Source of the DNA: Rhodobacter sp.
GTDB lineage: Bacteria > Pseudomonadota > Alphaproteobacteria > Rhodobacterales > Rhodobacteraceae
Assembly: GCA_020250175.1 (NCBI GenBank)
Contig: JADCEN010000003.1
Coordinates: forward strand, 155,731 to 219,730
Length of the DNA: 64,000 nucleotides
Direction of reading: 5' to 3'
Shown: positions 1-64,000 of the stretch, one piece after another
Layout: every line of letters begins with the position of its first letter
How positions within the stretch are numbered: position 1 is the first letter of the stretch
The notes under the pieces: generated by a model
What the model saw: the letters and a program-made list of their open reading frames with translations, nothing else
Told to the model about the DNA's origin: nothing
The model's database searches: none
Program-made: the position numbers and the translations under genes

Positions 1-1
1 C

Positions 2-442
2 ATGGAGATGGCCGACCTGATCCTGGTGAACAAGGCCGATGGCGATCTGCGCCCGGCGGCGCTGCGGACCCGCGCCGATTATGCCGACGCGCTGCGCCTG
101 CTGCGCCGGCGCCCGCAGGACCCCGAAGGTTTTCCCAAGGCGATGGCCGTCTCGGCCACCGAACGCGCCGGTCTGACCGAGGCCTGGGCCGAAATGCAGG
201 CGCTGGCAGCCTGGCGCAGGGATGGTGGCCACTGGCAGGCCCGCCGCGCCGCCCAGGCACGCCATGCCTTCGAGGACGAGGTGCGTCACGGCCTGCTGGC
301 CGCGCTGGCCAACAAGGCCGCGCAGGCCGAGATGGCGCGGCTGGGCCAGGCGGTGGAAGCCGGACAGACGACACCAGAGGCGGCCGCCGCCAGCCTTCTG
401 CGGCTGCTGGACCGGGCCGGGGACCCGCCTTCGGAAATCTGA
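2..442 (+). CDS. meaB: C-terminal part of MeaB/ArgK-family GTPase (cut by window edge)
   Basis: The reading frame is open at the left edge, so the ATG at base 2 is internal and the true start lies outside the window. The fragment begins with the G4 guanine-specificity motif (LVNKADGD) and continues into the helical C-terminal dimerisation arm seen in MeaB/ArgK proteins. Family members are G3E GTPases that protect and reload adenosylcobalamin-dependent methylmalonyl-CoA mutase; that role is known for the family and inferred here. About half of the usual protein (roughly 320 residues) is visible. No mutase gene is in the window, so it should lie to the left if the usual pairing holds. The alternative is another G3E GTPase, but the arm sequence fits MeaB best. 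Confidence 0.8.
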   Translation: MEMADLILVNKADGDLRPAALRTRADYADALRLLRRRPQDPEGFPKAMAVSATERAGLTEAWAEMQALAAWRRDGGHWQARRAAQARHAFEDEVRHGLLAALANKAAQAEMARLGQAVEAGQTTPEAAAASLLRLLDRAGDPPSEI

Positions 443-1624
443 TCTCGCGGCGGATTTGGATTGGCGTTGAGGGCTGACTCCCTGAAGGGAAGACGCGATG
501 ATGCCGGTTCTGTCGCTTCTGCGGGATGTTCCGGCCCGCCCGCACCGGGAACGCGGCGCATCATGACCTTCCGGCAAAGTGCTGAAAAAGTGCCCGCCGC
601 ATGGACCGCTGGCCAGAGAGCAGGAAACTGTTCCCCAGGCCCCCTGCGGTCTGGCCGGGGCCATCACCCCCGGCCGGGCGGGCAAACGCGCTGCATTTCG
701 GGGTCCGCCCGGAATGGCACCCCCTTTTCCCCGGATTGGGAAGTTTTCCCGCCCGGCAGGCGGCGGGGATGCTTGTTCAGCACCTTTCGGAAGGCGCTGG
801 AGATTGCTGTTTGTGCCTTTGGCTGTCGGCGATGCCGCTTCGCTTTGCCGCGAACCTGTCTGTCGCCGGACTTGGTTCCACAGGCTTCGCTCTGGCGTGT
901 CTTGCGGGCTGTTTCGCTGTCTGCGCCCTGGCCGCAGGGGGTGTCCTGGCGCGCAGCGCCATCCTGGGGATTGCGGCGGTCGTGGCGCGGGGCACGCTGA
1001 TCGGCAAGTCCTGCTTTCGGGGTGCCCCGGTTCCGGTGGCCCTGCCGGGGCCGCAGGCGGCAGGGCCGGTGCCGGTGGTGCCGGCGCACGACCTGACGGT
1101 GTCTTGCCGGGTTTTCACGCGGGTCATGACCGGGATGCGCAAGGGGCAGATGCCACATCGCATCCTTCGCAGGCCGGAACCGGGTGTGCCGGGTGCCGCG
1201 ATGATCTTATCTGCGGCCCCCGGTCTGTTCCACCACGGGTCTTGCCGTTCCGGCGGTGGCGAATGATTTCCCGCCATGTCCCGGGGGCCGCCGCCACGCC
1301 CCGCACGCTGTGTGCCGCCGGTGCTTGGCTGGCCACGCGGGCGGCAAGGCGTTGCATCCCGGCTTTGCTTCTGCAGGCGGGTCATGCATGGCCGTTGCCG
1401 CCCCTGGCCGGTTCTGCAGGCCAGGCCGCAGGCGGCAGGCGTAAGGATTGCCGCCGTTGCACTGGCCTGCCGCAGGCGGCATCTGTATCCCGGCCCGGCA
1501 ATACGGTATTGCACCGCAGGGCGTTTGCACGTCGGACCTGATCGTCGCGGCCGTCAGCATCCTGACCGTCACCCTGGTGATCGCCTGGATGCCGGACTGC
1601 GGTGCCGGGCGTTGAAAAGGAAGA
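443..1624. other. 1.2 kb stretch with no recognisable gene; contains a repeat copy
   Basis: Several overlapping ORFs of 180-320 codons run through here on both strands, but none has a recognisable domain, a good ribosome binding site or a convincing protein-like composition; the translations are rich in Pro, Gly, Arg and Cys as expected for out-of-frame GC-rich DNA. Bases about 681-782 match the dispersed intergenic repeat near 28.1 kb. I see no RNA gene or clear terminator. It may be decayed sequence. Confidence 0.5.
681..782 (+). repeat. Dispersed intergenic repeat, partial copy D
   Basis: This segment resembles bases about 28103-28206 along its whole length. Shared blocks include TTCCCGCCCGGCAGGCGG and AAACGCGCTG, with small indels and substitutions between. 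Both copies lie in the same orientation in gene-free DNA. Only the downstream part of the larger repeat is present; the two 9-bp-stem hairpins found in copies A and B are absent. Confidence 0.65.
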
Positions 1625-2458
1625 ATGATGAAGACATTGTCGGAAAACCGGGCCTTCGGCGGCATGCAGGGCGTTTACAGCCACGTGTCTTCCGCTTGCC
1701 GGTGCAACATGACCTTTGGCCTGTTCCTGCCTGCCGAGGCCGAGCGCGCGCCGGTGCCGGTGCTGTGGTACCTGTCGGGCCTGACCTGCACCCATGAGAA
1801 TGCCATGATCAAGGCCGGGGCGCAGAAATGGGCGGCAGAGGCGGGCGTGGCGCTGGTTTTCCCGGATACCTCGCCGCGTGGCGAAGGTGTTGCGGATGAT
1901 CCGGCGTATGATCTGGGGCAGGGGGCGGGGTTTTACGTCAATGCCACCGAAGCCCCCTGGGCACCCCATTTCCGCATGTGGGATTACGTGACAGACGAGT
2001 TGCCGCGCGTCCTGTTCAACGCCTTTCCCGTGGCTGAAGACCGCCAGAGCATCACCGGGCATTCGATGGGCGGGCACGGGGCCCTGACCGTGGCGATGAG
2101 CTTTCCGGGGCGGTTCCGGTCGGCGTCCGCCTTTGCGCCCATTGCCCATCCCACCGCATCGGACTGGGGCCGCAAGCAGTTCGCGGCCTATCTTGGGCCG
2201 GATGAGGCGAAATGGGCTGCGCATGATGCCACCCTGCTGATGCGCAGGCGCGGGTTTGACGGGCCGACCCTGATCGATCAGGGTACGCAGGATGCCAACC
2301 TGGACCTGCTGAAACCCGAAGCGCTGGCCGAAGCGATGGTGGCCCGGCGGCAGAACGGCGCGTTTCGCATGCAGAAGGGCTATGACCACAGCTATTTCTT
2401 CGTCGCCAGCTTCATGGAGGAGCATATGGGGTTCCACGCACAGGCGCTGTATGACTGA
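1625..2458 (+). CDS. fghA: S-formylglutathione hydrolase
   Basis: This is an esterase-D family alpha/beta hydrolase that releases formate and glutathione from S-formylglutathione, the last thiol-dependent step of formaldehyde detoxification in the cytoplasm. The family signature [12 protein letters not shown] is present near residue 50. The nucleophile sits in [10 protein letters not shown] around residue 147, the acid in DQGTQDANL and the catalytic histidine in GYDHSYFF near the C-terminus. Length (277 residues) is normal. AAGGAAG just upstream fits a start at the second ATG (1628) slightly better than at 1625. It heads a rightward run of five genes whose ends overlap. The partner alcohol dehydrogenase (adhI/flhA) is not in view. 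Confidence 0.95.
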
Positions 2459-2966
2459 GACGCGCCTCTTCATCGATGCCGATGCCTGCCCGGTAAGGCC
2501 CGAAGCGGAACGTGTGGTCACCCGGCTTGGCGTGCGGATGCTGGTGGTTTCAAACGGGGGCATCCGGCCTTCGGCCAACCCGCTGGTGGACAGCGTCTTT
2601 GTGGCCGACGGCCCGGACGCGGCCGACAGGTGGATCGCCGAACGCGCCGGGCCGCGCGATGTGGTCGTGACCGGCGACATTCCCCTGGCGGCGAAATGCC
2701 TGGCCGCCGGGGCGCGCGTGATCCGGCACAATGGCGAGGTGCTGAATGCGGCGAACATCGGCATGATCCTGGCCGCGCGCGATCTGGCCGCCGACCTGCG
2801 GGCCGCGGATCCGTTCCGGCAGGCAGGCGGCAGGATGTTTTCCAGGGCCGACCGGTCCCGCTTTCTGGATGTGCTGGACCGGATGCTGCGCGCGGCGCAG
2901 GCGGACCGGCCGCTGTCGCAGGCGGAACAGACACGAGGCCGGCCAGCCGGTTTGATCGGGGGGTGA
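2451..2966 (+). CDS. YaiI/YqxD family protein (DUF188)
   Basis: A 171-residue protein of the DUF188 (YaiI/YqxD) family with the hallmark DADACPV near its N-terminus and the conserved [15 protein letters not shown] block in the middle. The fold is PIN-like and a nuclease role has been suggested for the family, but the substrate is unknown. I place the start at the ATG that overlaps the fghA stop codon, because the longer ORF in the track only adds out-of-frame fghA sequence. The stop overlaps the GTG of the next gene, so it is probably translationally coupled to both neighbours. Confidence 0.9.
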
Positions 2967-3913
2967 CCGCCCAGCTTTCCCAGCCCCGCCGCCTTGCCCT
3001 GATCGGCATCTTTTCGGCCATCGGCGGATCGCTGGTGTTTTCGGTCAATGATGTGGCGATCAAGTTCCTGAGCGGGGACTACGCCCTGCACGAGGTTGTG
3101 CTGATCCGGTCCCTCATCGGCCTTGCGATGGTGGTTTGCCTGATGCTGCCGTTCCAGGGCGGGTTTGCGGCGCTGCGCACCTCGCGTCCGGGCACGCATC
3201 TGCTGCGGGGGCTGTGCGTGGTCGCATCGAACCTGTTCTACTTTCTGGGCCTGGCCGCCATGCCGCTGGCCGATGCCGTGGCGGTGTTTTTCGTGGCCCC
3301 GCTGATGATCACTGCCCTGTCCGTGCACTTGCTGGGTGAAAGGGTCGGCCCGCACCGCTGGTTTGCGGTCGGCCTTGGTCTGGCCGGCGTCATCGTGATG
3401 CTGCGCCCCGGCCCCACGACGTTTCATGCCGCCGCCCTTCTGCCGCTGGCCTCTGCCTTCTGCTATGCGCTGATGCACATGCTGACGCGCCGGATGGGCA
3501 TGGCGGAACGCGCCGTGACCATGGCCTTCTATGTGCAGGTGTCGTTCATCGTCGTCTGCCTGGCCATGGGGGCGGTCGTGGGCGACGGCCATCTTGCGCA
3601 GCAGAGCGATCCGTCGCTGGCCTTCCTGTTTCGGGGATGGACCTGGCCGGACCCGGCGGACTGGCCCATATTCCTGGCGTCGGGCAGCGCAAGCGCCCTG
3701 GGGGGATTGCTGATTGCCCAGGCCTACCGGCTGTGCGAGGCGGGGCTGGTCGCCCCGCTGGAATATGTCTCGATGCCGATGGCGATCCTCTGGGGGGTGG
3801 CGGTCTTTGGCACCTGGCCGGACAGAACCGCCTGGACGGGTATTGCGTTGATCTGTGGCGGCGGGCTTTACATGCTGTGGCGCGAGGCCAGGCACAGGGG
3901 AAAGACGGGATGA
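2963..3913 (+). CDS. EamA/DMT-superfamily transporter
   Basis: An inner-membrane protein of about 316 residues with ten hydrophobic segments arranged as two EamA repeats (for example [19 protein letters not shown] in the first and [19 protein letters not shown] in the second, a typical signature of the second repeat). Members export or import small metabolites; the substrate cannot be told from sequence. The GTG start at 2963 overlaps the stop of the DUF188 gene and gives a protein of family length; the longer ORF in the track begins inside the DUF188 gene and is rejected. The 3' end overlaps the HAD gene by ATGA. Confidence 0.9.
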
Positions 3914-4536
3914 CGCGACCGCAGGCGGTGATCTTTGACATCGGCAATGTGCTGATCGAATGGAACCCGGAACGCTATTACGACAGCCAGCTTGGCGAGG
4001 CGAAGCGCCAACGGCTGTTTGCCGAGGTTGATCTGTACGGCATGAACGACCGGATCGATGCGGGCGAGCCGTTTCGCGAGACGGTGCATGATCTGGCAGA
4101 CCGCACCCCCGCCTGGGCCGAGCAGATCCGCTGGTGGCATGACCGCTGGATTCACCTTGCCTCGCCCCGGATCGACAGGTCGGTGGCGCTGCTGCGGGCC
4201 CTGCGCCACAGCGGCGTGCCGGTGTTTGCGCTGTCGAACTTCGGCATCCAGAGCTTTGCCTATGCCGAAACCCGATATGAGTTCCTGGGCGAGTTAGACC
4301 GGCATTACATCTCGGGTCACATGGGGGTGACCAAGCCGAACCCCGAGATCTACCGAAAGGTCGAGGACGATTGCGGCCTGCCGCCCGGGGCCCTGCTGTT
4401 CACCGATGACCGCGCCGAAAACATTGCCGCTGCGCAGGCGCGCGGCTGGCAGGTGCATCTTTTCGACGGACCGGCAGGCTTTGCGCAGCGGCTGGTCGCG
4501 GCAGGTCTTCTTTCAGCAGCAGAGGCGGGGGCATGA
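3910..4536 (+). CDS. HAD-superfamily hydrolase, subfamily IA (YihX-like)
   Basis: A 208-residue haloacid-dehalogenase-like phosphatase. Motif I is VIFDIGNVL at residue 6, with Gly in place of the second Asp as in YihX-type enzymes. Motif II is ALSNFG, motif III the lysine in VTKPNPEIY, and motif IV FTDDRAENI. YihX-type members hydrolyse sugar phosphates such as glucose 1-phosphate; the substrate here is not determined. The ATG overlaps the previous stop as ATGA and the gene ends in another ATGA overlap, which settles the start and suggests coupled translation. Confidence 0.88.
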   Translation: MTRPQAVIFDIGNVLIEWNPERYYDSQLGEAKRQRLFAEVDLYGMNDRIDAGEPFRETVHDLADRTPAWAEQIRWWHDRWIHLASPRIDRSVALLRALRHSGVPVFALSNFGIQSFAYAETRYEFLGELDRHYISGHMGVTKPNPEIYRKVEDDCGLPPGALLFTDDRAENIAAAQARGWQVHLFDGPAGFAQRLVAAGLLSAAEAGA

Positions 4537-5447
4537 GGATGGACGTCATCGGGCCAGAGGCCGAGGCCTGCCTGTCATGGGACGGGCTGGTGCAGGCCCT
4601 GATCGCCGGGCACGGTCTGCCCCGCGCTGCGATTGCCGATACCTTTCTGTATCGGGGCAAGGATACGCAGCTGAACCGCGCCGCCTGGATCGACGGGCTG
4701 GGGCAGCTGGTGAAGACCGCCACGATCTTTCCCGGCAATCCGGCGCAAGGAAAGCCCACGGTCAACGGCGGCGTCTGCCTGTATGGCGATGCGACGGGAG
4801 AGCTGGAGGCAGTGATCGACTTTCACCTTGTCACCAAATGGAAAACCGCCGGCGACAGCCTGTTGTCGGCGCGCCAGCTTGCCCGGCCCGACAGCCGCAA
4901 TATTCTGATCCTGGGGGCGGGCACTGTGGCCCGGTCGATGGTGGAGGCCTATCGCAGCGCCTTTCCGCAGGCGCAGTTCACCTTCTGGAACCGCAGCCCG
5001 GCGGGGGCAACGGCGCTGGCGGCAGCCACCGGCGGCACTGCCACGGCCGATCTGGAACAGGCGGTGCGCCAGGCCGACATCATCGCCACCGCCACGATGA
5101 GCCATGATCCGCTGGTGCTGGGCGACTGGCTGCAACCCGGCACCCACCTGGATCTGATCGGTGCCTACCGCCCCGACATGCGCGAGGTGGATGATACCGC
5201 CCTGACCCGCGCCCGCATCTTCGTGGATGCCCGCGCCACGACGGTTGACCATATCGGAGAGCTGAAAGACCCCATCGCGCGCGGGGTCATTTCCGAAAGC
5301 GATGTGGTGGCGGATTTCTACGACCTGGCGAAAGGCACCTATGACCGGCGCGGGCCGGAGGAGATCACCCTCGCCAAAAACGGCGGCGGCGCACATCTGG
5401 ACCTGATGACGGCGGGGTATATTCTGGGGGCGTGGCGGGGGCGGTAA
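4533..5447 (+). CDS. Ornithine cyclodeaminase / mu-crystallin family protein
   Basis: A 304-residue NAD(P)-dependent enzyme of the ornithine cyclodeaminase/mu-crystallin family. The Rossmann glycine motif is ILGAGTVARS around residue 128, and the family block HLDLIGAYRPDMREVD follows in the second half. Relatives catalyse ornithine to proline, reduce cyclic imines or act as alanine or ectoine-related dehydrogenases, so the exact reaction is open. It is last in the overlapping fghA run. The next gene to the right has a different base composition and its own ribosome binding site, so the operon probably ends here. Confidence 0.9.
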   Translation: MRMDVIGPEAEACLSWDGLVQALIAGHGLPRAAIADTFLYRGKDTQLNRAAWIDGLGQLVKTATIFPGNPAQGKPTVNGGVCLYGDATGELEAVIDFHLVTKWKTAGDSLLSARQLARPDSRNILILGAGTVARSMVEAYRSAFPQAQFTFWNRSPAGATALAAATGGTATADLEQAVRQADIIATATMSHDPLVLGDWLQPGTHLDLIGAYRPDMREVDDTALTRARIFVDARATTVDHIGELKDPIARGVISESDVVADFYDLAKGTYDRRGPEEITLAKNGGGAHLDLMTAGYILGAWRGR

Positions 5448-5662
5448 CGGCCTTCGGACAGTCTCAAGTTCAAGTGATAGCTATCGGCAGACCTCACCCC
5501 ATTGAGCGAAATGTGATTCCAACATCTCAAAAACGCGTGCGGTCGTGCAGCCACTCCGTCATCTTCGTCCTTGCCAGTCGGCACGGGCGAGCTTCAATTA
5601 ATGTCACAAAACGAAATCATAACTGCCACGACAATGTACATTTGAGGCACTTGGAGGGGTTA

Positions 5663-6676
5663 ATGCAATTCGAGTACACGGAGCCACAAACTGAATTCGA
5701 AATCCTGGTTGGCGGCCATCGAAGCATAAACATGTTTGGCCGGATAGACCCCGGCGATGACCGGAAATTTGACGATTTCTTGAATAGGGTCACGCCGCCA
5801 CCCAGGACAGAAGTATACATAAACTCACCTGGTGGCGACGTGGAGGCGGCCATTGCAATCGGACGGATGATAAGAGACGCTTGGTATAGCACCTCCATTG
5901 GCCAGATAGTGTTGAGGCCAAATCCTCTTGAACCTTGGCGGGTACCCCGGGAGTATCTTCCGGGGCAGTGCATAAGTGCGGCAACTTTGGCCTACTTGGG
6001 CGGACGCCTTAGGCATATTCGGGATGGTTCAAAGTTTGGCGTCCACCAGTTTTCTTACCGCGACCCCACGCCGGAGCACATCGGACACTCGCAAATTCTC
6101 TCAACCAAGATCGCAAAATTCTTGATGGACATGGGGATAAAGCCTGAGTTCATGGAGGTCTCGTCGGCGGTACCTGGGAACGACCTTAAGCTACTGGGCG
6201 ATGAAGAGCTTGCAGCTCTGGGAGTTGTGACCGGCGGGCAAACAGGTGTGGTTTGGTCGGTCGAGTCGCGCAATAGCATGATGTACGTAAAGGGCGAGCG
6301 CGACTCGATCTATGGCCATCACAAGGTCATGCTCTGCTTCTCAAAACATACTGGCTTCATGTTCTGGGCAGTCGTGGAAGCGCAGGGCCGGCACGAAGAA
6401 CTGTGCAGCTTTGCGCTTGTTGAGATCGTGCTAGACGGAGAGCAAACGCGGATCGACATTTCGCAAAGATGCGACCGTCAATTGGTCGGCATCTACGTCA
6501 ACGTTCTCGCTAAGATAACGGAAGCTGAAGCGGAAAAGATAAGCAAATCCAATAGTTTCGGCATTCAAATCAGGTTTGGCAGCGAAGCGCCCGTTTTTTT
6601 TGGTGTCAGCGCGATTTCAACAGAGGGTGGGAAAGACATGCTAGACACCTTTTACCAGACGCTTTGCAAGGAATAG
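5663..6676 (+). CDS. ClpP-fold (crotonase-like) serine protease-like orphan protein
   Basis: A 337-residue protein whose first half resembles ClpP/SppA-type proteins. [18 protein letters not shown] corresponds to the oxyanion glycine block, [14 protein letters not shown] to the nucleophile-serine helix and FGVHQF to the catalytic-histidine strand. The second half (from about residue 190) has no fold I recognise. I chose ATG 5663 because GGAGGGG lies just upstream. The longer track ORF starts inside the previous gene. Codon use is clearly poorer in G/C at third positions than in the flanking genes, and it lies between a chromosomal operon and the 3' end of a tRNA, both signs of acquisition. 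No signal peptide is evident. Whether it is an active peptidase or a pseudo-enzyme is unknown. Confidence 0.75.
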
Positions 6677-6795
6677 CTTGGGCTTCAGATACTCATGATA
6701 CCCTATTAGAGACTTCGACTCCCTTCCGTTCCATCTCTCTCCACTTGGCGGTTTGTCTGTGGATTCGCATTGTCGTTGATCTTCCGGGATAAATC

Positions 6796-6872
6796 TGGTC
6801 GGAGCGAGAGGATTCGAACCTCCGACCCCCTGCTCCCGAAGCAGGTGCGCTACCAGGCTGCGCTACGCTCCG
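6796..6872 (-). tRNA. tRNA-Pro (anticodon CGG), CCA encoded
   Basis: Read on the minus strand the 77-base gene folds as a standard cloverleaf. The acceptor stem CGGAGCG pairs with CGCTCCG, followed by A and a genomically encoded CCA. The D arm contains AGCCTGGTAGC, the anticodon loop TTCGGGA gives CGG, and the T arm has GGTTCGAATCC. The 3' end points toward the ClpP-like orphan and the 5' end toward an ISAs1 transposase remnant, which makes this a likely integration site. Confidence 0.95.
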
Positions 6873-6936
6873 ACCTTGGCGGTGGGGTAAACCGAACGCC
6901 GGGGCAATGCAAGGGGGCGCGGGCGGCTATTCAGGG

Positions 6937-7725
6937 CTATCGCATTCGCCCGAGGATGGTTCTTGCGACGTCGCCGGACCATCCTGCGTCTTTGCGTCTG
7001 GCGGGAGACGGGGAGTTTGGGGCGGGCTTTTCGCAGGAGGTTGAGGGTAAGCTTTCGCAGAAGGCTGCGGTTTTCCGCCCCGTTTTCCTTTGCGGTTGCG
7101 GGCGCGGTCCTCGTCGAAAGCCACATCCAGCACCCGGTAGGGGCTGTTCCCGATCAATCAACGGGTGCCTGCGGCTTTCGCGACGGCTTCGGATGTCAGC
7201 CGGGCCGGGGAGACATGGAAGCGTGTGGCCGTGGCCGTGCTCTCGCCGATCTGGCGACCGGACGGGACGCAGGCGATCACGGACAGGCCGGGCAGGCCCG
7301 GCCTGTCCGTGCAGCGGCGGCCCGTCACCACATGCAGGGGCGCGCGTCCCGCCGCGCGGTCGAACGACCGGCGCAGCGTCTTGCCACTGGTCGCCAGCAC
7401 CCCCGGCCCATCGGCACCGGACCGTCCAGAAAGGTATCAAACACCCGCGCGAATGCCTGCGCCTCCCGCAGCCGGACCAGCCGGCTGAACGTGTCATGGC
7501 TCGGCAACCCATTCTCAAGGCCAGAAATTCCTGCAGCAGACGCACCCGACCCTCGGCGAACCGGGCAAAACCCACACAACTCTCCGCCCCGCAGACCAAG
7601 GCCGCCTGTGCGGTCACCAGCATGTCCAAATGGGAATGGCGTTGCGCATTCTCTGTACCGGGATCAGGCACTTGACGAGAAAGCGTGATCAGTGACGGCA
7701 TCGGCCCCACCTTCAGGAACCGCAA
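6937..7725 (-). pseudogene. Decayed ISAs1-family transposase
   Basis: Pieces of an ISAs1 (H-repeat-associated) DDE transposase occur in order on the minus strand but in different frames. Near 7560-7700 there is CGAESCVGFARFAEG, near 7480-7520 LENGLPSHDTFSRL, near 7340-7400 GKTLRRSFDRAAGRAPLHVV, near 7180-7260 RFHVSPARLTSEAV, near 7100-7130 RVLDVAFDEDRARNRKG, and the tail resembles the family end ARSILGQMR. Intact members have about 370 residues. Here at least three frameshifts and a gap of roughly 120 residues after HVVT (the core carrying catalytic acids) show that it cannot be functional. Terminal inverted repeats were not identified. Confidence 0.8.
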
Positions 7726-7789
7726 CCGGACTCCAATTCAGCCCAAAGCGCCACCTTCACATCTGAAATGCGATTCCCCTCCCGTTGCG

Positions 7790-7985
7790 CTGTGGCAAAG
7801 GCGATGGCCTTTGCCATGGCAGCGGGGTCCGACCTTTCGCCCCCGTCTCCGGGCGGGACCCGGCCGGGGCTTTGGCCCCCCGGCGGGCGTGCCGCACGCA
7901 CCGCGCGGGTGGAAAGGTTTCCGGCTTTCCGTATCCGGCGGCCCTTGCGGCCGGTACTTCGCGCTACCCTTCCAGGCGGGGAAAC
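7790..7985 (-). repeat. Dispersed intergenic hairpin repeat, copy C (inverted)
   Basis: This copy is the inverted form of the repeats at 27.9 kb and 63.7 kb. A 9-bp perfect stem, GGCAAAGGC at 7794-7802 and GCCTTTGCC at 7807-7815 with loop GATG, is the reverse complement of the stem in copy A (loop CATC). Farther right, CGGCCGGGGCTTTGGCCCCC is an imperfect version of the second hairpin. It lies between the transposase remnant and the Rieske remnant. Confidence 0.7.
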
Positions 7986-7987
7986 GG

Positions 7988-8359
7988 ATGGCCTCGGTCT
8001 GTGCCTGTGACGCCGAAGCGCTGGACGCCGGGGGTGTGACCCGGTTCGACCATGCCGGGTGCCGCTTTGCCCCATGCCCGAAGGGCGGGCGCGAGGTGTT
8101 CTGCACCCGGGGGCAGGGCCCGCAGGACGGCGCGCATCTGGCCCGTGGCCCGGTGCAGGGCAGTCTGATCGAATGCCCGCACGAGGGATGTGTTTACGAC
8201 CTGCGCGACGGACGACCACGGGGCGGGCCTGCACGGGTGCCGCTGGCCGTCCGTCCGGCGCGGATCATTGGCGGGCGGGCGCAGGTCGATCTTACGGGGG
8301 AATGCGGGTCACTTTGGCTTGACGATCCCGGAAAAGCCTGCGACCGCCAGCAGGCTTAA
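7988..8359 (+). pseudogene. Degenerate Rieske-type [2Fe-2S] ferredoxin (MocE-like)
   Basis: The 123-codon frame aligns by eye with MocE/anthranilate-dioxygenase-type Rieske ferredoxins: VTRFDHAGCRFA, then HLARGPVQGSLIECP, then VYDLRDG and a closing IIGGRAQVDL. Functional members bind the cluster with C-x-H and C-x2-H. Here the first pair is missing (a GQGPQDGAHLA stretch stands where CTHE normally is) and the second reads CPH with one residue lost, so a normal cluster could not form. The frame runs past the usual end into the 3' part of the opposite-strand gene. I read this as a decayed gene rather than a new variant, but a diverged protein is possible. Confidence 0.55.
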
Positions 8360-10000
8360 TGCCCATCCGGCAAGGGTCTGGAAGTAAAGAAACGATTTGC
8401 CCGCGCGCCCCAGCGGTGTGCGCGTATCAGGCGACCAGAAATCGCGCTGGCCGGTTTCCATAACCGGAATCAGCGTGTCCACCGACAGCATCAGCGCGTT
8501 GTGTTTCGGATAGGCGGCTGCTTCCGGCTGATCGTAGAAACAGCGCAATTGGGTCTGGCCCGGCTTTGCCAGGCCGCTGCGGACGGTTCCCAGCGAAACC
8601 ATGAACAGCTCTTCACCTTCGGGAATCCCGCAAAGCACCCATTCGGGCGACCGCAGGATGACCGTTACGTTGGGCCTGATCGCGCTTTCGCGTTCCAGCA
8701 TGACATAGACCGCCCAGCCCATCAGGCCCAACACCAGCAGCCAGATCAACGCGCGCAGCGGGCGGCGGCCATAGCCGATGGTCATCCCCAGGATGGCATC
8801 GCGCAGCGTCATCGCCACGCGCAAGGCCATGGACGGGGCACGCTGCCGCGCGGCCCGCCGCCAAAGACGGTCTTTTTCCAGCAGCACCACCATGGCATCG
8901 TCATCATGGCCCATTTCGGCCAGAACGCGGGCCAGATGTTCGTAGGGCTGTGGCCAGAAATCTTCACCCCATCGCGACGGGTCCTGGCGCGACAGCCAGT
9001 CCAGCCGTCCTGCCGCGCCAACGGGTGCGCCAAGGAACGCCTTGTAAAGGCAGCGGTTCAGCAGCAGGTCCCCCGGTTTCGGCCAGGATGCGGATTCATC
9101 GGTGATGGCCCCCAACTGCGCCCCGTTCAGGCTGAGCGCGCCGTCAATCAACGCGCCGTCGCGCAGGAACAGCGCCCCATCCACCACCGTACGGTTCAGC
9201 CGCACCGCCACATCGCCCGGGTTTACCGCATGGGTGCCTGTCAGGTCCACATCGCCGCCGATATGCGCGGTGACAAGGCTGACCATGCCCTTGATCCGGG
9301 CCTGACGGAAGGCGGCATCGCCGGTGATGTCCGCCGAATCCGCCTCGAGCGCCGGGGCACCGGGCCGTTCGATGCTGCTGCCGACCAGATCAAGATCACC
9401 GCCGATCCGCGCCCCCAACAGCGCAATTCCGCCGCGCACCGTGGCCCCGCGCATCAGGGCGCTGCCCCGGATGAAGATACGCTCGGCGCTGAGCGCGCGG
9501 TCGCCCTCATGGCTCAGGGTCATCCCGTCCATCACCAGATCGCTGCCGATCCGCGCCCCGCGCAGGCTGATCGGGCCGGTCACGGTGGCAGACCGCAGCA
9601 GGATATCGCCGCGCGCCTCCAGCCGGTCGGCAGGCAGGCCGGGCAGATGCGAGCCGTCAAAGGACATCGTGTCGATCACGGCAGACCGCAGCACAGGCGC
9701 GCATTCGAACCGGCAATCCTGCAACCCGATGTCAAGCGGCACCCGGCAGCCTTCCAGATCAAGCGGGCCGGTGATCCAGGCCCCGCTCAGACGCAGCCCC
9801 TTTTCATGCATCGCAGGCACGTCCGGCCCGCCCAGCAGAAGGGCACGGATCAGCGCGGCGCGCACGCGGCGGTCTTCATCCCCCTCTTCCGGCAGTCCGC
9901 CCGATCCGACCCGGTCGGACATGCCGCTGCCGATCCCTTCGACCATCGTCACCTCGGCCCGGCTCAGCGGGCCGAAGCTGACAAGAAACGGGGCAGGCAT
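8309..10000 (-). CDS. Membrane protein with beta-helix-like (pentapeptide-type) repeat domain
   Basis: A 563-residue protein I do not recognise by name. Residues about 60-310 contain recurrent rungs such as SLRGARIGSDLVMDG, ALLGARIGGDLDLVG and SLVTAHIGGDVDLTG, spaced at about 40 residues, suggesting a right-handed beta-helix like pentapeptide-repeat or bactofilin-like proteins. Two hydrophobic segments follow, near residue 425 (LIWLLVLGLMGWAVYVML) and at the C-terminus (TLAGWALSLLAVAGFSG), separated by a segment of about 100 residues with Cys that may be periplasmic. Similar actinobacterial proteins are sometimes labelled membrane-associated oxidoreductase, without visible support here. It begins 5 bases after the M20 peptidase stop and is last in that operon. 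Its 3' end overlaps the Rieske remnant. Confidence 0.7.
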   Translation of the reverse strand: MPAPFLVSFGPLSRAEVTMVEGIGSGMSDRVGSGGLPEEGDEDRRVRAALIRALLLGGPDVPAMHEKGLRLSGAWITGPLDLEGCRVPLDIGLQDCRFECAPVLRSAVIDTMSFDGSHLPGLPADRLEARGDILLRSATVTGPISLRGARIGSDLVMDGMTLSHEGDRALSAERIFIRGSALMRGATVRGGIALLGARIGGDLDLVGSSIERPGAPALEADSADITGDAAFRQARIKGMVSLVTAHIGGDVDLTGTHAVNPGDVAVRLNRTVVDGALFLRDGALIDGALSLNGAQLGAITDESASWPKPGDLLLNRCLYKAFLGAPVGAAGRLDWLSRQDPSRWGEDFWPQPYEHLARVLAEMGHDDDAMVVLLEKDRLWRRAARQRAPSMALRVAMTLRDAILGMTIGYGRRPLRALIWLLVLGLMGWAVYVMLERESAIRPNVTVILRSPEWVLCGIPEGEELFMVSLGTVRSGLAKPGQTQLRCFYDQPEAAAYPKHNALMLSVDTLIPVMETGQRDFWSPDTRTPLGRAGKSFLYFQTLAGWALSLLAVAGFSGIVKPK

Positions 10001-10005
10001 GGGGG

Positions 10006-11382
10006 TCAGAGCGCGGCCAGAACCCGCGCCCAGGACCGGATTCCTTTGTGAAAGCTGGTCAGGCTGTATTTCTCGTTCGGGCTGTGGATGCGGTCATCAG
10101 ACAGGCCGAAGCCCGCCATGACCACGTCCATTCCCAGCTTTTCCTTGATCATCGTGGTCACGGGGATAGAGCCGCCGCCACCGACAAAGGCCGCCTCGAC
10201 GCCCCATTCGTCGCTGAGCGCGCCTTGCGTCTTCTGGAAGACGGGTGAAGTCACTTCGAAGGCCACCGCGCGGCCCGAGCCGAATTCAGTGAACTCCACC
10301 CGGCAGTCGGCGGGCACGCGCGCCTTGACAAAGTCGCGGAAGGCGGCGCGGATCTTGTGCGGGTCCTGATCAAAGACAAGGCGGAAGCTGATCTTGGCCG
10401 AAGCGACGGCAGGGATCACGGTCTTGAAACCGTCGCCGGTGTAGCCGCCGGTCATGCCGTTGACCTCGCAGGTCGGGCGCGACCAGGTCTGTTCCAGCAC
10501 CGACCGGCCCTTCTCGCCGGCAGGTACCGACAGGCCCACCTCGCCCAGGAAGGCGCTTTCGGAAAAGCCCAGCTTTGACCAGCCGTCCAGCAGCGCGGCC
10601 GAGGGTTCGGGCACGCCGTCATAGAAACCGGGGATGGTGATGCGCCCATCGGCATCGCGCAGATCGGCGATAATGCGGGCCAGGATGTGGTTCGGGTTCG
10701 CGGCGGCAGATCCGTAGAAGCCCGAATGCAGATCACGGTCGGCGGCATGGATGAAGATTTCCTCGGCGCAAAGGCCGCGCAGGCTGGTGGTGATGGCGGG
10801 GGTGGTCTTGTCCCACATATTGGTGTCGCAGATCATGGCGACATCGGCGGCCAGTTCATCCTTTGCCGCGTCCAGAAAGCCGGGCAGGTTGGCCCCACCC
10901 GATTCCTCTTCGCCTTCCAGCAGGATGGTGATCGGGATCGGCAGCTTGCCGGTGACGGCCTTCCAGGCGCGGCAGGCCTCGACAAAGGTCATGAGTTGCC
11001 CCTTGTCATCCGATGCGCCCCGCCCGCGGATTTCCTTGCTGCCATCGGGCAAGGTCACGATCACGGGGGTAAAGGGTTCGTCCGTCCACAACTCCAGCGG
11101 GTCAGCGGGCTGCACATCGTAATGGCCATAGAACAGCACCTTGGTTCCTTCGGCGCTGTGATCCTTGGCCAGCACGATGGGGTGGCCGGGGGTGTCGCGC
11201 AGGCCGGACTCAAAGCCGATGCCGGCAAGGTCGGCCGAATGCCATTCGGCACAGGCGCGGGTTTCGCCCGCATAGGCGGGATCGGTCGAGATCGACTTCA
11301 GCCGGACAGTCTGAAACAGCCGGTCGATGGAATTGTCAAAATCGGCGTCGATATGTGCCAGGACTTTATCAAGATCGGACAT
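10006..11382 (-). CDS. M20-family metallodipeptidase
   Basis: A 458-residue zinc peptidase of the M20/ArgE-DapE-carnosinase group. The first metal site is FYGHYDVQPADPLELW, typical of the dipeptidase branch. GRGASDDKGQ carries the bridging aspartate and EGEEESGG the catalytic glutamates. No signal peptide, so it should act on peptides in the cytoplasm. The longer ORF in the track begins inside the upstream transporter. ATG 11382 is preceded by GGGAGG and gives family length. It lies 56 bases downstream of the SLC13 transporter gene and 5 bases upstream of the membrane-protein gene, so the three form one leftward operon, perhaps for uptake and hydrolysis of acylated or peptide substrates (inference). 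Confidence 0.9.
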   Translation of the reverse strand: MSDLDKVLAHIDADFDNSIDRLFQTVRLKSISTDPAYAGETRACAEWHSADLAGIGFESGLRDTPGHPIVLAKDHSAEGTKVLFYGHYDVQPADPLELWTDEPFTPVIVTLPDGSKEIRGRGASDDKGQLMTFVEACRAWKAVTGKLPIPITILLEGEEESGGANLPGFLDAAKDELAADVAMICDTNMWDKTTPAITTSLRGLCAEEIFIHAADRDLHSGFYGSAAANPNHILARIIADLRDADGRITIPGFYDGVPEPSAALLDGWSKLGFSESAFLGEVGLSVPAGEKGRSVLEQTWSRPTCEVNGMTGGYTGDGFKTVIPAVASAKISFRLVFDQDPHKIRAAFRDFVKARVPADCRVEFTEFGSGRAVAFEVTSPVFQKTQGALSDEWGVEAAFVGGGGSIPVTTMIKEKLGMDVVMAGFGLSDDRIHSPNEKYSLTSFHKGIRSWARVLAAL

Positions 11383-11438
11383 TGCAGAAACCTCCCTCGG
11401 GGATTGGACAGCAGGGCGCGCAGGTGTGCGGGCAGGGG

Positions 11439-13277
11439 TCAGACAGCGGCAGGCGCGAAGGGCCAGATCATGGGCACGACGAAGACGGCGATGATGAAGA
11501 ACCAGATCAGCATCGGCAGGCCCAGCTTCCAGTAATCGGTGAACTTGTAGGCCCCCGGTTCCATCACCATCAGATTCGTCGGCGTGGCGACCGGGGTCAG
11601 GAAGGCACCGGCACAGGCAATTCCGACGCACATCAGAACAGGCTGGATCGAGATGCCCATCTGGCTTGCGGCAACGACGGCAATGGGAATGACGATCAAC
11701 GATGTTGCCGTATTGGAGATGACCTGCCCCATGATGGCCGACAGCACAAAAAGACCGGCCAGCAAGGCATAGGGCCCGGCATCCCCCACCATATCCACCA
11801 GGCGGTCGGCAAGCATCGAGGCTGCGCCTGTCACCTGCATGGCGGTTGACAGCGGGGTAAGTGCGGCCACCAGGATCACGGTCGTCCACCCGATGGAGCG
11901 GTAGACCTGTTCTGTCGAAAGAACACCCGACAGCAGGATGATGCCCGCCGCAATCAGCCCGGCCACAGCCGGTGGTACGGCCCCGGTTGCCAGCAGAACC
12001 ACCATCAGTGCCAGGGCAATCAGAACCGTCCTGGCCCCCGGCCCCATCGGCACGGCCTGACGGCGCACCAGATCGGGCGAATTGACGACCAGCACCTCGG
12101 CCTGATCAAGCCGCTTGTCCAGCGCGCTCCAGGTGCCCTGCAACAGCATGGTGTCGCCTGCGGCCAGCGGCTGCCCCGGCTCCAGGTCGCTGCCCGCGCG
12201 CTGCAGCGCCAGCACGATCAGATCACCGCTTTCGGTGACCATGCCGGGGAAAAAGCGCTGGCCGATCAGCGGCGACCGCGGCGGGATCAGCACTTCGGCA
12301 AGGCCGGAATCACGGTTGAACAGCTGATCGGCAATCGGTCCTTCCGGCAGATCGTCGCGGAAGGACAGGCCAAGTTCGCCTGCCAGATCGGCCGCTTTTT
12401 CGGCAGACCCCTTGAAAATCAAGATATCGCCATCCGAAACCGTTTCCGCACGGATCGGCCGCCCCTGCGCATCTTTCCGGGGGGAAAAGCTTAATCCCGC
12501 CGTGCCAAGCGCCGCAATGTCGGCGCTGCTCTTGCCGATCAGCGGCGATCCGGCGCGCACGCGCAACTGATGCACATCGCTGGACAGGCGGAACTGCTCG
12601 ACCAGAGTGGTGGCATGCTGGCTGAGGTCCGGCGGCAGGGTTTTGCTGGTGCGGCTGGGCAACAGCCGTTCCCCGAACAGCACGACAATGGCGATGCAGC
12701 CCAGCACGATCGGGATGCCGACAAGGGCAAACTCGAAATAGCCAAACCCTGGCCCGCCGGCATTTTCAGAAGCCTCGACCACCAGCACGTTGACCGGGCT
12801 TCCCGTCAGCAGCAGCTGCGATCCGGCATGGGCACCGAAGACAAGCGGCATCAGCATCTGGGACGGCGCGCGGCCCAGCCGGATGGACATGACAACCACC
12901 ACCGGAATCAGGGCGGCCACGGCGCCGTTCACGCTGATCATCGCGGCCAGGACACCCACGAAGGCCATCATCAGCACGATCAGCCGGGTGCGGCTTTCGC
13001 CGGCCTGCCGGATCAGAAGCTGGCCCGCCCAGGCCGTGACACCGGCAACCTCCAGCCCGGCCGAGACGACGAACAGCGACGCAATGAAGATGACGGCCGG
13101 ATCACCAAAGCCCGCAAGCGATTGCTGCAGCGTCAGAATTCCCGTAGCCCAAAGGGCAAGTGCCGCACCGATGCACACGGCGATGACCGGAAGCCGGTCC
13201 CAGGCGAAAAGCACCACGATGGCAAGGATTATGGCGAAAACGATCCAGATATCGGTCACGGCGGGCCCTTCCGGCAT
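11439..13277 (-). CDS. SLC13 (DASS) family anion transporter with two TrkA-C domains
   Basis: A polytopic inner-membrane transporter of about 612 residues. Hydrophobic halves flank a cytoplasmic insert holding two TrkA-C (RCK_C) domains, recognisable as LRVRAGSPLIGKS and EVLIPPRSPLIGQRF. The substrate and sodium motifs TGSPVNVLVV in the first half and SNTATSLIVIP plus ATPTNLMVM in the second are in the expected places. Relatives move sulfate or dicarboxylates; the substrate here is unknown. The start is uncertain: ATG 13277 is chosen because hydrophobic sequence begins a few residues later, and the 120-residue upstream extension in the track looks non-coding. It heads the operon with the M20 peptidase. 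Confidence 0.85.
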   Translation of the reverse strand: MPEGPAVTDIWIVFAIILAIVVLFAWDRLPVIAVCIGAALALWATGILTLQQSLAGFGDPAVIFIASLFVVSAGLEVAGVTAWAGQLLIRQAGESRTRLIVLMMAFVGVLAAMISVNGAVAALIPVVVVMSIRLGRAPSQMLMPLVFGAHAGSQLLLTGSPVNVLVVEASENAGGPGFGYFEFALVGIPIVLGCIAIVVLFGERLLPSRTSKTLPPDLSQHATTLVEQFRLSSDVHQLRVRAGSPLIGKSSADIAALGTAGLSFSPRKDAQGRPIRAETVSDGDILIFKGSAEKAADLAGELGLSFRDDLPEGPIADQLFNRDSGLAEVLIPPRSPLIGQRFFPGMVTESGDLIVLALQRAGSDLEPGQPLAAGDTMLLQGTWSALDKRLDQAEVLVVNSPDLVRRQAVPMGPGARTVLIALALMVVLLATGAVPPAVAGLIAAGIILLSGVLSTEQVYRSIGWTTVILVAALTPLSTAMQVTGAASMLADRLVDMVGDAGPYALLAGLFVLSAIMGQVISNTATSLIVIPIAVVAASQMGISIQPVLMCVGIACAGAFLTPVATPTNLMVMEPGAYKFTDYWKLGLPMLIWFFIIAVFVVPMIWPFAPAAV

Positions 13278-13600
13278 TGTTCGCGCGCAGACTGCCGAAA
13301 TCTCCAGAACCGCACAAGGCAATTCTTCACCAGTACAGCAGAGCGGCGGCAAACCGCACTCCGACCGATGAAACGGTGAAGAAATCATGACATAGGAATG
13401 GTTTGACAGCTTTGGTGCCGACACATTAAATGCCACATGGGCCAGTGCCGTCTTTCGGCCTTTCGCGTCGAAAAACCGGCAGCACGGGCGGGCACAGCGC
13501 AAGATTGCAGTGACTGCGCGGGGTGCGGGACTTTCGGCAAACGGCCCGAAAGCGGTGTTTCGGCATCGGGCGCAACGCGTGGGGCAAGCGAGAGGGCAGC
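13278..13600. promoter_or_regulatory. Divergent intergenic region between SLC13 and AbgT genes
   Basis: This 323-base region must hold the promoters of two divergently transcribed transporter genes. Its part nearest AbgT contains AT-richer DNA around 13380-13440 and the ribosome binding site GAGAGGG before ATG 13601. I cannot identify a specific operator. The track ORFs that cross it are extensions of the flanking genes. Confidence 0.45.
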
Positions 13601-15163
13601 ATGGCAGGACAACCGAAAAAAAAGGAACTGATCGCAGAAAAGGAAGCGCCATCGGGCTTTCTTGCGACGGTCGAGCGTGTCGGCAACATGGTGCCGCATC
13701 CGGCGATCATCTTCTTCATCCTGATCGGCATCGTGATCGTTCTGTCGGTGATCTTCGGGCTGCTGGGCACGACCGTCACCTATGAGGGCTACGATTCTGC
13801 GACGAGCGAAATTGTCGAGCAGACCGCGACCGTACAGAACCTGCTGTCGCCCGATGGCATCCGCTTCATGCTGACCTCACCGGTGACGAATTTCCTTGGC
13901 TTCACCGGGGTTGGCGTGATCCTTGTCGCGATGATCGGGGTGGGGATAGCCGAAGAGTCCGGCCTGATCGCCACGCTGGTGCGCAAGATGGTGGCGGCGG
14001 CGCCCCGGTCGATCTTCACCTTTATGATCGTGATGGTCGGCGTGCTTTCTTCGATCGCGGCGGATGCGGGGTATCTGGTTCTGGTGCCGCTTGCGGCGGC
14101 AGCCTTTCACAGCATGGGCCGCCATCCGCTGGCAGGCCTCGCGGCGGGCTTTTCCGGCGTGGCGGCGGTGTTCCTGGTGAACGTGTTCATCACGCCCACC
14201 GATGCGCTGCTGGTCGAGGTCACCAATGATGCGATCCGCGCGGTGAACCCGGCGGAAGTGATCAGCCCTGTTGGCAACCTGTTCTTCATGATCGTCTCGT
14301 CGATCCTGATGGGCATCATCTGCACGGTGCTGACCGAGCGTTTCGTCGAACCGCGGCTTGGCCCCTACACAGGCGGAGTGCCGGTTGAGGCGGCAACGGG
14401 GCTGTCGGGCAGCGAACAGCTTGGCCTGAAATACGCCGGGCGCGCCCTGCTGGGCTTTGTCATTGTCATCGGCCTGCTGACCGCGCCGCCGCTGCCCTGG
14501 GGCATCCTGCGCAATCAGGAAACCGGCGGGATCATGGCCGGTTCACCGTTCATGAGCGGCCTCATCATCCTGATCAGCCTGCTGTTTCTGGTCGTGGGCT
14601 ATGCCTATGGCAGGGGTGCGGGCACCATCGCCAATGTCACCGCCGCCATTGGCCTGGTCGTCAAGACATGGAGCAATCTGGCCGGAATGATCTTCCTGTT
14701 GTTTGTGATTGCCAACTTCATCGCCTTCTTCAACTACACCAACCTTGCCACCGTGCTGGCGGTGAATCTGGCGGAATTCCTGCAAACCGTGCCGATCGGC
14801 ATGGCGGGGTATATCGTGATCTTCGTGATCGTCGTGGCGGTGATCGACATCATCCTGGCCGGGGCGCTGGCGAAGTGGGCGATCCTTGCACCCGTGTTCG
14901 TGCCCCTGTTCATGCAGCTTGGCGGCGACCCGAACATGGTCATGGCCGCGTACCGGGTTGGCGACAGTCCGATGAACGTCATCACGCCGCTGAACGTCTA
15001 TCTGGCGGTGATGGTCGGCTTTGCGCAGAAGTATCAGAAGGATACCGGCATTGGCACCATCGTGGCGCTGATGCTGCCCTACACGGTGGTCCTGCTGGTC
15101 CTGTGGACGCTGTTGCTGGTGGTCTGGTATTCGCTTGGCCTGCCGCTTGGCCCCTCGGCCTGA
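13601..15163 (+). CDS. AbgT-family transporter
   Basis: A 520-residue membrane transporter of the AbgT family, whose founding member imports p-aminobenzoyl-glutamate and whose other members export sulfonamides. Conserved features include VERVGNMVPHPAIIFF at the N-terminus, SSIAADAGYLVLVPL in the first half and YRVGDSPMNVITPLNVY near the end. About a dozen hydrophobic segments are visible. ATG 13601 follows GAGAGGG and removes a 26-residue non-conserved extension. It is divergent from the SLC13-M20 operon. In E. coli, AbgT works with the M20 hydrolases AbgA and AbgB, so the M20 enzyme next door may be functionally linked, though it belongs to the dipeptidase branch. Confidence 0.93.
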   Translation: MAGQPKKKELIAEKEAPSGFLATVERVGNMVPHPAIIFFILIGIVIVLSVIFGLLGTTVTYEGYDSATSEIVEQTATVQNLLSPDGIRFMLTSPVTNFLGFTGVGVILVAMIGVGIAEESGLIATLVRKMVAAAPRSIFTFMIVMVGVLSSIAADAGYLVLVPLAAAAFHSMGRHPLAGLAAGFSGVAAVFLVNVFITPTDALLVEVTNDAIRAVNPAEVISPVGNLFFMIVSSILMGIICTVLTERFVEPRLGPYTGGVPVEAATGLSGSEQLGLKYAGRALLGFVIVIGLLTAPPLPWGILRNQETGGIMAGSPFMSGLIILISLLFLVVGYAYGRGAGTIANVTAAIGLVVKTWSNLAGMIFLLFVIANFIAFFNYTNLATVLAVNLAEFLQTVPIGMAGYIVIFVIVVAVIDIILAGALAKWAILAPVFVPLFMQLGGDPNMVMAAYRVGDSPMNVITPLNVYLAVMVGFAQKYQKDTGIGTIVALMLPYTVVLLVLWTLLLVVWYSLGLPLGPSA

Positions 15164-15289
15164 CTTGATCGTGGCGCAGGGCGTGGGGCCGCTTGGCCCT
15201 GCGCCCTGGCCCTGCCGCCCCTGCCCCCGAGACACAAGCGGGGCCTGCCGCCCCATCGCCACTGAATCGCCACTGACCGGAGACGCCCG

Positions 15290-16378
15290 ATGCCACAGAC
15301 GCCCATACTGCGCGCAACCCTTGCCCTCGGCCTTGTCGCGCTGCTGGCCGCTTGCGAGCAGGAGGCCCCGGCCGAGGGTGTCGAGGCACGTCCCGTCCGC
15401 ACGATCACGGTCGCAGAACAATTGACGGGCGAAAGGGTGACCGTCGCGGGCACGGTTGAAAGCCAGGTCCAGGCTGATCTTGGGTTCCGGATCGGCGGGC
15501 GTCTGGCCGGGCGTCTGGTGAATGTGGGTGATGTGGTGACCGCCGGGCAGGAACTGGCGCGGCTTGATCCTGCCGACGAAGAGAACGGCCTGCGGGCCGC
15601 CGAGGCCAATCTGGCCGCCGCCGAGGCGCAGCTTGTCGAGGCCGAATCGAACTACGTCCGCCAGCGCCAGCTTTATGATCGCGGGTTTCTGGCCCGCGCG
15701 GGCCTGGAACGCGCCGAAGCGGCGCGCAACACCGCACTGTCGGCAACGGATGCGGCGCGCGCGCAATATGGCATTGCCAAGCGGCGGTTGAACGATACGG
15801 TTCTGCTGGCCGATGCACCGGGTACGGTCGTGGACATCGGTGCCGAACCGGGCGAGGTGGTGAACCCCGGCCGCATGGTGGTGCAGATCGCCCGTGACGA
15901 AGGTCTGGATGCCGTGATCGACGTGCCGGCGGGCATCATCGGTGAACAGCCCGATCTGTCTGCCGAAATAACGGTCGCCCTGTCACAGAACCCCGCCGTT
16001 ACGGCCCGTGGCCGCATCCGCGAGGTTGCGCCCCGCGCTGATGCCGTCACCGGCACCTTCCGGGTGCGGATCGGCCTGATCGACCCGCCGGCCGAACTGC
16101 GGCTGGGCTCGGCCGTGACAGCCACGACCACGCTTGATCCCGTGGGCAGCATCGAGGTTCCGGCTTCGGCCCTGACCTCGCTGGACGGGCAGGCGGCGGT
16201 CTGGGTGGTGGACAGCGCCAGCATGTCGGTCGCCTTGCGGCCGGTCACGGTGGACCGCTTCACGCCGGCCGCCGTGGTCGTGCTGGACGGGCTGGCACCG
16301 GGGGATGTGGTGGTCACGGCGGGGGTGCAGGCGCTGCGCCCCGGCCAGACCGTGCGCCTGGCCGGAGCTGCATCGTGA
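15290..16378 (+). CDS. RND efflux periplasmic adaptor (HlyD/AcrA family)
   Basis: A 362-residue membrane fusion protein. The N-terminal signal ends in a lipobox LLAAC, so it should be a lipoprotein anchored in the inner membrane and facing the periplasm. It has the usual order: a biotinyl-lipoyl half (GFRIGGRLAGRLVNVGDVV), a short helical hairpin rich in Ala, Glu and Arg (about residues 100-160), the second lipoyl half (LADAPGTVVDIGAEPGEVV), and a beta-barrel plus membrane-proximal domain. It bridges an RND pump to an outer-membrane channel. The stop overlaps the GTG start of the pump gene. No outer-membrane factor gene is nearby. Confidence 0.93.
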   Translation: MPQTPILRATLALGLVALLAACEQEAPAEGVEARPVRTITVAEQLTGERVTVAGTVESQVQADLGFRIGGRLAGRLVNVGDVVTAGQELARLDPADEENGLRAAEANLAAAEAQLVEAESNYVRQRQLYDRGFLARAGLERAEAARNTALSATDAARAQYGIAKRRLNDTVLLADAPGTVVDIGAEPGEVVNPGRMVVQIARDEGLDAVIDVPAGIIGEQPDLSAEITVALSQNPAVTARGRIREVAPRADAVTGTFRVRIGLIDPPAELRLGSAVTATTTLDPVGSIEVPASALTSLDGQAAVWVVDSASMSVALRPVTVDRFTPAAVVVLDGLAPGDVVVTAGVQALRPGQTVRLAGAAS

Positions 16379-19300
16379 TCGGACCGAACCTTTCCGAATG
16401 GGCGCTGCGCACGCGCCAGCTGACAGTCTATATGATGATCGTCGGCGTCATCGCCGGGGCCTTCGCCTTCGTCAACCTCGGCCGTGACGAGGACCCGAGC
16501 TTTACCATCAAGACCATGCTTGTTACCGCCGTCTGGCCGGGCGCGACCATGGAGGAAACGCAGTCACAGCTGACCGACCGGCTGGAGCGGCGGCTGGAAG
16601 AAACCACCGGTCTTGACGCGCTGCGCTCGATCACCCGGCCCGGAATCGTGACGATCTATGTCGATCTGGACGGCGCCTTTCCGCCGGAACGGGTGCCCGA
16701 TGTCTGGCAGGAGGTGCGCAACAGCGTCGGCGACATCCGCCACACCCTGCCGCAAGGCGTGCTGGGGCCGTTCTTCACGGACGATTTCGGCGATGTCTTC
16801 GGCATCATCTATGCCTTCACCGCCGACGGTTTCAGCGACCGCGAGTTGCGCGACGGCGTTGACGTGGTGCGGTCCGACCTGCTGCGGCAGGTTGATGGCA
16901 TCAACAAGATCGAATGGATCGGGGTACAGGAAGAACAGGTCCTGATCGAATTCCAGCCCGACCGCGTGGCAGCCATGGGCCTGGATTACGGCCAGATTTT
17001 CAACGCGATAGCGGCGCAGAACGTGGTGCGCCCATCGGGTGTCATCAACTCGGGCACCGAAAACCTGGCGCTTCGTGTGTCGGGGGCCTTCACCTCCGAG
17101 GCGGACGTGCTGGAGGTGTCGCTGGTCGCGAATGGCCGTACGATCCGCCTTGGCGATATTGCCACCGTGCGCCGCGCCCTGGTGGACCCGCCGCAGCCGC
17201 TGTTGCGGGTGAACGGCAAGCGCGCCATCGCCCTGGCAATCTCCATGGCCGAGGGTGGCGATATCCTGCAACTGGGCGAGGATGTGACCCGCGCCATGGC
17301 GCGGTCCACCGCGAACCTGCCCGTCGGAATCGAGCCGATCCTGATTTCCGATCAGCCGTCTGTGGTCGATCTGTCCATCGGCGACTTCACCGCCAACCTG
17401 TGGCAGGCGGTGGGCATCATCCTTGTCGTCAGCTTCCTGATGCTGGGGGTGCGGCCGGGGGCGGTGGTGGCCATTGCGATTCCCATCACAATGGCCATCG
17501 TGTTCCTGATCATGCAGACCATGCAGATCGACCTGCAGCGGGTGTCGCTTGGGGCGCTCATCATTGCGCTGGCTCTGATGGTGGACGACGCGATGACGAC
17601 CGTGGACGCCATGCTGCGCCGCCTTGCAGCCGGCGACAAGATCGAGAAGGCGGCGAGTTTCGCCTACCGGACGCTGGCGGCACCTATGTTGATCGGCACG
17701 CTTATCACCATTGCGGGCTTCGTGCCCATCGGCTTTGCGGAAAGTCAGGGGGGCGAGTACACCATTTCCCTGTTCCAGGTGGTGGCCATTGCGCTGATCA
17801 CCTCGTGGTTCGTGGCGGTGCTGTTCGCGCCGATCCTGGGGGCGGTGCTGCTGAAGCCGCCTGCGGCGGGCGCGGCCGAGCCGCCGCCGGGCCGGTTCCT
17901 GCGCGCCTATCAGGGCCTGCTGCGGCTTTCGATCCGCTTCCGTTTTGTCACTTTCGCAATCACGGCCGCGCTGGTTGCGCTTGCTTATGTGGGATTTGGC
18001 CAGATCGACCGGCAGTTCTTTCCGGCATCAGACCGCAATGAGTTGATCGTCGATTTCCAGCTGTCGCGGCCCAGTTCGATCTTTGCCTCGGAAGACGCGG
18101 TGAAGCGGATCGAGGAATTCATCGCGGCCAGCGGCGACGCGCAGTTCTACACCTCTTATGTCGGTCGCAATGTGATCCGGTTCTACCTGCCGCTGGCGAT
18201 CCTGCCGCCAAGCGACCATCATTCGCAGATCGTGGTCATGGCGCGCGACTTCGAGGCGCGGCTTCGCCTGCAGGACGGGCTGACGACGTTCCTGATCGAG
18301 GAATTCCCCGAGGCGGTCAGCCGCGTCAGCCCGCTGGAACTGGGCCCGCCGATCGGCTGGCCCCTGCAGTACCGCCTGACCGGCCCCGACCCCGAGGTGC
18401 TGCGTGCGCGCGCGCTGGACCTTGCCAATGTCATCGCCAGCTATCCGAACGCACGCCAGGTTCATTTCGACTGGATCGAACCGGCGCGCCAGTTGCGGAT
18501 CGAGGTCGATCAGGCCCAGGCGCGCCGTCTGGGGTTGACCTCGGCGCAACTGGCGTCGGTGCTGCAGACCGCCGTGTCGGGCGCGCCGGTGACGCAGTTG
18601 CGCGACGACATCTATCTGGTGAACGTGGTGGCACGGGCCGCCGACGGCAGCCGCGTGTCGCTCGATAGCCTTGCCACGCTGCAGGTGCCGGTGCCCGGCG
18701 GGCGCACGGTGGCGCTGAGCCAGTTCGCCAATTTCAGCTTCGATCAGGAACAGCCCTTCCTGTGGCGGCGCGACCGGCTGCCCACCCTTACCGTGCTTGC
18801 CGATGTGGTGAACGGTGATACGCCCGAGGCGGCGGTGGCGGCGCTGGAGCCGCAGATCACGGCCATGGCGGCGACCCTGCCCGTGGGATATGAAATTCAG
18901 GTGGGCGGCACGGTCGAAACCAGCGCCGAAAGCAGCGCCTCGGTTTTTGCCGTGGTGCCGCTGATGGTGTTCCTGATGATCACACTGCTGATGGTGCAGC
19001 TCAAGAACTTCAAGGACATGGGCATGGTCTTGGTTCTGCTGCCGCTTGGGCTGATCGGGGTGGTGGCCGCGCTGCTGGCCTTCGGGCGTCCGCTTGGCTT
19101 TGTTGCGATCCTGGGGATCCTGGCGCTGATCGGGATGATTGCAAAAAACGCCGTGATCCTGATTACCCAGATCACCGATGACCGCGCGTCCGGCAAATCC
19201 GTGGAAGAGGCGGCCGTTACCGCGGCGACCAACCGTATGCGCCCGCTTCTGCTGACGGCGCTGTCAACCGTTCTGGGTATGCTGCCCATCGCGCCCACCC

Positions 19301-19437
19301 TGTTCTGGGGGCCGATGGCCTTTGCGATCATGGGGGGCCTGCTGGTGGCCACCCTGCTGACACTGATCTTGCTGCCGACGCTTTATGTAGCGGTGCATGG
19401 GGGGCGCGGGGCAAAGGCTGCACCGGCAGATGTCTGA
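16375..19437 (+). CDS. RND-family efflux pump (HAE1/AcrB type)
   Basis: A 1020-residue inner-membrane pump of normal family length, driven by proton flow. The two neighbouring aspartates of transmembrane helix 4 are present in IALALMVDDAMTT, and the helix 10 lysine in IGMIAKNAVILITQ; these are the proton-relay residues of AcrB. Two large periplasmic loops follow helices 1 and 7. Translation starts at a GTG that overlaps the stop of the adaptor gene. The substrate range is not deducible; the sequence group resembles pumps of heavy-solvent or cationic drug type. The 3' end overlaps the MFS gene by 8 bases. Confidence 0.95.
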   Translation: MIGPNLSEWALRTRQLTVYMMIVGVIAGAFAFVNLGRDEDPSFTIKTMLVTAVWPGATMEETQSQLTDRLERRLEETTGLDALRSITRPGIVTIYVDLDGAFPPERVPDVWQEVRNSVGDIRHTLPQGVLGPFFTDDFGDVFGIIYAFTADGFSDRELRDGVDVVRSDLLRQVDGINKIEWIGVQEEQVLIEFQPDRVAAMGLDYGQIFNAIAAQNVVRPSGVINSGTENLALRVSGAFTSEADVLEVSLVANGRTIRLGDIATVRRALVDPPQPLLRVNGKRAIALAISMAEGGDILQLGEDVTRAMARSTANLPVGIEPILISDQPSVVDLSIGDFTANLWQAVGIILVVSFLMLGVRPGAVVAIAIPITMAIVFLIMQTMQIDLQRVSLGALIIALALMVDDAMTTVDAMLRRLAAGDKIEKAASFAYRTLAAPMLIGTLITIAGFVPIGFAESQGGEYTISLFQVVAIALITSWFVAVLFAPILGAVLLKPPAAGAAEPPPGRFLRAYQGLLRLSIRFRFVTFAITAALVALAYVGFGQIDRQFFPASDRNELIVDFQLSRPSSIFASEDAVKRIEEFIAASGDAQFYTSYVGRNVIRFYLPLAILPPSDHHSQIVVMARDFEARLRLQDGLTTFLIEEFPEAVSRVSPLELGPPIGWPLQYRLTGPDPEVLRARALDLANVIASYPNARQVHFDWIEPARQLRIEVDQAQARRLGLTSAQLASVLQTAVSGAPVTQLRDDIYLVNVVARAADGSRVSLDSLATLQVPVPGGRTVALSQFANFSFDQEQPFLWRRDRLPTLTVLADVVNGDTPEAAVAALEPQITAMAATLPVGYEIQVGGTVETSAESSASVFAVVPLMVFLMITLLMVQLKNFKDMGMVLVLLPLGLIGVVAALLAFGRPLGFVAILGILALIGMIAKNAVILITQITDDRASGKSVEEAAVTAATNRMRPLLLTALSTVLGMLPIAPTLFWGPMAFAIMGGLLVATLLTLILLPTLYVAVHGGRGAKAAPADV

Positions 19438-20641
19438 CGCAGCGCCGCTGGCCTGGTCAGGCAAAAGTGACAAGGTCAGCTACTACAGGCTGTTTGCGGG
19501 CTATGTCATTGCGCTGTTCGGCACCGGCATCGCCACGGTCGCGCTGGCGATGTTCGCCTTTGACCTGGCGGGAGAGGAATCGGGGGCCATCATCGGCACT
19601 GCCCTGTCGTTGAAGATGTTTGCCTATGTGCTGGCGGCCCCGGTGCTGACAGTGCTGACAGAGAGGATTCCGCGCAAGCACCTGCTGATCGGGCTGGACC
19701 TTGTGCGCGCGGGCAGCCTGCTGCTGTTGCCGCTGGTCACTCAGGTCTGGCAGATCTACGCGCTGGTCTTTGTCTTTGCGGTGGCCTCGGCGACCTTCGG
19801 CTTTGTCTATCTGGCGATCGTGCCCTATCTGCTGGGCAGCGCCGAGGATTACACCCGCTCGCTCGCCCGGTCGCGGATTGCCACGGAACTGGAAGGGCCC
19901 GTAAGCCCGCTCATGGCCGCCGGTCTGCTGATGGTGCTGGCAACGGCGGGTATCTTCGTGCTGGCGGCGGGGGCCTTTGTGCTGTCGGCGTTTCTGGTGA
20001 AGGCCGCGCAGATGCCCCGGCACCTGACCGCCCGCAGCGACGGGGTGCTGGCAAAGCTGACCCGGGGGCCGCGCCTGTTCATTTCTGTCCCGGTGTTCCG
20101 GGCGGTGATCGCGCTGGATGTCGCGGTGGCGCTGGCTTCGGCCATGGTTCTGGTCAATACGGTTGTGATCGTGCAGGGCTTTTTGCACCTTGACCGCGAT
20201 GCGCTGGCGCTGGCCTTTTTTGCCTTTGGCATGGGGTCGATCATCGGGGCTGTGCTGATGCCGCAGCTGCTGGGGCGGATACCGGAACGGCGGCTGGTTC
20301 TGATCGGCACTGTCCTTTTGACGGCGGGGCTTGGCCTGGGCGTGGTGCAGACCACGCCGGTCGGCTTGCTGGTGCTGTGGGCGGTGCTGGGGCTGGGCGT
20401 GGCCTGGGTGCTGACCCCGGTCACCTACATGATCCGGCGTCTGGCCGCCCCCGCCGATCTGCAGACGCTGTTCGCCGCGCAGATGTCGATCTCAAACGCC
20501 TGCCTGCTGGTGGCTTATCCTCTGGCAGGCTGGCTGGGGGCCAGCCTTGGCATCCCGATGACCTTTCTTGTCCTGGCAGTACTGGCGGGCCTGGCCGCAG
20601 TCGTCGCCTTCCGGCTTTGGCCCGCCGCCGAGGGCAGTTAG
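19430..20641 (+). CDS. Major facilitator superfamily transporter
   Basis: A 403-residue protein with about twelve hydrophobic segments and an MFS layout (loop 2-3 region containing LTERIPRKHLLIGLD). I take ATG 19430, which overlaps the last codons of the RND gene. The longer track ORF starts inside that gene. Relatives of this type are often annotated as MFS drug or enterobactin exporters, so it may extend the efflux operon, but no substrate-specific motif is visible. The stop overlaps the stop of the convergent DUF900 gene. Confidence 0.88.
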   Translation: MSDAAPLAWSGKSDKVSYYRLFAGYVIALFGTGIATVALAMFAFDLAGEESGAIIGTALSLKMFAYVLAAPVLTVLTERIPRKHLLIGLDLVRAGSLLLLPLVTQVWQIYALVFVFAVASATFGFVYLAIVPYLLGSAEDYTRSLARSRIATELEGPVSPLMAAGLLMVLATAGIFVLAAGAFVLSAFLVKAAQMPRHLTARSDGVLAKLTRGPRLFISVPVFRAVIALDVAVALASAMVLVNTVVIVQGFLHLDRDALALAFFAFGMGSIIGAVLMPQLLGRIPERRLVLIGTVLLTAGLGLGVVQTTPVGLLVLWAVLGLGVAWVLTPVTYMIRRLAAPADLQTLFAAQMSISNACLLVAYPLAGWLGASLGIPMTFLVLAVLAGLAAVVAFRLWPAAEGS

Positions 20642-21753
20642 GGATCGCCGAAGGGTGCCAGCACGACCGAAGCGGTGCTTTGCACCACGTTGACGCCGGC
20701 CCCAAGCAGGCCGGGCTGGCGGGTTTCATCCGACAGGATTTCCGTCCCCAGGGCGCTCATCCCGTTCAGGACCGAGATCATGACCGGCGAGGTGGCCACT
20801 TTGAAATGGTTCAGCGAATCGCCCGTCCCGGTCACTTCCGTCAGATCAATGACCGTCACCGGCAGATCGGCAATCCGGGCGGTATCTGACAGCGCCCCCA
20901 GCCGGACGCCCGGGCCGCGCAGCAGCGCCGAAAACCGCAGCGCCCGGTCGCGCGCCGAGGTAAAGATGTAGATCGACACATCCTTTTCGGCCAGGGCGCG
21001 GGCCTGCCGGCGGAAGACCTCCACGTCAATGTCGGGGGCCATCAGCACCACGGTCCTGATCTTGTCGAAGGCCCCCGGCCGGTTGCGGATGGCCTTCTGC
21101 CGCAGGGCTTCCATCACCAGGAAGGCCCCCATGGAATGCCCGGCCACCACAATCCGGGTGGCATTGGTCTGATCCAGCAGGCTGAGCAGGTCTTCCAGAT
21201 CGTCGCGGGCCTGCAGCGTGGCTTCGCGGTCGGTGGCATAGGCCGCAACATTTGCCGCCGAAGGCCAGGCATAGTTGACCGAAATGCCCGGAGCGCCGAA
21301 GTCATGCCGCATCTGCGCCTGCCGGTACAGGCCTTCGGCGAAATTGGTATTGAACCCATGCACGAAAACAAAGACCTCGCGCTGGTTCTTGGGCCGGGTC
21401 GCGACGGCGGCGTTGACCGCGCGGATGAAGCCGGCACTATCCGCGATGACCTGGCTGTCCACGATCAGGAAATCGCGGCGCGGGTCAGGCGTGGTGTTGG
21501 CCGGGAAGGTGACCGTGCCGGGCGCGCGGTCCGGCGGAACAGAAACGGTGAACTGCGAAAAGCCAAGGCCCGGTGCCGGAGCACGCCCAAACCCGGGACC
21601 GTCCGGATCGCGCTGCCGGCTGGAGGCGACAAGAACGGGTTCCAGGTATCCAACCGCTGTCGGGTCTGGGGCAAGCACCAGCGTCCCGCGCTCTGCACAG
21701 GAGGCGACAAGCCCGATGACGAGCAGCGCCGGGACAAGCCGCAGTCGGGTCAT
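20638..21753 (-). CDS. Alpha/beta hydrolase lipoprotein (DUF900 family)
   Basis: A 371-residue predicted lipoprotein: the N-terminus MTRLRLVPALLVIGLVASC is a signal with lipobox. The core matches DUF900-type esterase/lipase-like hydrolases, with VFVFVHGFNTNFAEGLYR supplying the oxyanion region and VAGHSMGAFLVMEAL the nucleophile elbow. The DIDVE segment may carry the acid and SLNHFK the histidine. It should act in the periplasm or at the outer membrane; the substrate is unknown. It starts five bases after the patatin gene ends, so the two lipid-enzyme-like genes are probably cotranscribed leftward. Confidence 0.85.
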   Translation of the reverse strand: MTRLRLVPALLVIGLVASCAERGTLVLAPDPTAVGYLEPVLVASSRQRDPDGPGFGRAPAPGLGFSQFTVSVPPDRAPGTVTFPANTTPDPRRDFLIVDSQVIADSAGFIRAVNAAVATRPKNQREVFVFVHGFNTNFAEGLYRQAQMRHDFGAPGISVNYAWPSAANVAAYATDREATLQARDDLEDLLSLLDQTNATRIVVAGHSMGAFLVMEALRQKAIRNRPGAFDKIRTVVLMAPDIDVEVFRRQARALAEKDVSIYIFTSARDRALRFSALLRGPGVRLGALSDTARIADLPVTVIDLTEVTGTGDSLNHFKVATSPVMISVLNGMSALGTEILSDETRQPGLLGAGVNVVQSTASVVLAPFGDP

Positions 21754-21758
21754 TGCGC

Positions 21759-22838
21759 CTATTCCGCCGCATCTGCCGCAGACATGGCAGGTGTTGGCAG
21801 ATGTGCCGCACCCGCCAGCGCATCAAGGTCCAGGGTGGAACGTACCCCGATACTGTCAAAGTTCTGATCCAGCCAGCCCTCGGCCCAGCCCCTGCCCAGA
21901 TCGAACAGCATCCGAAGGTAAGCCCATTCGGCGTTCAGCTTGCTGGAGGCGACAAGGTCCTTCACCTCAAGATCGGTATGGATCAGGTGCAGGTAGGTAT
22001 GGGTATAGACGCCCAGATCAATCCCCTTCGCCTCGGCCACGCGCTGCATCAGGCCGATGGCGCGCAATTCCTTGAGAAGGCTGGAGTTGAAGCTGATTTC
22101 ATTGACGCGGTTCATGATATCCCGCGCGGTTCGGGGCAGGGCGGCGCGCAGGATCGGGTTGATCTGCACCACAAGGATATCGGGCGACCCGACGCTTGCC
22201 AGCAGCGGGTAAAGGGCGGGATTGCCGCTGAAGCCACCGTCCCAATAGGCCTCGCCGTCGATCTCGACCGCCGGGAACATCTGCGGCAGACAGGCCGAGG
22301 CCAGCACGGCATCGGTGCTGAGGTCCCCCGGTCCGAACACGCGCGGATGCCCGGTGCGGACATTGGTGGCCGTGACATGGACCGACAGGTCCGTCAGGCG
22401 GTTGACCGCATCGAAATCGACCAGACCGTCAAGCAGGCCGCGCAGCGGATTGATGCCCAGGGGGTTCAGCTCATAGGGGGAAAACATCCGGCTCATGCTT
22501 TCCAGAAAAAGATAGCCGGGCGACTGATCCAGGCTGTAATTGCCCGTCAGCCTGTCAAGCGGGCTGCGCTGCACCGGCGAAAAGCGCGCCGATTCGCTGA
22601 CCGCCCGCCACAGGGCGTGCAGGCTTGCGCGGGCACCGTCGCGGCCCCCCCGTGCCATGCCATCGGCCAGGGCGACGGCGTTCATGGCACCTGCGCTGGT
22701 GCCGCTGATGGCGCGGATCGCCAGGCGGTCATCCTCCAGCAGGCGGTCCAGAACGCCCCAGGTCAGCGCCCCGTGCGAGCCGCCGCCCTGCAGGGCAAGG
22801 TTGAGGGGTTTCGTGCGGAGCTGCTGTGATCGTGGCAT
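21759..22838 (-). CDS. Patatin-like phospholipase
   Basis: A patatin-domain protein of about 359 residues. The oxyanion loop is LQGGGSHGALTWG near residue 15, the nucleophile serine sits in ISGTSAGAMN near residue 45, and the aspartate of the Ser-Asp dyad is in YWDGGFSGNP. These are the three required motifs, so the enzyme should be an active lipid acyl hydrolase in the cytoplasm or at the membrane. I choose ATG 22838 because homology begins a few residues later and GAGAGAG precedes it; the 38-residue extension in the track looks unrelated. In Rhodobacteraceae similar genes often sit near polyhydroxybutyrate genes, but none is here. Confidence 0.9.
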   Translation of the reverse strand: MPRSQQLRTKPLNLALQGGGSHGALTWGVLDRLLEDDRLAIRAISGTSAGAMNAVALADGMARGGRDGARASLHALWRAVSESARFSPVQRSPLDRLTGNYSLDQSPGYLFLESMSRMFSPYELNPLGINPLRGLLDGLVDFDAVNRLTDLSVHVTATNVRTGHPRVFGPGDLSTDAVLASACLPQMFPAVEIDGEAYWDGGFSGNPALYPLLASVGSPDILVVQINPILRAALPRTARDIMNRVNEISFNSSLLKELRAIGLMQRVAEAKGIDLGVYTHTYLHLIHTDLEVKDLVASSKLNAEWAYLRMLFDLGRGWAEGWLDQNFDSIGVRSTLDLDALAGAAHLPTPAMSAADAAE

Positions 22839-23242
22839 GGTCACTCTCTCTGGCATGGCGCGGGGCGGTGCAGGACTGCACGGCGCAACGCTACCCCGGC
22901 GGGGCGCTGCGGGCAACCAACCGATGCGAAGGCGCGGGGTCGTGTTCACCACATCGGGAACAGGCCTGGCTAGACCTGCGTTCCGTCACGCCCCTCTCCG
23001 GCAAAGCGGACAAGAGCAGACCCCGATGACCCGGTGTCTTGCCAAGACCACCTCTGCGCTGCCCATTGCGCTGCTTCCGGCGCAGGGCATGATTACCCCG
23101 TCCTGGGCAAAGCTGGCCGCACCGCCGGGGCCGGACGGGCCGCTGCAGGTTCAGCAGACCTGCGCCGGGGACCCGACGCTGCCGGACCGTGTCGCGGTTC
23201 CGCCGCCCGCCATCTGCCGTCCCGACTCCGGCCCGAGGGGGG
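22839..23242. other. 404-base stretch without a recognised gene
   Basis: This DNA holds the promoter side of the patatin gene. A short plus-strand frame from ATG 23026 (about 90 codons) starts with a mildly hydrophobic stretch, but it lacks a ribosome binding site and conserved motifs. I see no repeat or terminator of note. Confidence 0.4.
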
Positions 23243-23770
23243 TCAGCGGCAGAACCGGATCGCGCCCAGGGAAATGTCGGCCTGAAACGCCCGTCCGATA
23301 GCGATCAGGCCGATGCGGCGCAGTTGGGCCGGGTCCAGCGGGACGTCGATGCGGTGCGGCACGAAACCGGTAAAGGGCAGCCGCAGGCGCTGCCACTCTG
23401 CCGGCGCGGTAAAGCCGTGCCGCCAGGATTGCCACGGCCGTGTCGCGGCGGTGGTGCGCAGGTGCAGCGCATAGGGTTCCGCGTTGCCGAACACCTCCAG
23501 CTCGATCCCCGTCCAGCCCGAGGCGTCGACAGGCCCGCCGCCGGGGGCCAGATCAAGCGCCATCTGCACGAAGCCGCCGTTGTTTTCCATTCGGACCTGG
23601 CCCTGCAGGCGCAGGGCGGCGCGGCCCTGCACGGTTTCCCGGCTCAGCCTTCCGGTGGATACCCCGCCCATCACCCCGTCCAGGATCACCTCCCAGGCGG
23701 TTCCGGTGGCGGCACGCCCATCGTCGCGCGACAGATCATCGATCAGCGCTGTGGCGCGGGGGGCGGTCAT
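23243..23770 (-). CDS. CIA30-family protein (NDUFAF1-like)
   Basis: A 175-residue protein matching the complex I intermediate-associated protein 30 (CIA30/NDUFAF1) family: WEVILDGVMGGVSTGRL at the start, NNGGFVQM in the middle and a galactose-binding-like beta sandwich ending with ADISLGAIRF. In mitochondria the family assists complex I assembly. The function of bacterial members is not established and no nuo gene is in this window. The ATG at 23770 overlaps the stop of the Abhydrolase_9 gene by four bases, which fixes the start and suggests an operon. Confidence 0.85.
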   Translation of the reverse strand: MTAPRATALIDDLSRDDGRAATGTAWEVILDGVMGGVSTGRLSRETVQGRAALRLQGQVRMENNGGFVQMALDLAPGGGPVDASGWTGIELEVFGNAEPYALHLRTTAATRPWQSWRHGFTAPAEWQRLRLPFTGFVPHRIDVPLDPAQLRRIGLIAIGRAFQADISLGAIRFCR

Positions 23771-25422
23771 GGCCGCGCGGCAGCGACCTTTGCCTTCAGC
23801 GCCGCCATCCCTTCCGGCGTCCACCCCGGCGCATCCGTCAGCGACAGCCAGGAATCGGCATAATCCGTAAAGGCATAGGTGTGGCCGTATCCCAGCGGCG
23901 GTGTCGTGGCCAGCATGATGTCGATGCCCAGCTGCAGAAAGGTGACAACCGGAATCCAGACGAAATCGGGGCTGACATCGGGGCCGACCGGTTTGGTCAG
24001 CCAGTCCGGTTTGCGCCACAGCGCATTCGGGTCGAAAAAGGTCACCGCATCGCTGGCATATTGCAGGTAGATGATCCGGTACGGCCCCCAGGGGGCTGGC
24101 GCGTTGTCCAGCCTGTTGTCCTGCGAGGTAAAGCGGATCACCGATCCGTCGCGGAATTCCGGCAGCCAGGCCGGGGTTCCGGGGTTGCGCGCCGCTGTGA
24201 CATTGGTCCAGGTCCGGCTGGGAAAGGGCGGTCCGGCCCAGAGCGCGCCCTGATAGGGATCGCCGATGACCTGATGCAGATCATGGCTGAGGTCCGAGTT
24301 GAACGACCCGAGGCTAAGCCCGTGCAGATACAGCCGGGGCCGGGCCTCCTTGGGCATCTTGTGCCAGTGCCCGTAGACGGCGGCAAACACCGCCCGCGCC
24401 GTTTCCACGCCATAGCCGGGGTCCACCAGCAGCGCCAACCAGCTGGCAAGATAAGAATACTGCACCGAAACACTGGCGACATCGCCGCGCAGCACATATT
24501 CCAGCGCCGTCTGGCTTTCAGGGTCGACCCAGCCGGTACCGGTGGGGGTGACGATCACAAGGTTCGTCCGCTCGAAGGCGCCGATGCGGATCAACTCATC
24601 CAGCGCAAGCTGCGCGCGTTCCTGCACCGTCCGGGCAGAGTTCAGCCCGACATAGACCCGCAGCGGTTCCAGGGCCGGTGCCCCGGTCATCGCTTCGATC
24701 TGCGCCCTGTCGGGACCGGCGGCGATTGCTGCACGCCCCTCGCGCCCAAGCCCGTCCCAGGACAGCAGCGATCCCGGCCCGCCGGTTTTCATCGGATCGG
24801 CGGGCTGCGGGCTGCCGTCTTCGATCAGGGCATCGAGCCGCGCGTAAGCGGTATCAAAGGCTTTCAGGGCCTGCCGCACGATCACCCCGTTGCCGATCAT
24901 CCAGAACAGCAAGGCCGTCAGGACAAGGCCGGTGATTGCCGCGACCGGACCGGGCACCAGACGCCCCAGACGCGCGGTCAGCAGGCGTACGCTGAGCCCA
25001 AAGAGCCGCCCGATGACCAGCAGCACCACAAAGACCACCAGCGTCAGGCTGGCCAGAAGCAGGACCCGCGCGCCATCCACGCGCGGCATGTCCATCAGCG
25101 CGCGCAGGGTGTTCTGCCATTCCGACGCCTGCCACAGGGCCAGCGCGGCCAGACCGGCACAGAGGAGGATCGCCAGGATCTGTCCGGCGCGCCGGGTCCT
25201 GTCCGCCGGGACAGGCAGTTGCAGCGCCAGCCACAGCGCCCGCAAGGCAACGCCAAGCCCGTATCCGGCGGCAAGGCAAAACCCGCTGAGCACGCCCTGC
25301 ACCGCCGGGTGGCGCGGCACCAGGCTGGGCGTCAGCGAGGCTGCGAAAAACAGCGTGCCCAGGATCAGGCCAAACGCCGTGAAAGACCGCAGGAGATATA
25401 GAAGAGAGCTGAGCATCGGCAC
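23767..25422 (-). CDS. Abhydrolase_9-family membrane alpha/beta hydrolase
   Basis: A 551-residue protein in two parts. The first about 200 residues contain four or five hydrophobic helices (for example LTLVVFVVLLVIGRLFGLSV and AAITGLVLTALLFWMI). The remainder is an alpha/beta hydrolase of the Abhydrolase_9 type, with the nucleophile elbow LHGLSLGSFNSDLS near residue 370. Members are membrane-anchored putative lipases or esterases of unknown substrate. It begins 144 bases downstream of the FAD oxidase stop and is coupled to the CIA30 gene. Confidence 0.87.
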   Translation of the reverse strand: MPMLSSLLYLLRSFTAFGLILGTLFFAASLTPSLVPRHPAVQGVLSGFCLAAGYGLGVALRALWLALQLPVPADRTRRAGQILAILLCAGLAALALWQASEWQNTLRALMDMPRVDGARVLLLASLTLVVFVVLLVIGRLFGLSVRLLTARLGRLVPGPVAAITGLVLTALLFWMIGNGVIVRQALKAFDTAYARLDALIEDGSPQPADPMKTGGPGSLLSWDGLGREGRAAIAAGPDRAQIEAMTGAPALEPLRVYVGLNSARTVQERAQLALDELIRIGAFERTNLVIVTPTGTGWVDPESQTALEYVLRGDVASVSVQYSYLASWLALLVDPGYGVETARAVFAAVYGHWHKMPKEARPRLYLHGLSLGSFNSDLSHDLHQVIGDPYQGALWAGPPFPSRTWTNVTAARNPGTPAWLPEFRDGSVIRFTSQDNRLDNAPAPWGPYRIIYLQYASDAVTFFDPNALWRKPDWLTKPVGPDVSPDFVWIPVVTFLQLGIDIMLATTPPLGYGHTYAFTDYADSWLSLTDAPGWTPEGMAALKAKVAAARP

Positions 25423-25566
25423 CGACCCGCAACAGGATGCGCAACCCTAGGCGCAGCGCGCCGGACTGTCTACAGAAGGCCGCCACATGGCAGCAGGATG
25501 GCCCGGCAGCTGATTGGGCGGTCCGTGCCCTGCGGCGGCGGTGCACACAAGACCGCCCGGCGGGCG

Positions 25567-26952
25567 TCACCGCCCCGCCAGCCGGTTGCCCAGCGCCGCC
25601 AGCCGCGAAGGCGGCCCGCCGAGGCGCGCCTCGCGCCGGTCGGCGGCGTTCAGCAGCGCGTACATCCCCGTGACGCCCAGCCAGCGGGCCGGCTCGGGTT
25701 CCCATCGGCGCACCCGGCGGCCCACCCAGGGCAGGGTGACAAGCGCGCTGTCGCGGCCCGTGACCAGATCGGCCAGCGTCCGTCCCGCCAGGTTCGAGGT
25801 GGACACGCCCACACCGACATATCCCCCCGCCCAGCCGATGCCGGTCGCGCGGTCAAAGCCCACGGTCGCGCACCAGTCGCGCGGCACGCCCAGCACGCCG
25901 CACCAGGCGTGATCGATGCGCAGCCCCTTGGTATCGGGAAAGTGGCGGTGCAGAATAGCCGTCAGCCTGCGGATGGTTTCGGCATCGGGTTCCCCATTGG
26001 TGTCGGTGGCTGACCCCATCCGGTAAGGCACGCCGCGCGCCCCCACCGTGATGCGCCCTTCGCGGGTGCGCTGGCAATAACAATAGGCATTGGCGAAATC
26101 GCCCAGAATCTCGTGCCCCTGCCAGCCGATCCTGTCCCACAGCGCGGCGGGAAGCGGTTCGGTCACGATCTGGGCGGAATTCAGCGGCAGCCAGTCGCGT
26201 TTCAGCCCCGGCAGGGTGGCGGTAAAGCCTTCGGTCGCCCGCAGGATCACCGGGGCGGTGATGGTGCCCCGGTTGGTGGTGACGCGGCCCGGTGCGATGC
26301 CGGTCACCGCCGTGCCTTCGGCAATCGTGACACCGCGCCGCTCGACAGCGGCGGCCAGCCCGCGCACCAGCTTGGCCGGCTGGATCCGCGCAACACCGGT
26401 CACCACCATGCCGCCCAGAAGACCGGGGATACTCACCCGCGCCCGCGCCGCTTCGGCCCCGATGGCAAAGACGCGGTCCGTACCTTCGCCCCAGTGCCGG
26501 CGATGCGCAACCTCTGCCGTTACCCGGGCCATCTGCGCCGGGGTCACCGCCACCATCAGCTCGTCCGTGCGGCGGATATCGGCATCGATGCCTTCCCGAC
26601 CGGCAACCCGGATGACTTCGTCCACCGTGCCATTCATCGCCTGCACCATGGCGCGCACCCCCTGTGGCGTGCCGGTGGACAGGTATTTCTCATGGCTCCA
26701 GGCGAAGCCCCCGGTCAGCCAGCCACCGTTGCGCCCCGAGGCGCCGAAGCCTGCGAATTCCTTTTCCACGATCAGGATGCGCAGTGTCGGGTCCGCCTGC
26801 CTCAGATACCAGGCCGACCACAGCCCGGTGTACCCTGCCCCGATGATGCAGACGTCGACTGTGGTGTCGCCGTCCAGCGGCGGGCGTTGGTGCGGCAGGC
26901 CGCCCAGATCGGCATACCAGAACGACACGTCACCAATCCGGGCAGGCTGCAT
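25567..26952 (-). CDS. FAD-dependent amine oxidase (gamma-glutamylputrescine oxidase-like)
   Basis: A 461-residue DAO-superfamily flavoprotein. The dinucleotide-binding motif CIIGAGYTGLWSAWYL lies at about residue 35, followed by GASGRNGGWLTGG, both typical of the PuuB/ordL branch that oxidises gamma-glutamylputrescine or related amines. The C-terminal FAD contact GWAGGYVGVGVSTSNLAGR is also typical. Cytoplasmic. The substrate assignment rests on resemblance only; no other putrescine genes are nearby. It is divergent from the CbiX-like gene. Confidence 0.88.
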   Translation of the reverse strand: MQPARIGDVSFWYADLGGLPHQRPPLDGDTTVDVCIIGAGYTGLWSAWYLRQADPTLRILIVEKEFAGFGASGRNGGWLTGGFAWSHEKYLSTGTPQGVRAMVQAMNGTVDEVIRVAGREGIDADIRRTDELMVAVTPAQMARVTAEVAHRRHWGEGTDRVFAIGAEAARARVSIPGLLGGMVVTGVARIQPAKLVRGLAAAVERRGVTIAEGTAVTGIAPGRVTTNRGTITAPVILRATEGFTATLPGLKRDWLPLNSAQIVTEPLPAALWDRIGWQGHEILGDFANAYCYCQRTREGRITVGARGVPYRMGSATDTNGEPDAETIRRLTAILHRHFPDTKGLRIDHAWCGVLGVPRDWCATVGFDRATGIGWAGGYVGVGVSTSNLAGRTLADLVTGRDSALVTLPWVGRRVRRWEPEPARWLGVTGMYALLNAADRREARLGGPPSRLAALGNRLAGR

Positions 26953-27117
26953 CTGCTGTGGTCCAGGGTTCAGGGGGCGGGCGCGGGATATGCGCCGCCC
27001 GGCTTCTCAATGCCGCAGGGGCCGGACATTGGCAACCACGCCGCGCACCAGAACAGGGCTTGCATCCGGGTGCCGGCCGCCTAGCTTCGCGTCAGGCCGG
27101 ATAGAGCGGGAGCAGAC

Positions 27118-27840
27118 GTGCAACAGGCAGAAGCAAGGGGGACCCGACCGCTGGGCGTGATCGTGGCGCATGGCCAGCCCTCTGACCCGGGTCCGGCCGA
27201 GGCCGAGGTTGCAGCCCTGGCCGCACGGGTTGCCGCAGAACTGCCGGGCTGGTCGGTGCGGTCTGCCACGCTGGCGCAAGAGGATGCCCTGGCACAGGCG
27301 CTGGACGGGGCAGGGCATGCCTTTGTCTATCCGCTGTTCATGGCGGATGGATGGTTCACCCAGACCCACCTTCCCGCCCGCCTTGCGGCCGCGTCCGGGG
27401 CGCGGATCACCCGGCTGGTGCCCTTCGGTCTGGACCCTGCCGTTCAGGCGCTGACCGTTACCCTGGCGGTCGAGGCGGCTGCGGCAGCCGGGCGCGCGCC
27501 GCAGGAGACGGACATCCTTCTGGCCGCGCACGGGTCGTTCCGCAGCCCCGCACCTGCTGCGGTAGCGCGAGCCATGGCGCTGCTTCTGGCGGACCGGGGC
27601 GGGTTCCGCCGGGTGGAGACGGCGTTCATCGATCAGGACCCGCAGATCGCCACCGTTGCACGAACCTTCGGTGCCGGGGCGCTGTGCCTGCCGTTCTTTG
27701 CGGCGCGGGGCGGCCATGTGATTGATGACCTGCCAGGGGCGCTTGCGCAAGCCGGGTTTTCCGGCCGGCTGCTGGACCCTGTGGGGCTGGACAGCCGGGT
27801 GCCGGGCCTGATCGCGGCGGCACTGCGCCGGGGGGCCTGA
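27118..27840 (+). CDS. CbiX/SirB-like tetrapyrrole chelatase-family protein
   Basis: A 240-residue protein with two related halves, each with the chelatase-type histidine: VIVAHGQPSDPG at the N-terminus and LLAAHGSFRSPAPA in the middle. This is the CbiX/sirohydrochlorin ferrochelatase fold, which inserts cobalt or iron into sirohydrochlorin. The protein begins with GTG preceded by GGGAG. It is not next to cobalamin or siroheme genes here, so the metal and tetrapyrrole are not settled. About 420 bases of repeat-bearing DNA follow it. Confidence 0.82.
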   Translation: MQQAEARGTRPLGVIVAHGQPSDPGPAEAEVAALAARVAAELPGWSVRSATLAQEDALAQALDGAGHAFVYPLFMADGWFTQTHLPARLAAASGARITRLVPFGLDPAVQALTVTLAVEAAAAAGRAPQETDILLAAHGSFRSPAPAAVARAMALLLADRGGFRRVETAFIDQDPQIATVARTFGAGALCLPFFAARGGHVIDDLPGALAQAGFSGRLLDPVGLDSRVPGLIAAALRRGA

Positions 27841-28263
27841 CCGGCGCGAAACGGGTGCGGGCGGAACGGGCCGGCCGGGGGGAAGCGCGGTGCGTATCCG
27901 GGGCCCGCCCGGAAGCGGGGCGAAAGGTCTTGCAGCGCTTCGCCATCCCCTGCTGCCATGGCAAAGGCCATCGCCTTTGCCGCTGAGATACGCTGTCACC
28001 AAGCCCGCCGGGGGCCAAAGCCCCCGGCCAGCGTCCGAACCGCCCCCGGCAGGCGCTGGCCTTTCGTGGTGGGGGGGGGCCGGTGTGGGCGTTCCATGGG
28101 GTGGGGAAACGCGCTGAGTTTCCTTCTCTGCCCGGAACGGCAACTCCTTTCCCCGGATCGGATAGATTTTCCCGCCCGGCAGGCGGTCGGAATGCTGTTT
28201 CAGAACCCTGACAGGCACTTGCAAGGGCGCGCCTGCGGCCTGGGTGGTCTGCAAGTTCCCACC
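27841..28263 (+). repeat. Dispersed intergenic hairpin repeat, copy A (most complete)
   Basis: The gap between the chelatase and galM genes is filled with repeat sequence. A perfect 9-bp stem GGCAAAGGC/GCCTTTGCC with loop CATC is at 27960-27981. A second, GCCGGGGGC/GCCCCCGGC with loop CAAA, is at 28007-28028. The region just before the first stem (27870-27960) and the two hairpins match copy B at 63.7 kb, the first stem matches copy C inverted, and bases about 28103-28206 match copy D near 0.7 kb. I see no ORF with support in it. Confidence 0.75.
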
Positions 28264-29268
28264 CTATACCCGATCAAACCGCCACTGCGTCACCTGCCGG
28301 TATGTCTCACCCGGATCAAATTTGACCGGCGGAAACCCCGGATGGTTCGGGGCATCGGGCCAGCGCTGGGCTTCCAGGGCCAGCCCGGCGAAGGGGCCGT
28401 AAGGGTGGCCGGAATGGCCGGGGAAGGCCCCGGTATCCAGCGCGCGCCCGTCATACACCTGCACTCCGGGTTCGGTGGTGGCAAGCGTCAGGCGCACCTG
28501 CCCGCCTGTCAGGCTTGCCACGTCAGTCAGGGCGCGGGGGGCGGGGTACAGGCAGAAGTTGTGATCCCAACCTTCCGTCCCGTTGATCAGGCGGCCCTTG
28601 CGCAGATCGAAGGCCCCGGCAACGGCGCGCTGCTCACCGGTGGGAATACCGTCCGCAGTGGTGGGCAGCCATGTTTCTGCCGCCACGGTCAGGATGTGCC
28701 CGGCGGTTGTCGGCGTGCCGTTCAGGTTCCAGTAGCTGTGATTGGCAAGGTTCATCAGCGTAGGCGCATCGGTACTGGCCGAAAGCGTCAGCGTCAGCGT
28801 GGCATCCATGACCGCAAACTCTGCAATTATCTGCCGCCGCCCCGGAAAGCCGCCCTGCCCATCGGGCAGGGTCAGGGACAGCCGGGCGCTTGTTGCCGTG
28901 GCATCGTCCAGCCCCCAGACGCGGGTCTGTGTGCCGCTGGCCCCGCCGTGCAGCAGCGTGGTGCCTTCGTTCGGCGGAAAGTGATAGCCGCGCCCCGCGA
29001 TGGTGGCGCGCGCCCCGGCGATGCGGTTCGCCACAGGGCCGACAACGGTGCCGAAATAGCGCATCGGCCCAAGGTAGGCGGCCATATCGGGGCCGCCCAG
29101 GGTCAGGGACCGGGCCACACCGCGCAGGCGCACATCCTGCACTGCAGCACCAAAGGTCAGCAGCGTGACCGTCAGATCAGCCGTGCCGATCATGATGGCC
29201 TGCACCGTCTGGCCGTCTGCGGTCTGGCCGAAGGGTCTTGTGTTGGCGGTCATGACGCTGTTGTCCAC
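28264..29268 (-). CDS. galM: Aldose 1-epimerase (mutarotase)
   Basis: A 334-residue mutarotase that interconverts alpha and beta anomers of hexoses. Family blocks GPVANRIAGARATI and NEGTTLLHGG are present, with the catalytic histidine in LANHSYWNLNG near residue 175 and the general-base glutamate in DPGETYRQV near the C-terminus. The track start is a GTG at 29268; an in-frame ATG at 29253 is equally possible and neither has a clear ribosome binding site. It lies 34 bases downstream of znuA on the same strand, an unexpected partner for a zinc uptake gene. Confidence 0.9.
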   Translation of the reverse strand: MDNSVMTANTRPFGQTADGQTVQAIMIGTADLTVTLLTFGAAVQDVRLRGVARSLTLGGPDMAAYLGPMRYFGTVVGPVANRIAGARATIAGRGYHFPPNEGTTLLHGGASGTQTRVWGLDDATATSARLSLTLPDGQGGFPGRRQIIAEFAVMDATLTLTLSASTDAPTLMNLANHSYWNLNGTPTTAGHILTVAAETWLPTTADGIPTGEQRAVAGAFDLRKGRLINGTEGWDHNFCLYPAPRALTDVASLTGGQVRLTLATTEPGVQVYDGRALDTGAFPGHSGHPYGPFAGLALEAQRWPDAPNHPGFPPVKFDPGETYRQVTQWRFDRV

Positions 29269-29302
29269 ATTGCCAAAGGTTGCGCCGGACCGGCGGTGCC
29301 GG

Positions 29303-30319
29303 TCAAGGTGCCGGTTGGTCCAGACAGGCGATCAGCGTGTCGGCCAGCCCGGTCAGGACTGCCGCATAAAGCTGTGGCCCCGGCTCCATGCCTGCGCCTT
29401 CCGGGTCAAGCAGGCCACCGATACGCAGGCCGGTATCGGCGGCAATGGTTTCCACCATCTTCGGGTCGTGCTGGGTTTCGGGAAAGATGCACAGCGCCTG
29501 TTCAAGGCTTGCCTGCAATCCGGCCAGATGCGCCGCCCCCGGCGGGGCGGCATCGCCGGGCGCAACCGCGCCTGCGATGGTCAGGCCGTAATGGTCTGCA
29601 AAATAGCCATAGGCATCATGAAAGACGGCAAAGGGTTTGTCCCGGACCGGTGCCAGCGCGGCATCAAGCCTGGCATCAAGGGCGGCAATCTCTGCATCGG
29701 CCCGCGCGGCATTGGCCTGATAGGTTGCGGCATTCGCGGGGTCCAGCCGCGCCAGTTCGGCCGCAATCACGCTCAGCCAGACCCTTGCATTGCCGGGGTC
29801 GAGCCAGGCATGGGGATCAACGCCCTCATGGGCATGGGCATGGTCGTGCCCATGCCCATGTCCGTGGTCATCCTCTGCGGCGGAGTCGGCGGCGTGATCG
29901 TGGCCTGCCCCGTCGGCGTGATCGTGGCCTGCCCTGTCAGCGTGATCGTCAGGCCCGGCTTTGGCGCCATCCCCGTAGGACCGCAGATAGATGCCTTCGG
30001 CCTCCAGCAGCCGCAGCTGGGCTAGGTCGGCGGCAAGACCATCAACCGCGCGGTCAAGCCAGGGCGTCATCTCAGGCCCGATCCAGACCACCAGATCCGC
30101 CTCTGCCACGGTTGCGGCCTGACTGGGGCGCAACTGAAAGCTGTGCGCATCCGCGCCCCTGTCCAGCAGCAGGACGGGCTGGCCCAGATCGCCCATCGCC
30201 TGAGCCACCAGCGCCTGCACCGGGGGGATATCGGTGACGACCTGCGGCACCTCGGCCGCCGCCGGGATCACAAGGCCAGCTACCGCGCTGGCAGCCATGA
30301 ACGATATGGTATAACGCAT
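29303..30319 (-). CDS. znuA: Zinc ABC transporter substrate-binding protein
   Basis: A 338-residue periplasmic zinc-binding protein of the ZnuA (cluster 9) family. It has a cleavable signal ending near IPAAAEV, the metal-ligand histidine in DRGADAHSFQLRPS, and a long acidic/His-rich loop (HDHADGAGHDHA, HGHGHGHDHAHAHEG, about residues 125-165), followed by DPHAWLDPGNA. The loop is thought to capture or sense zinc in this family. GGAAGGGG precedes the ATG. It is divergent from zur-znuC-znuB with a Zur-like palindrome between, and galM follows in the same direction. Confidence 0.95.
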   Translation of the reverse strand: MRYTISFMAASAVAGLVIPAAAEVPQVVTDIPPVQALVAQAMGDLGQPVLLLDRGADAHSFQLRPSQAATVAEADLVVWIGPEMTPWLDRAVDGLAADLAQLRLLEAEGIYLRSYGDGAKAGPDDHADRAGHDHADGAGHDHAADSAAEDDHGHGHGHDHAHAHEGVDPHAWLDPGNARVWLSVIAAELARLDPANAATYQANAARADAEIAALDARLDAALAPVRDKPFAVFHDAYGYFADHYGLTIAGAVAPGDAAPPGAAHLAGLQASLEQALCIFPETQHDPKMVETIAADTGLRIGGLLDPEGAGMEPGPQLYAAVLTGLADTLIACLDQPAP

Positions 30320-30358
30320 TGAGAACCCCTTCCAGTGCCGTGATGCCGCTGCTAATGT

Positions 30359-30375
30359 ATGTTACAGTATAACAT
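30359..30375. promoter_or_regulatory. Zur-box-like palindrome between znuA and zur
   Basis: ATGTTA-CAGTA-TAACAT is a perfect 6-bp inverted repeat with a 5-base centre, resembling alphaproteobacterial Zur operators (GTTATA-type palindromes). It lies between the divergent znuA and zur-znuCB genes, where binding of Zn-loaded Zur could repress both sides. A looser half-match, GGTATAACGC, is at about 30308 within the first codons of znuA. Confidence 0.7.
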
Positions 30376-30391
30376 GTCAAGAGGCCCAGAG

Positions 30392-30886
30392 ATGCAGGAT
30401 GCCCCCGACAGCCGTGCCTTTGCCCTGCATGACCACGCCCATTGCGCCGGTGACATGATGGCGCGGGCCGAAGCGCTGGCCCGGGACAAGGGCCTGCGCC
30501 TGACCCCGGTGCGCCGCCGCACGCTGGAGATTCTGCTGGAAGCGCATCGGGCGCTGGGGGCCTATGACGTGCTCAACCGGCTGTCGGCAGAAGGCTATGG
30601 CAACCAGCCCCCTGTGGCTTACCGCGCGCTGGAGTTTCTGGTGGAGCAGGGGTTGGCCCACCGCATCCGCCGTCTGAACGCCTTTACCGCCTGCATGCAT
30701 CCTGGCGAGGTTCATGCCCCGGCCTTTCTGATCTGCCGCCTGTGCGATGCCGTGGCCGAAGCGCCCGCTGCCCCGGTGCGCGCCGCATTGGACAGCGCCG
30801 CCGCCGACCTGGGCTTTGTGATCGAGCGCAGCAACTTCGAGGCGCTGGGCCTGTGTCCCGCCTGCCAGACCGGGGCTGCGGCATGA
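30392..30886 (+). CDS. zur: Zinc uptake regulator (Fur family)
   Basis: A 164-residue Fur-family repressor. The winged-helix part includes LTPVRRRTLEILLEAHRALG and PPVAYRALEFLVEQGLAHR, the Zur-type variant of the Fur recognition helix. The dimerisation part contains CMHPGEVHAP and paired cysteines CRLC and CPAC for structural zinc. I use ATG 30392 because the longer start at 30359 would lie inside the operator palindrome. Zn-loaded Zur should repress this locus. The stop overlaps the znuC start as ATGA. Confidence 0.92.
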   Translation: MQDAPDSRAFALHDHAHCAGDMMARAEALARDKGLRLTPVRRRTLEILLEAHRALGAYDVLNRLSAEGYGNQPPVAYRALEFLVEQGLAHRIRRLNAFTACMHPGEVHAPAFLICRLCDAVAEAPAAPVRAALDSAAADLGFVIERSNFEALGLCPACQTGAAA

Positions 30887-31680
30887 GCCTGATCGCGGCC
30901 GACCATGCCTGTGTGCGCTTCGCCGGTACCGAGGTGCTGCACGACATCTCGCTGCGGGTGGAACCGGCAGAGATCGTGACCATCGTCGGCCCGAACGGGT
31001 CGGGAAAATCCACGCTGCTGCGCGCCCTTCTGGGGATCACGCCGCTGGCGGCAGGCCGGGTCAGCCGCCGCGCCGGGCTGCGCATCGGCTATGTGCCGCA
31101 GCGCCTGCAGATCGACCGCACCCTGCCGATGACCGCGCGCCGCTTTCTGTCGCTGCCGCGCCGCCATGCGCCGGCCGCCACGGCTGCGGCCCTGGCGCGG
31201 GTGGGTGTGCCCGAGGTGGCGGACCGGCAGATGGCCGACCTGTCGGGCGGGCAGTTCCAGCGGGTGCTGCTGGCACGCGCCCTGCTGACCGAGCCGGACC
31301 TGCTGATCCTGGATGAGCCGACGCAGGGGCTGGACCAGCCGGGCGAGGCGGCGTTCTACCGCCTGATCGACGCGCTGCGGCGCGATACCGGCTGCGCCGT
31401 GCTGATGGTCAGCCATGACCTGCATGTGGTGATGGCGGCCTCTGACAGGGTGATCTGCCTGAACGGGCATATCTGCTGCGAAGGCACGCCGCGTGTGGTG
31501 TCGAACGCGCCGGAGTACCGGGCCCTGTTCGGGCTGGGCACGCAGGGTGCGCTGGCGCTGTACCGGCATGAGCATGACCATGACCACATGCATGACCACA
31601 GCCATGACCACGGCCATGATCACGGGCATGGCTCTGCCCGCCCAAGGGTCGGCGACCCTCATGGGCACGGCCATGCTTGA
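30883..31680 (+). CDS. znuC: Zinc ABC transporter ATP-binding protein with His-rich tail
   Basis: A 265-residue ABC ATPase. Walker A is GPNGSGKST near residue 37, the signature LSGGQFQRV and Walker B LLILDEPT follow, with the H-loop in MVSHDLH. It powers ZnuB for zinc import. The last about 40 residues hold a striking His/Asp run (HEHDHDHMHDHSHDHGHDHG) and end GHGHA, an appendage beyond the ATPase core that could bind zinc on the cytoplasmic side. The start is fixed by the ATGA overlap with zur, and the stop overlaps znuB. Confidence 0.95.
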   Translation: MSLIAADHACVRFAGTEVLHDISLRVEPAEIVTIVGPNGSGKSTLLRALLGITPLAAGRVSRRAGLRIGYVPQRLQIDRTLPMTARRFLSLPRRHAPAATAAALARVGVPEVADRQMADLSGGQFQRVLLARALLTEPDLLILDEPTQGLDQPGEAAFYRLIDALRRDTGCAVLMVSHDLHVVMAASDRVICLNGHICCEGTPRVVSNAPEYRALFGLGTQGALALYRHEHDHDHMHDHSHDHGHDHGHGSARPRVGDPHGHGHA

Positions 31681-32464
31681 CGATTTCCTTGTTCGCGCCG
31701 GGCTGGCCGGTATCGGCCTGTCGCTTGCGGCCGGGCCTTTGGGGGCCTTTGTGGTCTGGCGGCGCATGGCCTATTTCGGCGATGCCACGGCGCACGCAGC
31801 CATTCTGGGCGTGGCGCTGGCGCTGGCGACTGACCTGCCCGTGGGGCTTGGCACGCTGACGGTGGCATTGCTGATGGCGGTCACCGTGGCAACGCTGGCG
31901 GCACGCGGCTGGGCGATGGATACAACGCTGGGCGTGCTGGCGCATTCGGCGCTGGCCTTTGGCCTCGTCGCGATCAGCTTCGTCCACGGGGTGCGCACCG
32001 ATCTGTCGGCCTGGCTGTTCGGCGACATCCTGGCGGTGACGCGGGGCGACCTGGCCCAGATCTGGGGCGGGGCCGGTCTGGTGGCGCTGCTGCTGATCTG
32101 GCGCTGGTCGGCACTGCTCACCGCGACCCTGAACGAGGATCTCGCGCATGCGTCCGGGCTTAACCCGGGGCGCGAACGTCTGGTGCTGGTGCTGGCGCTG
32201 GCGGTTGTCGTCGCCGTGGCCATCAAGGTTGTGGGGGCGCTGCTGATCGCCGCCATGCTGATCATCCCCGCCGCCGCTGCGCGCGGCCTGACGCGCAGCC
32301 CGGAAAGCATGGCGGCAGTTGCGGTGCTGATCGGGGCCACGGCCAGCATCGGCGGGCTGGGGCTGTCGATGTGGCAGGACACGCCTGCGGGGCCGTCCAT
32401 CGTCGCCTGCGCGGCGGTGGTCTTTGCCCTGTCAGCGGTTCTGGGGCCGCTGCGCTGGCGCTGA
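31673..32464 (+). CDS. znuB: Zinc ABC transporter permease
   Basis: A 263-residue ABC-3-family permease with about eight membrane helices; VVWRRMAYFGDATAHAAILG near the N-terminus and KVVGALLIAAMLIIPAAAAR near the C-terminus are characteristic. I choose ATG 31673, which overlaps the znuC stop by eight bases; the 60-residue extension in the track is the His-rich znuC tail in another frame. An ATG at 31661 is also possible. It is last in zur-znuC-znuB, and a GC-rich inverted repeat follows. Confidence 0.93.
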   Translation: MLDDFLVRAGLAGIGLSLAAGPLGAFVVWRRMAYFGDATAHAAILGVALALATDLPVGLGTLTVALLMAVTVATLAARGWAMDTTLGVLAHSALAFGLVAISFVHGVRTDLSAWLFGDILAVTRGDLAQIWGGAGLVALLLIWRWSALLTATLNEDLAHASGLNPGRERLVLVLALAVVVAVAIKVVGALLIAAMLIIPAAAARGLTRSPESMAAVAVLIGATASIGGLGLSMWQDTPAGPSIVACAAVVFALSAVLGPLRWR

Positions 32465-32513
32465 GGCGGGCGGGGCAGGCATGGCATCGGCCTGCCGTCG
32501 CCCCGCGCCCGCC
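32465..32513 (+). terminator. GC-rich inverted repeat after znuB
   Basis: GGCGGGCGGGGCAGGC is followed after a 9-base spacer by GCCTGCCGTCGCCCCGCGCCCGCC, giving a long imperfect stem directly after the znuB stop codon. There is no T tract, so classical intrinsic termination is not assured. It could instead stabilise the mRNA end. Confidence 0.45.
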
Positions 32514-32608
32514 ATGTCGTTTTCGTCTGGCAAAGGTCGGGCGGCCTTGCCCGTTCCGCAGCGCTTGGGGCATGACTGTGCAAAATCCGAAACCACGGAG
32601 TCGGTGCG

Positions 32609-35104
32609 ATGAAGACACATGTCAAAGCCCTGGTCGTCGGCGGCGGCGCGGTTGGAACGGGGATCGCCTATCATCTGGCGAAGGCCGGGTGGGACACGCT
32701 GCTGGTGGAACGCGACGCGCTGACGGCAGGTTCCACCTGGCACGCCGCAGGTCTTTTGCCGCTGTTCAACATGAGCTTTGCCACCACCCATATCCACAAG
32801 TACAGCGTGGATTTCTACAAGGGGCTGGAGGCCGAGACAGGCCTGAACCCCGGCTTCTATGTGGTCGGCAACCTGCGCATGGCCCAGACCGATGCCCGGA
32901 TGGACGAATACATGCTGTATTCCACGGTGGCGGAAACGGCGGGCGTCCATCACGAGTTCCTGACCCCGAAAGAAATCCGCGACCGCTGGCCGCTGGTGCG
33001 CACCGACGATCTGAAGGGGGCGCTGTTTCACCCGCAGGACGGCTACATCAATCCCGCCGACGTGACGCAGGCCATGGCCAGGGGCGCGCGGCAGTTCGGC
33101 GCGCAGTTCGAGCAGCGCGTGCAGGTGGACGGGTATTTCTGGACCGGCGACGAATGGATCGTCACCTGCCGCCGCATGGTGGAACAGGGCGGCAATCTGG
33201 TGCCGTCGGAGGACAGTTTCACCCTCCATGCCGAGCATGTGGTGACCGCAACCGGGAACCACGCCCAGCGCACGGCGCGGCTGCTGGGCATAAAGATTCC
33301 GGCCATTCCGGTGGAACACCAGTATATCGTGACCGAGCCGGACCCGACACTGGTAGAGTGGCGCAAGACCAACCCCCAGCACCCGGTGCTGCGCGATGCC
33401 GACGCCAAATGGTATGTGCGCGAGGAACGCGGCGGCTGGATTCTGGGCCCATATGAGCGCAACGCCCCGGCGCGGTTCCTGTATGACGTGCCGCAGTCCT
33501 TCCGTGCCGATCTGTTTCCGCTGGACCTGGAGCGGATCGAGACCGAATACCTGAGCATGATCCACCGCCTGCCCTCTGCGGAAACCGTGGGTCTGAAGGA
33601 TGATTTCAACGGCCCGATCTGCTACACCCCCGATGGCAACCCGCTGGTCGGCCCGGCTCCGGGCCTGCGCAACATGTGGCTTGCCGAAGGCTTCAGCTTT
33701 GGCATCACCGCCGCCGGGGGCACGGGCCATTACCTTGCGCAGATGATGGTGCAGGGCGAAGCCGAGATTGACATGGCCAGTCTGGATCCGCGCCGCTACG
33801 GCGGCTGGATGACGACCGAATACGCGGCGCGCAAGAACGAGGAATGCTACGCGCATGTCTTCATCCTGCACCACCCCGACGAGGAACGCGAAGCCTGCCG
33901 CCCGCTGCGCACCGCCCCGGTCTATGACCGGCAAAAGGCGCTGGGCGCGCAGTTCGGTCAGGTAAACGGCTGGGAACGCCCCAATTACTACGGGCCAAAG
34001 GACGCGCCCGAAGGCTTTGACCATGACGGGCGCAGCTTCCGTCGCGGGTCCTGGTGGCCCCATGCCGTGGCCGAGGCGACGGCGATCCGCGAAACGGCAG
34101 GGCTGATCGACGCCACCGCTTTCACCAAGCACCGCATCAGCGGCCCCGGAGCCACCGCCTTCCTTGACTGGTTCACCACCAACAGGCTGCCCGCGGTGGG
34201 CCGCATCAACCTGACCTACGCCCTGACCCCGACTGGCACCACGCGCACCGAATACACCATCATCCGGCTTGCCGAGGATGACTATTACCTCGTCTCGGCC
34301 GGGGCGTGGCATGCCTATGACGAGGATTATCTCTACAAGGCAATCATGGAGGAAGAAGACCGCTTCGGCCGGATCAACGAAGAGGATGTGACGACGAAAT
34401 ACGGCGTGTTTGCCCTTGCCGGTCCCGCAAGCCGCGCCATCCTGACAGAAATCGTCAAGGACGCCGATCCGGACACGGTCCTGTCGAACCGGCGCTTCCC
34501 CTGGCTTTCGTCGCGGCGGATCGAACTGGGCATGTGCCCTGTCAACGCCATCCGCGTGGCCTATACCGGGGAACTGGGCTGGGAACTGCACCACCCGATC
34601 GAAATGCAGCGCTATCTGTGGGACCTGCTGCTGGCGGCAGGCGAAAAGCACGGGATGAAGCTGGTCGGCGCGCGGGCGCAGAACTGGCTGCGGCAGGAGA
34701 AAAGCTATCGCGCCTTCGGCACCGAACTGGGCCGCGATGCAACCCCGCTGGAGGCGGGGCTGGACCGGTTTGTCGATCTGTCGAAGGACTTTCTTGGGAA
34801 AGAGGCGATGCTGGCCACCGGCATCCGCAGCAAATGCGTGACCCTGCTGATCGACGGGCCGGACGATACCGACCCCTGGGGGAAAGAGGCGCTGCTGCTG
34901 AACGGCGAGAAAATCGGGCGGCTGACATCCGGCGGCTGGTCGGTGGCTTTTGGCAAACAGATCGGCATGGGCTATGTCCGCCCCGATCTGGCTGCGGTGG
35001 GCACCCGGCTGCAGGTGCGGATGCTGCGGCAGGCCTGGGATGCGGTGGTGGTGGAAGACAGCCCCTATGACCCGGTAAACGCACGCATCCGGGTGGATGG
35101 CTGA
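32609..35104 (+). CDS. Dimethylglycine/sarcosine dehydrogenase-like GcvT-fusion flavoprotein
   Basis: An 831-residue fusion. Residues 1 to about 390 are a DAO-type FAD domain with VVGGGAVGTGIAYHLAKAG and, near residue 45, STWHAAGL, where mammalian dimethylglycine and sarcosine dehydrogenases attach FAD covalently to the histidine. Residues about 430-830 are GcvT plus its C-terminal barrel (GELGWELHHPIEMQ, then IRSKCVTLLIDG), which binds tetrahydrofolate and captures the released methyl as methylene-THF. It probably demethylates N-methylated glycines from glycine betaine breakdown; the exact substrate is unproven. It is a single rightward gene with a loose AG-rich leader (CACGGAG). Confidence 0.87.
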   Translation: MKTHVKALVVGGGAVGTGIAYHLAKAGWDTLLVERDALTAGSTWHAAGLLPLFNMSFATTHIHKYSVDFYKGLEAETGLNPGFYVVGNLRMAQTDARMDEYMLYSTVAETAGVHHEFLTPKEIRDRWPLVRTDDLKGALFHPQDGYINPADVTQAMARGARQFGAQFEQRVQVDGYFWTGDEWIVTCRRMVEQGGNLVPSEDSFTLHAEHVVTATGNHAQRTARLLGIKIPAIPVEHQYIVTEPDPTLVEWRKTNPQHPVLRDADAKWYVREERGGWILGPYERNAPARFLYDVPQSFRADLFPLDLERIETEYLSMIHRLPSAETVGLKDDFNGPICYTPDGNPLVGPAPGLRNMWLAEGFSFGITAAGGTGHYLAQMMVQGEAEIDMASLDPRRYGGWMTTEYAARKNEECYAHVFILHHPDEEREACRPLRTAPVYDRQKALGAQFGQVNGWERPNYYGPKDAPEGFDHDGRSFRRGSWWPHAVAEATAIRETAGLIDATAFTKHRISGPGATAFLDWFTTNRLPAVGRINLTYALTPTGTTRTEYTIIRLAEDDYYLVSAGAWHAYDEDYLYKAIMEEEDRFGRINEEDVTTKYGVFALAGPASRAILTEIVKDADPDTVLSNRRFPWLSSRRIELGMCPVNAIRVAYTGELGWELHHPIEMQRYLWDLLLAAGEKHGMKLVGARAQNWLRQEKSYRAFGTELGRDATPLEAGLDRFVDLSKDFLGKEAMLATGIRSKCVTLLIDGPDDTDPWGKEALLLNGEKIGRLTSGGWSVAFGKQIGMGYVRPDLAAVGTRLQVRMLRQAWDAVVVEDSPYDPVNARIRVDG

Positions 35105-35110
35105 GCCAGC

Positions 35111-37192
35111 CTACCAGGCGCGCACGCGGCTCTCCGGCGAAAGCCACATCGGATCGCCTTCCGCAATGCCGAACGCCTCGTAAAAGGCATCAAGGTTCTG
35201 CGGGGCGGCCACGGCGCGGTAGGGGCCGGGCGGATGCGCATCATTGGCGATAATCAGGCGCAGGAACTCGTCCGAGGTTTTGGCGGTCCACATCTGCGCC
35301 CATGACAGAAAGCAGCGCTGTTCGGGCGTAAGCCCGTCAATCTTTACGTTCTGATCCGGGTTGGCGACCAGGTGCTGGCGCAAAACCTCCATCGCCAGCG
35401 TCAGACCCCCCACATCGGCCATGTTTTCACCAACCGCGATTTCGCCGTTGGCCATCAGGCCGGGCAGCACCTCATACGCATTCGCCTGATCGATCAGCTT
35501 TTGCGCCTGCTTGGTGAAGGCTGCGGCATCTGCCGGGGTCCACCAGTCGCGGATATCGCCCCCGGCATCGAACTGTCGGCCCATGGTGTCAAAGCCGTGC
35601 GTCAGCTCGTGCCCGATCACCGCGCCGATGCGGCAGACGTTCACCGCGAAATCCATCCCCGGATCATACATCGGCGGTTGCAGGATCGCCGCCGGAATCT
35701 CAAATCCGTTCAACTGCGGGTCGTAGGCCGCGTTCTGGACGAAGGCGTAAGTTGCCTCAGAAGCGAATTCGTCCTGCACCACGGGCTGGCCGAACCGCGC
35801 CACGTCGCGGCGGTGCTGAAAGGCGGCAGTGGCGTTGACATTCGCCACCAGGTCGGGGCCGATTTCGACACCCGAAAAGTCGATCCAGGTATCGGGGTAG
35901 CCAACGCGGACAGTCAGGGCATCGACCTTGGCCAGCGCCTCGGTACGGGTCGCTTCGGTCAGCCAGTCGCGTGAGGGGATGCGGGCCCGGAAGACACCGA
36001 CAATCTGGCTGATCATCTGTTCCGCCCCGGCCTTTGTTTCATCGCTGAAGAAGCTGTCGACATAAATGCGGCTCAGGGGATGGCCCAATGCCCCCTGGAT
36101 CAGCGCCAAGGCGCGTTCCTCGGTCGGGGGCAATACCGGCACGCCGGTCAGAAGGGCGGACCAGGCGCGTGTCGGTTCATCGAAGCCGCTGGACAGGAGG
36201 CTGGAGTAACCGGTGATGGTCAGGACAGTCAGGTAATCCTTGATGTCCTGCAGGCTGTGGTCGCGCAGCACCTGTGAAAGAACCGGGAAATAGCGCGGCT
36301 CGGACAGGTTCATCTCGCCCGGTTCGGGAATGCCGATGGCATCAAGGTACAGCTGAAGGTTCAACTCGGGGATCAATGCCTGCATCGCCGCAAGGCTGAT
36401 CGGATTGTTGATCATGGCCGGGTCGTTGGCCTCGACCGGGGTCAGCTTGCCTTTCTGCAGCGCGGCTTCGATCGTGGTGGCAAGTGCGGCCAGTCGCGCG
36501 GCCTCTGGCGGCGCATATCCGGCCACCTGCATCACATGGGTCAGATAGGTCCTGTAGCCTGCGTGACGCGGCGCTTCGGGCGGCTCTGCCAGAATGTCGT
36601 CGAAAGGCACGCCGAATGTGCCTGCATATACGGTGACCAACCAGCGGGAACTGTCGTTAAGGCCGACTTCCGGCGTCAGTTCCAGCAGCCCCCGCGGTGC
36701 AGATGTGGTTGCCATGGCCGTGCCAAGATAGCGCGCCAGATCCTCCATGGATCGGATCGCCGCAATGGCATCAAGCTGGGGCTGCAACGGTGTCATTCCG
36801 GCGGCGTCACGGGCGGAAGTATCCATGTAGGCGTTGTAAAGCGTGCCGACCTGCTGTTCAGGGCTGCCCTTGGGCGCGGTGGCGGCCTGTGCGCCGATCT
36901 GCGCCAGAACGACCTTCATCAATGCCTTCTGACGCTCGCCCATGATGTCGAAGATGCTGTACATCGCCAGCCGCTCGGGGCGTTCCACCCGGTCCTGCCA
37001 GGCACCCGAGGCATAGCGATAGAAATCGGTCTGGGGGCTGGCCGATGGGTCCATGTTCTGAACGGAAAAGGCAAGCTCGTCCGGTGTAGGCGGTGTGACT
37101 GCGGGCATGTCCTGCGCGCCCGCCGCGGCGGCCAAAAGCATCAGCATCGGAAAGGCAAAGACGGGGGCAGTCAGGGCAGCATGTCGGGTCAT
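35111..37192 (-). CDS. M13-family (neprilysin-like) metallopeptidase, secreted
   Basis: A 693-residue zinc endopeptidase with a cleavable signal peptide (MTRHAALTAP to AAAGAQD). The N-terminal M13 domain begins with DFYRYASGAWQDR. The catalytic domain has the zinc site IGHELTHGFD near residue 525 and the third ligand in GENMADVGGL, and LNGFEIPAAILQPP precedes them as usual. It should act in the periplasm on short peptides. I use ATG 37192, preceded by AGGAG; the longer ORF in the track runs into non-coding sequence. The convergent dehydrogenase ends only 6 bases away. Confidence 0.92.
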   Translation of the reverse strand: MTRHAALTAPVFAFPMLMLLAAAAGAQDMPAVTPPTPDELAFSVQNMDPSASPQTDFYRYASGAWQDRVERPERLAMYSIFDIMGERQKALMKVVLAQIGAQAATAPKGSPEQQVGTLYNAYMDTSARDAAGMTPLQPQLDAIAAIRSMEDLARYLGTAMATTSAPRGLLELTPEVGLNDSSRWLVTVYAGTFGVPFDDILAEPPEAPRHAGYRTYLTHVMQVAGYAPPEAARLAALATTIEAALQKGKLTPVEANDPAMINNPISLAAMQALIPELNLQLYLDAIGIPEPGEMNLSEPRYFPVLSQVLRDHSLQDIKDYLTVLTITGYSSLLSSGFDEPTRAWSALLTGVPVLPPTEERALALIQGALGHPLSRIYVDSFFSDETKAGAEQMISQIVGVFRARIPSRDWLTEATRTEALAKVDALTVRVGYPDTWIDFSGVEIGPDLVANVNATAAFQHRRDVARFGQPVVQDEFASEATYAFVQNAAYDPQLNGFEIPAAILQPPMYDPGMDFAVNVCRIGAVIGHELTHGFDTMGRQFDAGGDIRDWWTPADAAAFTKQAQKLIDQANAYEVLPGLMANGEIAVGENMADVGGLTLAMEVLRQHLVANPDQNVKIDGLTPEQRCFLSWAQMWTAKTSDEFLRLIIANDAHPPGPYRAVAAPQNLDAFYEAFGIAEGDPMWLSPESRVRAW

Positions 37193-37758
37193 CGGGCTAA
37201 CTCCTGAAGGTACACAACGGGTTATTTCAAACAGGCCGCACCAGATAACCCTATGCCGGACAGTGCCTGTTGTCATCTGAATTGTCCGGCCGCGATGGCA
37301 GCGCCCGCCTGTGTCACCGGGCGTGCCGCAGGGGCCCGCACTGACATTCCGCTGCGCTGCCCCGGAGGGCGTCAATATCGTCCCTGCCGTCACCGCCCCG
37401 GCACAAGGCAGGTCCCTGAATACTGCCCGAAGGTCCTGTGGCGGCCGTCGCGGTTGCTGGACGGATGTGTTGCGACCGGGCGCAGCGGCAAGTCACATCC
37501 CTTCGGTCGCAACATCTGATTGCCGTCCCGGAAACAGACCGCCGTGCGGTTGACCGGGCACCGGCCGCAACGGCGCGTCAGGGCCAACGGAAAGACCGCA
37601 GCTTACCGGCGCATGGTTTCGGGCGGCGGGCGCAGGCGGCGGTTGGGCGATGTGCCGCCCCTTTCCCTGTCCGGCACGGGGGGCGGCAAGGCCCCGCTTC
37701 GACCGGGGTATGCTGATGGTTCACGCGGCCTGATCCGGCCCGCCGCCCGGCCCCTGCA
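37193..37758. other. 566-base stretch without a recognised gene
   Basis: Only short overlapping frames occur here, all Arg/Pro/Gly-rich without motifs. The right part probably contains the 3' region of the D-amino-acid dehydrogenase transcript and the left part the M13 promoter. I see no RNA gene, and no match to the intergenic repeat family described elsewhere. Confidence 0.4.
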
Positions 37759-38835
37759 TCAGCCGAACCGCGCCGGATCAAGGGCGGCCACCGTCGGCGC
37801 GTCCAGCGCCGGGGGGCGTCCCGCCACCAGATCGGCCACCAGCGCCGATGCGGCGGGCGCGGTCTGAAAGCCATATCCCCCCTGTCCTGCCACCCAGAAA
37901 AACGCCGGATCGCGCATATCCCGTCCGATGGCCAGAACCCGGTCCGGGGCAAAGGTGCGCAGCCCCGCCCAGGACGCGATCAGCCGGGTGACCGGTTCAG
38001 TCACCATCGCCTCATACCGCGCCAGCCCTTCGGCCAGCACCATGTCATCGGCCCAGGCATCATGCGGGTCCATGGCGTGCTCTTCTGCGGGCGACACCAG
38101 CAGTGCCCCGGCATCGGGCTTGGCATACCAGGTTTCCCCCGCCCCGAAGATCATCGGCCAGGCCCGCAGGTCATGGCCGCCGGGGGCCGGGATGCGGGCC
38201 ATCGACCGGCGCAAAGGCGTCAGGCCAAGGGGCCGGACGCCCGCCATGGCAGCGACCTGATCCGCCCAGGCCCCTGCGGCATTCACCAGCAGGGCACCCT
38301 CGACCTGTCCGCCGCGGGTTGTGGCGCGCCATCCGCCCGGCGTGCGGGCAAGTGCCGTGACGCGCGCCTGGGTGACGATCTGCGCCCCATTTTCCCGCGC
38401 CTCGCGCAGGAAGCCCTGCAACAGCAGGTCGGTATCGATATCCCAGGCATGATCGGCCAGGGCGGCATGGGCGATGCTGCGGCGGTTCAGGACCGGCACG
38501 CGCGCCACGGCCTCGTCGACCGGGACGGGCACAAGCGCCATGTCGGCGATGTCCGCTTCGAAGCGGGCCCGCTCTTCGCTGCGGGCGACGATCATCAGCC
38601 CGCGCGGCGACAGCACTTTCGGCGCGGCGCGAAGGTAATCGCCCCCCGCCATGCTCAGCGAGACGACGGGCGGCAGGCCATACCGCGGCTCGTAAAGCGC
38701 GGCAGAGCGGCCCGAGGCATGGTGGGCCAGCGCCTCTTCCGCCTCCAGCAGGGTGACGCTGCCCAGATGCGAAAGGCGCGCCGCCGCCGAGATGCCGGCA
38801 ATGCCGCCACCGATGATCAGGAAATCCGCATTCAT
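37759..38835 (-). CDS. FAD-dependent D-amino-acid dehydrogenase (DauA-like)
   Basis: A 358-residue DAO-family flavoprotein. Its N-terminus LIIGGGIAGISAAARLSHLG and the following HHASGRSAALYEPRYG closely resemble the catabolic D-arginine dehydrogenase DauA of Pseudomonas. The same is true of LLVNAAGAWADQVAAMAGVRPLGL and the closing FFWVAGQGGYGFQTAPA. DauA deaminates D-arginine and other D-amino acids to keto acids. No dauB is nearby, so specificity is inferred from resemblance. I use ATG 38835; the preceding 12 codons in the track are not conserved. It sits beyond the terminator of the purine operon and is probably transcribed separately. Confidence 0.82.
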   Translation of the reverse strand: MNADFLIIGGGIAGISAAARLSHLGSVTLLEAEEALAHHASGRSAALYEPRYGLPPVVSLSMAGGDYLRAAPKVLSPRGLMIVARSEERARFEADIADMALVPVPVDEAVARVPVLNRRSIAHAALADHAWDIDTDLLLQGFLREARENGAQIVTQARVTALARTPGGWRATTRGGQVEGALLVNAAGAWADQVAAMAGVRPLGLTPLRRSMARIPAPGGHDLRAWPMIFGAGETWYAKPDAGALLVSPAEEHAMDPHDAWADDMVLAEGLARYEAMVTEPVTRLIASWAGLRTFAPDRVLAIGRDMRDPAFFWVAGQGGYGFQTAPAASALVADLVAGRPPALDAPTVAALDPARFG

Positions 38836-38930
38836 GCCGGACACGCTGCCCTGCGGCGCAGAAAATGGCAAGGCGCGGTGCCAAGGTTTGCAGCCTCCGC
38901 GCGCGCCCCGGCAAGGATCGCTGCGCCAGG

Positions 38931-38959
38931 AAAAAAGGCCCGGATCGACCCGGGCCTTT
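38931..38959 (-). terminator. Rho-independent terminator of the xdh/purine-transport operon
   Basis: On the minus strand AAAGGCCCGG-GTCGAT-CCGGGCCTTT forms a perfect 10-bp stem with a 6-base loop and runs straight into TTTTTT. It begins 24 bases after the BMP-family gene stop and is the clearest intrinsic terminator in the window. Confidence 0.9.
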
Positions 38960-38983
38960 CTGACCTATTCCGGGCGCTGTGGC

Positions 38984-40066
38984 TTACTTCGGAATATCGC
39001 CCACAATGCCTTCGACGTAGAAGCTCATGCCCAGCAGGTCGCCGTCGCTGGCGGTCTCGCCTTCGGCAAGCCAGGGCGTTCCGTCCTGCTTGTTCAGCGG
39101 GCCGGTGAAGGGGTGGTAGGTTCCGGCGGCAATCGCATCACGCATCGCTTCGGCTTCGGCCTTCACCCCGGCCGGGACGGCCTCGGTGATTTCGCCGATT
39201 TCTACTTCGCCGCTGGCAATCCCTTCCCATGAATCCGTCTGTTCCCAGGTGCCGTCGATCACCGCGCCGACGCGCTTGATATAGTAGGGTGCCCAGTTGT
39301 CGATGATCGAAGAGACGCGCGGGCTTGGCTTGTAGGCTGCCATGTCCGAGGCCTGACCAAAGCCGATGGTGCCCGGCGTTTTCGCCAGTTCGGCCAGCGG
39401 TGCGGTGGAATCGGTGTGCGACAGGATCACGTCCACGCCCTGTTCGATCAGCGCCTTGGCGGCGTCCGCCTCTTTCGCCGGATCAAACCATGTATAGGCC
39501 CAGACCACCGAGATGGTGACATCCGGGTTCACCTTCCTGGCATGGATGAAGCTGGAGTTGATGCCTTGGATCACTTCCGGAATCGGGAAAGAGCCGATGT
39601 AGCCGATCTTGTTCGACTTGGTCATGTGCCCGGCGATGGTGCCCATCACCGCGCGGCCTTCATAGAAGCGCGCGTTGTAGGTGGCGACGTTCGGATGGTC
39701 GCGCCTGTAGCCGGTGGCATGTTCGAACTTCACATCGGGGAACTTGGCAGCCACCGCATTGGTCGCATCCATGTAGCCGAAGGACGTGGTAAAGATGATG
39801 TCGCAGCCCGACAGCGCCATCTGGGTCAGAACACGCTCGGCATCGGCCCCTTCGGGCACGTTTTCCTGATAGGCGGTTTCCACCTTGTCGCCGAATGCCT
39901 CCTGCACGGCCAGCAGGCCCTGATGATGCTGATAAGTCCAGCCACCGTCGCCGATGGGGCCGACATAGACAAAACAGGCCTTGGTCTTGTCCTGCGCCAT
40001 GGCCGTGCCGGAAAGCGTCAGACCAAGGCCCAGGGCGGCACCGGCAAAAAGGATTCTGCGTTTCAT
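38984..40066 (-). CDS. BMP-family ABC transporter substrate-binding protein
   Basis: A 360-residue periplasmic binding protein of the BMP/PnrA-TmpC family, which binds purine nucleosides or related purines. The signal peptide ends at GTAMAQD. Family blocks ACFVYVGPIGDGGWTYQHHQG and IGYIGSFPIPEVIQGIN are present. I choose ATG 40066 (GGGAG upstream); the longer ORF begins in the permease gene. Being last in an operon with xanthine dehydrogenase, it most likely binds xanthine, hypoxanthine or another purine; that substrate is inference. Confidence 0.9.
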   Translation of the reverse strand: MKRRILFAGAALGLGLTLSGTAMAQDKTKACFVYVGPIGDGGWTYQHHQGLLAVQEAFGDKVETAYQENVPEGADAERVLTQMALSGCDIIFTTSFGYMDATNAVAAKFPDVKFEHATGYRRDHPNVATYNARFYEGRAVMGTIAGHMTKSNKIGYIGSFPIPEVIQGINSSFIHARKVNPDVTISVVWAYTWFDPAKEADAAKALIEQGVDVILSHTDSTAPLAELAKTPGTIGFGQASDMAAYKPSPRVSSIIDNWAPYYIKRVGAVIDGTWEQTDSWEGIASGEVEIGEITEAVPAGVKAEAEAMRDAIAAGTYHPFTGPLNKQDGTPWLAEGETASDGDLLGMSFYVEGIVGDIPK

Positions 40067-40113
40067 TCGTTCACTCCCAGTTGTGCCGGTAACCCCGGCT
40101 TTGAATTCATGCT

Positions 40114-41046
40114 TCAGCGCGAAGCATGGAAATTTCTTCCAAGCGCCGCAGGCGCGTTCAGCGCGGCGCGGCCCCGGTCGGCAGACATGATAACCAGCAC
40201 AAGGATGGTTATCAGATAGGGCGACATCGACAAGTACTCGACCGGAATGCGCGCTCCGGCCGCTTGCAGATTCAGCTGAAGCACAGTGATCCCGCCGAAA
40301 AGATAGGCACCAAGCAGGATGCGCCAGGGCTTCCAGCTGGCAAAGACCACGATGGCCAGGGCGATCCAGCCTGCGCCCGCCGTGATCCCGTCGGTCCATT
40401 GCGGCACCCGCACCAGACTGATGTAGGCCCCGCCCAACCCGGCCATCGCCCCGCCGAACAGGATCGCAGCCAGACGGATGCGCTGCACCTTGTAGCCAAG
40501 CGCATGGGCCGCATCGTGATTTTCACCCACCGCCCGCAGGATCAGCCCGGCGCGGGTGAACTTCAGCAGCGCCCAGACGGCGGCGATGATCAGGACCGAC
40601 AGGTACACCACGGGATCATGGCGGAACAGGATGGTGCCCAGCACGGGAATGTCGGTCAGCGGACCGAAGTCCAGTCGCGGGGTTGGCGGCGGCTTGATGC
40701 CGACATAGCCCTGCCCGATCAGCGATGACAGGCCCAGACCGAACAGGGTCAGCGCAAGCCCCGTTGCCACCTGATTGGCCAGCAGCACCTGGGTCAGAAA
40801 GGCAAAGATCAGCGACAGTGCCGCCCCGCCCGCCGCCGCGGCAAGAAAGCCCACGGCCGGGCTTTCGGCTTCCACTGCAATCGCAAGGCCGCAGACCGCG
40901 CCCATGATCATCATGCCTTCGACACCCAGGTTCAGCACCCCGGCCTTTTCCACCACAAGTTCGCCCGTCGCCGCCAGCATGATCGGCACCGCCGCCACCA
41001 TCAGCGAGGCAATCAGGACCGCCGGGTTGATCGCACTCAGGTCCAT
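40114..41046 (-). CDS. ABC transporter permease (purine/nucleoside type), second subunit
   Basis: A 310-residue permease of the BPD_transp_2 (RbsC-like) family with eight to ten hydrophobic segments; VEKAGVLNLGVEGMMIMGAV is the diagnostic block of the nucleoside-type branch. ATG 41046 is the last base of overlap with the upstream permease gene, so the two are translationally coupled. The longer track ORF extends into the neighbour and is rejected. It should pair with the other permease as the membrane channel of the BMP-dependent importer. Confidence 0.93.
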   Translation of the reverse strand: MDLSAINPAVLIASLMVAAVPIMLAATGELVVEKAGVLNLGVEGMMIMGAVCGLAIAVEAESPAVGFLAAAAGGAALSLIFAFLTQVLLANQVATGLALTLFGLGLSSLIGQGYVGIKPPPTPRLDFGPLTDIPVLGTILFRHDPVVYLSVLIIAAVWALLKFTRAGLILRAVGENHDAAHALGYKVQRIRLAAILFGGAMAGLGGAYISLVRVPQWTDGITAGAGWIALAIVVFASWKPWRILLGAYLFGGITVLQLNLQAAGARIPVEYLSMSPYLITILVLVIMSADRGRAALNAPAALGRNFHASR

Positions 41047-42131
41047 CAGGCGGCCCTCCCGAAGCCAAGGCGGATGCGGTAGTTGCCAAGCATGTCCACC
41101 GCCAGCAGGAAAAACAGCAGCATCCCCTGAAACGCCTGGATCGCCGCTGAAGGCAGGCCCAGCATGAACTGCGCCAGTTCCCCCCCGATATAGGTCAGCG
41201 CCATCAAGAGCCCCGCCAGCAGGATGCCGATGGGGTTCAGCCGCCCGAGGAAGGCCACGATGATGGCGGTGAACCCGTAGCCCGAGTTGAAGTCGATGCT
41301 GATCTGGCCAGCCGGACCCGTCACCTCGAACAGCCCCGCCAGCCCTGCCAGCGCGCCCGAAATGCCCATGCACAGCACCACCAGCCGGTTCGGATTGACG
41401 CCCGCAAAGCGCGCCGCGCGCGGAGCCTCGCCGGCAAGGCGGATATGAAAGCCAAGGATGTGGCGCTGCAGCAGGATGTAGCTGGCGATCACCGCGATGA
41501 AGGCAGCGACGACACCCCAGTGCATGCCCGTGCCCGCAATCAGTTCCGGGTTGGCCGAAGCGGGCCATTGCGACAGGTTGCGTGAACCCGGAAACCCGCC
41601 GCCTTCGGGGCTGCGCAGCGCCCCCAGCGCCATCGAGGCCAGCAGCGATTGCGCGACATAGACCAGCAGCAGCGACACCAGAATTTCATTGGTGCGGAAG
41701 CGCGTGCGCAGGATCGCCGGGATCATCGCCCAGACCCAGCCGCCAAAGGCCCCCGCCACCACCATCAGCGGAAAGATCAGCCGGTTTTCGGACGGGTAAA
41801 AGGCAAGGCCCGCCGCCGCGCCAAAGATCGCCCCCATGATATACTGGCCTTCGGCACCGATATTCCATATCCCGGCGCGAAAACCCAGGGACAGACCGAT
41901 GGCAATCAGGATCAGCGGCCCGGCCTTGACCAGCAGCTGCGGGCGGGAATAGCTGGCGAACTGCGGATCGAACAGCGGGTCCCAGAAGATCGTGCGGATC
42001 GCCTCAACCGGGTCCTTGCCCAGAATGGCGAACATCAGCCCGCCCGCGATCATCGTCAGGATCACCGCCAGAACCGGCGTTGCCGCCGTCCAGAACCGTG
42101 ACGGGGTGGGACGCTTTTCAAGGATGAACAT
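41046..42131 (-). CDS. ABC transporter permease (purine/nucleoside type), first subunit
   Basis: A 361-residue permease related to the next gene but longer at the N-terminus. GFRAGIWNIGAEGQYIMGAI is the block equivalent to the partner's LNLGVEGMMIMG. The EAA-like loop lies around RFAGVNPNRLVVLCMGISGALAGLAG. I choose ATG 42131 (start MFILEKRPTP), inside the overlap with the ATPase gene, since the seven preceding codons belong to that gene's tail. It forms the heterodimeric channel with the second permease. Confidence 0.92.
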   Translation of the reverse strand: MFILEKRPTPSRFWTAATPVLAVILTMIAGGLMFAILGKDPVEAIRTIFWDPLFDPQFASYSRPQLLVKAGPLILIAIGLSLGFRAGIWNIGAEGQYIMGAIFGAAAGLAFYPSENRLIFPLMVVAGAFGGWVWAMIPAILRTRFRTNEILVSLLLVYVAQSLLASMALGALRSPEGGGFPGSRNLSQWPASANPELIAGTGMHWGVVAAFIAVIASYILLQRHILGFHIRLAGEAPRAARFAGVNPNRLVVLCMGISGALAGLAGLFEVTGPAGQISIDFNSGYGFTAIIVAFLGRLNPIGILLAGLLMALTYIGGELAQFMLGLPSAAIQAFQGMLLFFLLAVDMLGNYRIRLGFGRAA

Positions 42132-43653
42132 GATGGGCCACCTCCATGCCATGCGCGCCGCCCATCATCAGGCCGATCTCGTCCACCGTCAGGCCCTGTG
42201 TCGGCCTGGGTTCGGTCAGCCGCCCGCCGTTCAGCGCCGCAAAGCGGTCGGCGATTTCCAGCAATTCGTCCAGGTCCTGGCTGATCACCACCACCGCCGC
42301 GCCCTCTGCCGCCCGGTCGATCAGCGCCTGCCGGATCGCGGCCGCCGCCGATGCATCCACCCCCCAGGTCGGCTGGTTCACCACGACGATTGCCGGGGCC
42401 TGGCTTAGCTCGCGCCCCACCACGAATTTCTGCAGGTTGCCGCCGGACAGGGCGCGTGCGGCCACCCAGATGCCCGGTGTGCGCACGTCAAAGCGGTCCA
42501 CGATCTGCCCGGCAAAGGCGCGGGTTGCGGCCCAGTCGATCAACCCGCGCGACACCAGGCCCTTGCGCGAAGCGCCCGACAGCAGGGCGTTTTCGGTCAG
42601 GCTCATGTCCGGGGCGGCTGCATGACCCAGCCGTTCCTCGGGGGCTGCCACCAGTCCGGCCCGGCGGCGTTCGTTCGGGCCTGCATCGCCACAGCCCGCG
42701 TCATTGATCCGGATTGTGTCCCGCGCCGTGCGCAGTTCGCCCGACAGCGCCAGCAGCAATTCGTCCTGCCCGTTGCCCGCCACCCCGGCAATGCCCAGAA
42801 TCTCGCCCTTCCGCACGGAAAAGCTGACATTTTTCAGTGCCGTGCCGAAGGGGTTGGGCGAACGCACCGACAAGCCCGATACCTCCAGCGCCACAGCCCC
42901 CTTGGCCTTGGCGCTGCGGGCGGGCGGGGTCAGCGTTTCGCCCACCATCATCTCGGCCAGGTCGCGCGCCGATTTCTCGCGCGGGGTGCAGGTGGCCACC
43001 ACTTTGCCGCGCCGCAGGATCGTCGCGGTATCGCACAGCGCGCGGATTTCCTCCAGCTTGTGCGAGATATACAGGATCGCCGTGCCTTCCGCCGACAGCT
43101 GCCGCAGCGTCTGAAACAGGATGTCCACTTCCTGCGGGGTCAGCACAGAGGTCGGCTCATCCATGATCAACAGCTTCGGGTCCTGCAACAGGCAGCGGAT
43201 GATCTCGACCCGCTGGCGCTCGCCTGCGCTGAGGTCCCCCACCAGACGGTCGGGGTCCAGCGGCAGCCCGTAATCCTGCGATACCTGGCGGATGCGCGAC
43301 GCCAGCGCGCGCATCCGTGGCGGATGCTGCATGCCAAGGGCAACGTTCTCGGCCACGTTCAGCGCCTCGAACAGGCTGAAATGCTGGAACACCATGGCCA
43401 CGCCCTGCTGGCGGGCGCTGCCGGGTTTGGCCGGGGCATAGGCCGCGCCGCGCAGGGTCATGGTGCCGCTGTCGGGCTTGACCAGCCCATAGATCATCTT
43501 GACCAGCGTGGATTTTCCCGCGCCGTTCTCGCCCAGCAGGGCATGCACCTCGCCCGGGGCCACGGCAAAGGACACATCGCTGTTGGCCACCACGCCGGGA
43601 TAGGCCTTGGTCAGCCCCTCGACCCGCAGCAGCACCTCTCCCGTCCCGGTCAT
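42118..43653 (-). CDS. ABC transporter ATP-binding protein, two nucleotide-binding domains
   Basis: A 511-residue sugar/nucleoside-type ATPase with tandem ABC domains. The first has Walker A GENGAGKST, signature LSAGERQRVEI and Walker B LLIMDEPTSVL. The second has a degenerate Walker A (GVAGNGQDELL) but an intact signature (LSGGNLQKFVVGREL), as in RbsA/YufO relatives. It drives the two permeases that follow. The ATG overlaps the xdhC stop as ATGA, physically linking purine transport to purine oxidation in one transcript. Confidence 0.93.
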   Translation of the reverse strand: MTGTGEVLLRVEGLTKAYPGVVANSDVSFAVAPGEVHALLGENGAGKSTLVKMIYGLVKPDSGTMTLRGAAYAPAKPGSARQQGVAMVFQHFSLFEALNVAENVALGMQHPPRMRALASRIRQVSQDYGLPLDPDRLVGDLSAGERQRVEIIRCLLQDPKLLIMDEPTSVLTPQEVDILFQTLRQLSAEGTAILYISHKLEEIRALCDTATILRRGKVVATCTPREKSARDLAEMMVGETLTPPARSAKAKGAVALEVSGLSVRSPNPFGTALKNVSFSVRKGEILGIAGVAGNGQDELLLALSGELRTARDTIRINDAGCGDAGPNERRRAGLVAAPEERLGHAAAPDMSLTENALLSGASRKGLVSRGLIDWAATRAFAGQIVDRFDVRTPGIWVAARALSGGNLQKFVVGRELSQAPAIVVVNQPTWGVDASAAAAIRQALIDRAAEGAAVVVISQDLDELLEIADRFAALNGGRLTEPRPTQGLTVDEIGLMMGGAHGMEVAHHVHP

Positions 43654-44591
43654 CCCGCAGTCTCCTGTCGCGACGCCTGTGTCACCTGCCGGTGCAGTAT
43701 GTCCTGCGCCACGCCGATGGCAATCGCCTGCGGGTGCTTGCCCAGGGCAGGATCGCCGATGGGGCAGCGGATGCGCGCGATCTGCGGCTCGCTGTGGCCA
43801 AGCGCGCGCAGCCGGCTGCGAAACCGCGCCCGTTTGGTCTGCGACCCGATCAGGCCAAGGCTGGCGAAACCATGGGTCAGCAGGCGGTGGCACAGTTCCA
43901 GATCAAGGGCATGCGACCGGGTCAGCACCAGATGCGCGGCCCCGGCGGGGCAATGCGGCACCAGCCGGGCAGGATCGGCCGCAGGCAGGAGCGTGACATC
44001 CGGCGGAGTGATTTCCGGAAAGCGGTCCTGCGCCACGTCAACCCAGGTGATCGCCAGCCCGGGCAGCGGGGCCAGCACCGCCACCAGCGCCCGGCCGACA
44101 TGGCCCGCCCCCCAGACCCACAGCGCCTGACGGTGCGACATCACCGGTTCCACCATCCAGCCCTGCACAAGGGCCGCGCCGGGCATATGCCCTTCGCCCC
44201 GCGCCCGCGCCAGCAGACGCTTCACAGCCAGCGGCATTGGGCCGCCGCCGACGGTGCGGGCAAACACACCGGCCTCCGGGCGCGGCAGGGTTGCGGCCCC
44301 GAAGACTTCGGTCAGCAGCGTCACCGCGCCACCGCAGCATTGACCCAAGGCAGGGCCCAGGGGCACGCGGTCCACGGCGGGCGCGGCCCCGGACAAAAGC
44401 AGGCCGCGCGCCCGTTCCATCGCCGTCCATTCCAGCGCGCCGCCGCCGATGGTGCCCGCGCTGCCATCCCGCCAGACCAGCATCGCCGCCCCCGCCTCGC
44501 GCGGGGCCGATCCTTCCACGGCGGCAACCACAATCCGGGCGACCCCGCCATGGGCTGCGACCGCGCCGGACAGGGCGGCCAGGTCAATCAC
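43650..44591 (-). CDS. xdhC: Xanthine dehydrogenase accessory protein (molybdenum cofactor insertion)
   Basis: A 313-residue XdhC-family chaperone that binds sulfurated molybdenum cofactor and inserts it into XdhB without remaining in the enzyme. It has the N-terminal block SAPREAGAAMLV and GTIGGGALEW, the cysteine pair in LGQCCGGAV, and a Rossmann half with VWGAGHVGRAL and GLIGSQTKRARF. I set the start at GTG 44591, which overlaps the end of xdhB; the track's longer start reads xdhB in another frame. Confidence 0.93.
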   Translation of the reverse strand: MIDLAALSGAVAAHGGVARIVVAAVEGSAPREAGAAMLVWRDGSAGTIGGGALEWTAMERARGLLLSGAAPAVDRVPLGPALGQCCGGAVTLLTEVFGAATLPRPEAGVFARTVGGGPMPLAVKRLLARARGEGHMPGAALVQGWMVEPVMSHRQALWVWGAGHVGRALVAVLAPLPGLAITWVDVAQDRFPEITPPDVTLLPAADPARLVPHCPAGAAHLVLTRSHALDLELCHRLLTHGFASLGLIGSQTKRARFRSRLRALGHSEPQIARIRCPIGDPALGKHPQAIAIGVAQDILHRQVTQASRQETAG

Positions 44592-46968
44592 CGCGCTGCC
44601 TCTGCACGGCCATGAGCACGCGCTCTGCCGTCGCGGGCGCGTCCAGCGCCGGATAGACCGACCCGTCCCCACAGGCTGCCACCGCATCCGACAGGGCCAT
44701 CAGCGCCGATATCCCCAGCATCAAGGGCGGCTCGCCCACCGCCTTGGACCGGCCCACGCTGTCTTCCCGGTTGGCCTGGCCCCAAAGGGCCACGTTGAAC
44801 ACCGGCGGCCGGTCGGAACAGGCCGGAATCTTGTAGGTGCTGGGCGCATGGGTGCGCAAACGGCCCCGGTCATCCCAGACCAGCTCTTCCGTGGTCAGCC
44901 AGCCCGCCCCCTGCACATAGCCGCCCTCGATCTGACCGATGTCCAGCGCCGGGTTCAGGCTGGCCCCGGTGTCATGCAGGATGTCGGCGCGCAGGATGCG
45001 GTTTTCGCCCGTCAGCGTATCGATCACAACCTCGGTCACCGCCGCGCCATAGGCGAAATAAAAGAACGGCCGGCCCCTGCCCCTGACCCGGTCCCAGACG
45101 ATTTTCGGTGTGCGGTAATAGCCGGTCGAAGACAGCGACAGGCGCGCCTGATAGGCCATCGCCGCCACTTCGGCAAAGCCGTAGTCGGCCCCCGCCACCT
45201 GCACCCGGCCCCCCTGGAAGACCACTTCGGCGGGCTGCGCCTGATGCCGCCCCGCCAGATGCGCGGCCATGCGGCCCCGGATCGTCTCGCAGGCCGCGCG
45301 CACCGCCATGCCGTTCAGGTCAGACCCCGAAGAGGCCGCCGTGGCCGAGGTATTGGGCACCTTCGAGGTATCGGTTGCGGTGATCTTGATCGCCCCCGTC
45401 TCCAGCCCGAACACCCCTGCGGCAACCTGCGCCACCTTCTGGAACAGGCCCTGCCCCATCTCGGTGCCGCCATGGTTCAGATGGACCGACCCGTCCTGAT
45501 AGACATGCACCAGCGCCCCCGCCTGGTTGAGCCAGGTCAGCGTGAACGAGATGCCGAATTTCACCGGGGTCAGCGCGATGCCGCGCTTCAACACGGGGCT
45601 GGCGGCGTTCCAGGCCGCAATCCCGGCGCGCCGCGCCTGATAGGCCGCGCTTTCCTCCAGCGCGGCCACCAGATCCTGACCGATGAAATCCTCGACCGGC
45701 ATATGGTAGGGCGTTGTCTGCGCACCCGACGGATTGGGCGGCATCCCCTCCACCCCGTCCGGCCCTGGCTTCTTTTCGGCGGAAATACCCTGGGGGTCCG
45801 GGGGCAAAGCCCCCGGCCTGGCGGCCATCGCACGGTAGAAATTCGCCCGCCGCACCGCCAGCGGATCGCGCTTCAGCGCATGCGCGATGTGGTCGATCAC
45901 CCGTTCGATCCCGACCATGCCCTGCGGCCCGCCGAAGCCGCGAAAGGCGGTGGCGGATTGGGTGTGGGTGCGCAACCTGTGGCTTTCGATCCGCACGGCG
46001 GGCAGGAAATAGGCGTTGTCGGCATGCAGCATGGCACGGTCGGCCACCGGCAGCGACAAATCCTGGCTCCAGCCGCAGCGCAGCAGATGCGTGAATTCCA
46101 CCCCCGCCAGCCGGCCGTCCCCATCGAAGCCGGCCCGGTAGAGGATGCGCAGGTCATGACGCTTGCCGGTGATGATCATGTCATCGTCGCGGTCATAGCG
46201 CATCTTGCAGGGCCGGCCCGTGGACCGCGCCGAAACGGCGCAGGCCACGGCCAGCGCATTGCCCTGGCTTTCCTTGCCGCCAAAGCCGCCGCCCATGCGG
46301 CGCACCTCGACGCGCACCGCGCTCATCGGCAGGTGCAGGGCATCGGCGACCTTGTGCTGCACTTCGGTCGGATGCTGGGTCGAGGAATGGACGACCATAT
46401 CGCCCCCCTCTTGCGGCAGGGCCAGGGCCACCTGGCCTTCCAGATAGAAATGCTCCTGTCCGCCGACCTCGATCTGCCCCTCGACGCGGTGCGGGGCGGC
46501 GGCGATGGCGGCGGCGGCATCCCCCCTGGCCCAGATCACCGGACCGGCCTCGAACCGGCTGTTGGCGGCCAGCGCCTGATCCACCGTCAGCAAGGCCGGG
46601 CGTTCGGTGCAGCGGATCACCCCCAGCCGCGCCGCACGGCGTGCGGCCAGGTGGCTTTCGGCGATCACCAGAAAGACCGGCTGGCCTTGGTAATGCACGG
46701 TGTCGGTGGCCAGCAGCGGCTCGTCATGGGCAGAAGGTGAACAATCGGGCATGTCCGGCAGCTCGGCCGCGGACAGCACGGCCACAACCCCGGGGGCCGC
46801 CCGCACCGCAGACAGGTCCATGCCGATGATGGTGCCATGCGCGATGGCGGACAGACCAAAGGCCAGATGCAGCGTGCCCGCAGGCGTCGGGATGTCGTCG
46901 GTGTAGCGGGCCTGCCCGGTGACATGCAGGGCTGCGGCATCATGGGGAAGCGACAGACCGGCACTCAT
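44584..46968 (-). CDS. xdhB: Xanthine dehydrogenase molybdopterin-binding subunit
   Basis: A 794-residue molybdenum hydroxylase subunit that oxidises hypoxanthine to xanthine and urate. It contains [11 protein letters not shown], the substrate and cofactor regions [10 protein letters not shown] and [12 protein letters not shown], and the catalytic glutamate in [12 protein letters not shown]. The Rhodobacter capsulatus subunit is about 777 residues. The extra length coincides with residues about 383-400, where a palindromic repeat lies in frame (sequence [12 protein letters not shown]). The start overlaps the stop of xdhA (ATGA). Expression is likely purine-responsive but I see no operator. 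Confidence 0.95.
45768..45816 (-). repeat. Rhodobacter-type palindromic element inside xdhB
   Basis: On the minus (coding) strand it reads CCGGGGGC-TTT-GCCCCCGG, then ACCCCCAGGGTATTTCCGCC and GAAAAGAAG. A perfect 8-bp stem followed by CCCCC-x-GGTATTT and a GAAGAA-like purine run is the shape of intergenic repeats I associate with Rhodobacteraceae. Here it is translated in frame and contains no stop codon. Confidence 0.6.
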
Positions 46969-48380
46969 GCCCGCACCTTCAGCACATGCGCCGGCTGGCC
47001 CGCCAGGTCGGCGGCATAGCGCACCAGCATGTTCGCCGCCACCTCCAGCCGGTAGGCGGCCGAGGCGCGCATGTCGCTCAGCGGGGTGAAATCCCGCGCG
47101 AACAGCGGCTTCAGCGCATGGGCCGTTTCCGGGCTCAGGGGCTTGCCGATCAGCGCGGCCTCGACCGCCGCCGCGCGTTTGGGAATGCCCGCCATGCCGC
47201 CAAAGGCGATGCGGGCCGCAGTGACGATACCATCCGAGAGGGTGACATTGAAACAGCCGCAGACCGCCGAAATGTCCTGATCAAAGCGTTTGGACAGCTT
47301 GTAGCACCGCAGGGCAGGGGCCTGTGCCGGTATGGTCACGGCCTCGACCAGCTCACCCGGCCTGCGGTCCTGCTTGCGGTAGTCCAGAAAGAACTCCTCA
47401 ATCGCAATCTCGCGCCGCGCGGTGCCGTGCCGCAACTGCAGCGTGGCGCCCAGGGCGATCAGCGCGGGCGGCCCGTCGCCGATGGGCGAGCCGTTGGCGA
47501 TGTTGCCGCCGATTGTGGCGGCATTGCGCACCTGCACGGACCCATACCGGCGCAGCAATTCGGCGAAATCGGGGTAAAGCGGGGCCAGCGCTGCCATCAG
47601 GTCGGTGATGGTTACCCCCGCACCGATCCGCAGATGGTCGCCCTGCCGGTCGATCCGCTGCATCTCCCCGATGCCGGACAGAAAGGCGACAGGCCCAAGG
47701 TCGCGCAACTCCTTGGTCACCCAAAGACCAACATCGGTCGCCCCTGCGATCAGCGTGGCCCCGGGATGGGCGGCGTACCAGCGCGCCAGTTCGTCGGTGG
47801 TCTGCGGCAGGAAGGGCGCGGGGGGGCTGTCTGCCCCCCCGTCCTGCGGACTCCCCCCCGAGGATATTTCGGCGAACGATAGTCCGGGGGCGGTTTCGGG
47901 CATCCAGTCGGGCATCGGGGCGGCAGCGGCGGCTTCGGCGGCGCGGATGATCGGGGCATAGCCGGTGCAGCGGCACAGGTTGCCCGCCAGCACATCGTCA
48001 TGGTCGCGCCTGCCCTGCAGATGCGCCACTGCCATCGACACGACAAAGCCCGGCGTGCAAAAGCCGCATTGCGATCCGTGGTGGTCGATCATCGCCTGCT
48101 GGACGGGATGCAGACGGCCATCGGGGGCAGCGATGCCTTCCACCGTGCGCACGGCCTTGCCGTGAAGCTGTGGCAGGAACAGGATGCAGGAATTCAGCGC
48201 CCGTGACCCTGCCGCATCCGTCACCATGACGGTGCAGGCCCCGCAGTCGCCTTCGTTGCAGCCTTCCTTGGTGCCGGTCAGGTGCCGCGTGTCGCGCAGC
48301 CAGTCCAGCAGGCTGCGCGTCGCCGGTTCCCCCGCCACGCGCACGGGCGTTCCGTTCAGCAGAAACGCAATCTCGGACAT
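46965..48380 (-). CDS. xdhA: Xanthine dehydrogenase small subunit (2x[2Fe-2S], FAD)
   Basis: A 471-residue electron-transfer subunit. The plant-type [2Fe-2S] domain has [12 protein letters not shown], the second cluster domain QCGFCTPGF and [10 protein letters not shown] linker at residues about 165-195 follows, then the FAD domain with [12 protein letters not shown] and [15 protein letters not shown], and the CO dehydrogenase flavoprotein C-terminal domain. Electrons pass from molybdenum in XdhB to NAD+ at the FAD. I choose ATG 48380; the 18 preceding codons are not conserved. It is first in the seven-gene operon. The linker overlaps a palindromic-element-like sequence. Confidence 0.95.
47820..47879 (+). 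repeat. Palindromic-element-like sequence inside xdhA linker
   Basis: On the plus strand a perfect 8-bp stem GGGGGGGC/GCCCCCCC with loop TGTCT is followed by CTCCCCCCCGAGGATATTTC and GGCGAA. Layout and the CCCCC-GAGGATATTT block match the element in xdhB, in the opposite orientation relative to the gene. It encodes part of the cluster-to-FAD linker. Part of this stretch may be native sequence, since my memory of the R. capsulatus protein has a similar SSG-containing linker. Confidence 0.45.
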
Positions 48381-48602
48381 CTGACACCCTGCCGTCTTGC
48401 CGCCATCTTGCCGTCTTTGGCTGATGCGGGCCACCCGATGCGGCGTAAAGCGGGCCCGCGCCCCTGTATCGCGATGTCATCAAGCCCCGCCCCCCCGCAC
48501 AAGGCAAGCGGAACCTTTCCAGCTTACCTGATAGCAGTTTCGCCTTTCGCCGAAAAGCCGGGTGCCCTTTCGCCCCGGCAGTGCTGTTGCTAGGCTGGCC
48601 GC

Positions 48603-51600
48603 ATGTCGAACGTCCCCCGATTCATTCACCTGCGCGTTCACAGCGAGTATTCGCTGCTGGAAGGGGCGGTTCCGGTCAGGAAGCTGGTCGGGCTGTGCCT
48701 GGCGCAGAACATGCCGGCCGTGGCGATCACCGACACCAACAACATGTTCGCGGCGCTGGAGTTTTCGGTGACCGCACAGGCGGCGGGCGTGCAGCCCATC
48801 CTTGGCTGCCAGATCTCGCTGGCGCATGATCCGGCCGGCGTCGGCGAAAGGGCGCGGCCCCTGGCCCCTCTTGTCCTGCTGGCGCAGGACGAAGCGGGCT
48901 ACAGGAATCTGATGAAACTCAACTCGTGCCTCTACATCGACAAGGGCGGGCAGATGCCGCAGGTGACGATGGACGATCTTGCGCGGCATTGCGAAGGGCT
49001 GATCTGCCTGACGGGCGGGCCGGACGGGCCGGTGGGGCGGTTTCTTCAGGCCGGGCAGGCGCCCAAGGCGCGGGCGGTGCTGGTGCGTCTGGCGCAGATC
49101 TATCCGCAGCGGCTTTACGTTGAATTGCAGCGCCACCCCGGCGAAGGTGGCCAGATACCCCCTGCGGAACGCCTGACCGAGCAGGGTTTCGTCGAGTTGG
49201 CCTATGACCTGGACCTGCCGCTGGTGGCCACCAACGATGTGTATTTCCCTGACCCCGGCATGTATGAGGCGCATGATGCGCTGATCTGCATTGCCGAAGG
49301 GGCTTATGTCGATCAGCAGGCCCCGCGCCGCCGCCTGACGCCGCAGCATTGCTTCAAGACCGAAGCGGAAATGTGTGCCCTGTTCGCCGACCTGCCCGAG
49401 GCACGGGAAAACACGGTGGAAATTGCCCGGCGCTGCGCGTTTGCCGCGCAAAAGCACAAGCCGATCCTGCCGAAATTTGCCGATGACGAAGTTGCGGAAC
49501 TGCGCCGCCAGGCGCGCGAAGGGCTGCGCGCCCGGCTTGCGGTCATTGCGCATGCCGCCAGCGTGGAAGACTACGAAACGCGCCTTGAGTTCGAGCTGGG
49601 CGTCATCGAGCAGATGGGATTTCCCGGCTATTTCCTGATTGTGGCCGATTTCATCAAATGGGCGAAGGCACAGCGGATTCCCGTGGGGCCGGGGCGCGGT
49701 TCAGGTGCGGGCAGCCTTGTGGCCTATGCGCTGACGATCACCGATCTGGATCCGTTGCGCTACAAGCTGCTGTTCGAGCGGTTCCTGAACCCCGAGCGGG
49801 TATCGATGCCCGACTTTGACATCGACTTCTGCATGGACCGCCGGGAAGAGGTGATCACCTATGTCCAGAACCGCTACGGGCGCGACAGGGTGGGCCAGAT
49901 CATCACCTTCGGCGCGCTTTTGTCCAAGGCGGCGGTGCGCGATGTGGGCCGGGTCCTGCAGATGCCCTACGGGCAGGTCGACCGGCTGTCAAAGCTGATC
50001 CCGCTGGAAGGGGTGAAACCCGTCAGCATCGAAAAGGCCCTTGCCGACGAGCCGCGCCTGCGCGAGGCCGCGAAGGCCGAAGAGGTGGTGGCGCGGCTCC
50101 TGGACTATGGCAAGCAGATCGAAGGCCTCTTGCGAAACGCCTCGACCCATGCCGCGGGCGTGGTGATCGGCGACCGCCCGCTGGACGAGCTGGTGCCGCT
50201 GTACCAGGACCCCCGGTCGGACATGCCTGCCACCCAGTTCAACATGAAATGGGTCGAAGCCGCCGGTCTGGTGAAGTTCGACTTCCTGGGGCTCAAGACC
50301 CTGACAGTGATCCAGAACGCGCTGGATCTGCTGGCGCGGCGCGGCACGGTCATCGACATCAGCCTGATCCCGCTGGACGATGCCAAATCCTACGAACTTT
50401 ACGCGGCCGCCCGGACAGTGGCGGTGTTCCAGGTGGAAAGCAGCGGCATGATGGATGCGCTGCGGCGCATGAAGCCCAACTGCATCGAGGATATCGTGGC
50501 GCTGGTGGCGCTGTACCGCCCCGGCCCGATGGAAAACATCCCCGCCTATTGCGAGGTGAAGAACGGCCTGCGCGAGCGGGGGTCGATCCACCCCACCATC
50601 GACCATATCCTGCAGGAAACCCAAGGCATCATCGTCTATCAGGAACAGGTGATGGAAATCGCCCAGGTGATGGCCGGCTACAGCCTTGGGGGGGCCGACC
50701 TGCTGCGGCGGGCCATGGGAAAGAAGATTGCCGAAGAAATGGCGAAAGAGCGCCCGAAATTCATCGAGGGCGCGGCCAAGACCCACGGCGTTTCAGCGGC
50801 GAAGGCGGGCGAGGTCTTTGACCTGCTGGAGAAATTCGCGAATTACGGTTTCAACAAATCCCACGCCGCCGCCTATGCCGTAGTCAGCTATCAGACCGCC
50901 TGGCTGAAGGCGAACCACCCGGTGGAATTCATGGCGGCCGTGATGAACTGCGACATGCATCTGACCGACAAGCTGGCGTCCTATGCCGAAGAGGTGCGCC
51001 GGGGCCTGGGCATCGGGATCATCGCCCCTTGCGTCAATACCTCGCTTGCAACCTTTGGCGTGCGCGACGGGCAGATCATCTACGCGCTGGGCGCGCTGAA
51101 GAATGTCGGGATCGAGGCGATGAAGCTGATCGTCGAGGCGCGCGGGTCGCAGCCCTTCGTCAGCCTGTTCGATTTCGCCCGGCGGGTCGACATGAAGCGC
51201 ATCGGCAAGCGCCCGCTGGAGATGCTGGCCCGCGCCGGGGCCTTTGATGTGCTGGACCGCAACCGCGCCAGGGTCTTTGAGGCACTGGATCCGCTGGTTG
51301 CCTGGTCTGCGGCGCTGCACGAGGCGCGCGCCTCGGCCCAGGTTTCGCTTTTTGGCGAGGCGGGGGCGGATTTGCCGGAACCGCGCCTGCCCGACCGGGA
51401 CGACTGGCTGTTGGCCGAACGTCTGGCGCAGGAACATCAGGCCATCGGCTTTTACCTTTCGGGCCATCCGCTGGATGATTACATGGCGGCGCTGCGGCGG
51501 CAGAAGGTGATGACGCTGGCCGAACTGGCGGCGGCGGCAGAAGGCGGGCCGGTGGCGGCCAAGCTTGCAGGGGCGGTCGCCGCGCGGCAAGATCGCAAAT

Positions 51601-52052
51601 CGGCGCGGGGCAACCGCTTTGCCTTCGTGCAGATGTCCGATCCGACCGGGCTTTACGAGGTGACCGTCTTTTCGGATGTGCTCGAGGCGGCACGCGACCT
51701 GCTGGATGCCGGATCGAACGTGGTTGTATCGGTCGAGGCGACGCTGGAGGGCGAGGCGCTGAAACTGCTGGCGCGGGCGGTGCAGCCGGTTGATGCCGTG
51801 GCCGCCGAAGCCGGCGGCGGGGCGCTGCGCATTCATCTTGACCGCGCAGAGGCAGCGGCATCGGTCGCTTCCCTGCTGGCGCGGGTCGCCGCCGATGGCG
51901 GCCGCGCCCGGGGCAGCATCACCATCTGCGTGCCGGACAGGGAGACAGGCCGCGAGATCGACGTCCTGCTTCCCCGCGTCTGGCCCGTGACACCCCAGGT
52001 CAAGGGTGCCCTGCGCACCATGGCGGGGGTGGTTCTGGTGGAAGAGCTGTAG
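48603..52052 (+). CDS. dnaE: DNA polymerase III subunit alpha
   Basis: The 1149-residue replicative polymerase, normal length for a DnaE1. It begins with the PHP domain (HLRVHSEYSLLEGA). The polymerase core carries GPGRGSGAGSLVAY and the catalytic aspartates in MPDFDIDFCMDRR near residue 405, then ALYRPGPMENIP and YGFNKSHAAAYA. Helix-hairpin-helix and OB-fold regions follow (residues about 800-1080). No ribosome binding site precedes the ATG; instead TTGCTAGGCT lies 7-16 bases upstream, so the message may be leaderless. It is divergent from xdhA, 222 bases away. Confidence 0.97.
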   Translation: MSNVPRFIHLRVHSEYSLLEGAVPVRKLVGLCLAQNMPAVAITDTNNMFAALEFSVTAQAAGVQPILGCQISLAHDPAGVGERARPLAPLVLLAQDEAGYRNLMKLNSCLYIDKGGQMPQVTMDDLARHCEGLICLTGGPDGPVGRFLQAGQAPKARAVLVRLAQIYPQRLYVELQRHPGEGGQIPPAERLTEQGFVELAYDLDLPLVATNDVYFPDPGMYEAHDALICIAEGAYVDQQAPRRRLTPQHCFKTEAEMCALFADLPEARENTVEIARRCAFAAQKHKPILPKFADDEVAELRRQAREGLRARLAVIAHAASVEDYETRLEFELGVIEQMGFPGYFLIVADFIKWAKAQRIPVGPGRGSGAGSLVAYALTITDLDPLRYKLLFERFLNPERVSMPDFDIDFCMDRREEVITYVQNRYGRDRVGQIITFGALLSKAAVRDVGRVLQMPYGQVDRLSKLIPLEGVKPVSIEKALADEPRLREAAKAEEVVARLLDYGKQIEGLLRNASTHAAGVVIGDRPLDELVPLYQDPRSDMPATQFNMKWVEAAGLVKFDFLGLKTLTVIQNALDLLARRGTVIDISLIPLDDAKSYELYAAARTVAVFQVESSGMMDALRRMKPNCIEDIVALVALYRPGPMENIPAYCEVKNGLRERGSIHPTIDHILQETQGIIVYQEQVMEIAQVMAGYSLGGADLLRRAMGKKIAEEMAKERPKFIEGAAKTHGVSAAKAGEVFDLLEKFANYGFNKSHAAAYAVVSYQTAWLKANHPVEFMAAVMNCDMHLTDKLASYAEEVRRGLGIGIIAPCVNTSLATFGVRDGQIIYALGALKNVGIEAMKLIVEARGSQPFVSLFDFARRVDMKRIGKRPLEMLARAGAFDVLDRNRARVFEALDPLVAWSAALHEARASAQVSLFGEAGADLPEPRLPDRDDWLLAERLAQEHQAIGFYLSGHPLDDYMAALRRQKVMTLAELAAAAEGGPVAAKLAGAVAARQDRKSARGNRFAFVQMSDPTGLYEVTVFSDVLEAARDLLDAGSNVVVSVEATLEGEALKLLARAVQPVDAVAAEAGGGALRIHLDRAEAAASVASLLARVAADGGRARGSITICVPDRETGREIDVLLPRVWPVTPQVKGALRTMAGVVLVEEL

Positions 52053-52228
52053 CGCTTTTCTGCTGTTATTCCGCGGCTATGATCATCTCCTGCTGCGCAA
52101 AGACATTCGTGTGCCCTGCGACCGACAGACGCCCCCCGGCTGGCATTCCGGCACGGGCGAAGCGGGCCAAGCAGCGGCGGGGCGTGACCGGGACACCGGA
52201 CATCGCCCCGTCCATCCACAGGCAGAGG

Positions 52229-52250
52229 GGGGCGGCCGCAACGCCGCCCC
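52229..52250 (-). terminator. Hairpin downstream of the flavin monooxygenase gene
   Basis: GGGGCGGC-CGCAAC-GCCGCCCC is a perfect 8-bp stem with a 6-base loop, 8 bases beyond the stop codon of the leftward gene. There is no T run, so it is a GC-hairpin candidate terminator, possibly serving the convergent dnaE transcript too. Confidence 0.55.
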
Positions 52251-52257
52251 GTTCGGG

Positions 52258-54060
52258 TCACTTCAGGTGATGCACCTTTCCCCTGCCATAGACCGGCGTG
52301 GGAATACCGGCCTGGCGGGCCTTCAGCTGCAGCGCCAGGAACTGCGAGTAATGGCGCGACTGATGCAGGTTGCCGCCGTGGAACCAAAGCCCTTCCTGCG
52401 CAGTCGGCTTCCACATGTTGCGCTGCTCCCCTTCCCATGGGCCGGGGTCCTTGGTGGTGTCTGACCCCAGGCCCCAGCATTTGCCCACCTTGTCGGCAAC
52501 CTCCTGGCTGATCAGGTCTGCCGCCCAGCCGTTCATGGAACCATAGCCGGTGGCATAAACCACCAGATCGGCGGGCAGTTCCGTGCCATCCTTCAGCACG
52601 ACAGAGGTTTCGGTCAGATGATCCACGTCCGACCCTGCCTTCAGCTTGATCTTGCCGTCGATGATCAGCTGGCTTGCGCCCACATCGATGTAATAGCCCG
52701 AGCCGCGGCGCAGGTATTTCATGAACAAGCCGGTGTCGTCATCGCCCCAGTCCAGCATGAATCCGGCCTTGGCCAGCGCTGCATAGAAATCAGCGTCTTC
52801 GGCCTTTATCGTGTCATAGATCGGCTTCTGGAACGCGGGCAGCAGGCGATAGGGGATCGAGGCAAAGATCAGGTCAGCCTTGTCGGTGGTCACACCCGCC
52901 GCAACCGCCTCTTCCGAATAGAGCGAGCCCAGCCCGTGCTTCATCAGCGGTTCCGACCGCACGATATGGGTGGAAGACCGCTGCACCATGGTCACATCCG
53001 CACCCGCCTCCCACAGCGCCGCGCAGATGTCATGCGCGGAGTTGTTCGATCCGATGACGACCACCTTCTTGCCCTTGTAGGCATCGGGGCCGGGATGGGT
53101 GCTGGAATGCTGCTGTTCGCCCCTGAAAATGTCCTGACCGGGAAATTTCGGCCAGTTCGCCTTTGCCGACATACCGGTGGCCAGCACCAGCTGTTTGGGG
53201 CGCAGGACCACATCCTTGCCGTCGCGGGTGACGTGGACCTCCCATTCCTTCTTGACCTCGTCATACCTGGCCGAGGTGGCGATGGTGGAGGACCAGTAGT
53301 TCAGCTCCATCACCCGCGTATACATCTCCAGCCAGTCGCCGATCTTGTCCTTGGGCGCAAAGACCGGCCAGTTGGCGGGAAAGGGGATGTAGGGCAGGTG
53401 ATCGTACCAGACCGGATCATGCAGACACAGCGACTTGTAGCGATTGCGCCAGCTGTCGCCAGGGCGTTCGTTCTTTTCCACAATGATGGTCGGCACGCCC
53501 AGCTGGCGCAGCCGCGCGCCAAGGGCGATGCCGCCCTGACCGCCGCCGATGATCAGCACCTCGGGCTGCACGTCATAGCCCAGATGCGCCGTTTCTTCGG
53601 CCCGCGTCTCGGCCCAGGTCTTGCGCCCCCGTTCCACGCCATGCACCACCCCGGCGGGGCGGGAGGTGCCCTTGTGTTCCTCATGCCCTTTCAGCTCTTT
53701 CAGCGTGGTCAGCAGCGTCCAGATCTTGCCGTCGCGGATGCGGATATGGCCGTGGCCCCGGCCGGTTTCGGTTTCGAAATCGATCCAGGCCTGCTGGAAG
53801 CCGCCGGTGTCTTCGGCCAGTTCACCGGGCGTGATCGTGAAGGCGCGCGGGTGCATCTGCGCCAGCTGCGCGGCCAGCATGGCGGCAATCTCGGCCTGCC
53901 CTTCCATCGTCTTGATGTTCCAGGTCAGGCTTGCCAGGTCACGCCAGTAGCCGTCCGGCTCGAACAGGGCCGCCGCCGCCGCCGGGTCGGCTTTAGACAG
54001 GGCTGCGTTCAGGTCGGCCAGGACCTGCGTCACCGCCGCGCCGGGTGTCGTATCGAGCAT
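52258..54060 (-). CDS. Flavin-containing monooxygenase with N-terminal NTF2-like domain
   Basis: A 600-residue two-domain protein. Residues 1 to about 125 look like an NTF2/SnoaL cone (ADPAAAAALFEPDGYWRDL). The rest is a CzcO/YUCCA-like monooxygenase with the FAD motif LIIGGGQGGIALGARL near residue 170, the NADPH motif VVVIGSNNSAHDICAAL near 330 and the C-terminal VVYATGYGSMNGW. The substrate is unknown; related enzymes oxygenate ketones, amines or indole compounds. GGGAGGAAACG gives a strong ribosome binding site. It is divergent from the DUF4239 gene. Confidence 0.87.
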   Translation of the reverse strand: MLDTTPGAAVTQVLADLNAALSKADPAAAAALFEPDGYWRDLASLTWNIKTMEGQAEIAAMLAAQLAQMHPRAFTITPGELAEDTGGFQQAWIDFETETGRGHGHIRIRDGKIWTLLTTLKELKGHEEHKGTSRPAGVVHGVERGRKTWAETRAEETAHLGYDVQPEVLIIGGGQGGIALGARLRQLGVPTIIVEKNERPGDSWRNRYKSLCLHDPVWYDHLPYIPFPANWPVFAPKDKIGDWLEMYTRVMELNYWSSTIATSARYDEVKKEWEVHVTRDGKDVVLRPKQLVLATGMSAKANWPKFPGQDIFRGEQQHSSTHPGPDAYKGKKVVVIGSNNSAHDICAALWEAGADVTMVQRSSTHIVRSEPLMKHGLGSLYSEEAVAAGVTTDKADLIFASIPYRLLPAFQKPIYDTIKAEDADFYAALAKAGFMLDWGDDDTGLFMKYLRRGSGYYIDVGASQLIIDGKIKLKAGSDVDHLTETSVVLKDGTELPADLVVYATGYGSMNGWAADLISQEVADKVGKCWGLGSDTTKDPGPWEGEQRNMWKPTAQEGLWFHGGNLHQSRHYSQFLALQLKARQAGIPTPVYGRGKVHHLK

Positions 54061-54327
54061 CGTTTCCTCCCTTGCTGTGCATCCGTGCAGAGCGGTCTGT
54101 GCCGCTTCGGTTCACATAGGACGCTTCCCGAATGCGCATGTCCACAGGACTTTGGTCGGTCTTCGGGCTGGACATGGCGGGGGCGGCAGGGCCAAATGCA
54201 ATGTTGCGGGGCTGTGGAGGGCCGGGCTGCATCACCGAGGGGCGCGCAGGGCAGGACCCATCGCGGCAGCCTCGCGGGCAGCGGCAGGTGGAAGGGGCCC
54301 GACGGTTCCGCCAGAAGGGAAGACGCC

Positions 54328-55131
54328 ATGACATTTCTTGCCGACATTGCCGCCTTCAGCCTGCTGGCCTTTGCCGCGCTGTTACTTGGAGCCCAGATCC
54401 TGGCGCGCGAGTTCGGGGACCTGCTGGGCCGGCGGCGCGCCGCCCGGAAAGAAACGGCGGACGACGGCATCGGGGTGCTGACCGGCAGTATCCTGGGCCT
54501 TCTGGCCTTCGTGCTGGCCTTCAACCTGTCCATCGCCACCGCACGGCACAGCGAACGTCGCCTTGCCTCGCTGGAAGAGGCCAATGCCATCGGCACCTCA
54601 TGGCTGCAGGCCAGGGCCATCGACAGCCCGCAGGCCGCCGCCATCGCCCGAATTCTGGAAAAATACGCCGCCGAGCGCATCGTCTTTGTCCAGGCCGACC
54701 GGCATTCGCCCGTGATCGCCGAAAGCCTGGCGCGAACCGCCGCGATGCAGACGCAAATCTGGGGACATGTCACGGTGCTGGTGCGCGATATGCCCGGCCC
54801 GGTCGCTTCATCGCTGATGAACGCGGTCAACCACACCTTCGACATGACGACCGCCATGCAGTTTGCCATGGCCTATGCGATGCCGCCGCAGCTTGTCTTG
54901 CTGCTGCTGGGGCTCAGCAGCATCGGCATGGGTGTGCTGGGCTATCAGTTCGGCCTGACGGGCCGGCATCACCGGGTGCTGTGCCTTCTGGCCAGCGCGC
55001 TGTGGACGGCGGTGGTGGTCGAGATTTTCGATATCGGCTCGCCCCGGCTGGGATCGTTCCGCACCGATACCCATGCCTATGAATGGACCATCGCCGGGTT
55101 TGGCGACATCCCGCTGCCGGGGGCAGACTAA
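54328..55131 (+). CDS. DUF4239-family membrane protein (bestrophin-like)
   Basis: A 267-residue membrane protein with two N-terminal and two C-terminal hydrophobic helices. The block GLLAFVLAFNLSIATARHSE followed by SLEEANAIGTSWLQA is the signature of DUF4239, a family described as bestrophin-like without proven activity. ATG 54328 follows GGGAAG; the 837-residue track ORF is an antisense extension through the monooxygenase gene. The stop codon overlaps the stop of the convergent lipocalin-like gene. Confidence 0.82.
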   Translation: MTFLADIAAFSLLAFAALLLGAQILAREFGDLLGRRRAARKETADDGIGVLTGSILGLLAFVLAFNLSIATARHSERRLASLEEANAIGTSWLQARAIDSPQAAAIARILEKYAAERIVFVQADRHSPVIAESLARTAAMQTQIWGHVTVLVRDMPGPVASSLMNAVNHTFDMTTAMQFAMAYAMPPQLVLLLLGLSSIGMGVLGYQFGLTGRHHRVLCLLASALWTAVVVEIFDIGSPRLGSFRTDTHAYEWTIAGFGDIPLPGAD

Positions 55132-56186
55132 TATCCCGTCATCTCCAGATAGCCCCGTCCCTCGTGGCTGCCCGTGATCAGGATCGGCCCCTCCCAATAG
55201 GGCACCAGCGTGCCCATCCAGGCACCGGGGTTGACAGCCGTGACGGTAACGTCCACGCCCTGTTCCGGCAGTTCCAGCCGCCATTCCACAGGCACGGACC
55301 GGTCTGCCACATCCGCCCTGCGCAGTGGCGTCACGCGCAGCGCGCCGGGCGGCATCGGGGTTGGCCTGCCATCCGGCGCAATCCAGGTGGCCGAGGTGAA
55401 CCCGTCGCCCGCGTCGCGCAGGCGAAAGCCCATCAGCCGCGATCCATCATCGAACATCAGCGAAAACCAGTCCCAGCCGGTCTGATCCGGTGCCAGCGGC
55501 TGCGACGACCATTCCCGGTCAAGCCAGGCCTGCCCGGTGACGGGAATGTCCTGCCCCTCGATGGTGATGGTGCCGGTCACCCCGTAGAACGGCTGCGAGT
55601 AATAGCGGCTGGCCTGTCCGGCGGCAGATTTCACTGAATAGCCGCCCTCGCCTTGCGCCACAATCGGGCCGGTCGCGTCCAGCGACAGCGCATAGGAAAA
55701 GGCCTCGCCCGTGGCCGTCAGGTCCAGGGCGGACAGCGCATCGGCCCCGGGCGCTGCCCGCCCCGTCATCTGCCATTCGTCAATCCAGGCGCTGAACGGA
55801 TCGGCGGTCGCGCCCGCTTGCCCGATCCCGCCGCGCGCCAGCCGTTCGGCATAAAGGTGCCGGTCCGGCGTGGTCACGGCGGCATGGCCCATCCAAAGCT
55901 GCGGGCTGGACCAGCCTTCACCCCCGCCGGGGGCCAGCGCAGTGCGAAACAATGTCCATTGTACGCCGTAAGGGGTGCCGTCCGGGCCGGTCAGGCTGGC
56001 CGTCAGATACCACCATTCGATGCGGAAATCGGGATGCGCGGCGTGATCCGCCGGAAAGGTGAAGGCACCGCGCCGGGGCAGGGCAAAGCCATCGGCGGCG
56101 CGGCCCATGTCGGCAAAGCCCTGCGGCAGGGCCGGCAGGGCGGTGATTGCCAGCAGAAAGCCCAAGATCAACGCCCTAACGTTCAT
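55128..56186 (-). CDS. AttH/CrtC-like lipocalin-domain secreted protein
   Basis: A 352-residue exported protein (signal MNVRALILGFLLAITALPAL) of the carotenoid 1,2-hydratase-like/AttH family (COG5621, double lipocalin-like barrel). Typical blocks are HPDFRIEWWYLTASL, TPYGVQWTLFR and the second-half GQAWLDREWSSQPL. Family members usually accompany an ABC transporter of the AttEFGH type, as here. The natural ligand is unknown. I choose ATG 56186, which overlaps the permease stop; the track start is a TTG two codons earlier. Confidence 0.86.
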   Translation of the reverse strand: MNVRALILGFLLAITALPALPQGFADMGRAADGFALPRRGAFTFPADHAAHPDFRIEWWYLTASLTGPDGTPYGVQWTLFRTALAPGGGEGWSSPQLWMGHAAVTTPDRHLYAERLARGGIGQAGATADPFSAWIDEWQMTGRAAPGADALSALDLTATGEAFSYALSLDATGPIVAQGEGGYSVKSAAGQASRYYSQPFYGVTGTITIEGQDIPVTGQAWLDREWSSQPLAPDQTGWDWFSLMFDDGSRLMGFRLRDAGDGFTSATWIAPDGRPTPMPPGALRVTPLRRADVADRSVPVEWRLELPEQGVDVTVTAVNPGAWMGTLVPYWEGPILITGSHEGRGYLEMTGY

Positions 56187-58560
56187 TGGCAAACACCCGC
56201 AGCAAAGCGGCAGGCGCGATGCGCGCCAGCCGCAGGACCGGGATCAGGCTGGCCACCCCGGCGGCCAAAAGGGCAATGCCGCCAAGCCGCGCCAGGTCGC
56301 CCGGAAAGACCTGCATCGGCAGACGCCAGCCAAAGGCCGCCACGTTGACCACCGCCAGCAGCACCCAGGCCAGCGCCAGCCCCAGCGGCAGGGCCGCCAG
56401 CAGCGTCAGGGCCGCCAGCAGCAGCGTGCGGGCAAAGTCCAGCAGGGCCAGCCGCGGCCGGGTCAGGCCCATCGCCCAGACCGGGGCGACCTGCGGCAGG
56501 CGCAGCCCCGAAAGGGTCAGAAGGCTGGCGAACATCGCCAGGGCGGCAATACCCAGCGTCAGCACGTTCAGCGCGGCGGTTACCGCGAAGGTCCGCTCGA
56601 ACACCTGCAGCGACAGCGCCTTGAGGCTGGCCTGATCCACCACCGCCTGTTCCGGCAGGCCGAAATCCGCAACCAGCGCGGTGGCCAGCGCCTCTGCCCG
56701 GTCAGGGTCCACGCGCAGGCCAAAGCGCAGGCGCGGCGTGGCGGGAAAGCGCGCCATCAGAACATCGGGCGCAACCAGCACCTGTGGCCTGGGGTTGCCA
56801 TAGTCGGAATAGACCCCGACGACCGGCAGCGGCCCGCCGGGCAGGTCAACCGCATCGCCCAGCGCCAGCGCCTCGGCGCGGTACAGCTGTTCGTTCACCA
56901 TCAGGCCCTGTCCGGCGGCAATCCGGTTCCAGACATCCGGCACGGCGGTCAGCAGCGGCCAGTTGTCGCGATAGGTCGGATGATCTGTAATCCCATAGAC
57001 CTCGCCGGGGCGACCGAAGAGATCCACCCCGGCATTCATGATCGGCAGAACCGCCCTGGTGCGCGGGGCCAGCCAGGCCTCCAGCCTTTGGGCTTCGGCG
57101 GCAGAGCGGGCGGTGACATAAAGCTCTGACGCCAGCCGCTGGTCCAGCCAGCCCACGAAGGTCTGCCGAAAGCTGGACACCATCGTGCCGACCCCGATAT
57201 TCGCCGCCAGCGCCAGCAGCAGCGCCATCAGCGCCAGCGACAGGCCCGGCACCTGCTGGCGGGTATCGGCCCAGAACCACTGCACCAGCACCCCGCGCGC
57301 CACCCGGCTGCCAAGACCTGTCATCAGGATCAGCCCCACCGGCAGGCACAGCGCGGCCCCGATCAGCAGGGCTGCAAGCCCGGCGAACCCGGCGGGCAGG
57401 CCTGTGCCGAAAGCCAGCAGGCCGCCCGACAGGCCCAGCAGCGCGGCCCCCGCCGCCCCCTGCCGCCACAGGCTGCGGGCCGAGGCGCGGGCCCAGGCAC
57501 GCGGCTGCGCCGGGGCCAGCAGCGGCAGGTGCCACAGCCGCCACAGGCTTTGCCCTGCGGCCAGCAGCGTGCCCGCCACTGCCATGCCCAGCCCCGCCAG
57601 CCACCAGCCGGGGCGCAGCGACAGCGTGCCCGTAACCTCGGCCCCGTAGAGCCCGCGCAGGGTGGCCGCCACATCGGGCAACAGCGCCGCCGCCACCAGA
57701 TAGCCCAAGCCAGTGCCGATTGCGCCTGCGGCCAGCGCCAGCACCAGCAGTTCCAGCAGGACAAGTCCCATAAGGTCCCGCGCCGAAAGGCCCAGCGCGC
57801 GCAGCGTGCGCAGCATGGCCCGGCGCTGCTCGAACGCGAGGCCAATGGCGGAATTCACGATGAAAAGCCCCACCGCAAAGGACAGGAACCCGAAGGCGGT
57901 CAGGTTCAGATGAAAGCTGTCCGTCAACCGTGCAATATCGGCCCCGTCATCGGGGGCCAGGCGCACCAGCCCCTGCGGCAGGGGGCCGTCCGGCTGTGCC
58001 CCCGGATCAAGCAGCAGATGCGACAGCTGCCCTTCCATCCCCAGCAGGCGCTGCGCCACCCCGACATCGGTCAGGCCCGTACCGGGCGGCAGGCCCGGGT
58101 CTGTCCGCAGCGGGGGCAGGCCGTCGGGGCGCAGCCCTGCCGCCGTTTCGGGGTTCAGATAAAGCTGCCCGCCCCCCGACAGGAAGTCTGCAAGATCGGC
58201 CCCGGTGCTGACGGGCACAGACGCGGCACCGGCGGGAAGTGTCAGCGGATCGATGCCCAGCAGGCGCAGGTCCGCGGCCGGCAGACGCCCCTCGACGACC
58301 GGTGACACCTTCCACCCGTCGCGCCGCAGCGCCACATAAAGGCCCTGCGCAATCGGCCCGCCATCCTGTGTCACGATCCGCTCCAGCCGGTTCTGGCCCA
58401 GCACTGCGGCGGCGCGGTCATAGCTGGCGCGGGCTTCGGCATTGATCGCCTGCACCCCCGACCAGAGCGCGGTCGCCAGCGCCAGCCCCAGCATCAGCAT
58501 CGCCAGCTGCACCGGATGCCGCAGCCAGTGCGACAGCAGCGCCGTCAACCCCGCCCTCAT
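56176..58560 (-). CDS. FtsX-like ABC transporter permease
   Basis: A 794-residue MacB/FtsX-superfamily permease with an N-terminal helix (LAMLMLGLALATALWSGVQAI), a large periplasmic domain and two further groups of helices, so it is an eight- or ten-helix duplicated form rather than a four-helix one. It should work with the ATPase just upstream as a mechanotransmission-type transporter for lipids or lipoproteins in the inner membrane. ATG 58560 overlaps the ATPase stop as ATGA, fixing the start. Confidence 0.9.
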   Translation of the reverse strand: MRAGLTALLSHWLRHPVQLAMLMLGLALATALWSGVQAINAEARASYDRAAAVLGQNRLERIVTQDGGPIAQGLYVALRRDGWKVSPVVEGRLPAADLRLLGIDPLTLPAGAASVPVSTGADLADFLSGGGQLYLNPETAAGLRPDGLPPLRTDPGLPPGTGLTDVGVAQRLLGMEGQLSHLLLDPGAQPDGPLPQGLVRLAPDDGADIARLTDSFHLNLTAFGFLSFAVGLFIVNSAIGLAFEQRRAMLRTLRALGLSARDLMGLVLLELLVLALAAGAIGTGLGYLVAAALLPDVAATLRGLYGAEVTGTLSLRPGWWLAGLGMAVAGTLLAAGQSLWRLWHLPLLAPAQPRAWARASARSLWRQGAAGAALLGLSGGLLAFGTGLPAGFAGLAALLIGAALCLPVGLILMTGLGSRVARGVLVQWFWADTRQQVPGLSLALMALLLALAANIGVGTMVSSFRQTFVGWLDQRLASELYVTARSAAEAQRLEAWLAPRTRAVLPIMNAGVDLFGRPGEVYGITDHPTYRDNWPLLTAVPDVWNRIAAGQGLMVNEQLYRAEALALGDAVDLPGGPLPVVGVYSDYGNPRPQVLVAPDVLMARFPATPRLRFGLRVDPDRAEALATALVADFGLPEQAVVDQASLKALSLQVFERTFAVTAALNVLTLGIAALAMFASLLTLSGLRLPQVAPVWAMGLTRPRLALLDFARTLLLAALTLLAALPLGLALAWVLLAVVNVAAFGWRLPMQVFPGDLARLGGIALLAAGVASLIPVLRLARIAPAALLRVFANER

Positions 58561-59213
58561 GCGATCCGCCCGGCGGAAAGGGTGACACACCGGTCCAGCC
58601 GCCTGGCCAGGCGCGGCGAATGCGTGACCATCAGCAGCGCCGCCCCGGTATCGGCCACCAGCCGCAGCATCAGGTCCAGCACCGCGTCGCCCGTCGCCTG
58701 ATCCAGATTGCCGGTCGGCTCGTCAGCCAGTACCAGCTGCGGGCGCGCGGCCAGGGTGCGCCCGATGGCCACCCGCTGCTGCTGGCCACCAGACAGCTGT
58801 TCGGGATAACGGCCCAGCAGGGCGGAAAGCCCCAGAACCTGCGCCAGCTGCGCCGTCCAGGCGGCGTCATGACGGCCCGCCAGCCGTGCCTGAAACGCCA
58901 GGTTGGCCGCCACATCCAGCGACGGGATCAGGTTGAACTGCTGGAACACCAGCCCCACCGTGCCCCGGCGCAGCCCGGCGCGAAGGGAATCGCTTGCGGC
59001 CGTCAGATTTACCCCGGCCAGATCGACCCGGCCCGCATCGGCCAGGTCCAATCCGGCGGCAAGATGCAGCAGCGTGCTTTTGCCGCTGCCCGATTCCCCG
59101 GTCAGCGCCAGGCTGGTCCCGGCCTCCAGCGCAAGGTCGATCCCGTCCAGCACCGTCAGGGGGCCTTCGCCCGTGGCATAGGTTTTCGTCACACCGGTCA
59201 GGGTCAGCAGCAT
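58557..59213 (-). CDS. LolD/MacB-type ABC transporter ATP-binding protein
   Basis: A 218-residue ABC ATPase. Walker A is GESGSGKST near residue 38, the signature [13 protein letters not shown] near 140, Walker [13 protein letters not shown] and the H-loop MVTHSPRLA; the [10 protein letters not shown] form is typical of the LolD/MacB/FtsE branch. It is first in the leftward ATPase-permease-lipocalin operon, which resembles AttEFGH with one large permease instead of two. The 57-residue extension in the track is dropped. Confidence 0.92.
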
Positions 59214-59518
59214 GCGGCCTCCGTCATCGGGGAGAGATGTAGCACGCTGGCCGGGTAAGAACACCTGGACCGGGCCGGATGCAGGCGGTTCGGTGCCCTC
59301 GGTGCCGTCATGCGCCCGGTTGCGGCCGCGTGACCGGACCAGCCGAAGGATGGCTCCGCTTGCCCGTAGACCACCCGAAGGCACCGGTCGCGATGCAGCA
59401 GTCCGGCCCGACCCGGCAGATTGACGGACGCTGGTTGAAGCCGGGCAGGATCGGGTTGCGGATCATGGCTGACCCAGCCCGATGTGGGCGATTTTTCTGC
59501 GAAAAATCGTCGCCACCT
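59214..59518. other. 305-base gap without a recognised gene
   Basis: This short region lies between the ATPase start and the dehydrogenase stop, both leftward. Around 59484-59520 a ATTTTTCTGCGAAAAATC stretch forms a palindrome (ATTTTTC-TGC-GAAAAAT) that may act as the terminator of the dehydrogenase transcript. Nothing else stands out. Confidence 0.4.
59490..59508 (-). terminator. AT-rich palindrome downstream of the Gfo/Idh gene
   Basis: GATTTTTC-TGC-GAAAAATC is an 8-bp perfect inverted repeat with a 3-base loop, about 10 bases beyond the dehydrogenase stop codon. It contains its own T run on the minus strand but has a weak, A-T stem, so termination is only a suggestion. Confidence 0.45.
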
Positions 59519-60652
59519 TTATGCCAGCAGGGCCTGCGCCTTGACCGGGTCGAGGGGCGCCGGGCGGGTGCAGGTGGTTTGCAGCGTCACGAACTGCCCC
59601 GTCGCGCCGGATTGCAGCACGGCTGTCATCACCTCGACCCCGTGCAGGGTGCGGTCCAGCGAACAGCGCTGATCGCGGCCCCCGATCAGGGCCGCCGCCA
59701 TGTCGGCCAGCCCGGCGGTGCGGTAATTGGCCAGCGGGCCGTGGTTCGGATGGTCCTGATTGGCCCGGCCGAACGGATGATCCCAGGGCGCAACCGCCGC
59801 GATCCTGCCATCGCGCCCCGTCCATTCCAGCGTGCCGCCGAAGAAGTTCGGGTCGGGCACGAACAGGCTGCCTTCGGTGCCGTAAAGCTCCATATGCGCC
59901 CGCTTGTGCGACCAGACATCCCAGCTGGTGGACAGGGTGACTGTGGCACCATTGGCGAAGTCCAGCAGCGCATGGATGTTGGTGGGCGTCTTCACCGGAA
60001 TGCTCTGGCCGCGGCGCGGTTCCGATGTGATCATGCGCGTCGCGCTGGCAGACGAGGTCAGCGCCCCCACCCGGCGGACCGGCCCGATCAGATTGATCAG
60101 ATTTGCGATGTAATAGGGCCCAAGGTCCAGCATCGGCCCGCCGCCCGGCAGAAAGAAGAAATCCGGGTTCGGGTGCCAGCCTTCCATGCCGTGGTTCATC
60201 ACGGCAGAGCTTCCGGCCGTGATCGTGCCGATCCGCCCCTCATCAATCAGGGCGCGCGCCTGCTGGTGGGCACCGCCCAGAAAGGTATCGGGCGCGCAGC
60301 CGACGCGCAGCCCGCGTGCCGCCGCCAGATCGCGCAGCGCCAGCCCGTCTGCCAGGCTCAGGGTCAGCGGCTTTTCCGAATAGACATGTTTGCCCGCCTG
60401 CAGGATCGCCTGCGAGACGGCGAAATGCGCGTCCGGAACGGTCAGGTTGATCACCACATCCAGCGCCGGATTGGCCAGCAGATCCTCGACCGATTGCGCC
60501 TGCACGCCGTATTCGGCGGCGCGTTCCCGCGCCGCCGCCATGTTCAGGTCGGCCACCGCCCGCACCTGCAGCCCGCGAAACAGCGGGGCCAGCCTGAGAT
60601 AGGTGGTCGAGATATTGCCGCATCCGATGATGCCGATGCCGAGTCTGTCCAT
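59519..60652 (-). CDS. Gfo/Idh/MocA-family oxidoreductase
   Basis: A 377-residue NAD(P)-dependent sugar dehydrogenase. The Rossmann motif GIGIIGCGNISTTYL is at the N-terminus and the family EKP lysine is in HVYSEKPLTLSLADG near residue 95. The conserved histidine-containing block GPMLDLGPYYIANLINL is in the second domain. The substrate is likely a sugar or inositol derivative. Two bases separate it from the isomerase gene, and both follow the remnants of a sugar-ABC and glycosidase operon, which hints at oligosaccharide catabolism. Confidence 0.92.
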   Translation of the reverse strand: MDRLGIGIIGCGNISTTYLRLAPLFRGLQVRAVADLNMAAARERAAEYGVQAQSVEDLLANPALDVVINLTVPDAHFAVSQAILQAGKHVYSEKPLTLSLADGLALRDLAAARGLRVGCAPDTFLGGAHQQARALIDEGRIGTITAGSSAVMNHGMEGWHPNPDFFFLPGGGPMLDLGPYYIANLINLIGPVRRVGALTSSASATRMITSEPRRGQSIPVKTPTNIHALLDFANGATVTLSTSWDVWSHKRAHMELYGTEGSLFVPDPNFFGGTLEWTGRDGRIAAVAPWDHPFGRANQDHPNHGPLANYRTAGLADMAAALIGGRDQRCSLDRTLHGVEVMTAVLQSGATGQFVTLQTTCTRPAPLDPVKAQALLA

Positions 60653-60654
60653 TG

Positions 60655-61404
60655 TCAGAACCCCTTGGCCGCCTGCAGGGACCGGCGGGCAAAGCGCGCA
60701 TGATCCGACGGGTTGTCATGTTCCACGATGAAGACATCGCAGGGCGTGTGCCGCAGACCGGCCATAAGCGCCTTCCACGGCACCGTGCCCGCGCCCAGAT
60801 CCGCCCAGCCATCTTCACCGGCGTTCTGGCCGGCGGGAGCAATGTCTTTCAGATGCGCCGCCGTGATACGGGGGGCATATCTGCCAATCCAGGCAGCCGG
60901 GTCGGCCCCGCCGCGCACCACCCAGGCCACATCGATTTCCCATTCCAGGTCCGGCCCGCCTGCAAAGATCAGGTCCTGCGGAATGCTGCCGTCAGGCAGG
61001 GGGCGCAGTTCGAAATCGTGATTGTGCCAGCCAAAGCCAAGACCTGCGTCGCGGATGGGCCGGCCCGCCGCTTGCAGGCGCGCGCCGAAGGCCCGCCAGC
61101 CTGCGGCATCGGCCGGGCGGTCTTGCGGCATCAGATAGGGGCAATAGATGCGCGTGATGCCCAGCGCGCACGCAATGGCCAGGACCTTGTCCGGCTCTGT
61201 TTCCAGCTGGGCCAGTCCGAAATGGCCCGTGGGCATGGCAAGGCCGCTGTTGCCAAGGGCGGCGGTCAGGGCGGCCACCTGCGCGTCATCGGCATAAAGC
61301 GCGCCGTAGCCTTCGACAGCGTCATAGCCAAGGTCGGCCAGCATCGCCAGCGTCTCGCCAAGCGGCGGGAAATTGCGCGACGAGTAAAGCTGATAAGACA
61401 GCAT
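60655..61404 (-). CDS. Sugar phosphate isomerase/epimerase (AP endonuclease family 2 TIM barrel)
   Basis: A 249-residue TIM-barrel protein of the IolE/xylose-isomerase-like family. Metal-binding features are visible: the GYDAVEGYG start region, a histidine in PTGHFGLA, GFGWHNHDFEL, the EIDVAWVVRGG aspartate, the histidine in ITAAHLKDI and the closing FIVEHDNPSD glutamate. It probably isomerises a keto-sugar made by the adjacent Gfo/Idh enzyme. The start directly abuts the stop of the glycosidase remnant, showing the ancestral operon order. Confidence 0.88.
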   Translation of the reverse strand: MLSYQLYSSRNFPPLGETLAMLADLGYDAVEGYGALYADDAQVAALTAALGNSGLAMPTGHFGLAQLETEPDKVLAIACALGITRIYCPYLMPQDRPADAAGWRAFGARLQAAGRPIRDAGLGFGWHNHDFELRPLPDGSIPQDLIFAGGPDLEWEIDVAWVVRGGADPAAWIGRYAPRITAAHLKDIAPAGQNAGEDGWADLGAGTVPWKALMAGLRHTPCDVFIVEHDNPSDHARFARRSLQAAKGF

Positions 61405-61695
61405 TCAAAGCTCCTGCGGTTGGGGCGCGCCAGGGGTCGCGGAATGAAGATGACGGAGAGTGAAGCACGGGGCGGCACCCGGTGCTTCGGGGATGAAGGT
61501 GATGCGGGCATCCTGACCGGGCAGCAGCGCAAAGGCGTTGTGCGAACAGCGTCCGGGCCGATCCGAATAGGCCGCCACGAAGAACGCAAGGTGGCCTGTT
61601 GCCAGCCCAGCCGCCCGGCAATCCGCCCGCGCAAAGGGCATGCTGTGCCTGCCGCAGTCGTTCGCAAGCGTCCAAAGGCCGGAAGGATCGGTCAT
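61405..61695 (-). pseudogene. Glycoside hydrolase family 2 (beta-mannosidase-like) gene with its middle deleted
   Basis: The 96-residue frame begins MTDPSGLWTLANDCGRHSMP, which looks like the very start of bacterial beta-mannosidase-type GH2 proteins (SGLWTLAD..GxxSxP). From about residue 30 it continues FFVAAYSDRPGRCSHNAFAL, LLPGQDARITFIPE and FTLRHLHSAT, which looks like the extreme C-terminus of the same family. Intact proteins have about 800 residues, so roughly 700 are missing, including the whole catalytic barrel. The reading frame stays open across the join. It overlaps the upstream ABC remnant by ATGA and abuts the isomerase gene, so operon spacing is preserved at both ends. Confidence 0.62.
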
Positions 61696-61811
61696 CGCGA
61701 TATCCGCTGTTCGGTTCCGGCATCAAAGAACGATTCCTTGGATATGTCGACATGCACATGACCCGGCATGCCAGGTTTCAGCCGCCTTTCCACCGGCCTG
61801 CGGAGCGACAT
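61692..61811 (-). pseudogene. C-terminal tail of a sugar ABC ATPase (UgpC/MsmK-like)
   Basis: Thirty-nine codons ending in KPGMPGHVHVDISKESFFDAG and TEQRISR. The ending resembles the last beta strands of sugar-type ABC ATPases (VxLxIDxxxxHxFDAxTGxRI). No Walker motifs or earlier parts occur upstream in any frame that I can see, so the gene is truncated at its 5' side. Its stop overlaps the start of the GH2 remnant as ATGA, as expected for a former operon. The match is short, so confidence is limited. Confidence 0.45.
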
Positions 61812-62453
61812 GTGCCCCCGCCACGGCCCCGGACGCGCGCAAGACCGCAACCGCAGGGCAAGGCCGGACTTTTCTGGCCCGTGCCGGGTGGTACGCCTCC
61901 GGGATGACGCTGCGGCAGGCAGGGCGCGGTGCGGTGCTGGCCCTTGCCACGCGCGGGCGCAGGTGCCTTGCGCGGCTCGCCCCGCCCCCCGTCCGGGCCG
62001 GTGCCGCCCCCCTGATCGCCGGGTTTCCGGCCCGGGCGCAGCGCCTTCGCCTGACGGCATGGGTCCTTTCCGGCATGACCGGCGATTCGCCCGCTGCGCA
62101 GATCGGGTGGTCTGGTGCAACCAGCCCCGGCGGCGCGGGGTGCCCCCACAGGCCTGTCGCGGGCTCTTTCACGGCAATGATGGTTTTGCTTGCGGGGGCC
62201 AAAGGCTGCGGGACGCAGATCGGCAGGAAGCATGACCTGGTCGCCAGGGCTGCGAGCCGCTTTCTCAATCCGCTCCGCCGTGACATGATCGTGCCGGACA
62301 AGGTCGCAAGCCACGCCCACATCTTTCCGGCGCGGGCGGTCATCTGCGCGACCAGGGGCAAAATGCCGGATGCGCCGGTGCTGCATCCGGACGAACCCGA
62401 CGACACAGGCCGGATGCCCCGGCCTGACCGAGACACAAGGAAGGATGACGCCT
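61812..62453. other. 640-base stretch without a recognised gene
   Basis: Lying upstream of the truncated ABC ATPase and before the rightward peptidase gene, this DNA has long frames on both strands, including one from ATG 61904 on the plus strand, but none with motifs I can name or a credible ribosome binding site. It probably marks the breakpoint region of a deletion that removed most of a sugar-transport operon. Confidence 0.45.
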
Positions 62454-63638
62454 ATGGATATGCCGCTGTCCCACCCCGTCACCTATCCCGCGCCGGATCT
62501 GGCGCGGATCGACCGGCTGATGGACGCGGCGGGGCTGGAGGCGCTGGTCGTCACCTCAAGGCATAATGTGCAGTACGTGATGGGCGGATACCGGTTCATC
62601 TTCTTCAGCGCGATGGATGCCATCGGGCACAGCCGCTATCTGCCGGTCGTGGTGTACCGGCGCGGCGGGGCCGATACGGCCGCCTATATCGGCAACAGGA
62701 TGGAGGGGGGCGAACATGCCAACCATCCGTTCTGGACGCCCACCGTCCTGCCGGTTTGCTGGGGAAGCGTCGACGCGGCCGAGGCGGCGGCGGCGCATCT
62801 GAAAAAGATCGGCGCGGCGCGGGGGCGGATCGGGATCGAGCCGGCCTTCCTGCCGGTCGATGCCTGGCAGGTGCTGGCGGGGTCGCTGGGGGCGGACCGG
62901 CTGGCGGATGCGACGGGCATGCTGGAACAGATGCGGGCGATCAAGACCCCGGCAGAGCTGGACCTGCTGCGGCAGGCGTCCGAGCGGATCACCGACGCGA
63001 TGGGGGCCACCATGGCGGCAGCGACCGAAGGCTGGACCAAACACCGGATCATCGAGGAATTGCGCCACCAGGAAACGCAGCGGGGCCTGCATTTCGACTA
63101 TTGCCTGCTGACGCTGGGGGCCAGCCACAACCGGGCGGGGTCGATGCAGGCCTGGCAGCCGGGCGAGGTGATGTCGATGGATTCGGGCGGCAATTATCGC
63201 GGCTATATCGGCGATCTGTGCCGCATGGCCGCGCTGGGCGAGCCGGATTCGGAACTGGTCGATCTTCTGGCCGAAATCGAGACGGTGCAGCAGGCGGCCT
63301 TTGCCAGGGTCGCGCCGGGCGTGTTGGGCGGCGATCTGATTGCGGCGGGCGAGGCGGCGCTGAGGGCACAGCCTTCGGCGGGTTTCACCGATTTCTTTGC
63401 CCATGGCATGGGCCTGATCAGCCATGAGGTGCCGTTCCTGATGACGAACCATCCCGTCGCCTATGAGGGGGTCGATGCGGCCCGCAAGCTGGAAGAGGGC
63501 ATGGTCCTGTCGGTCGAAACGACGATGCTGCACCCCACCCGGGGGTTCCTCAAGCTGGAAGACACGCTGGCCGTCACCGCGACGGGATATGAGATGTTCG
63601 GCGACCGGGGCCGGGGATGGACCCGGGGCGGGCAGTGA
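62454..63638 (+). CDS. M24-family aminopeptidase (Xaa-Pro peptidase/creatinase-like)
   Basis: A 394-residue pita-bread metallohydrolase. The N-terminal creatinase-like domain includes SRHNVQYVMGGYRF. The C-terminal M24 domain holds the five metal ligands: the aspartates in MSMDSGGNYRGYIGD, the histidine in FFAHGMGLISHE and the glutamates in LSVETTM and LKLEDT. It may be a proline-specific aminopeptidase or a creatinase/ectoine-hydrolase-like enzyme. AAGGAAGG supports ATG 62454 over ATG 62445, which is too close to it. It is a single gene followed by a repeat copy. Confidence 0.9.
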   Translation: MDMPLSHPVTYPAPDLARIDRLMDAAGLEALVVTSRHNVQYVMGGYRFIFFSAMDAIGHSRYLPVVVYRRGGADTAAYIGNRMEGGEHANHPFWTPTVLPVCWGSVDAAEAAAAHLKKIGAARGRIGIEPAFLPVDAWQVLAGSLGADRLADATGMLEQMRAIKTPAELDLLRQASERITDAMGATMAAATEGWTKHRIIEELRHQETQRGLHFDYCLLTLGASHNRAGSMQAWQPGEVMSMDSGGNYRGYIGDLCRMAALGEPDSELVDLLAEIETVQQAAFARVAPGVLGGDLIAAGEAALRAQPSAGFTDFFAHGMGLISHEVPFLMTNHPVAYEGVDAARKLEEGMVLSVETTMLHPTRGFLKLEDTLAVTATGYEMFGDRGRGWTRGGQ

Positions 63639-63725
63639 CCTGCCCGCCACAAGCCACTGCTGCGGGTCCGGCAAGACTGAACAGGGTGGTGATGAGGTGC
63701 CGGTCGCAAGGGCACCGTCCCGCGC

Positions 63726-63868
63726 GGGCGGGGAAACGCGGTGCGTTTCCTGATCCCGCCCGGAGGGGAGGCGGAACTGCGTCGCCGCCATGGCAGGGGC
63801 CATTGCCCCTGCCACAGCGCCACGTTGACCCTTGCCAGCCGGGGGCCAAAGCCCCCGGCCAGTATCCG
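63726..63868 (+). repeat. Dispersed intergenic hairpin repeat, copy B
   Basis: In the same orientation as copy A. The first stem is GGCAGGGGC (63792-63800) and GCCCCTGCC (63805-63813) with loop CATT; compared with copy A both arms have changed so that pairing is kept. The second stem, GCCGGGGGC/GCCCCCGGC with loop CAAA at 63838-63859, is identical to copy A. Upstream, GAAACGCGGTGCGTTTC forms another short hairpin between CGGGCGG and CCGCCCG. Confidence 0.75.
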
Positions 63869-63874
63869 TGTTCG

Positions 63875-64000
63875 TCAAGCGGTTTGTACGGGTCTTGTTT
63901 CGTGCCATTCCCTGTTTTCGCGCAGGAGTGTGTTGGCGAGGATGAGGAGTTTGCGCATCGCGGCGACGAGGGCGAGTTTGGCGGGTTTTCCGGCGGCGCG
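63875..64000 (-). CDS. IS110-family transposase, C-terminal end (cut by window edge)
   Basis: The last 41 codons of a gene entering from the right. The sequence AAGKPAKLALVAAMRKLLIL is the characteristic C-terminus of IS110-type transposases (GKPxKVALxAxMRKLLxxLNAMLR), followed by a short tail ending in QTA and a TGA. The serine-containing Tnp20 domain of this family lies just before this and is outside the window. Whether the element is intact cannot be judged. The repeat copy B lies immediately after the stop. Confidence 0.8.
   Translation of the reverse strand, partial: RAAGKPAKLALVAAMRKLLILANTLLRENREWHETRPVQTA

Follow-up and report, generated by a model that had tools for sequence, protein, structure and literature searches.

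The window analysed here is a 64,000-nt stretch at the end of a contig (G000:C23:155731-219730) in a 3.9-Mb draft genome whose contigs often stop inside the repeats described here. It contains three copies of a 22-nt hairpin with a 9-bp stem, referred to here as HP, at 27960-27981 (+; copy A), 63792-63813 (+; copy B) and 7794-7815 (-; copy C), where the first-pass annotation had placed them. In its full form the repeat to which HP belongs has a unit of about 210 nt, with four hairpins, HP, S2, S3 and S4, in fixed order and an HP loop that is nearly always CATC.

Copy A lies on the plus strand between an intact gene for a CbiX-domain protein and a convergent aldose-1-epimerase gene. Its HP has nine base pairs and the loop CATC, and a covariance model covering the 127 nt from HP through S2 to S3 (model R1) matched positions 27960-28063 with an E value of 8e-11. 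S2 (GCCGGGGGC-CAAA-GCCCCCGGC, 28007-28028), seen both in the sequence and in the R1 match, is followed by a shortened S3 (CAGCGTCC...GGCAGGCGCTG, 28029-28063), placed by the R1 alignment, and by S4 (GGGGAAACGC-GCT-GAGTTTCC...GCCC, 28100-28134), recognised by comparison with S4 alignments from other copies. The same comparison identified a degenerate S4-type hairpin of a preceding unit of this array at 27880-27912. The right end of the element occupies 28130-28214 (profile HMM match 28130-28212, E 8.5e-23), its last part being the inverted-repeat motif CTGTTTCAGAACCCTGACAG.

Copy B, also on the plus strand, directly follows an M24 peptidase gene. An S4-type hairpin (CGGGCGGGGAAACGCGGTGCGTTTCC...CCGCCCG, 63722-63764) stands directly upstream of its HP (GGCAGGGGC-CATT-GCCCCTGCC, 63792-63813; R1 match, E 2e-10), and S2 lies at 63838-63859. 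The copy is interrupted within S3 by the end of an IS110-family insertion sequence (63863-64000, minus strand), which encodes a transposase C-terminus with 77% identity to an IS110 family transposase by tblastn. Copy C, between a pentapeptide-repeat gene and a tRNA, is a truncated minus-strand element. Its HP (GGCAAAGGC-CATC-GCCTTTGCC, 7794-7815) lacks S2, S3 and S4 downstream and gave no R1 match in the search of the window; a diverged second stem (7861-7886), seen in the sequence, lies on the opposite side of HP compared with A and B, and is accompanied by a partial left end at 7902-7959 (HMM match, E 4e-5). A fourth element, overlooked in the first reading, is degenerate but complete (571-789, plus strand), with a left end at 573-668, an HP-like hairpin at 653-674 (GGCCGGGGCCATCACCCCCGGC) which also matches the HP pattern, and a right end at approximately 707-786; the two ends were recognised by profile HMMs with E values of 2e-20 and 7e-18, respectively.

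The first-pass annotation had described three base pairs as changed in copy B. By our count only two differ (AA/TT to GG/CC), both changed on the two sides of the stem, so that pairing is indeed kept between GGCAAAGGC/GCCTTTGCC in A and C and GGCAGGGGC/GCCCCTGCC in B; the loop also differs, being CATC in A and C and CATT in B. The second stem, thought to be invariant in every copy, is so in A and B, but in C it is diverged and lies upstream of HP in the orientation of the element. Similarly, the suggestion that the copies sit near IS remnants or decayed genes holds for the IS110-type element in B, but decayed genes generally do not adjoin the copies, whose neighbours are ordinary genes. The evidence within the window alone is thin, and the difference between A and B marks a few true-breeding subfamilies.

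Copy number and fold of the repeat

The HP pattern GGCNNNGGCCATNGCCNNNGCC had 93 exact matches in the genome, compared with none for a reversed control pattern, and therefore the hairpin is not a chance occurrence. A covariance-model search of the genome and its relatives, as the first-pass annotation had proposed, found many more copies: model R1 identified 105 units in the window's own genome, grouped in 57 arrays of one to five units with a modal spacing of 238 bp, and units within one array, as clustered here, all have the same orientation. Within the window's genus, three sister species carry from 147 to at least 150 units, one species carries a single copy and two congeners carry none. 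Exact scanning of named genomes found close copies in metagenome-assembled genomes (MAGs) labelled Rhodobacter sp. (isolates M53BS1, M051S1 and M090S1), in one pond MAG and in Tabrizicola flagellatus. With a broader covariance model (R2), built from 26 copies from several genera, 32 of 397 genomes of the family gave a match at E <= 1e-5. Complete counts were 54, 40, 35, 25, 12, 3, 3, 2, 2 and 1 in other genera, and 34, 33, 20, 0 and 0 in five species from one further genus. The unit is thus carried by a minority of Paracoccaceae (Rhodobacterales) genera, at 1 to at least 150 copies per genome, and its patchy presence within two genera points to both spread and loss.

Many contigs of four of the drafts (G000, G001, G004 and G005) start or stop inside arrays, so array lengths are underestimated; as repeats, these elements are places at which the assemblies of carrier genomes break. 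The S3 hairpin, often with a preceding S2-like hairpin, is present in many Rhodobacteraceae in the absence of HP and S4 (L099-L105, L110), sometimes between genes of one operon. When plasmids were searched with the core of other genera, nothing but the S3 part was recovered, from Phaeobacter and Leisingera. The S3 module may be an older building block of the four-hairpin unit.

In order to follow the stems across genera we aligned 57 copies (alignment A4), fitted to the R2 structure, a procedure which itself favours pairing. In this alignment 91.8% of cells are paired, and the covariation score is 0.300, compared with 0.098 (s.d. 0.006) in shuffles, none of 500 of which reached 0.300; in controls with slid pairing partners, covariation was at most 0.059. 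HP is essentially ungapped in A4, with the exception of one row, and can be tested with one copy per genus, independently of the R2 fit: among 14 genera, 120 of 126 cells are Watson-Crick pairs against 83.7 expected, and none of 20,000 shuffles reached 120. The arm types found in HP include AGG/CCT, AAA/TTT, CGG/CCG, GAA/TTC, CAA/TTG, AGA/TCT, CGA/TCG, GGC/GCC and CAC/GTG. The eight copies of one genome (G311) have eight distinct HP sequences, of which seven are fully paired and one has a single mismatch. In most copies S4 trails S3 at a distance that varies little (40-60 nt), and its complementary arms take many different forms, with a pairing score of at least 13 in most rows, compared with 12 or less in all shuffled controls but one. 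The folded form is therefore kept while the letters of the arms change. Stem changes are overwhelmingly compensated, both in A4 and with one copy per genus, which supports the original proposal that covariation reflects selection on a folded structure; in the genome-wide and cross-genus search further copies were abundant and substitutions in the stems were not randomly unpaired. The selected fold may be one of RNA or of DNA: in a wobble test (G-U versus A-C), changes in HP and S2 favour G-U on the plus strand and those in S3 on the minus strand, a confounded result that 3' arms of greater variability would also produce.

Evidence for constraint on single copies comes from genus g264, in which all 33 copies from three species (loci L297-L304 and L356-L384) have an identical 22-nt HP of the GAA/TTC type. 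Across these copies identity is 1.00 in HP, 0.59 in the linker and 0.27-0.28 in the flanks, the last being the random level. At two sites that are orthologous between species of this genus, 11 of 50 linker positions differ, compared with not a single one of 44 in HP (p 0.0007), and S2-S3 is also conserved. Constraint on individual copies is supported by these observations, which come from few sites in one genus. In the window's clade, first-unit HPs at orthologous sites often carry single uncompensated changes, and constraint is relaxed in this clade, whose arrays make units redundant.

Gene context, ends and insertion sites

Gene orientation was assigned by a model of codon usage for which the window served as training set, and intergenic regions with the element were compared with the other intergenic regions of at least 150 bp, a small control set of 36. 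Convergent regions account for 37 of 87 regions with the element versus 4 of the 36 others, and divergent regions for 8 of 87 versus 17 of 36 (p ~7e-6). Many borders of the element coincide with stop codons. The strand from which a copy would be transcribed varies, as some copies are sense and others antisense to the neighbouring genes. A scan of one element with an intrinsic terminator consensus found no sites; end hairpins near TTTTT fold only slightly better than shuffles (z from -1.65 to +0.74), so that candidate intrinsic terminators at the two ends are weak, and in genus g264 TTTTT directly follows some of the S4 hairpins.

Arrays in the window's clade consist of a left end of about 105 bp, a variable number of units and a right end of about 85 bp, as recognised by HMMs built from examples. 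Left ends occur once per array and so, as a rule, do right ends, except where the contig stops. Both ends carry CTGACAGGGTGCTGAAAAAG in opposite orientation, and thus form terminal inverted repeats; outside the window's genus such ends were seen in G018 and G032 alone, and there in part. Because of this restriction, the route of mobility used in the window's clade may not hold for the other genera.

Three sites were compared across the genus. In outgroups the upstream gene is the same and the element is absent, and at two of these sites the convergent stop codons of the outgroup touch or overlap (CTAG). One compared site is empty in G005 and another holds an inverted element in G001. The dinucleotide TA is found at 14% of borders, a 12-fold excess over its frequency of 1.1% in the window, and TA, TG, CA and CG (YR) together make up 82%; few intact TA pairs are present at the borders, any target duplications being too decayed to demonstrate. 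The copies are dispersed, patchy and sharply bounded, and lie for the most part immediately downstream of genes and away from promoter regions.

No intact autonomous insertion sequence with matching ends was found by an end-motif search in an assembly that is broken at repeats; the search returned other short elements with these ends, one of them beside an open reading frame with a sub-threshold HTH_29 match. A different element of 160 bp, with the same inverted-repeat ends and TA on both flanks, lies at L350:1500-1660 (G000:C47:53382-53542).

The IS110 junction in copy B, GGCCAG|TATCCGTG, lies inside S3 and recurs in five other broken elements at contig ends, of which two have it at the mirror-image position within S3 (GGTCAG/GGCCAG). 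At one locus (L335, of L329-L335) only the first ~29 bp of the IS110 end are present in an S3-like hairpin, resembling the remnant of an internal deletion. REP sequences are known targets of IS110 (PMC1525189).

Possible role of the hairpins

The interpretation that we favour, with a probability of about one half, is that of a dispersed, non-autonomous repeat that spread in the manner of a MITE in the window's clade and whose hairpins function in RNA at the 3' ends of genes. The units would be transcribed as part of the flanking genes, which are often convergent, either in the 3' UTR or in read-through RNA, and there the hairpins could block read-through, 3' exonucleases or both. If so, a copy would be tolerated or useful and its fold would be kept, and by limiting read-through or decay the hairpins would make insertions at gene ends harmless. 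In the window's clade the composite element would have spread in trans, probably by means of a TA-targeting transposase of the IS630/Tc1 type; such targeting could explain the borders at stop codons, because TA is expected to be rare outside TAA and TAG in a GC-rich genome. The tandem units may then have been multiplied by unequal recombination.

The closest rival to a role in RNA is a purely selfish palindromic DNA repeat, whose hairpins would serve mobilisation only, for example through recognition of single-stranded DNA by a transposase, and whose covariation would record changes in a spreading lineage. The copy numbers that are patchy within genera, the HP types that characterise genomes (GAA/TTC, for example, throughout the 33 copies of one genus), the way in which first-unit HPs at orthologous sites of the window's clade have decayed with no compensating change, and the empty and inverted states at the same kind of site all fit such a repeat. 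Against it, the genome has no Y1/RAYT transposase, HP and S2-S3 at the two orthologous sites in g264 are conserved while the linker diverged, and an HP identity of 1.00 beside a linker identity of 0.59 indicates old copies that are held rather than merely recent ones; we regard this explanation as possible and on balance unlikely. The strong preference for convergent gene ends would be expected if the palindromes were sites in DNA for a nucleoid, replication or topology protein, the position reflecting supercoiling between transcription units. This proposal is modelled on the REP/BIME of enterobacteria, which bind gyrase, IHF or DNA polymerase I, and it agrees with the fixed loop and HP sequence within some genomes and with the 12 to at least 150 sites in multi-copy genomes. 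However, the eight different paired arms in the eight copies of G311 point to structure and not to a fixed duplex sequence, and species with zero or one copy make an essential role in the chromosome unlikely; we therefore consider a protein-binding DNA site improbable.

Two further explanations carry still less weight. A structured non-coding RNA that acts in trans, has a promoter of its own and was multiplied in the genome would suit the large conserved fold, with its several helices over about 210 nt and its fixed loops, but divergent regions are avoided, the upstream flanks are random (identity 0.23-0.29) with no conserved promoter-like block, and no Rfam match in the window reaches the gathering threshold, related loci giving only sub-threshold matches that are weak and scattered, which makes this very improbable. 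Least credible of all is that no fold is selected and that the arms are complementary only because of processes in DNA, for instance gene conversion from one arm to the other, or inversion. The arms are near-perfect palindromes, and units do recombine, giving mosaics such as AGG/TTT hybrids. Nevertheless, four separate hairpins all covary across genera, and at orthologous sites the linker drifts freely while HP does not; inverted HP loops (GATG), which this explanation would lead one to expect as often as normal ones, are seen only in isolated cases.

Arms that all copies of a genome share despite drifted linkers, as in g264, are accounted for neither by pure RNA folding nor by recent transposition. 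A bolder proposal, which we put forward as doubtful, is that in several Rhodobacterales genera, with dozens of copies of the four-helix element per genome, one trans-acting factor of the cell recognises the lineage-specific hairpin, giving a regulon of gene 3' ends, at the level of RNA or DNA, that spans the genome and undergoes concerted evolution. With a single such factor all copies in a genome would keep the same arms while their linkers drift, as in the 33 of 33 copies from three species, and the whole set of arms would shift together between genera.

Relation to known repeats

The repeat belongs, as a new family, to the known kind of dispersed intergenic mosaic repeats that includes BOX, RIME and ERIC. 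ERIC sequences, which are spread over several genera and have stem-loop potential, are alike in being simple dispersed intergenic repeats, but they differ in taxon and sequence, and the repeat described here has four separate hairpins, lineage-specific arms and, in one clade, tandem packaging. The ERIC of enterobacteria are 127 bp long and intergenic (PMC3049150).

BOX elements of Streptococcus pneumoniae have the organisation boxA-boxB(n)-boxC, with two end modules and variable tandem inner modules (PMC3049150), and are similar to the present repeat as composite intergenic repeats with distinct left and right ends, variable tandem inner units and a strong RNA-like fold. They are thought to be moved in trans by insertion sequences with similar ends (PMC3049150), as we infer for the repeat in the window's clade. 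In contrast to the short boxB, the unit here is GC-rich, about 238 bp long and contains four hairpins, and the four-hairpin core also occurs as single copies in other genera, lacking the two ends. The sequences are, as far as seen, unrelated, and homology to boxA, boxB or boxC is unlikely on the basis of taxon and GC content.

RIME (Rhizobium intergenic mosaic elements) and REP/BIME are also dispersed extragenic palindromes, found as mosaics in alphaproteobacteria and targeted by the IS110 family (PMC2873474, PMC1525189). The present repeat differs in its larger unit, its direct tandem arrays in a single orientation and the lack of a RAYT-type Y1 transposase: a PF01797 search of the whole genome for a Y1 (HUH)/RAYT transposase gave no match, while five control genomes were positive. 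REP sequences carry a GTAG or CGTC tag beside a palindrome of 20-40 nt (PMC3733652). No such tag is present at HP, which in the copies listed is preceded by CAAT, CCAT, TCTCT or CTT. With neither the transposase nor the tag, the repeat is not assigned to the REP/BIME mobilised by RAYT. MITEs of the Correia type have inverted repeats of 26 bp (PMC3049150); the repeat shares with MITEs inverted-repeat ends, a lack of coding capacity and border statistics that suggest TA targets, but its ends are not found in most core-carrying genera and no partner transposase was found.

We found no description of this four-hairpin family in the literature searched. The Rhodobacterales, among which are much-studied photosynthetic and marine bacteria, thus gain a large and strongly covarying structured repeat family. 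Its hundreds of copies, with stems specific to lineages and with empty sites as a reference, amount to a natural covariation experiment, and the family brings together hairpins, gene ends, IS110 targeting and insertion at stop codons within a single system.

Rfam searches gave no match at the gathering threshold over the element, with weak and scattered sub-threshold matches in related loci. Separately, near one array, a 6S RNA-like match at L032:3586-3742 (minus strand) scored 42.7 bits, against an Rfam gathering threshold of 46.4, and is probably the 6S RNA gene of that genome.
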